Below, piece after piece: positions 1-32,668 of a stretch of DNA of 32,668 nucleotides (its first letter is position 1; every line of letters begins with the position of its first letter). The position numbers and the translations under genes were made by a program. A model generated the notes under the pieces. It was not told the origin of the DNA, did no database searches, and was given only the letters and a program-made list of their open reading frames with translations. The stretch is from Acidobacteriota bacterium (GTDB taxonomy: Bacteria > Acidobacteriota > Thermoanaerobaculia > Multivoradales > J023): the NCBI GenBank assembly GCA_029263395.1, contig JAJCXO010000047.1:1-32668 (forward strand). The letters run 5' to 3'.

Positions 1-1375
1 CCAAGCCGGTACCCTTCTCCTTGGTGGTAAAAAACGGCTCGAATATCCGGTCCAAGGTTTCGGCGTCCATACCTTCACCGGTATCGACCACCGACAGGGT
101 GACGAAGCTCTGAGGCTCCTTCGAACCCTCCATGGCCACCCGTTGGTGCGACGTCTCGACCGTCAGCGAACCTCCCCCAGGCATCGCATCCCGGGCATTG
201 AGGATGAGATTGAGGATGATCTGCTCCAGTTGGACCGGGTCCGTGAACACCCGCTCCAGTTTGGGCTCGAAGACGGTCCGAAAGTCGATGTTCTCGCGAA
301 TCAATCGCCGCAACATACTCTCCGACACCGAAACCATCGTGTTCAGGTCACAAGCTTTGGGTTGAATCACTTGAGTCCGGCTGAACGCCAACAACTGACG
401 GGTGAGCAGTGAGCTTCGCTCGGCTACCCGGCTGATCGTCGCGACTCGGTCGCGTAACGGGTCGTCTGGCTCCATCTGATCGAACAGGATCTCGGAGTTC
501 CCCAGGATGATGGTCAGCAGGTTGTTGAAGTCGTGGGCAACACCACCGGCGAGGCGACCGACGGCATCCATCTTCTGGGCTTGGAAAAGCTGTCGCTCGC
601 GCTGCCAAAGGGTTTCTTGCGTCTTTTTGCGGGCGGTCACGTCGCGCAGCACGTAAATAATGCCACTGCCCGTCTCGAGGCGAACCGAGTAACAAGCAAC
701 CAGGAAAACTCCCGCGATCGCCAGGTCATCTCGTTCCTCTAGAAATCGTGCCGTAGCCAGGAGATCGAGGCCAACCGCTCTGCCTCCCGCCTTGTCCTGA
801 GCAAAAATCACCACCGCATCGTTCTTGCCGACCGCTTCTATGAAGGTCGTGTTGAAACGGCGACAAAAGGCGAGATTGACTCGCAGGATCGAACCCGACG
901 CATCAACAATGGCGATCGGGTCCGAAATTGCGTCGAAGGTCGACTCCCACTGTGTCTTGGCATGCTGGATCACGGCCTGGAGGCGTCTGTTTTCGACCTC
1001 GAGCCGCTTGCGTTTGTTGATTTGATCGAGGATCGACAGCAGCCGCGCGAGATCGAGCGGTTTGACCATGTAGGCCACCGTCGAGGGACGTACCGACAAC
1101 GCGGCACTCTCGTGGGACGCTTGTTTGGTGGCTACCAGCACGTCGATCTGCGGCAGCACCTCTTCGATCTGGGTAATCAAGTCGAGGCCCGAGATGTCGG
1201 CCAGCTCGATATCGAGCAGCAAGACGTCAAACGGCCGCCTGCGACAGAGGCCCAGAGCTTCCTCGCCGGAGCTTGCGACGGAGACTTCGTAGGACTGCTG
1301 TTCGAGGACGCCGCGCAGCTCGCTACAGACCTTGCGATCGTCGTCTACGATCAATACCGAGCAGCTATCGTTCAA
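1..1375 (-). CDS. Hybrid sensor histidine kinase (receiver-PAS-HisKA-HATPase), 3' end outside window
   Basis: Signal-transduction kinase read from the minus strand; its C-terminus lies beyond the left edge. Order of domains: an N-terminal receiver (residues ~5-120, acidic triad DDD at 11-13, phosphoacceptor Asp55 in DVLLLDIE, conserved Lys in MVKPL), a short coiled linker, a PAS-like segment (~130-240), a HisKA dimerisation helix with phospho-His281 in [11 protein letters not shown], and the start of an ATPase domain with N box ([12 protein letters not shown]), G1 box (DTGEGMD) and F box ([13 protein letters not shown]). No membrane segment is visible, so it is probably cytoplasmic, taking a phosphate or a ligand signal through receiver and PAS. 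The only possible start is TTG at 1373-1375, because an in-frame stop lies 21 nt upstream; GAGG about 9 nt before it supports this choice. A receiver in front of a PAS-HisKA module suggests a relay partner encoded elsewhere; none is adjacent. Confidence 0.93.
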
Positions 1376-1483
1376 AAGCTTCTGCCTCGCAACTCACCAC
1401 CATCGCCGCATCAACCTTCTCCAACGATCCATCGTTCAATAGCAAAAGTCTCTCAATCCAACGTGCTCCGGCATCCGCTCTCT

Positions 1484-3247
1484 TTAAGGTTTTGCCGCGG
1501 ATACTCTTCGGAGTCGACGAAGCGGAAGATCCTGCCAGTGGATCACCAATACGACAGCCAAGAAGCCGGCCAGCAACATGTTCAACACGCTGTAGGTGGC
1601 ATAAGCCCGGGCGCCCAGGGCATCGTAGATGAAGAACAAGGCCCATACTACTAGCTGACCGGCGGTCAGCCACCGCAACCGGGTGGTTGGGGGCCCTCGG
1701 CGAGACCCAGACATCGGCAGCAGCGCAAGGTAGGAGGCGTAGTACCGTGATGTCACGAGCAGCACGAAAATTGGGATCAGTGCCAACAACATCGCCTGCC
1801 GCGGGCGGGAGTGCCAGGCGACAGCCAGGAAGCCGGCAAGTAAAACCGTCGCCACCAGCCCATATTCGAAGCGCTGTTGCTCGAAACTCTCTCTTCGGTC
1901 GTTATTACGCCCGAACTCGAAGCTGCCGATCTGGTGAGTAAACGCATGTTTCAGGCCGATTCGGCGAACCCCAAAAACATGGTGTTCGCTGTGCAGCCTG
2001 ATTCCCGTAGCAAACTCACTCCACGCGCTGACCCCTCGTCCATTGGCGAGGCTGATCACCAGGCCGAGACTACACCACAGCGTGAAGGCCACCGCAAACC
2101 GCCCCCAGCGCCTGGGTAAGCGGCGGCCTCGCGACCGACGGCCTCGCGACCGACGATCACGAACCCAGCGAGCAACGACCGGGACGGCTGCCGCAACCAC
2201 GAAGAGAACGGGGAAGATCCGCGTCAGCACGGCGTAGGCCAAGGCACCGGCGGCTGCCACCGGCCACTTGCGACGATACAAACAAAGTCCCACCACCACG
2301 GCACAGAACCAGTCGTACTGCAAAAAGCCACCGACAAATCGGCCGGTATTGACCGGTGAGATCGTCAGCAACAAAAGCACACAAGCCGCGGTGCGCGCCC
2401 CGAAAGTCGACCCCAAGAGGATGAAGGTTGCTCCGAACAGCACAACATCCAGACTGCACAGCACTTTCATCGCGAGCCGGTGGTCGGCTGGCACCCAATG
2501 CGCCAACCGCCCGCCAATGACGGTCCAGAAGGGGGTCCCGTTGTACCCCCGATCCGTAAAAATCTTCTGCCATGCGTGGGGCGGCTGATGTTTGGCGAGG
2601 GCCGTCACGTCGCGCTGGAACATGGCCCAGCGCTCCGGCTCGAAATGGGCCGCTGGATCGTAGGCCTTGATCCGCATGCGACGCGATTCGATCGCGTAGG
2701 TCTGCAGATTACGGACCCGCGAGATACTTTTCCAGACTTTGGATGTCTCGAGATCGGCCCGCAGGGTGGCATCGTAAAGATCGGTATAACCCAACTCTTG
2801 GAAGTACTTTGCCCCCAGGTAGTAGTGGTAGACGTTCCAGACTCGGACATTCCAACCGGTCAAGAAGTTACGCGCGTCGCCAGCTACCGCCAGGGTTGCC
2901 GAGGCCAGGGCGACACAGACCAAGAAGCGGGTGCGTCGACGTTCGAAGAGACGCCGCCGAGCTCCAGGAGGCTCGCTCTGCGAGGTCTCGGGGGAGTTGT
3001 TGGGCGCCGCATCAGGTGGCTCGCGACGTGGCCTACGGCGCGGAGTGGGCCACAACAACCCGAGTGCGGCCAACAAGGCCACACCCGCAGAGACTTTCGA
3101 CGATGACTCGGCGGTCGAGGCTAACCCGATGACCAAGAAGGCCAGCAGGACATCAGACGCATCACAACCGACGAGGCGCTGTCGCACGGCGACGGCGACT
3201 CGTCTCACTTGCGCAAAGAGACCGAGGTGAAGCTGTCGTGAAACCAC
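1484..3247 (-). CDS. Multispanning membrane protein, possible GT-C-type glycosyltransferase
   Basis: A 587-residue integral membrane protein with roughly ten hydrophobic segments between residues ~30 and 580. The segment after the third helix (WNVYHYYLGAKYFQELGYT near residue 140) and the large soluble loop that follows resemble the first periplasmic loop of GT-C/DUF2029-like mannosyltransferase-type proteins. No catalytic residues can be assigned with certainty, so enzyme function is inference. An arginine-rich cytoplasmic loop (RSRGRRSRGRR) is encoded by an exact 15-bp tandem duplication. The GTG start at 3247 overlaps the 3' end of the upstream gene by 43 nt, implying co-transcription with the secreted protein encoded there. 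A shorter start inside the overlap cannot be excluded. Confidence 0.8.
   Translation of the reverse strand: MVSRQLHLGLFAQVRRVAVAVRQRLVGCDASDVLLAFLVIGLASTAESSSKVSAGVALLAALGLLWPTPRRRPRREPPDAAPNNSPETSQSEPPGARRRLFERRRTRFLVCVALASATLAVAGDARNFLTGWNVRVWNVYHYYLGAKYFQELGYTDLYDATLRADLETSKVWKSISRVRNLQTYAIESRRMRIKAYDPAAHFEPERWAMFQRDVTALAKHQPPHAWQKIFTDRGYNGTPFWTVIGGRLAHWVPADHRLAMKVLCSLDVVLFGATFILLGSTFGARTAACVLLLLTISPVNTGRFVGGFLQYDWFCAVVVGLCLYRRKWPVAAAGALAYAVLTRIFPVLFVVAAAVPVVARWVRDRRSRGRRSRGRRLPRRWGRFAVAFTLWCSLGLVISLANGRGVSAWSEFATGIRLHSEHHVFGVRRIGLKHAFTHQIGSFEFGRNNDRRESFEQQRFEYGLVATVLLAGFLAVAWHSRPRQAMLLALIPIFVLLVTSRYYASYLALLPMSGSRRGPPTTRLRWLTAGQLVVWALFFIYDALGARAYATYSVLNMLLAGFLAVVLVIHWQDLPLRRLRRVSAAKP
2126..2155. 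repeat. Exact 15-bp tandem duplication inside a membrane-protein gene
   Basis: Two perfect copies of gcctcgcgaccgacg (2126-2140 and 2141-2155). On the minus strand they encode repeated Arg/Ser/Gly residues in a predicted cytoplasmic loop. The length is a multiple of three, so the frame is kept. Confidence 0.9.
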
Positions 3248-4155
3248 GCATTGAGGGTATCGTAGCGCCTCAGCAACAGGTCGTCATTGAGGACGCCGCC
3301 GGTCTTCTTGCGCAGTTTTTTCATTTTCTTGAGCGCGCCCTTGCCGGTTTTGGCGAGGATCGCTTGCGCACCGGTATGGAACTGAGCCTGGAACCACATC
3401 CAATCCCGCAATCGAAGATCCGGGTTGTAGTCTCGACTACTGAAGGCCCGTGGGCTGTGGACCTGCGCCAGCAGCTGGTACATGGTGTCGAGGTCACCCA
3501 AGCGTGCTTCTTCGTAGCGCCGCACGAGATCAACCGAAGCCAGGTGGGTCATCAAACCCCTGACCCAAGGCCGGCCGCCTGCGATCCCCACTTCGTCTAC
3601 CAAAATTTCACACATCAACAGCTGGGTCATCAGGTCGGCCAGGATCATGGTTGCCGCCTGCTGTGGCGTCCCTCGGATCGGGGCGCCTGCAACCGCGGGT
3701 AGGACCCCCTTGAGCATCTCAGCCCACAACGCGACGGTGCCGGCGTCACCTTCTGCTGGGGCGGCGAGGCCGCGGCGACCGACGCGGACTGGCACACCGT
3801 AAGGCACGTCATAACCCGCCTGCCGCCACTCCTCCCGCGTCAAGACGTAGAGCGTCACTTGGAGTTTGAAATCGACCCAACGCTTGAACGCGCGGGAGGC
3901 AAGCTCCAAACGGGTCTGCAAATTCGCCGATCGGTCGAGGGACCCCGGTGAGTACCTCACGGTCACCGTATCTCCGGGCAATTTCAACAGGAAATACACC
4001 GCCGGCTCGGTATAAATCCGGGTCGGAGCAATCGCTGACGCCGAGATTGAGGACGCCGCGGCAGGAGCCGAGCCCGACCTCTGAGGTTCAGCCCCGAGAG
4101 GGGACGTTAATACCAGTGTGGTACCGACCATCGAGAGGAGAGTTTTCCAAGGCAT
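3205..4155 (-). CDS. Secreted protein resembling a peptidase-MA-type gluzincin that lacks the zinc motif
   Basis: 316 residues with an N-terminal signal peptide (residues ~1-22, ending near PLGAEP). The pattern across the protein follows bacterial peptidase-MA-like proteins: a beta-rich start with VTVRYSPGSLDRSANLQTRL, a segment reading LYVLTREEWRQAGYDVPYGV (~102-121), then the helix where an HExxH would be expected. Here it reads ILADLMTQLLM (171-181), so the two zinc histidines and the catalytic glutamate are absent. It is followed by RPWVRGLMTHLA (195-206), which matches the WLxEGLAxY region with the glutamate lost. If the alignment is right, this is an inactive homologue acting as a binding or scaffold protein outside the inner membrane. 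GGAG lies 4 nt before the ATG. It overlaps the downstream membrane-protein gene by 43 nt. The family assignment is an inference from motif order. Confidence 0.8.
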   Translation of the reverse strand: MPWKTLLSMVGTTLVLTSPLGAEPQRSGSAPAAASSISASAIAPTRIYTEPAVYFLLKLPGDTVTVRYSPGSLDRSANLQTRLELASRAFKRWVDFKLQVTLYVLTREEWRQAGYDVPYGVPVRVGRRGLAAPAEGDAGTVALWAEMLKGVLPAVAGAPIRGTPQQAATMILADLMTQLLMCEILVDEVGIAGGRPWVRGLMTHLASVDLVRRYEEARLGDLDTMYQLLAQVHSPRAFSSRDYNPDLRLRDWMWFQAQFHTGAQAILAKTGKGALKKMKKLRKKTGGVLNDDLLLRRYDTLNAWFHDSFTSVSLRK

Positions 4156-4253
4156 ATGACTCCAATTCCGACTCAGGTCCGAAGATCAAGTAAGGGAGAT
4201 TCCGCAACCGATCAAGCCGCGTGAGTTTACCAACACGACACCATAGCGAATAT

Positions 4254-4314
4254 GCGGTACCGCGTCGAATAGGGGTGTGATTTGACAACCCCGGTACGCC
4301 GCACGATGTAGAAT
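4254..4314 (+). promoter_or_regulatory. Candidate promoter/operator of the ferritin-like gene
   Basis: A perfect palindrome GCGGTACCGC (4254-4263) precedes TTGACA (4282-4287), and half of the palindrome recurs as CGGTACGCCGC at 4292-4302. The best -10 is TAGAAT (4309-4314), 21 nt after TTGACA, which is longer than usual; GATGTA at 17 nt is a poorer alternative. This is a plausible regulated promoter, not a firm one. Confidence 0.35.
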
Positions 4315-4347
4315 CCCATATTCGAGTTCAACTTTGAGGAGAAGATC

Positions 4348-5025
4348 TTGAAGATCGAAACAACGGTCGACAGCAAAACGTTCGTCGATGGTTTGGTAGA
4401 TGAGATGCAGCAACTCTTCGCCCAACTCGGCGACCAAGAGGCGCTGGAGTCTGAGTCTCAGGGGCAAGTCGAGGTTGTTACCCTTCTCAAACTGGCCCTG
4501 CAGAGTGAGTTGGAAGCCAGTGACATCGCTGCCTATTGGCTCCCCACCACACCGGAGATCGAAGCCAAGACCATTCTCGCTGAGCAGTGCGCCGATGAGA
4601 TCAAGCACTACAACTTGATCGCGGCGCGACTGGAAGAGATGGGCGAAGACATCAGCAACTTCGATCCGGTCGCCGAAGGCTACAGTCCACTGTTTCAGTA
4701 CCTTCGTGGTCTGCGATCGACGATCGAGCGGATCGCCGCGGGTCCCTTCGCCTGCGAAGCCGTGGCGGAAGTCCGCAATGCCCAATTCATCGAATTCTGC
4801 CACTCGGTGGGCGACACCAAAACTGCGAAGCTCTACGAGGACATCGTGCACCCCGAAGAGATTCACCACTATCGGGCCGGGCGTCGATTCCTCGAGAAGT
4901 ATGCCACGACGCCAGAAATCCAGGCCAAAGTCGTCAACGCGATGCGTAGCTCCCTGGCCATTGCCGACGAGCTGCAAAGCCTGACAGCCAAGGCCACCGG
5001 CTTACACGCGATCCCAGTCTCTTAA
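4348..5025 (+). CDS. Ferritin-like diiron protein
   Basis: A 225-residue, almost fully helical protein without signal peptide. Four helices carry carboxylate and ExxH ligands typical of a ferritin-like diiron site: SELEAS (Glu54/Glu56), DEIKHY (Glu84, His87), ACEAVAE (Glu137/Glu141) and PEEIHHY (Glu170/171, His173/174). This arrangement is shared by diiron oxidases and oxygenases as well as by iron or stress proteins, so the substrate cannot be named. The start is TTG at 4348, placed ideally behind GAGGAG (4336-4341). The gene stands alone on the plus strand and ends 5 nt from the 3' end of the convergent aminotransferase. Confidence 0.85.
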   Translation: MKIETTVDSKTFVDGLVDEMQQLFAQLGDQEALESESQGQVEVVTLLKLALQSELEASDIAAYWLPTTPEIEAKTILAEQCADEIKHYNLIAARLEEMGEDISNFDPVAEGYSPLFQYLRGLRSTIERIAAGPFACEAVAEVRNAQFIEFCHSVGDTKTAKLYEDIVHPEEIHHYRAGRRFLEKYATTPEIQAKVVNAMRSSLAIADELQSLTAKATGLHAIPVS

Positions 5026-5030
5026 CTCAG

Positions 5031-6329
5031 TTATCGCCCGGCGAGTTCACGCACCCCACGCTCGACTCTAGCAACCAATTCGGGCAACGCTTCAGCGGCC
5101 ACTGAGCAGGTTGCGAGGCGGAGGTAACGCGGAGAGATCGAGACGATACCGGTGGAATAATGGTCGATCAAGTGACGGCGTACTGCGTGTGGATCCAAAC
5201 CTAGCTCTTCCGGCATCTCGAGCAGCACAAAAAAGCCCGAGTTGAACGGCAGCAGCCGCAACAGGGTTGGATCGAGAGCTTCCAAGGCCGGCCGGATCGC
5301 CCGGTAACGCTCAGCTGCGATCGTGCGGATGTGTTCCACTTCTTGCCGCGCCCGACCGCTGCGCAACGCCTGCAGCAGGATGACTTGACTGGTCGCAACC
5401 GGTGATCCAATGGTGGCGCGGGAGATGCTCTTCAATTTGCTCTCCAGGGCTTCGGTGGCCTTCGCGTCGAGATCGAGACCCACCGTCAGAAAGCCGACTC
5501 GACCACCGAAGAAGGAGAACTCTTTGGTCGCACCATCCACCTTGATGGGAATCAACTGTTCGTGGGCACCAACCATGTCCCAGAAGAAGGAGCGTTTGGG
5601 CACGCCGTCTTCGTACACCAACTCGTTGTATGCATCGTCGTGAATCGTCACCAGGGGTCTCTGATCGGCAATCTCGAGCAGTGAGCGTTTCAGCGCCGCT
5701 CGTTCTTCGCGGGTTGGCGAGTAGCCGCCGGGATTCGACGGAAAGTTGAGCATCGCAACCGCCGGCTCACCGGGCGGCAAATCAGCCAGCGCGGCGGCGA
5801 AGGTACCCGGGTCGTAGCGGCCGTCCTGATAAGCCGGCGCAGAGTGCACCACGGCACCGGTCCGCAGCTCAAAATTTTGGCGATAATTGCCCCAGAAAGG
5901 GGTCGGAATGGCAATTGCCCGCCCCTCACCGCCAAACAGATCGGCGATGATCGACAACGCATGGGCCAAACCAGCGGTCGCAAACGGCAAACAGGTAGCC
6001 GGAGGGTCCGTCATCCCGTCGCGCTGCCAATCCTGCCACCGGGTCCTCAGCTCGGCGATCCCAGGTACCGGCGAATAGAGGAACGCCCGATTGCGATCGT
6101 CGCCAGACACCTTCAAAACGGCATCCATCGACGGCAACGGCACCGCGCCACCCTGACCATCGGTGAAGATGCCGATTGTGCCGTTGTACGTCGTCTGACG
6201 GGCTTCCTGCGCTTGGACTGGGATGTCGGCGGGGTAGAACATGCGGCGCCCCAAGGGCGACAACGCGGCATATAGCGCTGGACGTGACGCTTCGAGCGTA
6301 CGGTTGACTTGTTCTCTGATCTCGCTCAT
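5031..6329 (-). CDS. PLP-dependent aminotransferase, class I/II (fold type I)
   Basis: 432 residues, the usual length for class I/II aminotransferases. Visible landmarks are the cofactor-loop region ATAGLAHAL (~117-125), NFPSNPGGYSPT (195-206) at the place of the N-P-x-G motif, the DDAY motif (231-234) that contacts the PLP pyridine and phenol groups, and the Schiff-base lysine Lys269 in GATKEFSFFGGRVGF with the downstream Arg of the phosphate site. It would transfer an amino group between an amino acid and a 2-oxo acid in the cytoplasm. The substrate is not determined by the sequence; the family includes alanine and aromatic aminotransferases. A run of purines, GGGGGAG, about 8 nt before the ATG supports the start. 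Confidence 0.92.
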   Translation of the reverse strand: MSEIREQVNRTLEASRPALYAALSPLGRRMFYPADIPVQAQEARQTTYNGTIGIFTDGQGGAVPLPSMDAVLKVSGDDRNRAFLYSPVPGIAELRTRWQDWQRDGMTDPPATCLPFATAGLAHALSIIADLFGGEGRAIAIPTPFWGNYRQNFELRTGAVVHSAPAYQDGRYDPGTFAAALADLPPGEPAVAMLNFPSNPGGYSPTREERAALKRSLLEIADQRPLVTIHDDAYNELVYEDGVPKRSFFWDMVGAHEQLIPIKVDGATKEFSFFGGRVGFLTVGLDLDAKATEALESKLKSISRATIGSPVATSQVILLQALRSGRARQEVEHIRTIAAERYRAIRPALEALDPTLLRLLPFNSGFFVLLEMPEELGLDPHAVRRHLIDHYSTGIVSISPRYLRLATCSVAAEALPELVARVERGVRELAGR

Positions 6330-6458
6330 CTATGCTCTCCCCCTGCGGCTAGGTGCTGATCGATTTTGAAGACGCGCAAAGGGTAAAGGCGGCGCTGGCC
6401 GATAGCAAGCAAATCCCGATCGGGAGTCACACTTCGGAGACTATCTATCTAATCGGGG

Positions 6459-7205
6459 CTACCGCCAGTACGCCCTGATGCCGTAGAGCAGAACCGCAAT
6501 TGAGATTGCACCGCAGATAAAACCCCAAAACCAGTAGGGAAACACCAGGGCTTGGGCAATCTGGCCAACATCCGACGGCATGGTTCCGGCCCCGGTGACT
6601 GCTACCGGGGTAAACAAATAGTCGCCGCGCGAGAACACCGACAAGGCGAGCTGCACCGCCAGAAAAATCAGGACCAGCTGGGCCACTTCGCCCGTCGCCT
6701 TACGGGCAGCAATGAAACAACCGATCAACACCACGCTGACGAAGAGCACACCGAATAGATTACGGACGACCAAAACCAGGGCTAGCAGCAGGATGACCGA
6801 TAGGCCCATCAGTGCCCCGCGGGCACCCCGTGCGGTGCGGCCAATCGCAAAGCCAGCCGCCGCGGCAACCGCTGGACCTACCAGGCCTCCCACCGCCACC
6901 ACAGCACGCGACAACGGGCCGACGTTGCCACTCCATTGCGCAACCCCTGAGCCGTCGGCCCACATCTCGAAGCGATGGAAACTCCCCCCTACCAACAACG
7001 CGGCGATGCCATGGCCCATTTCGTGCGCCAGGGTCGAGAGCAGCATCAGAGGATAGGCAAGGTATTGGCCGTAGGGTACAACGTACAGTACAACCGTCAA
7101 CACGACGCTGGCCAACAAAACCAGACGGGAGCGCTCGGTGGGTCTCAGTTTCCGGGTTGTCATAGATTTGGCTCGCTCTCGGATGCGGATTCGGGGCTCG
7201 ACCAC
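6459..7205 (-). CDS. Membrane metalloprotease of the M50B-like family
   Basis: 248 residues with about six hydrophobic helices. The second carries the zinc motif HEMGH (His61, Glu62, His65), preceded by STLA as in site-2-protease-like M50B proteins. A glycine-rich stretch (GGLVGPAVAAAAGFAIG) follows the small soluble insertion. Family members cleave or bind substrates within the membrane; the target here is unknown. A further acidic zinc ligand (the usual LDG motif of true S2P enzymes) is not obvious, so proteolysis is probable but unproven. The GTG start at 7205 directly abuts the stop of the upstream glycosyltransferase, implying translational coupling. ATG at 7163 (protein starting MTTRKL) is an alternative start. 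Confidence 0.82.
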   Translation of the reverse strand: MVEPRIRIRERAKSMTTRKLRPTERSRLVLLASVVLTVVLYVVPYGQYLAYPLMLLSTLAHEMGHGIAALLVGGSFHRFEMWADGSGVAQWSGNVGPLSRAVVAVGGLVGPAVAAAAGFAIGRTARGARGALMGLSVILLLALVLVVRNLFGVLFVSVVLIGCFIAARKATGEVAQLVLIFLAVQLALSVFSRGDYLFTPVAVTGAGTMPSDVGQIAQALVFPYWFWGFICGAISIAVLLYGIRAYWR

Positions 7206-8924
7206 TCACCGGGTCGCAGGAGTCGACACTGGCTGACGCGGCGAGCGACGATAGGCGCCGATCCCCAGGTCTTCGGATTCGAGCTCCGGCACTCGGGTCC
7301 AGTCGGCAGCCCACAGATTCTCCAACACGTGACGGTCGACCAACCAGGTCGACGACACCGCATCGTCTGTGCGTTCATACGGACGCAGCAGCAGAAAGAT
7401 TGTGGTGTCGGCCTCGAGCTCGCCCCATTCGGCAACCCGCTCGCCGGCCTCGGTGTGCAGCGCCTCTTGATTCTTCATCAACTCCAAAACGTCAGACCAC
7501 CCGGGATGCCGATCGGTGCTGCGGGGGAAGGACTCGAAGAGGCTCTGATTCCCCGCAAGCTGCGCATAATGTTGGGTGACCAGGCGTCGGATCCCCATCG
7601 CGATCACCCGATCGCCCGGCGCTGCATGTTCGGCGATCCAAGCCCCGGTCGGCCGATGGCGGGTCGGCGCCGGGGTCAGATGTAAGGCCAGCAGGCGAAA
7701 CAGCGCACCCCAGGTCAAGGCCGCCACCACCGCCACCACCACCGGGATCCGCAGCCATCGTCGACCTTTTGCCCACGAGGACGAAAACAACAATGCCTCG
7801 AGACCCACCGCCAACAGGATGCACAACCCACCCATGGCATACACGTCGTGGCGCCCAGCATGAAAAATTGCTCGACCGAGCAACGTGATGCCCCACGGGA
7901 TCAGGATCGGTACCAACCACCCCACGCCGAGGAAACCGAGAGCTCGCAGGCGACCCTGCTGCCTGGCCGCTGCGACCGCCGCAATCAGCAAAATCAACTG
8001 CGCCAACAGGCTCGAGGCCCGCAACCAGGCCGGAGTCGATGGCCGATCGAGTTGGCGCAAATACGGGTGATAGTCGGCGCCGATCAACTGAGTTTGGAGT
8101 ACCCGTCCGAGCCTACGCTCCTCGGGGAAGTCGCGATAAAACGACTCGATCGACCATGCCGCCCCACTCTCCTGAAGATGCGGGAAGGTCATCAAGACGT
8201 AGGGTGCAAACGCCAACCCAGCACACGCCACGGTGATCACACCGCGAGTGCGCGCTCCGCCGTCGCGAGCCCACAACACGATGACCAACCCGGTCGTCGC
8301 CGCTAAGAAGAGACCATAGAAGTGGCTATAGCAGGTGATGACCAACAGCACACCGAAGACGCCCCAAGCCTTCTTGGACTCGCGATCGAGCGCCCTCCAC
8401 AACGCCCACAGTGTCCACAGTGTGAGACACAGCAGCAAGGGATACACCCGTGCTTCGCGACTGTAGAACACATGCAGGGGATGAACGGTCAGCAGACAGG
8501 CTGCAATCCACCCGACACGACGACCGCAGAGGGCACGTCCGAAGCCGAATAGGGTCGGAATGGCCACGGCCCCGAACACCGCGCTCGGCAACCGCAAGAC
8601 AAAATCGCTATCTCCGAAGAGCTCAACCAGAAGACCCACGAGCCCGTAGTAGAGCGGTGGCGTCGGCTCGAGGCTCATCTGCTCGGCCAGGCGACCCGCG
8701 GCGGTCAAGTGGGCAAACCACCAAGTTGCCGCTTCGTCGACAAACAGCTCGAAACGGGTCAAATGGAGAAGACGCAGCCCAAGCCCGAACAGCGTCAGCA
8801 ACCCGAGGGCCGTCAGCTCGCGGGCGGTCAGCTCGTGGGCCGTCAGCTCGCGGTGCTTCGTCAAGACTCCGGCCCGTCCTCGGCCAGACAGCTTCTCGGC
8901 CGTCGCCTCACTCCCACCAATCAC
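7206..8924 (-). CDS. PMT_2/GT39-type glycosyltransferase, integral membrane
   Basis: 572 residues with a GT-C topology of about 11 helices. The first extracytoplasmic loop holds the paired acidic motif in ELFVDEAATWW (Asp63-Glu64), expected to bind metal and lipid-phosphate sugar, followed by EPTPPLYYGL (~86-95) and YSREARVYPLL (~154-164), all hallmarks of the dolichyl/polyprenyl-phosphate-sugar transferase group (ArnT, PMT_2). It should move a sugar from a polyprenyl-phosphate carrier onto a protein or glycolipid on the periplasmic side. A C-terminal soluble domain (~450-572) is characteristic. The N-terminus carries ELTAHELTARELTAL, encoded by a 15-bp triplication. The GTG start has no Shine-Dalgarno sequence but follows a TAAAGT box by 6 nt. 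It is the first gene of a two-gene unit with the M50-like protease. Confidence 0.87.
   Translation of the reverse strand: MIGGSEATAEKLSGRGRAGVLTKHRELTAHELTARELTALGLLTLFGLGLRLLHLTRFELFVDEAATWWFAHLTAAGRLAEQMSLEPTPPLYYGLVGLLVELFGDSDFVLRLPSAVFGAVAIPTLFGFGRALCGRRVGWIAACLLTVHPLHVFYSREARVYPLLLCLTLWTLWALWRALDRESKKAWGVFGVLLVITCYSHFYGLFLAATTGLVIVLWARDGGARTRGVITVACAGLAFAPYVLMTFPHLQESGAAWSIESFYRDFPEERRLGRVLQTQLIGADYHPYLRQLDRPSTPAWLRASSLLAQLILLIAAVAAARQQGRLRALGFLGVGWLVPILIPWGITLLGRAIFHAGRHDVYAMGGLCILLAVGLEALLFSSSWAKGRRWLRIPVVVAVVAALTWGALFRLLALHLTPAPTRHRPTGAWIAEHAAPGDRVIAMGIRRLVTQHYAQLAGNQSLFESFPRSTDRHPGWSDVLELMKNQEALHTEAGERVAEWGELEADTTIFLLLRPYERTDDAVSSTWLVDRHVLENLWAADWTRVPELESEDLGIGAYRRSPRQPVSTPATR
8809..8853. 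repeat. 15-bp tandem triplication at the 5' end of the glycosyltransferase gene
   Basis: Three copies: gccgtcagctcgcgg (8809-8823), gcggtcagctcgtgg (8824-8838) and gccgtcagctcgcgg (8839-8853). Copies 1 and 3 are identical. They encode three ELTA-x repeats in the cytoplasmic N-terminus before the first helix. Confidence 0.92.
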
Positions 8925-8930
8925 TACCTA

Positions 8931-8936
8931 ACTTTA
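8931..8936 (-). promoter_or_regulatory. -10 box of a probable leaderless transcript (glycosyltransferase)
   Basis: TAAAGT on the minus strand, 6 nt before the GTG start codon, with no ribosome binding site between. Transcription from this box would begin at or next to the start codon. No good -35 hexamer is visible. Confidence 0.4.
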
Positions 8937-9145
8937 TGATTGAATGATGTTTAAGCCGTTCGTACGATGGATGAAAATAGCCTACCATAGACACTAGCTG
9001 AGTCGCTGTCTGACCTTGAGGAGCCGCAGGAGCCATGCTCTGCCCATACGCCGCTTTCAGTCAGTCGAGAGAGCCAGTTCCCAAGCAATGTGGCGGCCTG
9101 CCTCTGACTAGAACTCGAGGTTGTCGTGAGAGGAGGGCGACGTTC

Positions 9146-10702
9146 ATGAGGTTTGAGTTGTTGGGTCGTTTGGCATGCGCAGTCCTGATCTTCGCAACCG
9201 CGGTGCTGGGGTTCACTCCTTCGTCGACGGCCCAGGAAGTTCCGTTTCCTTTCCTGCTGGAAACTGCCATCAGCAACCTCAACCAGCCCACTGTGGTTCG
9301 ATTCGCCGACGATGGTACGGTTTTTGTGGCAGAAAAAGATGGGCTCGTCAAAGTCTTTCAAAATCTCGAGGACACCGAGCCCGAAACGCTCATTGACCTG
9401 ACGACCGAGGTAAATTCTTACCTAGACCGTGGCTTGCTTGGGTTAGCGATTCACCCAGACTTCCCGACGGTGGCTAGTATCTTTGTCCTCTACACCTATG
9501 ATGCACCTCCCGGCGAAATTGCGCCAGTGTGGAATGACATCTGCCCGAATCCCCCGGGAGGATCCATCGATGGCTGCGTGGTCAGCGCTCGGCTATCACG
9601 CATCAACTTGGACACGACAGGCGCCATCGAGCAAGTCTTGATCCAGGAAGGTTGGTGTCAGCAGTTTCCGAGCCACTCCGTCGGCACAATCGCCTTCGGT
9701 CGAGACGGAGCCCTCTACGTTAGCGCGGGCGACGGTGCAAACTTCCGGCTCGGCATTGGCGAATTCGGCGGCGTTGATTTTGGCCAGTTGGGAGGCAGTC
9801 TTCCCGACACGCCAACACCGCAGAACCCATGCGGCGATCCACCGGTTCCGGCCGGCGGAGAACAGCTTCTGCCGCGGGCGGAAGGTGGTGCGCTCCGCAG
9901 CCAAGATCTCCTCACGCCGATGGATCCCGTCAGCTTCGACGGTGCGATTCTGCGGGTCGATCCGAAAACCGGGAAAGCCTTACCGGACAACCCACTGTTC
10001 GGCGGCGCAACCGCCGCTGACGATCGGGTGATCGCCTTTGGCCTCAGGAATCCCTTCCGCTTCACTGTCCATCCACAGACCGACGAGCTCTGGATCGGCG
10101 ACGTCGGCTGGAAGCAATGGGAAGAATTGAACCGAATTATCGATCCGACCGACTCGCTAGTAGAGAACTTTGGTTGGCCTTGTTACGAAGGCAACGCCAA
10201 AAATCCGGACTACGATGCCGTGGATCTGGTCCTCTGCGAAGCCCTTTACGACGTGCCTGGCGCCACCCAGACTCCGTACTTCGCCTATCAGCACGGAGCC
10301 GTCCCAAACCCCGATGGCTGCGGAACCGGTTTCAACGCAGCAATTTCCGGCATAACCTTCTATTCGGGGACAAGCTACCCGCCGCTGTATGCTGGCGCTC
10401 TCCTCTTCGCCGACGTCTCGAATTCGTGCATTTGGGCGATGCTCGCAGACGTCGATGGGCTCCCCGATCCGGCGAGGATCGTGACTCTGGTCGCTGACTC
10501 AGGGCCATCCGTTCACCTAGAGACCGGCCCGCAGGGAGACCTCTTTTATGTCGATATCACGCGCGGAAAAGTCCAACGCCTGAGAGTCGACCCCAGCACT
10601 CTCTTTGGAGACGGATTCGAAAGCGGCGACACGTCGGCTTGGCAACGGCCAGGCCCCTCTTCCATGCCAGGCCGGAAGAGCCCTACCGCCCCAAAAGAGT
10701 GA
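9146..10702 (+). CDS. Secreted quinoprotein glucose/sorbosone dehydrogenase-like beta-propeller (GSDH family)
   Basis: 518 residues with a signal peptide (MRFELLGRLACAVLIF..., cleavage near SSTAQE). The mature part reads as a six-bladed propeller of the soluble quinoprotein sorbosone/glucose dehydrogenase family (PF07995): FLLETAISNLNQPTVVRFADDG, RGLLGLAIHPDF (a diagnostic motif) and RNPFRFTVHPQTDELWIGDVG. It probably oxidises a sugar or polyol in the periplasm with PQQ, but the ligand residues were not mapped. Near the C-terminus is LFGDGFESGDTSAW, shared with two other loci here. Eighteen to twenty extra residues after it are encoded where the gene runs 20 nt into the convergent TRAP gene. 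AGGAGG (9131-9136) lies 9 nt before the ATG at 9146. A longer ORF from 9035 would add 37 residues in front of the signal peptide and is unlikely. Confidence 0.86.
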   Translation: MRFELLGRLACAVLIFATAVLGFTPSSTAQEVPFPFLLETAISNLNQPTVVRFADDGTVFVAEKDGLVKVFQNLEDTEPETLIDLTTEVNSYLDRGLLGLAIHPDFPTVASIFVLYTYDAPPGEIAPVWNDICPNPPGGSIDGCVVSARLSRINLDTTGAIEQVLIQEGWCQQFPSHSVGTIAFGRDGALYVSAGDGANFRLGIGEFGGVDFGQLGGSLPDTPTPQNPCGDPPVPAGGEQLLPRAEGGALRSQDLLTPMDPVSFDGAILRVDPKTGKALPDNPLFGGATAADDRVIAFGLRNPFRFTVHPQTDELWIGDVGWKQWEELNRIIDPTDSLVENFGWPCYEGNAKNPDYDAVDLVLCEALYDVPGATQTPYFAYQHGAVPNPDGCGTGFNAAISGITFYSGTSYPPLYAGALLFADVSNSCIWAMLADVDGLPDPARIVTLVADSGPSVHLETGPQGDLFYVDITRGKVQRLRVDPSTLFGDGFESGDTSAWQRPGPSSMPGRKSPTAPKE

Positions 10703-12497
10703 AGATGCCGGTGGTGAGCCACGGCACGTAGGTGATGAGTAACACCCCGATACCCAGGATGATCAGCATCGGCACCGCCGCCCGATAAACCTCGAGCAAT
10801 GGCCGTTCGAATCGATAGGAGGCGAGGAAAAGATTGAGCCCAACCGGTGGCGTCAAGTACCCGAGTTCTAAATTGGCGACGAAGATGATGCCGAGGTGGA
10901 TCGGATCGATACCGAAGGCAACACCCAGCGGCACGATCAACGGCACCACCACCACAATCGCCGAAAAAATGTCCATCAGACAGCCGACCAACAGCAGGAA
11001 CACATTCAGCGCCAGCAGAAACACCAACGGCGAATGAATGTGGGCCTGGGCCCACACCACCAGCTGATCGGGGACCTGCGCATCCACCAGGTAGTTGGTC
11101 AAACCCATGGCGACACTGAGGATGATCAACACACCACCAACCAGCACCACACATTCCCGCAGCACTCGCGGCAAGTCACCTTTGAGCGTCAGATCACGGT
11201 GGACGAAGCGCTGGACAAACAACGCATAAACCGCCGATAAGGCCGCGGCTTCAACCACTGTCGCAAACCCACCGAGGATCACTACGATCAAGAAAATCGG
11301 CAGCAAGAGCTCCCATTTGGCAACCCATAGAGCTTTCAGGGCGGAGGCCCGGTCGAACGGAGCACGCCCCGCGCCGCTGATCAACCCTTCGCGCATCCCC
11401 CAGGCAGCAATCAACCCCACCAACAACAAACCGGGAATGATGCCGCCGAGAAACAGATCCGGGATCGGTACCGACGCTACGATGCCATAGAGGATCAACG
11501 GCAGGGCTGGCGGCAACAAAAGCCCCAGAGAGCCCGATGCGGTCAACAGGCCAAGCGAAAAACGTTCGCGGTATCGATCGGCTTGTAAAGCCTGAAACAG
11601 CAGACCACCAAGTGCCAAGATCGTGACGCCGGAGCCGCCGGTGAAAATTGTAAAGAACGCACAGACCACCGCGGCCACAATGGCCGTACCGCCTGGAATC
11701 CAACCGAAAAAAGCCCGAAACACTCCGATCAAACGTTCGGAGCTGCGCCCTTCAGCCAGCAAAAAACCGGTCAGCGTAAACAGCGGGATCGCCGGCAGGG
11801 TTGGGGACACCGCCAAGCGGTAGGTCTCTACCGGCACCGCACCGATCGGCACGGCTTCAGCCATGAACAGCAGCGTTGCCGCACCACCCAGGACCGCAAA
11901 AATCGGCGCTCCAAGCAACATCGCCAACAGGATCACCGCCAGGCCAGGCCATACCGACCGAAACTCCAATACCTCTGGGTGGTGCCCCAGCCACAGGCCA
12001 AACGCGATCCCGGTTGCCGCGATACCACGCCCGGGCCAGCCCGGGCTGGCCAGCCACACCAAACGTAACGCGATCAGCCCGAAGGCCAACGGCAGCACCA
12101 GGAGGGTGACCCACACCGGTAAGCCGAGCGCTACTTCGTCGCCGAACTCCTTCTCGGACAGCAGGAACTCGAGCCCTGCTCGTCCCAACAGTGCGGTGAT
12201 CGCCGCCGCCACGGTGGCTGCGAACACCTGTGCGGAATGCCGCCAGCTCCCTTCAGGTAAAAACGTGCCGGTGGCCAAGGCCAGCATCTTGCCTTCGCTG
12301 GCCGCCAAGGCGGCACCCAGAAAGCCCACCCATAGGGTCAAATGCTGAACGATCGGCAGTGCACCCGGCACTGCCGTATCGAAAAACCGCGCCACCATCT
12401 CGGCTGGCAACAGCACCATGATGACCACCAGCGGCAGGCTGGCGACATAGCCCTCGACGCGATCGAACCGTCGGGCACAGGTTTCGAAAAAGCTCAC
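10683..12497 (-). CDS. dctQM: TRAP transporter permease, fused small and large subunits (DctQ-DctM)
   Basis: 604 residues. The first ~160 form a four-helix DctQ-like small permease (VEGYVASLPLVVIMVLLPAE..., TLWVGFLGAALAASEGKML). The rest is a DctM-like large permease of about 12 helices with signature segments IFTGGSGVTILALGGLLF, GLLTASGSLGLLLPPALPLI and NLELGYLTPPVGLNLFLASY. It drives uptake of an organic acid or similar solute with a Na+ or H+ gradient, receiving substrate from the periplasmic DctP. It is the last gene of the tatT-dctP-dctQM set and its 3' end overlaps the convergent secreted dehydrogenase gene by 20 nt. The GTG start has no Shine-Dalgarno sequence, but TACAAT lies 7 nt before it (12505-12510), so an additional internal promoter is possible. 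Confidence 0.93.
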   Translation of the reverse strand: MSFFETCARRFDRVEGYVASLPLVVIMVLLPAEMVARFFDTAVPGALPIVQHLTLWVGFLGAALAASEGKMLALATGTFLPEGSWRHSAQVFAATVAAAITALLGRAGLEFLLSEKEFGDEVALGLPVWVTLLVLPLAFGLIALRLVWLASPGWPGRGIAATGIAFGLWLGHHPEVLEFRSVWPGLAVILLAMLLGAPIFAVLGGAATLLFMAEAVPIGAVPVETYRLAVSPTLPAIPLFTLTGFLLAEGRSSERLIGVFRAFFGWIPGGTAIVAAVVCAFFTIFTGGSGVTILALGGLLFQALQADRYRERFSLGLLTASGSLGLLLPPALPLILYGIVASVPIPDLFLGGIIPGLLLVGLIAAWGMREGLISGAGRAPFDRASALKALWVAKWELLLPIFLIVVILGGFATVVEAAALSAVYALFVQRFVHRDLTLKGDLPRVLRECVVLVGGVLIILSVAMGLTNYLVDAQVPDQLVVWAQAHIHSPLVFLLALNVFLLLVGCLMDIFSAIVVVVPLIVPLGVAFGIDPIHLGIIFVANLELGYLTPPVGLNLFLASYRFERPLLEVYRAAVPMLIILGIGVLLITYVPWLTTGIFTLLGR

Positions 12498-12571
12498 GGC
12501 GGCTATTGTAGTGGGCGAGCCGCCCGAGATCCACGTGCCGTGCAGGGAACAACCCTACGTCTTTCCTCTGA

Positions 12572-12626
12572 TTCCCCCTCTCCCGGGAGGGTGTGATGGG
12601 TGGGGGGGAGAGGGGGCTAGGGGGTA
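12572..12626 (-). repeat. G-rich hairpin element, copy 1 (between dctP and dctQM)
   Basis: A perfect 11-bp stem: CCCCCTCTCCC (12574-12584) pairs with GGGAGAGGGGG (12606-12616) across a 21-nt loop. The same ~53-bp sequence occurs inverted at 20578-20630. In the TRAP transcript it sits between the binding-protein and permease cistrons. It could stabilise the upstream mRNA or attenuate the downstream gene. There is no following T-tract, so it is not a standard terminator. Confidence 0.85.
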
Positions 12627-12692
12627 AGGGGCGCACAGCCGAGGACTTTCGCTTGGCAAAAGCGCTACCCTCGAGGCCGTATCCAACAACTG

Positions 12693-13712
12693 CTACTGAT
12701 TGCTGGCGCGATACGCATCGCGTTCGCGACGAGCCAACTCGAGCAAGTCTTTGGCTTGCATCGTCTCGAGCTTGTAGTCGATCAGCTGCTCAGCGGTTTG
12801 CCGCCACTCCTTCTCTTGCTCGGGGGTGACGTCGATCACGGTCAAACCGCGTTCCTGCATCTGCTCCACCGCCTGCTTGTCCTGCTCGGGAATCTCTTGC
12901 ATCAACCGCTTCTCGGTTTTGAGGGCGGCGGACTTCAGCTTGGCTTGCTGCTCTGGCGTGAGACGCTTCCAGGTCCGCTCGGTGATCACGGTTGCACCCA
13001 CCAACGGCGCCAGTCCGAGGTTCTGCATATACGGTGTTTGCCGGAACCACTGCAACGAAAGTGCCGCCAGCGGAGTGGTCGGCATCGCTTCGATCATGCC
13101 GGTCTGGAGGCCAGTGAGCATGTCGGTGACTGCCAGGGAGACCGGTTGGAAGCCATTTCGGCGCCACAACTGGAGCATGCCTTCGTTGTCGGCCACCGAA
13201 AAGATCTTGAGCTTGCGCAGGTCGTCGACCCCACGCACCGGCTGCTTCGAGAAGATGTGGACCCAACCCGCCTGCCCCCAGTTGAGCATCACGTACCCTT
13301 TGTCCAGCAGGCGCTGTTCGAGCTGCGGGCGAGTCTTTTCCAGGACATGGAAGAGCTCGTCGTAGCTCTCGAAAAACATCGGGATTTCAAAGATCTCGAA
13401 GCCTTCGTCGATCGCCGTCAAGCCGGAAACCGACAGTGCCGCCGCCTGCAATTGGCCAACCCGCATCTTGCGGACCACGTCCGACTCGTTGCCCGCGACG
13501 CCGCCGCCATAAAGCCGCAGAGAGACTTCACCGTCGGTCTCTTCCTGCCACTCGGCCCCCATATCTTTGAGAATTTTGCCCCACACCGAGCCATCTGGCA
13601 CCAGCGAGGCCATTTTGATCACGGTTCGGGCACTCGCCGTCGGAGCCAGGAGAACCAGGACGAAGGCAACGATCCACAGGGATCGGAAACGATTCCAACA
13701 ATTAAGACTCAT
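12693..13712 (-). CDS. dctP: TRAP transporter periplasmic substrate-binding protein (DctP family)
   Basis: 339 residues with a Sec signal peptide (LWIVAFVLVLLAPTASA, cleavage near residue 28). The mature protein opens with RTVIKMASLVPDGSVWGKIL, the usual start of DctP proteins, and continues with MRVGQLQAAALSVSGL, the interdomain strand region and the long C-terminal helices. It captures the solute in the periplasm and hands it to DctQM. The presence of TatT upstream places it in the TPR-associated (TPAT) subtype; the substrate cannot be read from the sequence. ATG at 13712 is preferred over the longer form because GAGGAAATC directly precedes it and the signal peptide then has normal length. 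A G-rich hairpin element follows the gene at a distance of about 65 nt. Confidence 0.93.
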   Translation of the reverse strand: MSLNCWNRFRSLWIVAFVLVLLAPTASARTVIKMASLVPDGSVWGKILKDMGAEWQEETDGEVSLRLYGGGVAGNESDVVRKMRVGQLQAAALSVSGLTAIDEGFEIFEIPMFFESYDELFHVLEKTRPQLEQRLLDKGYVMLNWGQAGWVHIFSKQPVRGVDDLRKLKIFSVADNEGMLQLWRRNGFQPVSLAVTDMLTGLQTGMIEAMPTTPLAALSLQWFRQTPYMQNLGLAPLVGATVITERTWKRLTPEQQAKLKSAALKTEKRLMQEIPEQDKQAVEQMQERGLTVIDVTPEQEKEWRQTAEQLIDYKLETMQAKDLLELARRERDAYRASNQ

Positions 13713-13752
13713 GATTTCCTCACTGGGTATCCAACAAGCTCGGTTTTGCATT

Positions 13753-13808
13753 TGCGTGTCACAGATCTTCACGTGTCACGTCTTCACATGGCACAGGGCA
13801 CGTGTCAC
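13753..13808. repeat. Four spaced CACGTGTCAC-like repeats upstream of dctP
   Basis: Direct repeats TGCGTGTCAC (13753-13762), CACGTGTCAC (13770-13779), CACATGGCAC (13785-13794) and CACGTGTCAC (13799-13808), spaced 14-17 bp. Two contain the CACGTG palindrome. They fill the gap between tatT and the dctP ribosome binding site, and could be an operator for an internal promoter or a tandem duplication product. Confidence 0.7.
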
Positions 13809-13854
13809 TGTTTATGAATGCAATTTGCGGGCCGAGCTTACCGAAGGCGGACGC

Positions 13855-14847
13855 CTAACTGTCCGAATCTTCGAGCGTTCCAAGCTCGTCCAAATCTCCC
13901 AAGAACAGGTCGTCGATCTGATCGAGCAACCATTGGGCTCGTTGACGGCCGACCACATTCATCAATCGATCTTCCGGATCGCGATCCGGATCCACCGCCA
14001 AGGCGTCGTCCAACATAGCCTCGAATTCCTGGCGATTTTGATCTTGCACCGAGACCTTTTCCGCCCAGGCTACAAAGAGGTTGGCCCGGCGGCCGCCACT
14101 GAGCTCCAACGCACGCTCGAAATGCTGCCGTGCTTGTTCGATCGAGCCTACGCCGGACATGACGCCAGCAATCTCGACTCGCATCATCGCTTCGTACAAG
14201 GCACCGCGGTTGTAGTCCGAATCGAGATCTAGAGCTCGCTCCACCAAAGCCCGAACCGCGGGCAGGTCCGCCAACAACTCGGGGCGATCCAAGCCGGCGG
14301 CGATCGAAGAGCCCCAGGCACCGGCAGTCCAGTACAACAGAGGTACGTCTTCTACCCGGGCGTCAGCCAGCGCGTCCTCAGGTGATCGAACGAGTGTTTG
14401 GCTAGCCCCTGAATAACGCAGATCGAGCGCACGCAGACAGTAGCCTCGTGCCCGCAGGTAAAGCTTGAGGGCACGCTCGTGTTGACGTTTGGCTTCGCGA
14501 TAGTTCGTCGCTTCGAGACGATCTGCCTCGAACTCTACAAATCCGGCGCCATAGAGCAAGAAGCCTTGACAGGTCGACAACAACAAACCGGTGTGGTCCG
14601 GCTTTTCTTCCAATAGCGCCTCGAGCGTCTTGAGCGCAAAAGGCAGTGCGTCTCGCACCAACTCCGGATCTTCATCCGACGCAAACACCGAAGTCGTGCC
14701 CGAGGCCAGCGCGTCCGCCATTTTGTTGACCGCCAGCGAACGGATCGAGCATCCCGAGAGACACAGGACAGCAACCCATGCAACCCCGAGACGCATCCCA
14801 ACTCGGCCACCCATTCTCGGGCTAGCCGTCGATCCCCGCTGAACCAT
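13855..14847 (-). CDS. tatT: TRAP-associated TatT-like lipoprotein (TPR fold)
   Basis: 330 residues with a lipoprotein signal (VAVLCLSGC, lipidation at Cys33 when read from 14847). The body is helical: AVNKMADALASGTTSVFASDEDPELVRDALPFALKTLEAL, and later YWTAGAWGSSIAAG and NRGALYEAMMRVEIAG, the pattern of the TRAP transporter TatT component family. In Treponema the homologue forms a TPR ring that contacts the binding protein (TatP/DctP), possibly passing hydrophobic ligands. Here the gene is directly upstream of dctP and dctQM, matching that association. ATG at 14847 has no Shine-Dalgarno sequence but sits 6 nt after a -10 box with a good -35. ATGs at codons 12 and 18 would give shorter signal peptides. 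Confidence 0.9.
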   Translation of the reverse strand: MVQRGSTASPRMGGRVGMRLGVAWVAVLCLSGCSIRSLAVNKMADALASGTTSVFASDEDPELVRDALPFALKTLEALLEEKPDHTGLLLSTCQGFLLYGAGFVEFEADRLEATNYREAKRQHERALKLYLRARGYCLRALDLRYSGASQTLVRSPEDALADARVEDVPLLYWTAGAWGSSIAAGLDRPELLADLPAVRALVERALDLDSDYNRGALYEAMMRVEIAGVMSGVGSIEQARQHFERALELSGGRRANLFVAWAEKVSVQDQNRQEFEAMLDDALAVDPDRDPEDRLMNVVGRQRAQWLLDQIDDLFLGDLDELGTLEDSDS

Positions 14848-14853
14848 GCCCCG

Positions 14854-14882
14854 ACTGTACCGAGGGCCAAGCAGAGCGTCAA
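14854..14882 (-). promoter_or_regulatory. Promoter of the TRAP operon, probably leaderless
   Basis: On the minus strand TTGACG (14877-14882) is followed after 17 nt by TACAGT (14854-14859), then 6 nt, then the ATG of tatT at 14847. The -35/-10 geometry is near ideal, and the distance puts transcription start at or beside the start codon. Confidence 0.65.
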
Positions 14883-14960
14883 GGCTGTAGACGTTAAGGT
14901 GTCATGAACGTGACGCCGTTGCGGCTTGCACCAGCGTCACGCAGAGTCCCGGCCAGCTTG

Positions 14961-16628
14961 TTACGGAACCGTATTGGCCCACTCGTCGGTTGTACCGCTC
15001 TCGAAGCCATTGAAGAACAGACCGTCGATGGTGAACGAACCGATGTGAGTTGTCCACAAACCACCATCATCCACCAACTCGTTGGTGTACCAGAAAGTGC
15101 GATCGTCGGTCGGATCGACGTTCATCGAGCTGTAGTCTCCCCAGCGCTGACTACCGGTCTGGACGCCAATACCATCAACGATGGTCAGCTCCTCCATCGT
15201 CATGAGGCCAAGTGCTTCGCCGTTGCGCCGTGCGGTCGCCCGCATGCCAGGCAAAACGCTGGTGTCGTCACTGACGGTGTAGCCCAAAGCGATGTGCCCC
15301 GCACCGTTCATCGCGATCGAACCCATGAAACGGTACACGGAATCCGGTGAGTAGGTGCCTTCCTGGTAAATGCTCCAAGGACCAACGCCACTCTTACGGA
15401 GTTCGTACCACCGGGTGCCGGCGACTCCGCCGCCAACGTCCACAACCTGGTTCACCACCATCGTCTCGTAGCTACCGAAGTTGCGATATTGCAGGCGACG
15501 TAAGGCACGATTGAACAGCGCGTCGATCATGTTGGCGGTCCCGGGCTGCGGTACGCAATCGCGGACTCCAGGGCTACACGGCAACAGCGTAAACGCTGAA
15601 GGAATCAAAGGCGCCACTTCGGTGAAGCTCGAATTGGCCGGGGTTCCGAAGTCGACGTCGAACTCCCAGATCTCGATCCGGTCGGTCGGATCCGAATTAT
15701 CTTGGGTGGCGTCGACCGTCCGTGCAAAATAGTTGGGGGCACCGACCGGTGGCGGAGGCCCGTCATTGTCTGCCGGCAAAATACGCGTCACACGCGGCGA
15801 CGTGCCGTCGAGTCGAGGGATCGTGAACCGCTGAAACGTTGCGGGAGCACCCGCCAACATATTGACCCGATCGAAGGCGTAAATGCCGAGAAAGGGGCTC
15901 TCGAACGTCCCGACGTAATAGGCATCCGGCCAGACACCATATTGTGGGTAGTCAGGGAAACTCGGGGCCGAAAAATCGTAGACGAACCAGCCATCGGTGA
16001 CCGGATCAGGGCCTTGCGAGATGTAAAAGCAGAACGTGTTGCCGGTGAGATCGAACTCGGACAACATCCAACGGTCTGCCAATTGATCGTATTGCACGAT
16101 CGGGTCGCCGTCGCCATCTGCACACGGCGAACCAGGAGCGCCGGTCCACAGCGAATTGAGGGCCGTGGCGGCAACCAAGACCCCACCCGTCTTGTCCCAG
16201 ATCTGGAACCGAGAGGCGTTGACCATCTGGATGTAGTGATCCGGCCCCACCGCGCCGACGATGTCAGGAGGTGTACCCCCGCCGAAGGAGATGCCGCCGA
16301 AGTTGACTCCGAGCGGGGTCGAAAAACTTGTTGAGCTCGCTCCCCGTTGCCGGATCGGGTCCACCCAATCAGGATCACGCTCGACGGCATAATCGGCCGC
16401 CAGGCCCTCGTCCACCACCGTGATTGGATCACCGGGCTTCCATGCTGGCGCTGGTGGCAAGTCTCGCAAGTCAACGTCGAGCACATAAGGCGTCACCGAC
16501 GAGCTGACATACACATCGGACGCACCATCGCCTGCCCAAACCGGGGCCACGAGCCCCAAAGAGCATACAGCCACTGTGCTGAACGCAAGACAAGAACGCA
16601 CCAGGTGCCTGGAAGTCTGGATCGTCAT
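14961..16628 (-). CDS. Secreted protein of unknown function with C-terminal FESG motif
   Basis: 555 residues with a signal peptide (SCLAFSTVAVCSLGLVAPVWAGD, cleavage near residue 32). The mature sequence is rich in aromatic beta-strand motifs of propeller type: GAVGPDHYIQMVNASRFQIW, DPIVQYDQLADRWMLSEFDL, YPQYGVWPDAYYVGTF, GSIAMNGAGHIALGYTVS and DYSSMNVDPTDDRTFWYT. These repeated blades with D-R-W and Y-Y-V patterns resemble large uncharacterised exported proteins. No catalytic motif is recognised. The extreme C-terminus LFFNGFESGTTDEW matches the motif at the end of the dehydrogenase-like protein and the beta-helix remnant in this window. A Shine-Dalgarno sequence (GACGGAG) precedes the ATG. 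It is transcribed alone, downstream of the ADOP permease. Confidence 0.85.
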   Translation of the reverse strand: MTIQTSRHLVRSCLAFSTVAVCSLGLVAPVWAGDGASDVYVSSSVTPYVLDVDLRDLPPAPAWKPGDPITVVDEGLAADYAVERDPDWVDPIRQRGASSTSFSTPLGVNFGGISFGGGTPPDIVGAVGPDHYIQMVNASRFQIWDKTGGVLVAATALNSLWTGAPGSPCADGDGDPIVQYDQLADRWMLSEFDLTGNTFCFYISQGPDPVTDGWFVYDFSAPSFPDYPQYGVWPDAYYVGTFESPFLGIYAFDRVNMLAGAPATFQRFTIPRLDGTSPRVTRILPADNDGPPPPVGAPNYFARTVDATQDNSDPTDRIEIWEFDVDFGTPANSSFTEVAPLIPSAFTLLPCSPGVRDCVPQPGTANMIDALFNRALRRLQYRNFGSYETMVVNQVVDVGGGVAGTRWYELRKSGVGPWSIYQEGTYSPDSVYRFMGSIAMNGAGHIALGYTVSDDTSVLPGMRATARRNGEALGLMTMEELTIVDGIGVQTGSQRWGDYSSMNVDPTDDRTFWYTNELVDDGGLWTTHIGSFTIDGLFFNGFESGTTDEWANTVP

Positions 16629-16800
16629 CTATTTTCTCCGTCGAATCGGCAGGCATGCCTACCAGGTGGTGAGTGTCCTGAAATCATATCTCGTTCCCAC
16701 GGGAAACGCGCCCCGAAAAACAGGCATCCTATCCCTGATGTTGACCAGTTCAACCCGAGGCGCCAGAGAGATCGGCCTTGTCAAGCCAAGCAAACCGCCG

Positions 16801-19218
16801 CTACTCGTTGCGCAAACTGACCAAAGGATCGAACCGGCTTGCTCGCCGCGCCGGGAGATAACACGCAGCCAGGGCCACCAACGCCAATAAGACCGCCACG
16901 CCGAAGAAGGTCGGTAGGTCGATAGCGCCGACTCCGAACAGCAGGCTCTCCAGCAGTCGACTGAACGCGACAGCACCCACCAAGCCTACCGCCAATCCCA
17001 CGATGGTCAGCCACATGCCCTGGCCAACCACCAGTTTCAGAATCTGGCGTCGACCGGCACCAAGCGCCATCCGCACCCCGATCTCGCAACGTCGATTGCT
17101 GACGGAGTAGGACATGACACCGTAGATCCCGACCGCGGCCAGGACCACCGCCAGGACAGCGAACAGAGCCGATAACGAGGCATTGAAACGCTGGCGCCAA
17201 ACCGCCTGCGACAAGATTTCGGCCATCGTCCGGACGGTTGCGATCGACAGATCTGGCTCGATATCCCACAGCTGTTCAGAGACTGAGCCCCGCAGGCTTT
17301 CTGGATCACCGTCGGTATGGACGACGAGGGTTGTCTTCTCCCACCAACTCACCGGATTCTGGCGATAAGGGAAATAGATCCCGGGTGTCAGATCATCGGT
17401 CAGCTGCCATTGGCGTACGTCGCCAACCACACCGACAACCATCAACCAGGGAGCGTCGGAATCTGGCCCCCCCGATTGGATACGCTGGCCGACCACATCA
17501 CCGTCAGGCCAGTAACGCTCCGCCAGCGATTCCGACACGATGACCACCGGTTGCGACGTTTCCCGGTCTCGACCGTCGAAGAGTCGACCTTGCAGCAGCG
17601 GGACGCTCATCGCCTCGAGCAAACCGGGCGTGACCGTGCGCTGGGAAGATCGCGGCGACTCACTGAGGGATGGCGCCCGCCGCCCCTCGATCTGAAACGT
17701 CCCGCCCCAAAGGTCACCACCGATCGGCAGGTGATTGATCAACCCGATCGACACCACACCCGGGGTCTGCCCGAGTTCCTCCAGCAGCTGGTCGAAGAAC
17801 GGATTCTGTAGTTCCGGGGGCGCATGCTGGGAACCAGCAAACGACAGATCGACGGTCAACAGATTGGTGGTGCGGAACCCGGGATCGAGCTGCCAAAGAT
17901 GCAACAAGCTCTTCAGCGTCAGGCCAGCGCCGACCAGGAGGACCAAAGACAGTGAAATCTCGGCCACCACCAGCAAGTTCTTGGCGCGGTCGCCACCGCG
18001 CCCGCCGACGCGACGGGTGCCTTCGCGTAAGGCATCCCTGAGATCCCATCCCAGCGTCGCCAAAGCCGGAAAGATTCCGAATAAACACCCGGTCAGCAGC
18101 GCCACGCCGAGGGTGAAGCCGAGCACCCGACCATCGAGCGAAATTTCATCGAGGCGAGGCACATTCTCGGGGCTCAGGGCGACCAAAGCCTCGACACCCC
18201 ACAGGCCCAACAAGAGACCCAGCACACTGGCCATCAGAGACAAAACCAGGCTCTCGGCGACCAACTGCCGAATCAGGCTACCGCGCCCGGCCCCCAAGGC
18301 ACGACGAATGGCGATCTCCGCACGGCGCCCCGAAGCTCGCACCAAAAAGAGGTTGGCCACGTTGACGCAGGCGATCAACAGCACCAGCCCGACGGTACCC
18401 AAGAGCATGACCAAGGCGCCGCGCACCCCGCCAACCACTGGCTCCCGGAGCGCTTCCATGGTCAGGGTCAAGCCGTCGTTGGCTTCTGGATAGTCGGCGA
18501 CCAAGCGACGTTCCAAGGCTGCAATTTCGGCCCGCCCCTGCTCCAGATCGACACCCGGCTGCAACCGTCCGAAGAGACGTAGAAAGTTCGAGTTGCGCAA
18601 ACTGGCAACGTCTGGCTCGAAGTCGAGCGGCACCCAGAACTCGGCACCGGTAGCCCAAAATGGCGGAAACTCGAAACCCTCCGGCATCACCCCGATGACC
18701 GTGTAGTCCTCGCCATCAAAGGATAGAGACCGACCGATGATGTTGCGATCTCCCCCGAAGCGCCGTTGCCACAAGCGGTTCCCAAGCACCACAACCTGAG
18801 ATGGCTCTCCACCCACTTCGGGTCGGCTGTAGGTTCTACCAACCGCTGCCTCGACACCCAACAGCTCGAAAAGACCACGCGACGCCTTGAGCCCATCGAT
18901 CTGTTCCGGACGGTCGGATCCCCTCAGCACGGGAGCCCAGGGATGAGCGGCAACAATCTGCTCGAACTGTCGAGCCTCGTTTGCCACATCCAGAAAGTTG
19001 GCGGGAGAGATCGGCTGCCGCTCACCGCGGAAAATCGCCACCAGTTGATCCGGTTCGGGATATTCCAGCGGGCGCAACAGCACGCCGTTGAAAACGCTGA
19101 AAATGGCGGTATTGGCACCAATCCCCAAAGCCAACGTCAACACCGCAACGACGGTGAAACCTGGCGCCCGAAACAGGGTTCGCATTGCGAAGCGGACATC
19201 TCGCAGAAAAGCGGTCAT
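16801..19218 (-). CDS. ADOP-family ABC transporter permease (MacB/FtsX-like, duplicated)
   Basis: 805 residues, the usual size for acidobacterial duplicated orphan permeases. The N-terminus RDVRFAMRTLFRAPGFTVVA and LALGIGANTAIFSVFNGVLL is the family hallmark. Two MacB-type periplasmic core domains (~residues 50-240 and 450-650) each precede an FtsX-like membrane module (~280-390 with VNVANLFLVRASGRRAEIAIRRALGA; ~680-800 with SNRRCEIGVRMALGAGRRQI). It ends in ARRASRFDPLVSLRNE. Members lack an adjacent ATPase gene, hence 'orphan', and are thought to act as MacB-like efflux or mechanotransmission components; no ATPase or PadR-type regulator gene is next to it here. A strong AGGAGG lies before the ATG. 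The family is concentrated in Acidobacteriota, which is the main taxonomic clue. Confidence 0.94.
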   Translation of the reverse strand: MTAFLRDVRFAMRTLFRAPGFTVVAVLTLALGIGANTAIFSVFNGVLLRPLEYPEPDQLVAIFRGERQPISPANFLDVANEARQFEQIVAAHPWAPVLRGSDRPEQIDGLKASRGLFELLGVEAAVGRTYSRPEVGGEPSQVVVLGNRLWQRRFGGDRNIIGRSLSFDGEDYTVIGVMPEGFEFPPFWATGAEFWVPLDFEPDVASLRNSNFLRLFGRLQPGVDLEQGRAEIAALERRLVADYPEANDGLTLTMEALREPVVGGVRGALVMLLGTVGLVLLIACVNVANLFLVRASGRRAEIAIRRALGAGRGSLIRQLVAESLVLSLMASVLGLLLGLWGVEALVALSPENVPRLDEISLDGRVLGFTLGVALLTGCLFGIFPALATLGWDLRDALREGTRRVGGRGGDRAKNLLVVAEISLSLVLLVGAGLTLKSLLHLWQLDPGFRTTNLLTVDLSFAGSQHAPPELQNPFFDQLLEELGQTPGVVSIGLINHLPIGGDLWGGTFQIEGRRAPSLSESPRSSQRTVTPGLLEAMSVPLLQGRLFDGRDRETSQPVVIVSESLAERYWPDGDVVGQRIQSGGPDSDAPWLMVVGVVGDVRQWQLTDDLTPGIYFPYRQNPVSWWEKTTLVVHTDGDPESLRGSVSEQLWDIEPDLSIATVRTMAEILSQAVWRQRFNASLSALFAVLAVVLAAVGIYGVMSYSVSNRRCEIGVRMALGAGRRQILKLVVGQGMWLTIVGLAVGLVGAVAFSRLLESLLFGVGAIDLPTFFGVAVLLALVALAACYLPARRASRFDPLVSLRNE

Positions 19219-19269
19219 GAGCTTCCTCCTGACCTTCGGAACAGCAAAGTTCGTACCAGCTGACTAACA

Positions 19270-19291
19270 TCGATCGAGCCGTCGATCGAGC
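19270..19291. promoter_or_regulatory. Paired TCGATCGAGC direct repeats in a divergent promoter region
   Basis: TCGATCGAGC occurs at 19270-19279 and again at 19282-19291 (12-bp spacing, each with a CGATCG palindrome), between the divergent ADOP and binding-lipoprotein genes. They may be an operator pair; no clear promoter hexamers were identified. Confidence 0.35.
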
Positions 19292-19391
19292 AGGAAAGAC
19301 CCCATCTTCTTGCCCGGTTTGTGTTCGATATTGGGACGGCTGGTTCCGCTGCCGAACGGCTTTGGCTCGCGCCCGCTACAATGGAGCCTTG

Positions 19392-20561
19392 ATGCTGCAG
19401 TCACTTTCAGGTGAAAGCTTGCGACTCACCTTCGTTTTAGTTTTGGTTTCGGCCGCCATAGGCGGCTGTTCGGACTCCAGCCCACCGGATCAAACGTTGC
19501 GAGTCGGATTGATCGCTCCCCTCAGCGGCGCGCTGGCGGTCAATCTTGGTGAACCGGCACGGGAAGGTGCGGAGTTGGCTGTCCAGCAGGTCAACAAACG
19601 CAGCCTCACCATCAACGACCTGCGACATGAGGTCGTGCTGCTGCTCGAGGACAGCCGGGATAGCCCTGAAATCGCCATTCAGGCCACACGGCGCCTGATC
19701 AATCAAGGGCACATCGACGGGCTGATCGGTCCGATTCTCAGTCGCAACGCGATCAGCGCCGCCACGGTGGCGGAACAACAAGGCGTGCCCATGATCAGCC
19801 CAACCGCCAGCGCTCCCGAACTCACCCGCGGTCGGCATTTCGTCTTTCGCGGCACCTTCGTCGACCAGGCGCAAGGGCATGCCTTGGCTAGATTCGCCGC
19901 TGAGAAGTTGCAGGCCAACACTGCCGCTGTGCTGTATGACATCGCCAGCACCTACAATCGCGATGTCGCAAACATCTTTCGTAAATCCTTCGAAGGCTTC
20001 GGCGGCACGACGGTTGCCTTCGAGTCGTTCACCACCGGCGAGCTCGACTTTCGAACATCTCTGGAACGCATCCGCGATGCCGCGCCGGATGTCCTGCTAC
20101 TGCCCAACTATGCAGATGAGGTTCCAAAACAAGTGATTCAAGCCCGCGAGCTCGGGATCTCGGCAACCCTTCTCGGCACCGACTCATGGGATGGTGACCT
20201 CTATCCACAGCTGCCAGAGTTTGAGGGCGCATACTTCATCGACGACTGGCAAGTTGGCGCCCAGGGCCTCGAGAGCGATGCCTCGAAAGCCTTTGAACAA
20301 CTCTATCGACAGACCTTCGAGCGACCGCCAAAAAGTGTTGCCGCAATTGTGTTCGACGCCTTTGGCCTATTGTTCGAAGCGATCGAGCGCCAAAACAGCC
20401 GCGACCCGAACGCCATCCGCCAAGGACTTTCGAACCTGACGAACTATCGAGGCGTCACCGGCTCCTTCTCGTTCCGCGGAACCGGCGACCCGGCTAAGAG
20501 CCTCTACATCTTTCGTATCGAAGACGGCCGCACCGTCTTCGCTCAGGAAATCCCGCCCTAG
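19392..20561 (+). CDS. Branched-chain-amino-acid-type ABC transporter substrate-binding lipoprotein
   Basis: 389 residues of the periplasmic binding protein type 6 family (LivK-like). The signal peptide ends in a lipobox, AAIGGC (Cys26), so it is a lipoprotein. The fold markers are LRVGLIAPLSGALAVNLGEPAREGAELAVQQVN, GLIGPILSRNAISAATVAEQQGVPMISPTA, VLYDIASTYNRDVANIFRKSF and LGTDSWDGDLYPQLPEFEGAYFIDDW. Members bind leucine, amides, other amino acids or act as sensory receptors; here no permease or ATPase genes are adjacent, so it is an orphan binding protein. The start at 19392 follows GGAG by 5 nt and gives a normal lipoprotein signal; a TTG 30 nt upstream is less likely. A G-rich hairpin element begins within 25 nt of the stop. 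Confidence 0.9.
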   Translation: MLQSLSGESLRLTFVLVLVSAAIGGCSDSSPPDQTLRVGLIAPLSGALAVNLGEPAREGAELAVQQVNKRSLTINDLRHEVVLLLEDSRDSPEIAIQATRRLINQGHIDGLIGPILSRNAISAATVAEQQGVPMISPTASAPELTRGRHFVFRGTFVDQAQGHALARFAAEKLQANTAAVLYDIASTYNRDVANIFRKSFEGFGGTTVAFESFTTGELDFRTSLERIRDAAPDVLLLPNYADEVPKQVIQARELGISATLLGTDSWDGDLYPQLPEFEGAYFIDDWQVGAQGLESDASKAFEQLYRQTFERPPKSVAAIVFDAFGLLFEAIERQNSRDPNAIRQGLSNLTNYRGVTGSFSFRGTGDPAKSLYIFRIEDGRTVFAQEIPP

Positions 20562-20577
20562 GAGTAGCTGCCAGAGG

Positions 20578-20630
20578 TCCCCTAACCCCCTCTCCCCCAC
20601 CCTTCACACCCACCCGGGAGACGGGGAACC
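20578..20630 (+). repeat. G-rich hairpin element, copy 2 (downstream of the binding lipoprotein)
   Basis: CCCCCTCTCCC (20586-20596) pairs with GGGAGACGGGG (20616-20626), one mismatch in 11. Its reverse complement matches 12572-12626 at nearly every position over about 53 bp. Relative to the gene it follows, its orientation is the same as that of copy 1. Confidence 0.85.
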
Positions 20631-20865
20631 AGAAAGAAGAGGCGAGGTTGTTCGTTGGAGTTTTCGCCGTTTTCGGTTCAGAGAGGGAGGCCTTGTGGAG
20701 CGAGCAAGCAGCGAGCGTGTTTGAGCTTCGCAACTGTTGGCCTCTCGTATCCGGTGGCATCACCAGGGCTCAGGCATCTAGCGAGTGATCCGGCGTGTTT
20801 CCGGAGCTGCGGCGCAGCCCACAAGGCCAACCGAACTCTCGATAAGCGCCTTGGGCAAAATCTCG
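20631..20865. other. Intergenic stretch without a supported gene
   Basis: Between the G-rich hairpin element and the beta-helix remnant I see no start with a ribosome binding site and no recognisable protein in any frame. The open frames crossing it on the minus strand lack family features. Confidence 0.5.
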
Positions 20866-21102
20866 CTAACCGCTCGACCAGCCGGAGGTATCCCCCGACT
20901 CGAAGCTGTCTGCAAACAACTCCGTGGCTCCCGACTCGTCCACCCCAATGTCGACCGCCACCCCCAGTTGACGCGCACCGCCGTCGAGATCGGTCTCCCC
21001 GACCGGCACAAACGCGGGATTGCCACGGTCGACCGCCGGTGAGGCTGGGTCGATCAAACCGATCGCCGCGGTCAAGATGCCGCACATGTGGTGTCGACTC
21101 AT
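20866..21102 (-). pseudogene. Remnant of a beta-helix (choice-of-anchor-Q-like) surface protein, FESG C-terminus
   Basis: A 78-codon frame whose middle, DPASPAVDRGNPAFVPVGET followed by DLDGGARQLGVAVDIGVDES, is the typical last turn of secreted parallel-beta-helix proteins (SPAIDAGD...ETDIDGxPR...VDIGADE). It ends with LFADSFESGDTSGW. The hundreds of residues and the signal peptide expected upstream are missing, so it looks like a 3' fragment. Yet its ATG overlaps the stop of the CoA-transferase gene (ATGA) and has AAGGAGAGG 4 nt before it, so the fragment may be translated by coupling. Without a signal peptide the product would stay in the cytoplasm. It could be either a fortuitous start on a gene relic or a short fused gene; I favour the relic. 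Confidence 0.6.
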
Positions 21103-22334
21103 GAGTCCTCTCCTTCGGCTGAGTTTTTACCGAGACCCCGAGGTGCTGCTTTGCCAGCCAAGGCGAGGGCCCATCGCTTAAAACTAAAGCGCCGTCCGAT
21201 ACCGCCAGCGCGCCGCTTTCGCGACGACAGCGCCGAGGCCAGGCCAAACTCGCGGGATACGCCATCGGTGTGCTCCCCCAGCCCAGGGTAGGCCGCATCT
21301 TCTCGCGGTCGCTCACCGTCAAAACGCGCTGGAAATCCCAGTCGCGGCAACCCGTCGTCACCATCGCGCAGCAAATCGCGAACCTTGACTTGCGGATGCT
21401 CCCGAGCTTCAGCCGAACTGAGCACCGGATCGACCGGGATATCGTGTTCAGCAAACAACGTGGCCCATGCTTCGCGGGTGCGCCCAGCCACCAACTCAGC
21501 CACCTCGCGATGCACCGAACCATCCGTCTGATATTGACGCAACAGCCAGTCTCGCCGATCGACCGCGGCACAGAATTTCTTCCAAAAGCGGGGCTCGAGA
21601 GCCGCCAGCGCCAGCCGGCCCCCATCTTTGGTCGGATAGAGGTTGTAACACGGCACTGAGCCGGTGAGCAGCAGCGGCTCACGATCCGCCCGTGGACTCT
21701 CGGTCTCCGAGGCCCACGCCATGATCGAAGCGTGGCCCGCAGCATCGAGCAGCGCCTGATCGATCCAACAGCCCTGACCGTCGCGCTGCCGACGATGTAA
21801 CGCCGCCAGCACCGAGCAGGTGGCGCTCCAGGCGCCGACGATGTCCGCCGTCTGTGCTGCTGGCATGCCGCGAGCCCCGGCCAAGCTGCCGGCGATCGCC
21901 TGATAGGTCAGATCGTGGCCAGCTCGCTGGGCGTCGGGCCCCTCCTGCCCCCATCCACTGACCGAGCAGATGATCAACTTGGGGTAACGGCGACGCAACT
22001 CGGCGGGTGGCAACCCGAGACGCTCCAAGGTGCCAGGCCTGAAACTTTCGACCAGCACGTCGGCAGTGATCAGCATCTCTTCGAGACACTCCCGGGCCGC
22101 GTCTTTCTTGAGGTTGAGCGCGATACTCTGGTGCCCGGCGAGCAACAGCGCCGACAGGCTCGACTTACCGTCTTTGGCCCCTGGCAAATGCCGCGATGGA
22201 TCGCCGAGGGTCGGCTCTTCCACCTTGAGCACCCGGGCCCCGAGATCTCCCAACAGTCGCGAAACCAACGGGCCGGGCAAGTTTCGGCTGAGATCGACGA
22301 CCAACAGATCGTCGAGCAAGCTCGGTCCGCTCAT
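21099..22334 (-). CDS. Class III CoA-transferase (CaiB/BaiF family; alpha-methylacyl-CoA racemase-like)
   Basis: 411 residues. The N-terminus LLVVDLSRNLPGPLVSRLLGDLGARVLKVE, the AGHQSIALNLKK strand, ADVLVESFRPGTLERLGL and the catalytic loop AGHDLTYQAIAG with nucleophile Asp141 are diagnostic for the CaiB-BaiF family. The enzyme would move CoA between carboxylates or epimerise a 2-methylacyl-CoA; similarity to racemases in ARDxLGxDQGD-like regions is limited, so the exact reaction is open. A basic C-terminal tail of ~45 residues (SSRKRRAGGIGRRFSFKRW) extends beyond the usual family end. It lies 73 nt downstream of the thiolase gene, probably co-transcribed, suggesting a role in fatty or branched-chain acyl-CoA metabolism. 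The ATG lacks a clear Shine-Dalgarno sequence. Confidence 0.91.
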   Translation of the reverse strand: MSGPSLLDDLLVVDLSRNLPGPLVSRLLGDLGARVLKVEEPTLGDPSRHLPGAKDGKSSLSALLLAGHQSIALNLKKDAARECLEEMLITADVLVESFRPGTLERLGLPPAELRRRYPKLIICSVSGWGQEGPDAQRAGHDLTYQAIAGSLAGARGMPAAQTADIVGAWSATCSVLAALHRRQRDGQGCWIDQALLDAAGHASIMAWASETESPRADREPLLLTGSVPCYNLYPTKDGGRLALAALEPRFWKKFCAAVDRRDWLLRQYQTDGSVHREVAELVAGRTREAWATLFAEHDIPVDPVLSSAEAREHPQVKVRDLLRDGDDGLPRLGFPARFDGERPREDAAYPGLGEHTDGVSREFGLASALSSRKRRAGGIGRRFSFKRWALALAGKAAPRGLGKNSAEGEDS

Positions 22335-22407
22335 TCCGGCACCGCTTGTCTAGACGTCGTTTGTCGAGGAAGGGTCTGCTCAGCCACCGTCCGTCTAGGA
22401 AACACCG

Positions 22408-23832
22408 TCAGCGCTCGACAACCATCGAAAAGCCGGTACCACCCGCGGCACAAACCGTCATCAGCCCGAACTCGAGATCACGACGTTTGAGCTCGTTCAA
22501 CAATTGCATGGTGACCCGGGCACCGGTTGCGCCGAACGGATGCCCAATCGAAATCGAGCCACCGTTGACGTTGAACCGATCGAGATCAATTTCGCCCAGC
22601 GGCGTGGCCCGCCCGAGCTCGTCTTGGGCGAATTTCTTCGACGCAAAGGCCTTGATGTTCGACAAAATCTGCGCCGCAAACGCCTCGTGCATTTCGATCA
22701 GCCCCATATCCGCAAGCTTCAAGCCAGCGCGATCGAGGGCCTGAGGAGCGGCGTAGGCTGGGCCCTGCAACAGCTGCGTTGCGGGATCGAGGGCAGCATA
22801 GGCATAGGAGCGGATGTAGCCCAACGGTTCGTAACCCAACGCCTTGGCCTTCTTTTCGCTCATCAGCAATACCGCCGACGCGCCATCCGTCAGCGGGCTC
22901 GAGTTGCCCGCGGTGAGGGTGCCATAGGAGCGGTCGAAAACCGGCCGCAGCTTGCCGAGCGCATCCAGGGAGCTATCGGAGCGAATGCCGGTGTCTTCGG
23001 TGACCACCTGCTTGTAATCTGGCTGGGTAAACGTCGGCACAATCTGATCGGCGAAACGGCCCTCGTTGGTGGCGTCGGCCGCACATTGGTGGGAGTGCAA
23101 CGCAATCTCGTCCTGCGCACGACGCGAAATGCCGTTCTCCTTGGCCATCTTCTCGCACGATTGCCCCATCGTTTGGCCGGTGGTGTACTCGACGATGGCC
23201 GGTGCCACCGGCGCCAAGTCTTTGGGTCGCAGCTGACTGAGGATCGACATCTTCTTGCCGAGCGTTTTGGCGCGGCTGACGTCGATGAAACGCTGCGAGG
23301 CATTACGAGAATAAGTGATCGGCACCGTCGACAACGACTCGGCACCACCCGCCAAGACCACTTCGGCTTGACCTGTCAGAATGGCTTCGGCGCCAGCGGT
23401 GATGGCTCGATTCGACGAGGCGCAGGCTAGATTCACCGTCACCCCGGTAATGGTGCGGGGCAGCTTCAACCGCAAGATCACCTCGCGCCCGAGGTTCGGC
23501 GCGTAAAGGGCAGGCACCACCACACCAAAAATCGACTGATCGATCTCCCGCGGATCGATCTCCGTCCGATTCAAGAGCTCGGTCACCGGCACGCTGGCAA
23601 GATCGACCACGTCCATGTTGGCAAACTCGGCACCGGCTTTGACGAACGGAGTACGACACCCGTCGACGATGGCGATGCGCCCCCGGGAGCCCTTGAGCGC
23701 CTGCTTACGATGCTTGGCGATAGCGGGCGCACTGCCCTTGCCGCGGGTCCAAACCGAATCGGCTGTTTCGGTGATCTCGCGCTGCGTCGCCTCGAGGCCG
23801 GCATGAGTCTTCGCCGGCTGTGGATTCGACAT
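22408..23832 (-). CDS. fadI: Thiolase (3-ketoacyl-CoA thiolase / acetyl-CoA acetyltransferase, FadI-like)
   Basis: 474 residues with all thiolase active-site elements: the acyl-accepting Cys137 in LACASSN, HEAFAAQ in the C-terminal half, His431 in GHPFGATGAR and the proton-shuttling Cys461 in CAAGGTG. Insertions such as the long loop around RAKTLGKKMSILSQL fit the trifunctional-enzyme beta-subunit/FadI branch rather than the short AtoB type. It cleaves 3-ketoacyl-CoA with CoA (beta-oxidation), or condenses acetyl-CoA in reverse. A ~50-residue N-terminal extension precedes GRIAIVDGCRTPF. GGAG 7 nt before the ATG at 23832 fixes the start; a frame open to 24015 would add 61 unlikely residues. 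No FadJ-type partner gene is present in the window. Confidence 0.94.
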   Translation of the reverse strand: MSNPQPAKTHAGLEATQREITETADSVWTRGKGSAPAIAKHRKQALKGSRGRIAIVDGCRTPFVKAGAEFANMDVVDLASVPVTELLNRTEIDPREIDQSIFGVVVPALYAPNLGREVILRLKLPRTITGVTVNLACASSNRAITAGAEAILTGQAEVVLAGGAESLSTVPITYSRNASQRFIDVSRAKTLGKKMSILSQLRPKDLAPVAPAIVEYTTGQTMGQSCEKMAKENGISRRAQDEIALHSHQCAADATNEGRFADQIVPTFTQPDYKQVVTEDTGIRSDSSLDALGKLRPVFDRSYGTLTAGNSSPLTDGASAVLLMSEKKAKALGYEPLGYIRSYAYAALDPATQLLQGPAYAAPQALDRAGLKLADMGLIEMHEAFAAQILSNIKAFASKKFAQDELGRATPLGEIDLDRFNVNGGSISIGHPFGATGARVTMQLLNELKRRDLEFGLMTVCAAGGTGFSMVVER

Positions 23833-24021
23833 GGGTATTCTCCTTACGGACTCTGCGTCACGGATATGTTGGATGGGTCGTCGGAGTGGAACGCACCCCG
23901 AGTTGACCATTGTAATGCAGCACGCTCGTGATGCTGCACCGCATGGCTCCGCCTTGGTCCGGCCACAACTCTCTCGGCCTGCCATTCGATCATCCGAACC
24001 GGCGCCTGGAGCCACATTCCG

Positions 24022-25017
24022 CTAATCCGCCAGCGTGATGACTCGCACGCCCTGCTCCCGCCACACGCCAACCGTCTCGAGCTCACCGTCGGCAACCAAA
24101 ATTGCCTCTAGCCGACTGTGGCGTCGATGCTTGCGGCGTTGCAAGCGTGACGCCAGCTCGGTCAACTCAGCAGCTGCGGCACAGACCAGGGTCGGCCGCG
24201 CCCACAGCACCGTTTCCACAAACGCCTCGAGGTCCGGTTCCAGCACCCAAGCTGCGCCGCGCACCAGAGTCCAAGTTTGCAGCAGCCGTGCCACATCGGC
24301 ACCCAACCCGGGGGCACAGCAGAAGATCGCTTGCTCGGGTGCGCCGGCCTTGAACAACGAACCCTTCCGAGCAGACGGCGGCAAACGACCTTCGAGCCGG
24401 CGAGCCGCCACCATCAACTCGCTGGCAGCAGCCGTCACTCTGGGTTGCATTTCGATTTCACCGCCAGCAGGCTCTAGATCGAGCACCAAGGGTTGACGGG
24501 GCGTTGGATCGGTAGCCGACAGCGCCGCGGGCAACACGAGCCGTTCGGGATCTCGATCCGAACGCTCCACAAACCGAGTGCCTTCAACCTCGACCCATGC
24601 CGAACAGCCGAGTGTTGTTGCCCACGCAAGTCCTGTCGAGTCGAGATCAACCGGTACCGCAATAACCCCCGCAGCCTGCACAACCAGCCCCGAGGTGATC
24701 GCGTCGGGATCGAGACTAGCGTCGAAACCGATGCGGTAGTTGGCGGCGATAGGTCCTGCCTCTGACGATTGGTCCTGCAGCATCGTCAGCTTTTCGCGCA
24801 ACGCGGTCAGCCCGCGCATCACCTGGTCTGCAACCCGCGCCCAGGATCGCCAGCGCCAATCCCAGCCCTCGCGGTAAAACAGCCATGGTTCCCGGGGAGT
24901 TCGACGAGCCCGTTCCGCCAGCGCGGCAACCACCGTCAGCTCCCCACCGGTCGGCTCTCCTCCAGTACCCGCTCCTGCAGCGCCCGCCCCCGCGGTAGGC
25001 TCCAGACCTGCCGACAC
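24022..25017 (-). CDS. Degenerate ANL-superfamily (acyl-CoA synthetase-like) protein without ATP motif
   Basis: 331 residues. The order of segments follows the N-terminal half of acyl-CoA synthetases: LAERARRTPREPWLFYREG and DWRWRSWARVADQVMRGL (the 'substrate and wear-the-reaction' opening), VVQAAGVIAVPVDLDSTGL, then LVLDLEP where the P-loop TSGTTGxPKG should follow, RPTLVCAAAAELTELASRL (~275-295) and SRLEAILVADGEL with GVRVITLAD, the place of the GGAPL...xGYG motif. The glycine/serine ATP-binding loop and the whole C-terminal lid domain are absent, so adenylation is unlikely. It could be a binding or regulatory paralogue, or a truncated gene. The GTG start lies 2 nt behind the stop of the upstream PHA-type gene, implying coupling. 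Assignment is from motif order only. Confidence 0.68.
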   Translation of the reverse strand: MSAGLEPTAGAGAAGAGTGGEPTGGELTVVAALAERARRTPREPWLFYREGWDWRWRSWARVADQVMRGLTALREKLTMLQDQSSEAGPIAANYRIGFDASLDPDAITSGLVVQAAGVIAVPVDLDSTGLAWATTLGCSAWVEVEGTRFVERSDRDPERLVLPAALSATDPTPRQPLVLDLEPAGGEIEMQPRVTAAASELMVAARRLEGRLPPSARKGSLFKAGAPEQAIFCCAPGLGADVARLLQTWTLVRGAAWVLEPDLEAFVETVLWARPTLVCAAAAELTELASRLQRRKHRRHSRLEAILVADGELETVGVWREQGVRVITLAD

Positions 25018-25019
25018 GG

Positions 25020-25385
25020 TCAGGACTCGCAGACGCCAACGGATGCGACAGCGGGTGCGACAGCATCGTCCTCAACGGCGGACAAGGACTCACCGTCGGA
25101 CAAGGAACCGCCGCCCAACGCCTCATCAAAAGCCCTCTTGATCTTGTGTTCGATCACATGGCGCATCATGCTGGCGGGTGGTCGCAGCTTCGCCTCCACC
25201 TTCAGCGTGCCGGCCTCCAGGATCATGGTGCCTTCGGCTCCTGGACCTGAAATGAGCAAGACCTCACCTTCCCAGGTGCGCTTTAAAAAGGGTGGGAAGT
25301 GACGGTCGAGGGTTGCGTCAATATCGGACCGCAGCTCGTCCATACTCGTCTTCCCGGTCTCCGCTTCAATCACAATGTCGGCCAT
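25020..25385 (-). CDS. Polyhydroxyalkanoic-acid-system-type small protein
   Basis: 121 residues from ATG 25385 (MADIVIEAETGKTSMDEL). The pattern of a short amphipathic start, WEGEVLLISGPGAEGTMILE and LKVEAKLRPPASMMRHVIEH, then a basic helix IKRAFDEAL, matches the small PHA-granule-region family (PF09650-like), whose members accompany polyhydroxyalkanoate or lipid-metabolism genes. A glycine/serine/valine-rich tail follows. Function is unknown beyond this association. It is the first gene of a minus-strand cluster with the ANL-like gene, thiolase and CoA-transferase. A GTG start at 25436 would add 17 residues; no Shine-Dalgarno sequence is seen for either. Confidence 0.72.
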   Translation of the reverse strand: MADIVIEAETGKTSMDELRSDIDATLDRHFPPFLKRTWEGEVLLISGPGAEGTMILEAGTLKVEAKLRPPASMMRHVIEHKIKRAFDEALGGGSLSDGESLSAVEDDAVAPAVASVGVCES

Positions 25386-25448
25386 GGCCGGCAACTTATC
25401 ACAGCGCCGATCCTTGCCGACCCGGCCTCGTGGCACAGGATCTGCTTA

Positions 25449-25454
25449 TACAAT
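25449..25454 (+). promoter_or_regulatory. -10 box of a probable leaderless transcript (M48 protease)
   Basis: TACAAT lies exactly 6 nt before ATG 25461 with no Shine-Dalgarno sequence. The -35 region is poor (no TTGNNN at 16-18 nt). The spacing equals that seen at tatT, the glycosyltransferase and the esterase. Confidence 0.45.
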
Positions 25455-25460
25455 CCTATT

Positions 25461-27212
25461 ATGAGTCGCTATCGCTCTCCTCTTGCCTCATGCCGGATCG
25501 CCAGAGTTCTCGAACTTGCCGTCAATTCAGGTCTCGTGCTCGCTTTGTTCTTCGGTGCAACCGCTGAAGCCCAAACCATCAGCAAGCCGGAACTCTTTGG
25601 CAAAACCCTCAGCGCCGCTGCCAAGGCCGTGGAGCATTATGGCGCGGTCGAAGATCCGGAGGCACAACGCCGAATCACCGACATCGGCTACGAGCTCGCC
25701 GTGCAATCCGACTTCCGCGACTTCCCCTTCACTTTCTACCTCGTTGACATGCCGGTCCCCAACGCCTTCGCCCTGCCTGGCGGCCAAATCTTCGTCACCC
25801 GAGGCATGCTCGATCTTGGCCTGACCGACGACATGTTGGCCTGTCTGCTCGGCCATGAAATTGCCCACGTCACCCAGCGTCACGGCACTCGGATCCAAAA
25901 ACGCGCCACTCTACTCAACGTCTTGAGCCAAGCGTTGCTGGTTGGCGTCATGGTCGGCGTCGACGACGAGCCCGAGAACCCCAACGATCCCTACGGACGC
26001 GTCGGCAGCCGCAAAGGTAGCCTGGTGCAAGGCGCCGCCGCTACCGGCATGGTGGTTTCGGAGCTGCTGCTGCGCAACTACAGTCGTGAGTTCGAAGACG
26101 AGTCCGACGTCGAGGGCCAACGCCTCGCCGCCGCCGCAGGTTACGACCCCGACGGCGCCCGGCAACTGTGGGAGTTGATGAACCAACGCATCCCACAGTC
26201 CAACGCATACGGCTATTGGAACACCCATCCCTTCTCCGACCAGCGTATGCGCGCCGCCGAAGTCCGCGCCGCCGAGCTCAAGATCCAGGAGAATCCCAAG
26301 CCCCCCGAGGACTTCCGGGCTCAAACCCAGAAGACCCTATTGGCCTATGAGCCGCGCAACAAACACGACAGCGAAGAGCTGCGCAGCTTCATCGACCTCT
26401 CGGCCCTCAACGCCTGGCCCAAAGGCCCGCGGGCCGACGACCTGCGGCTCAACACCCTGCATCGCCAACGCGACGCCGAGCTCGAAAACGAGGAAATGTC
26501 TCGCGACTACGGTGAGTTGGTGCGGGCTTACCATCTTCAGATCGAAGAAGTCCGTGCCCTCACCCCCGACAGCGCCGTCCTCGGCACCCTAGAAAACGAG
26601 CTCCACGAGCTGCGCGACAGCGCCGACAAACTCCTCCCCAAAGCCCTCGAGATCTGGCAGGACGGCATCTACCAAACCCCCTTCTTGGAGATCTTCCTCA
26701 GCAACTACCCCACCGCCGAGGCCGCCCCCGACGTTGCCCTCGCCCTCGGCAATGCCTACAGTCGCATCGGACGCCAAGCTGATGGCGTCGACCAATACCT
26801 ACGAGCCGCCGAAACCGGTGACACCACCGAAGCCGGCCGCAGCGCCCTCGTCGGCCTGCGCAACCTCACCCCCTACCTGGAGAACCCCGCCGCCCTCCAG
26901 CAGCTCAGCGACAAAATCGACGACCCCAAGCTGCGCCAGCTCGCCCAGGAACGGCTCGACAAAGTCGCCTCCGAATACAAAGAGCTAGCCGACGGCGCCG
27001 AATACCTCCGTCGCTTCCCCGAAGGCGACCACGCCGAACAAATCCAAGAGCACCTCGAAACCCTGGCCCAAAACCTCTACGGTGAAGTGGTCCTCTACCA
27101 AGGTGTCGGCGACCACATCAAAGCGCTGGATCGTATCCAGCAGATCTTGACCCATGCACCGCTGACCAAAGCGGCGGTGGCGTTGCGGGAACGGGCGGAA
27201 TTGGATAGTTGA
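25461..27212 (+). CDS. BepA-like M48 metalloprotease with TPR-like C-terminal region
   Basis: 583 residues with a signal peptide (VNSGLVLALFFGATAEA, cleavage near residue 37). An M48 domain follows: NAFALPGGQIFVTRGMLDL (101-119), zinc motif HEIAH (His132, Glu133, His136) and the third-ligand helix REFEDESDVEGQRLA (Glu212 with Asp216), then NTHPFSDQR. The second half (~320-583) consists of helical pairs with TPR character (VALALGNAYSRIGRQADGVD). This is the plan of BepA, a periplasmic protease that assists outer-membrane beta-barrel assembly and degrades stalled OMPs; a role in envelope quality control is therefore likely. It is about 100 residues longer than E. coli BepA. The start at 25461 is chosen for its signal peptide and because the longer ORF from 25299 overlaps the divergent gene. 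DUF433 follows 18 nt after the stop. Confidence 0.91.
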   Translation: MSRYRSPLASCRIARVLELAVNSGLVLALFFGATAEAQTISKPELFGKTLSAAAKAVEHYGAVEDPEAQRRITDIGYELAVQSDFRDFPFTFYLVDMPVPNAFALPGGQIFVTRGMLDLGLTDDMLACLLGHEIAHVTQRHGTRIQKRATLLNVLSQALLVGVMVGVDDEPENPNDPYGRVGSRKGSLVQGAAATGMVVSELLLRNYSREFEDESDVEGQRLAAAAGYDPDGARQLWELMNQRIPQSNAYGYWNTHPFSDQRMRAAEVRAAELKIQENPKPPEDFRAQTQKTLLAYEPRNKHDSEELRSFIDLSALNAWPKGPRADDLRLNTLHRQRDAELENEEMSRDYGELVRAYHLQIEEVRALTPDSAVLGTLENELHELRDSADKLLPKALEIWQDGIYQTPFLEIFLSNYPTAEAAPDVALALGNAYSRIGRQADGVDQYLRAAETGDTTEAGRSALVGLRNLTPYLENPAALQQLSDKIDDPKLRQLAQERLDKVASEYKELADGAEYLRRFPEGDHAEQIQEHLETLAQNLYGEVVLYQGVGDHIKALDRIQQILTHAPLTKAAVALRERAELDS

Positions 27213-27230
27213 GTTTGGGGCGAAAGTGAC

Positions 27231-27455
27231 ATGAGTCAGCTCCAACGCATCACCGTTGATCCCAACCAGTGTGGCGGTCGACCCTGCATCCGCGGCCTGC
27301 GGATTCGGGTGGCAGACGTTCTCGACTTACTCGCAGCCGGCGCACCTCGGGAAGAGATCCTCCAAGACTACCCCTACCTCGAGAGCGACGACATCACGGC
27401 CGCGCTCGAGCTTGCTGCACGCCATAGCGATCATCCGATCTTGCGGAGCGCGTAA
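27231..27455 (+). CDS. DUF433 domain protein (antitoxin-like)
   Basis: 74 residues covering one DUF433 unit: ITVDPNQCGGRPCIRGLRIR, the helix VADVLDLLAAGAPREEILQDY and PYLESDDITAALELAARHSD. Family members are small wHTH-like proteins usually encoded directly before a DUF5615 PIN-type nuclease and considered antitoxins. Here the expected toxin is missing; a fragment of a type I restriction specificity gene follows instead. It begins 18 nt after the protease gene with a purine-rich GGGGCGAAAG in front of the ATG, so it may be co-transcribed. It may be an orphan antitoxin left after a deletion. Confidence 0.87.
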   Translation: MSQLQRITVDPNQCGGRPCIRGLRIRVADVLDLLAAGAPREEILQDYPYLESDDITAALELAARHSDHPILRSA

Positions 27456-27457
27456 CG

Positions 27458-27606
27458 GGTGCGCTGCCTTTGCAGGCAAGCTCGTCAACCAAGACCCCAA
27501 CGACGAACCCGCCGCCGTCCTTCTCGAACGGATCCGCCAAGAACGAGAATCGGCCCGACCCTCGAAGGTGCGACGAGCCCGCAAGACAAAGCAAGCCACC
27601 GCCTGA
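27458..27606 (+). pseudogene. hsdS: C-terminal fragment of a type I restriction specificity subunit (HsdS)
   Basis: The frame ending with TGA at 27604-27606 reads AAFAGKLVNQDPNDEPAAVL followed by LERIRQERESA and a lysine/arginine-rich tail. This is the conserved C-terminal end of many HsdS proteins (AAFxGKLVPQDPNDEPASxLLERI). Nothing upstream in this frame resembles the target-recognition domains; the sequence joins out of frame to the end of the DUF433 gene. I read it as the relic of a deleted or rearranged hsd locus that once lay next to the Mrr gene. Confidence 0.72.
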
Positions 27607-27632
27607 CCAATCCGCCCACCACCCAGAACATC

Positions 27633-29069
27633 ATGAACCAACCCCTAACCTTCCTAGCCGCCGCCGAAAAAACCCTCGCTGACGCTGGCGAGCCGATGCA
27701 CTACCGAGACATCACCCGCACCGCCCTCGACGGCGGCTTCCTGGTGACGCAGGGCAAAACTCCCGAAGCCACCCTCAACGCCCAAATCGCAGTCCAGCTC
27801 AACGAGCGCGGTGACGAGTCCACTTTCGTCCGTGTGCGCCCCGGAGTCTACGGCCTGCGACGCTGGCTCGACGACGGCACCCTGGATCCAGACAGCGTGA
27901 TGAAGGTGTTCGGTGCGCTGATCCCGCACTACCCCAAGAACGAAGAGGTACACCTGGTCCTGCCGGCATGGGATGGCGCTCCAGGCGGCGCGATCAGTCG
28001 CATGCTGTCAGCCATGTGGGAACATACTGGAACGCCCACATCGCCCGTGGACTGGACCGATCCCGACTCATGGATTGGTGAGCGTCTCGAGGGAGAATCG
28101 CAAGACTGGGCCCGGCGCACCTGGGAGGGCAGCAAGAAACGCGTGTCGCCGCGCTATTGCGATCCTCACTGGCACGTTATCCGCATTTATCAACTGCTGG
28201 AATCGAACGACGGCACGTTACGACTAACCGACGCAGGGCGCGATTTTTTGGAGCATCCCGAAGGCGAAACCGCTCGCTGGATCGATCTCGACCAGGGGAT
28301 CTTGTTGATCCTGCGGCTCGTCGCTGAAGCCGGTTCGACGACGCCCGCCGACCTGCTGGAGCCGTGGTTCGAATACTTGCTCGAGGAAACCAAGATCCGG
28401 GCCGAGTCCACCGCCAAGGGCGCCCTCAGTCGCCGACTGCACAATCTCCTCGACCGCGACTATGTGAGTCGCAACGGGACAACGTACAGCATCACGGAAC
28501 CGGGTCTGCGTTATCTCGAAGCGGACCGCCCGACGACGGTTCAAGACGAACCCACAGTGGATCTCGATGCGGAGATCCGACGACTGCAACAAGCCAAACG
28601 GGACGGAGTCCGCGAGGGAATCCGCGACATCCTGGCCGAAATGGATCCGTTCGCCTTTGAACGTTTGATCCAACGCCTACTCGATGCCATGGGCTATCAA
28701 GACACCGAGCAGACCGCCCGCTCGGGAGACGGTGGTGCCGACGTACTCGGCACGATCAAGGTTGGCATTTCGGAGATCAAAGAGGTTGTCCAGGTCAAGC
28801 GCCAGAAAGCCAACGTCGGACGACCGATCCTCGATGGTTTACGCGGTTCGCTGTACCGCTTCGACGCCGTCCAGGGCACCATCATCACTACGTCTTGCTT
28901 CACCCGTGACGCTCGCGCTGTTGCCTTTGACCGCGGTGCCGCCCCCATCGCCTTGATCGACGGCGATACCTTGATCGACCTTTTGATCAAACACGACATT
29001 GGTGTCGAAAAACGCAAGATCGAACTCTGGTCTCTCAATCCCGACGCGTTCGTCGAACGCGAAGACTGA
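27633..29069 (+). CDS. mrr: Mrr-type restriction endonuclease with N-terminal HARE-HTH domain
   Basis: 478 residues. Residues 1-75 (LTFLAAAEKTLADAGEPMHY, RDITRTALDGGFLVTQGKTP, TLNAQIAVQLNERGDESTFV) form a HARE-HTH winged helix, a module proposed to read modified DNA bases. A central winged-helix region resembles Mrr_N (IRIYQLLESNDGTLRLTDAG and LSRRLHNLLDRDYVSRNGTTY, ~183-286). The C-terminal Mrr_cat nuclease has Glu343 in FERLIQRLLDAMGY, SGDGGADV with Asp366/Asp370 and the catalytic QxK as Gln387-Lys389 in VVQVKRQ. It would cut methylated or otherwise modified foreign DNA. ATG at 27633 is chosen because the HARE domain starts at once; the frame is open further upstream through the HsdS relic in another register. 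No ribosome binding site is evident. Confidence 0.9.
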   Translation: MNQPLTFLAAAEKTLADAGEPMHYRDITRTALDGGFLVTQGKTPEATLNAQIAVQLNERGDESTFVRVRPGVYGLRRWLDDGTLDPDSVMKVFGALIPHYPKNEEVHLVLPAWDGAPGGAISRMLSAMWEHTGTPTSPVDWTDPDSWIGERLEGESQDWARRTWEGSKKRVSPRYCDPHWHVIRIYQLLESNDGTLRLTDAGRDFLEHPEGETARWIDLDQGILLILRLVAEAGSTTPADLLEPWFEYLLEETKIRAESTAKGALSRRLHNLLDRDYVSRNGTTYSITEPGLRYLEADRPTTVQDEPTVDLDAEIRRLQQAKRDGVREGIRDILAEMDPFAFERLIQRLLDAMGYQDTEQTARSGDGGADVLGTIKVGISEIKEVVQVKRQKANVGRPILDGLRGSLYRFDAVQGTIITTSCFTRDARAVAFDRGAAPIALIDGDTLIDLLIKHDIGVEKRKIELWSLNPDAFVERED

Positions 29070-29118
29070 GCGGCGATCCCAGGCCTTGCTCCCGACAGAG
29101 CAGACAGGCCGGCCCCGG

Positions 29119-29467
29119 CGAGCCAACAAAAAGCCCAGCCTCCTTCATCGGTCGTTCCAGCGCCATCAAAAGCCGAATTCTTCCCGGCTTCAGCCGTTGG
29201 AACCCATCAAAAAGCCGAGTTCTTCCCGATCCCTTACGTCCTGCACCCGCCAGAAGCTCTATTCTTCCTCGATTTAGCCGTTAGAACCCACGACAAGGCT
29301 GTCAGCTTCCCAAAACACACCTGTCGTCAGTAGTGACAATGCTGAGAGTTTCCCGTGACGAAGGCCTTGTCACTACTGGCAAGGCAGCTACCTTCCTGTG
29401 ACCTCCTTCGTGTCACCACTGGCAAAGCTCCTAACATCCTCGCCCAACGGCAGCGTCAGTGGTGACA
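29119..29467. repeat. Degenerate tandem array, ~42-43 bp period, with nested hairpins
   Basis: Core CAAxAGCxxAxTTCTTCC recurs about eight times; aligned 'GC' positions are near 29133, 29172, 29214, 29256, 29298, 29341, 29384 and 29427, steps of 39 then 42-43. Inside it are two long inverted repeats: CAGTAGTGACAA (29328-29339) with TTGTCACTACTG (29367-29378), and TGTCACCACTG (29411-29421) with CAGTGGTGACA (29457-29467). It occupies the gap after mrr; no gene was found here. Confidence 0.72.
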
Positions 29468-29679
29468 GCCAACAAAACACAGAGAGCCGCATCGAGCGTC
29501 AACAGGTTCTTTCGATTGAGAGACTTACCTATAGGCACACCGAATGTCCTGGCCCTGGTTGCCCCTGTCTTTCGCTTGGCCCTCGCTGAGAAACACCTCC
29601 TAGCCGCGACCCAACGACAGCTCCGAAGGCTTCATTGCAGGCTAGAAGCGACCTTCCTCATGGAGTCCGGCATCCTTTG

Positions 29680-29716
29680 TTGTACAACATTGATGTACAA
29701 CAAATCTTGTACAACA
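29680..29716. repeat. Triple TTGTACAACA repeat
   Basis: TTGTACAACA at 29680-29689, ATGTACAACA at 29693-29702 and TTGTACAACA at 29707-29716 (13-14 bp steps). Each contains or nearly contains the palindrome TTGTACAA, and copies 1 and 2 can fold as GTTGTAC/GTACAAC. It lies downstream of the small secreted gene that ends at 29744. Confidence 0.8.
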
Positions 29717-29743
29717 TGGGATACCGGACTGCTTCCAAGAGAA

Positions 29744-30037
29744 CTAGAAGGGATCTTCGTAGTTACAGGCCCAGCCATATTCGAACGTGAATTCGGTCGC
29801 TACACCACTGCTCGATGACTGACCATTGTTGCAACTGAGATAACGATGCCCTACCTGATGACTCAGTGTGGCGTCGGAGTAATACTCTATGTATCTTGCC
29901 CACATCGGAGCTGCGTTGACCTCCGTTCCGGGGCTCGTCAGAAAAGCGAGACCGATCATCACGACCAAGGCCAGGATCAACTGCGAGACTCTTTTGCGTT
30001 GTGAGACGCTCTTACGCTGTGAGACACACTTACGCAC
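29744..30037 (-). CDS. Small secreted protein resembling DUF6289
   Basis: 97 residues. A basic N-terminus (MRKCVSQRKSVSQRKRVSQ) precedes a hydrophobic core LILALVVMIGLAFL and a cleavage site near TEVNA; the mature ~55 residues read ARYIEYYSDATLSHQVGHRY, LSCNNGQSSSSGV and FEYGWACNYEDPF. The YYSDAT...VG...C pattern with two cysteines matches short exported proteins of the DUF6289 type, function unknown. The start is GTG at 30037, behind AAAAGGAGAG at 6-7 nt, the best ribosome binding site in this part of the window, and a plausible promoter lies further upstream. The N-terminal VSQRK repeat is encoded by 18-bp tandem copies. The upstream leader is notably AT-rich compared with neighbours, which hints at separate acquisition. 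Confidence 0.78.
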   Translation of the reverse strand: MRKCVSQRKSVSQRKRVSQLILALVVMIGLAFLTSPGTEVNAAPMWARYIEYYSDATLSHQVGHRYLSCNNGQSSSSGVATEFTFEYGWACNYEDPF

Positions 30038-30134
30038 GATTAACTCTCCTTTTCAAATTAAACATTTCAAAACATTGCTGCGCTTGGCAGCCTGTGTCGC
30101 GCTTAGCAGCCTGTCGTACGACTTAACTGTTAAT

Positions 30135-30164
30135 AGATTAAGTTACACTTAGCAATATTGTCAA
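30135..30164 (-). promoter_or_regulatory. Promoter of the DUF6289-like gene with overlapping inverted repeat
   Basis: On the minus strand TTGACA (30159-30164) is followed after 18 nt by TAATCT (30135-30140). A perfect inverted repeat ACTTAA (30121-30126) / TTAAGT (30138-30143) overlaps the -10, an operator-like position. The ~100-nt leader that follows holds a 14-bp direct repeat (30082-30095 and 30101-30114, one mismatch). Confidence 0.5.
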
Positions 30165-30284
30165 GATCCTTCATCTACACCTCAACACTCTTGTGCATCC
30201 ATGCCTCATCGTGTCACCGACTCGAACCAACCTTACTGCCTCGAGCATCTCCAACGCCCCGGCAACTCATTGACGACCCCAAGA

Positions 30285-30314
30285 TTGCTCTGCGACGCGC
30301 CGGACCGTTATCCT
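30285..30314 (+). promoter_or_regulatory. Weak promoter of a probable leaderless transcript (carboxylesterase)
   Basis: TTGCTC (30285-30290), an 18-nt spacer and TATCCT (30309-30314), then 6 nt to ATG 30321. No Shine-Dalgarno sequence is present between box and start. Confidence 0.4.
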
Positions 30315-30320
30315 TCGCCC

Positions 30321-31010
30321 ATGTCTGAGATACTTCCCTGCGTAGAACAATCCCCGTCCGGTGGCGACGCTCGAAGCGCCGTCATTTGGCTGCATGGCCT
30401 CGGTGCTGACGGCCATGATTTTGCTCCGATTCCTCCCGAGCTCGGCTTGGAGCCAGAGCTTCGTGTGCGGTTCATCTTTCCTCACGCGCCCAAGATCCCC
30501 GTGACCATCAACATGGGCATGACGATGCCGGCGTGGTACGACATCCGCTCGTTCGATAAACGAGGTCAGGACGAGTCGGGGATTCGCGCTTCGGCCCAAC
30601 AGATCGAGGCACTGATTGAGCGTGAGGTGGCGCGCGGCGTTCCGACCCATCGCATCATCTTGGCCGGTTTCTCCCAAGGCGCTGCCATGAGTTTGTTCAC
30701 CGGGTTACGCTACCCGCACAAGCTGGCTGGCCTGTTGGCCATGTCCGGATACTTACCTCTGGACGAGGTGGTGATGGCAGAGAGCACCGACGCCAATCGA
30801 GACATCTCGATCTTCCAAGCCCATGGCTCCGAAGACCCGGTGGTGCCTTTCCAACTCGGCAAGACCACCTGCGACATTCTGAGCTCCAACGGCTACTCGG
30901 TGCTGTGGAAGGACTACCCCATGCAGCACCAGGTCTGCCAGCCCGAGATTCGAGATATTGGACAGTGGATGGGCCAAGTGCTGGCGAAGGCCTTGGTGAC
31001 AGACGCTTAG
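30321..31010 (+). CDS. Carboxylesterase/phospholipase of the EstB-type alpha/beta hydrolase family
   Basis: 229 residues, the normal length for the PF02230 family. The oxyanion motif WLHGLGADGHDF (23-34), nucleophile Ser118 in GFSQGA, Asp172 in GSEDPVVP and His203 in MQHQV complete the catalytic triad; AWYDI and the FPHAP segment are also family hallmarks. It hydrolyses short acyl esters or lysophospholipids, without a signal peptide, so in the cytoplasm. The ATG at 30321 is chosen because it opens the conserved N-terminus; upstream in-frame codons to 30201 show no conservation. The gene is isolated and followed by the 42-bp hairpin array. Confidence 0.93.
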   Translation: MSEILPCVEQSPSGGDARSAVIWLHGLGADGHDFAPIPPELGLEPELRVRFIFPHAPKIPVTINMGMTMPAWYDIRSFDKRGQDESGIRASAQQIEALIEREVARGVPTHRIILAGFSQGAAMSLFTGLRYPHKLAGLLAMSGYLPLDEVVMAESTDANRDISIFQAHGSEDPVVPFQLGKTTCDILSSNGYSVLWKDYPMQHQVCQPEIRDIGQWMGQVLAKALVTDA

Positions 31011-31020
31011 ATCCAGGGTA

Positions 31021-31482
31021 CACCGGCTGATATCGCCTCTTGACCACAACAAGAGGCCCAATCACCGGCTGTGGACACAGGGTTCGATTTCCACCTCGCC
31101 AAAACACCGGCTGATATCGCCTCTTGACCACGACAAGAGGCCCAATCACCGGCTGTGGACGCAAGGTTCGATTTTTACTTCGTCTACACAGCGGCGGATA
31201 TCGCTTCTGTCGACCGACAAAAGGCCCAATCACCGGGTGTTGACGCTTCTGTCGAACGACAAGAGGCCCAATCACCGGCTGTGGAAGCAAGGTTTGATTT
31301 TTACCTTGCTTCCACAGTTGATCAAAAGGACGTTTTACCTGAACTAAGAAGCCGAAATCGCCACTGTGGAGACAAGGCTCGACTACTCCCTCGCAATTCA
31401 GTGGCAATAAACGCCCTTCTGCTGGGTCAAGGTGCCTGAAATCCTCGCTGTGGAAGCGAGGTTCGATTATTCCCTCGCGTCC
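31021..31482. repeat. Eleven-unit, strictly 42-bp tandem array of alternating hairpin units
   Basis: Units start every 42 bp from 31021. Units 1 and 3 (type A) contain GCCTCTTG/CAAGAGGC stems. Units 2, 4, 7, 9 and 11 (type B) start CTGTGGA and carry a GGTTCGATT-like loop. Unit 7 extends into unit 8 as a perfect 15-bp stem, CTGTGGAAGCAAGGT with ACCTTGCTTCCACAG. Units 1-2 are repeated almost exactly by 3-4 (84-bp higher-order period); later units are diverged but in register. The array fills the space between two convergent genes; no gene is supported in it. Confidence 0.85.
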
Positions 31483-31508
31483 ACAGTTGGCATGATCCAG
31501 GTCTCGCC

Positions 31509-32324
31509 CTAGGGTGATCTCTCGGGATGCGGCAGGTCGTCTGGAGCACCGCAAGCAACATCGAGCGGCGGGCGACTCAAGGTAGGGGCATAGTCGGCCG
31601 GCGGATGGTACCGGCTCGCCTCGAATGGCACCTCTTTGACCGCGACAAGCCTCTGCTTGTTGACGCGGACACCGCCCCGTCGTGAGCGCAACGTCAAGGT
31701 GCTCTCGACGGCATAACCTCCCGCCGCGAGGGCCTCTGCCTTCCATCCGCGAGATGCGGGGCTGAGCTCCCCTTGGTACAAAAGCACCTGATGGTAAGGC
31801 GCTAAGTCCACGGAAAGACTTTGAGTGAGCCACTCCTCACGTTCGATCTGGAAACCGATCGGGTGGCGCCCCGCAACCCGTAACTTGCGGGCTTGTCGTT
31901 GATCGATCACCCGACGTTCGTCGGTGAGCGTCACCGTTGCGTCAACGTCCACCACACTCTGCGAGGACTGTTGGAAACACTGCTGCTCTTGGTCGGTCAA
32001 GAAGCTCTCCAATGTGAGCGGTAGGGTCACTTCGACATAAGCTTTGGCCGGGTGGTCTAACCACAGGTAAATACCATCGTCCATTCGGACTATGACGCTG
32101 CCAGGCCCCAGGTCCAAACGTGCTGACCTCTCACCGATGAACACCATCTCTGTGCGCTCTCGGCTGGAGTCGACGTTGCCGGCCCGGTCGAGCACTTCAA
32201 CCGTTCGCATACGCTCGAGACGCAAATCTGCCTTAATAGGCGCAGCCATCCCCAGCAGTACCACCGCGGCGACGGCAACGGCACACCTCCCAGAAACACG
32301 GCCTCTGTAGCCTTTAATAGTCAC
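31509..32324 (-). CDS. Secreted DUF4412-like protein of unknown function
   Basis: 271 residues from GTG 32324, behind a strong GGGAGG. The signal peptide (SGRCAVAVAAVVLLGMAAPIKA) ends near residue 32. The mature part is beta-rich with a lipoprotein-localisation-like pattern: MRTVEVLDRAGNVDSSRERT followed by EMVFIGERSARLDLG, VIVRMDDGIYLWLDHPAKAY and ARKLRVAGRHPIGF with REEWLTQSL. This matches exported DUF4412-type proteins that record a bound ligand in a half-barrel; function unknown. A start at 32348 (8 codons earlier) is possible but lacks a ribosome binding site. It converges on the hairpin array, its stop lying 27 nt from the last unit. Confidence 0.8.
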   Translation of the reverse strand: MTIKGYRGRVSGRCAVAVAAVVLLGMAAPIKADLRLERMRTVEVLDRAGNVDSSRERTEMVFIGERSARLDLGPGSVIVRMDDGIYLWLDHPAKAYVEVTLPLTLESFLTDQEQQCFQQSSQSVVDVDATVTLTDERRVIDQRQARKLRVAGRHPIGFQIEREEWLTQSLSVDLAPYHQVLLYQGELSPASRGWKAEALAAGGYAVESTLTLRSRRGGVRVNKQRLVAVKEVPFEASRYHPPADYAPTLSRPPLDVACGAPDDLPHPERSP

Positions 32325-32506
32325 TTGCCGCCTCCCTGGGCTCCTCATCCGTGGGTTGGGTCAACTCGAGTCGTCCATTGGCTGGGAGATAACCCTCATC
32401 GCAGTGGCGCTCGGCGCCGAAGCTCTTGGCGGTTGATACACTCGGCCAACAGACCGAATACCCTCCTTGCGGCATGCTCGGGATTTCTGCGTATTCCGAG
32501 GGAATC

Positions 32507-32634
32507 CGACCACTTGTTCCGACGGAAGGCGACCACTCGTTCCGACGGAAGGCGACCACCGATTCCGATCTGAAGCCGACCACTTGCCGGCTGTTTGTCG
32601 GAAGGGTGGTCGGCTTGGATCGGAAGGGTGGTCG
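32507..32634. repeat. Back-to-back cluster of CGACCAC/GTGGTCG repeats, possible IS21-type ends
   Basis: CGACCAC at 32507, 32530, 32553 and 32577 (23-24 bp steps, each followed by TTCCGA-like sequence) faces GTGGTCG at 32606 and 32628 (22-bp step, each followed by TTGGATCGGAA). The two sets form an inverted arrangement around ~32594. Multiple short terminal repeats of this kind are typical of IS21-family ends, but no transposase gene is in the window. Nothing else is recognised from 32325 to the right edge. Confidence 0.7.
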
Positions 32635-32668
32635 CTTTGGATCGGAATGGCCTGATCGAGTCGATGGG

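Follow-up and report, generated by a model that had tools for sequence, protein, structure and literature searches.

A short FESG tag on about a hundred exported proteins of an Acidobacteriota bacterium looks like a new address label

Three tagged genes on one contig

As listed in Table 1, three genes in the window (the whole stretch analysed, which is the entire contig C47 of 32,668 nucleotides) encode proteins that share a short sequence, called here the FESG tag. The contig belongs to a genome (G000) of 10.68 Mb in 291 contigs. The 14-residue consensus of the tag is IFADGFESGDTSAW, and about a hundred exported proteins of this bacterium carry it. The three copies lie in frame where the initial annotation had placed them, as judged from the ORF list, the sequence and a profile search. 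That annotation had counted three copies, all of which were recovered in the window, but the genome holds about 100. The core of copy 2, LFFNGFESGTTDEW, is in frame with a stop codon at 14961-14963, and that of copy 3, LFADSFESGDTSGW, is in frame with a stop codon at 20866-20868.

Table 1. Tag copies and tagged genes in the window
Feature	Position	Strand	Evidence or remark
Exported GSDH-type (glucose/sorbosone dehydrogenase) protein with tag	9035..10702	+	Pfam PF07995, E 1.4e-28
FESG tag copy 1, LFGDGFESGDTSAW	10601-10642	+	In frame; profile match 10601-10657, E 2.8e-11
19-residue extension past tag copy 1	10643..10699	+	ORF list, sequence
Exported protein ending in tag copy 2	14961..16628	-	Signal-peptide-like start
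FESG tag copy 2, LFFNGFESGTTDEWANTVP	14964-15020	-	Profile match, E 3.8e-10
86-residue gene remnant with choice-of-anchor Q segment and tag copy 3	20866..21126	-	NF041518, E 6.6e-06
FESG tag copy 3, LFADSFESGDTSGWSSG	20869-20919	-	Profile match, E 3.2e-07

The GSDH protein likely starts at about position 9146 and has a signal-peptide-like N-terminus, MRFELLGRLACAVLIFATAVLG. The 3′ end of its ORF overlaps that of a convergent TRAP permease ORF (10683-12497) by 20 bases (10683-10702). It had been proposed that about 19 residues after copy 1 are encoded in this overlap and that the copy was once terminal. The length of 19 residues is correct, but the overlap with the TRAP ORF covers no more than the final 20 bases of the GSDH ORF, and thus the extension begins 40 bases ahead of it. 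The proposal of a formerly terminal copy is plausible: the homologues L214, L216 and L218, which were found without the tag as bait, end 0-6 residues past the tryptophan of the tag, but L215 and L217 carry 11-12 extra residues. When the GSDH protein was used as a query against 59 genomes of the order, all five non-self matches at E ≤ 1e-20 were found to end in the tag (two in G330 and one each in G300, G332 and G297). In five full-length GSDH rows, 9 of the 14 tag columns are invariant vs 51 of 353 columns elsewhere (p 4.9e-5), a comparison biased in favour of tag conservation by two rows (L151 and L160) retrieved with the tag pattern. An AlphaFold model of the GSDH protein (7 rows) has a mean pLDDT of 50.4, with an average of about 80 for residues 461-480 and values below 50 for the tag region (residues 486-518). 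The model weakly suggests that the tag is a free tail behind better-scored strands.

The second tagged protein had been described as one of no known family, and it indeed has no match in Pfam (E ≤ 1) or NCBIfam (E ≤ 0.1). The third, with its 86 residues, is a remnant as described. Choice-of-anchor Q is its only NCBIfam match at E ≤ 0.1, which would fit the earlier label of a beta-helix remnant.

Anatomy, number and cargo of the tag

The core of the tag is [IL]-F-x-D-[GS]-F-E-[ST]-G-[DN]-[TL]-[ST]-x-W, often followed by S-x-T-V-P. A profile of 19 columns (A1) was built from ten copies and searched genome-wide, as the initial annotation had proposed. The G000 genome has at least 97 matches at E ≤ 0.001 (among the best 126 of 187 candidates) and at least 134 at E ≤ 10 (among the best 150 of 383 candidates). 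Chance or low complexity was rejected as the origin, because the motif regex matched once in 200 codon-shuffled windows vs three real copies, and because of the 97 genome-wide profile matches. Stretches were fetched around the E ≤ 10 matches listed, minus six weak rows (on C77, C78, C125, C214, C272 and C274), and were screened with a strict regex in which F2, F6, G9 and W14 are fixed and the choice of residue is restricted at positions 1, 7 and 8. A copy was called C-terminal when no more than 35 residues follow the tryptophan. By these rules, the stretches and the window contain 115 copies, of which 106 are C-terminal and nine are internal or otherwise placed; degenerate copies, such as IFDDEFEPGD, were seen outside this count. 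The C-terminal copies comprise 91 full-length ORFs, 12 short remnants and three that run off the stretch.

Position 7 is glutamate in 106 of 106 C-terminal copies, although the regex permitted aspartate. Aspartate occupies position 4 in 103 of 106, while position 5 is glycine in 77 and serine in 21. The tryptophan is followed by 0-7 residues in 96 of the 106 copies, most commonly by five (25 copies), and by 9-34 residues in the other 10. In 20 stretches around top-scoring matches from three other genomes (G316, G330 and G345), there are 22 C-terminal copies vs one internal copy, and exactly five residues, typically S-x-T-V-P, follow the tryptophan in 21 of the 22. Judging from these sequences, the 19-residue form may be the fuller tag, and the tryptophan, which was imposed by the regex, may mark the limit of what always stays.

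It had been claimed that the tag has neither the hydrophobic helix nor the basic tail of LPXTG or PEP-CTERM signals, and this holds for the 91 tagged proteins. The last 40 residues reach a mean hydropathy of 1.6 over 15 residues in only four of them (median maximum, 0.74). Lysine and arginine are absent past the tryptophan in 72 proteins, and two or more are present in five. Cysteine occurs in the tag or tail of one protein in 91. The composition is acidic and rich in serine and threonine, with a mean net charge of about -2.9 for tag plus tail.

The tag is concentrated at C-termini, but the earlier statement that it is confined to those of secreted proteins is too strong: of the 115 copies, nine lie within the protein, and two of these immediately follow a predicted signal peptide. 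In L059 and L111, the tag lies within a few residues of the predicted leader, and no domain was recognised in either protein (Pfam and NCBIfam, both at E ≤ 0.1). In L041 of G000 and L010 of G015, which represent two families of the order, the tag lies inside the chain within similar sequence. Further sequence follows the tag in L026, L058, L083, L106, L116 and L125. From these few non-terminal copies, it may be that a linear motif on the surface is recognised and that the signal need not be terminal. Placement of the L041 tag in a PKD loop was rejected, since the Pfam PKD match lies about 175 residues further on. About 12 internal copies that had been regarded as jelly-roll-like were also dismissed, having no Pfam backing.

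Export was assessed with a home-made signal-peptide heuristic. Signal-peptide-like starts were found in 83 of 91 tagged ORFs vs 86 of 216 other ORFs of the same stretches (Fisher p 2.6e-18); the heuristic is thus positive in 40% of the controls, which were chosen by length alone and may include some shadow ORFs. Among the eight tagged ORFs that were missed, a leader is visible by eye in L054, L072 and L121, and L115 has a twin-arginine-like leader. In a second set (G316, G330 and G345), the heuristic is positive for 19 of 20 tagged vs 4 of 32 control ORFs, and it is positive in 78 of 86 additional tagged loci, a set with no control group. Three of ten flagged tagged proteins appear lipoprotein-like by eye. 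By this heuristic and the counts above, the tag is not found equally often inside proteins or on proteins without signal peptides.

After removal of the tag and leader, the 91 full-length tagged ORFs fall into 50 clusters (E < 1e-5), bearing out the claim that the tag sits on otherwise unrelated proteins. Thus, the tag is a discrete module on about 100 G000 proteins of many families, mostly with signal-peptide-like starts. For family searches, 85 of the 91 ORFs were used (alignment A2; five were left out for length, as was the second ORF of L098). Pfam matches spread over 96 families, including FG-GAP_3 (6), beta-helix (6), subtilases (5), GSDH (5), reprolysin-type proteases (4), BNR_2 (4) and M14 (2). 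The best 25 of 144 NCBIfam families at E ≤ 1, many of which bear no anchor-related name, include choice-of-anchor Q (4), choice-of-anchor D (4) and families whose names refer to other C-terminal anchors, which are compared with known systems below. Since such families are named for other anchors, the tag probably occupies the known-anchor site in several of them. With its subtilases, its M36, M14 and reprolysin-type proteases, GSDH, and its FG-GAP and BNR proteins, the cargo points to display at the surface or outside the cell.

Conservation of the peptide and distribution among relatives

Is the tag conserved as a peptide or copied as DNA? The 106 C-terminal G000 copies all differ in DNA, with a mean DNA identity of 0.677 and a mean peptide identity of 0.699. 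Serine 8 is encoded by TCN in 59 copies and by AGY in 25. Random choice of synonymous codons predicts a DNA identity of 0.645 ± 0.003 vs the 0.677 observed, and synonymous sites are therefore near, but not at, saturation. The upstream flanks have an identity of 0.29 in G000, and the flanks of the G316 tags are also unrelated (identity 0.36/0.32). A mobile DNA element that spreads the tag is not supported, because the flanks are unrelated and the tag DNA of G000 comes close to what synonymous codon choice alone predicts. One 15-residue peptide is present in G316 in 12 copies, which have a DNA identity of 0.893 vs 0.823 ± 0.011 expected from the codon usage of tagged ORFs; the expectation was 0.780 when all longest ORFs, possibly with shadow ORFs, were used. 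The residual DNA similarity in G316 likely reflects some younger copying. In summary, it is the peptide that is conserved and, for the most part, not the DNA.

In a sample of the phylum, the tag was found in at least 13 of 297 genomes at E ≤ 0.01. The class has it in at least 61 of 148 genomes at E ≤ 1e-4, and the class search revealed a second tag-rich family (f8) outside the order. Within the order, at least 46 of 72 genomes have it at E ≤ 0.001, with 2 to 122 copies among the matches listed. The tag-free genomes of the order, again among the matches listed, are the 21 of genus g4 together with G246, G310, G321 (a genome 74% complete), G351 and G352. In genus g2, G297 has 118 tags vs none in G246 (E ≤ 0.001, among the matches listed). 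Thus, the tag is present or absent genome-wide and is lacking altogether in some close relatives. The pair G246 and G297 is the best one for tracing a partner gene. Across 84,980 species genomes, an exact pattern of the tag with an immediate stop, which is strict enough for looser tags in other phyla to escape it, was found in 77 stretches of 16 assemblies. By title, six of these are Thermoanaerobaculia or Thermoanaerobaculales, five are Acidobacteria or Acidobacteriota, three are Holophagae and two are 'uncultured bacterium'.

The presence and absence of the tag can be followed within single cargo families. A repeat-protein family (A3) was searched in 16 genomes, of which eight g4 genomes have no homologue. 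With same-gene loci counted once, and L256, L264, L272 and the open L254 (G310) dropped, the tag is present in nine of ten resolved closed homologues from the tag-rich G297, G316 and G345 vs none of nine resolved homologues from the tag-free G246, G351 and G352. Among the A3 homologues, L251 has a slightly altered tag, L262 and L267 continue for about 20-45 residues past the tag, and L268 (G345) is untagged. Five of the nine homologues from tag-free genomes stop right past the last repeat (for example with GRRFTP or RREIDPP), and four carry another C-terminal domain. Four loci of tag-free genomes (L253, L258, L269 and L271) and L268 share the end TGDTGAFWFFxPxNVELVVKVLDGxxxNGHFWVF. This end is possibly an alternative C-terminal module on homologues of tagged repeat proteins.

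The M36 proteases are tagged in G331, G301, G316, G000, G317 and G332, while those of G307, G309, G305 and G308 have an altered tag in which F-G-x-G replaces F-E-S-G, and that of G304 has a looser form. The F-G-x-G form was seen in the M36 proteases L220, L223, L224 and L234 of family f81. Since M36 proteases are untagged in G329, G330, G328, G299 and G298, as well as in the tag-free G310, tag-rich genomes also hold untagged members. These assignments leave out loci matched only in part (L236-L248), among which L243 (G297) ends in a looser tag. The curated cut-off of the myxosortase-dependent M36 family is not attained anywhere in the order.

Candidate partners, rival readings and known systems

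The initial annotation had envisaged a conserved processing gene that co-occurs with the tag. Among the 40 largest clusters of neighbouring genes (908 ORFs, 175 of them tagged), no recurrent dedicated neighbour was found by eye; kinase-like proteins, ABC-ATPase-like proteins (by eye) and the cargo families recur near tagged genes. Exosortase (PF09721, E ≤ 1e-5) was found in 12 of 14 tag-rich vs two of eight tag-free genomes. It was not accepted as the partner, being absent in the tag-rich G316 and G317 and present in the tag-free G246 and G352. The exosortase-like matches, one at G000:C25:68327-68731 and others in 13 of the 21 other genomes searched, mostly cover the C-terminal half of PF09721 in open frames of 189-344 residues, and one in G299 covers nearly the whole family. 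SprA (TIGR04189) matches in none of 22 genomes, and 14 control genomes are equally silent.

Of the 46 tag-bearing genomes, 42 have a strong secretin match (TIGR02517, E ≤ 1e-50), as do 4 of the 26 tag-free ones, but none of the 21 in genus g4. Most of this contrast comes from g4 and may therefore reflect a single loss that happened to coincide. In 68 of the 72 genomes of the order, including all 21 of g4, a second, weaker secretin match is present, so that g4 (for example at L284) has the weaker kind only. The identity of the secretins was checked in three genomes. In G000, the strong one is PilQ and adjoins PilM and PilO; in G316, its C301 copy is linked to PilM. The weaker one was examined in G089 (g4), where it is GspD-like, has a GspF-like gene next to it and scores below curated cut-offs. 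By score, the strong match of G326 looks GspD-like. Since the strong match also occurs in the tag-free G246, G310, G351 and G352, secretins discriminate imperfectly. Among exosortase, SprA and the secretins, none was accepted as the partner, which would be an envelope component.

I consider it probable, on the sequence data, that the tag has a sorting or attachment role in a broad sense and is read by an envelope partner. Exported cargo with the tag would be destined for one shared place, either in the outer envelope or beyond it. It would cross the inner membrane by Sec (one protein, L115, has a leader that looks Tat-like by eye), after which a single dedicated receptor, or a single transport or attachment machine, would bind its acidic-aromatic tail, either in the periplasm or at the outer face. 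Binding may require the F..F-E-S-G....W residues, and not a membrane helix, a cysteine or the exact C-terminal carboxylate. The partner would secrete, retain or attach the cargo, and once a lineage loses the machine, its tags would disappear.

Could the tag instead be a relic of a fold? It resembles the N-terminal F-E-x-G-x-x-x-x-W strand of CBM, MAM and cleaved-adhesin folds, and it might be the first beta-strand of a jelly-roll, kept as a leftover or structural cap with no sorting function. The tags just behind the predicted signal peptide in L059 and L111, and those that precede further sequence in L106 and L116, would agree with this. However, no jelly-roll Pfam model matched at E ≤ 1 behind these four tags or in three tag tails, and a search of PDB sequences with the profile gave nothing at E ≤ 10. 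That 106 copies still share about 70% peptide identity when their synonymous sites are nearly saturated is unexpected for a relic, as is the genome-wide disappearance of the tag in relatives, and I regard a relic as unlikely. A signal for type II or type IV pilus-like outer-membrane machinery is improbable to the same degree. The cargo is of types that are usually secreted, and the strong secretin, with its PilQ identity in G000 and PilM link in G316, is biased towards tag-bearing genomes; this bias is offset by the four tag-free genomes that have it, by the breadth of the weaker secretin, by the possible single event behind the g4 absence and by the GspD-like match of G326. Type II secretion is not known to use a linear signal.

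Still less likely is a binding or quality-control peptide that is not an address label at all, such as a protease recognition site, a calcium- or glycan-binding site or an O-glycosylation site. The acidic, serine- and threonine-rich composition and the copies within the chain in L041 and L010 would suit it, but the strong C-terminal bias and the all-or-none distribution among genomes fit a dedicated partner better. There is also a more specific and rather speculative form of the sorting reading, to which I give little weight: the tag would be a donated beta-strand, the lone first strand of a jelly-roll, slotting into a surface receptor that lacks its own first strand, and about 100 exported proteins in each genome would in this way be plugged non-covalently into the outer envelope. 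Such a strand would work from the C-terminus, a mature N-terminus or an internal loop, and this position independence is unlike the sortase-type signals compared here. Its receptor would be present in tag-rich genomes and absent from their tag-free relatives.

Returning to the preferred reading of a sorting or attachment tag, how does it compare with known systems? The C-terminal domain of the type IX secretion system (T9SS) is a sorting region of secreted proteins that has no membrane helix, but it is a folded domain of about 70-80 residues, while the FESG tag is short. The likeness lies in the helix-free C-terminal region, and three of the 85 tagged proteins match a T9SS-dependent M6-like family (M6i). 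PEP-CTERM, with exosortase, is also a genome-wide C-terminal tag family of patchy distribution (described in PMC3237569). Unlike PEP-CTERM, the FESG tag has no helix or basic tail, and exosortase fails to track it. GlyGly-CTERM is described in the same paper as a motif followed by a transmembrane helix and a basic cluster, with up to thirteen members per genome (PMC3237569). It resembles the FESG tag as a short C-terminal region on unrelated signal-peptide proteins, with many cargoes for one handling enzyme, rhombosortase, and four of the 85 tagged proteins match the rhombosortase-dependent M36 family. It differs in its helix and basic cluster, and the FESG tag has about 100 copies in G000. 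MYXO-CTERM, according to PMC11980579, has an invariant cysteine, a helix and an arginine-rich end, and is carried at the C-terminus by dozens of exported proteins in a genome. Four of the 85 proteins match the myxosortase-dependent M36 family, but the invariant cysteine has its counterpart in only one of 91 FESG tags plus tails. Of the tripartite features of LPXTG, PEP-CTERM and GlyGly-CTERM proteins, the signal peptide is present (83 of 91, by the heuristic), while a transmembrane segment is rare (4 of 91). Since the features that define LPXTG, PEP-CTERM, GlyGly-CTERM and MYXO-CTERM, as given in these papers, are lacking as a rule, the FESG tag is a member of none of them.

Databases and literature gave no match for the tag itself. 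No family of NCBIfam release 20.0 was found at E ≤ 10 for the last 60 residues of ten tagged proteins (HMMER filters may drop weak matches), Pfam has no match at E ≤ 1 for three tag tails, and the profile matched nothing in PDB at E ≤ 10. A description of the tag was not found in the literature on the motif, on sorting signals and on secretion in Thermoanaerobaculia, in a search that covered few subscription journals. The tag thus looks like a new address label for secreted or surface proteins and a kind of C-terminal sorting signal. Because the pattern is all-or-none between close relatives, a search for the partner gene is directly feasible. If the reading is true, a group of mostly uncultured environmental bacteria would address up to about 120 proteins per genome by means of a short soluble tag that has neither a helix nor a cysteine nor a basic tail. 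Such a system would differ from the signals of sortase, exosortase, rhombosortase, myxosortase and T9SS. The probable surface and secreted proteome of such genomes could then be listed from sequence.
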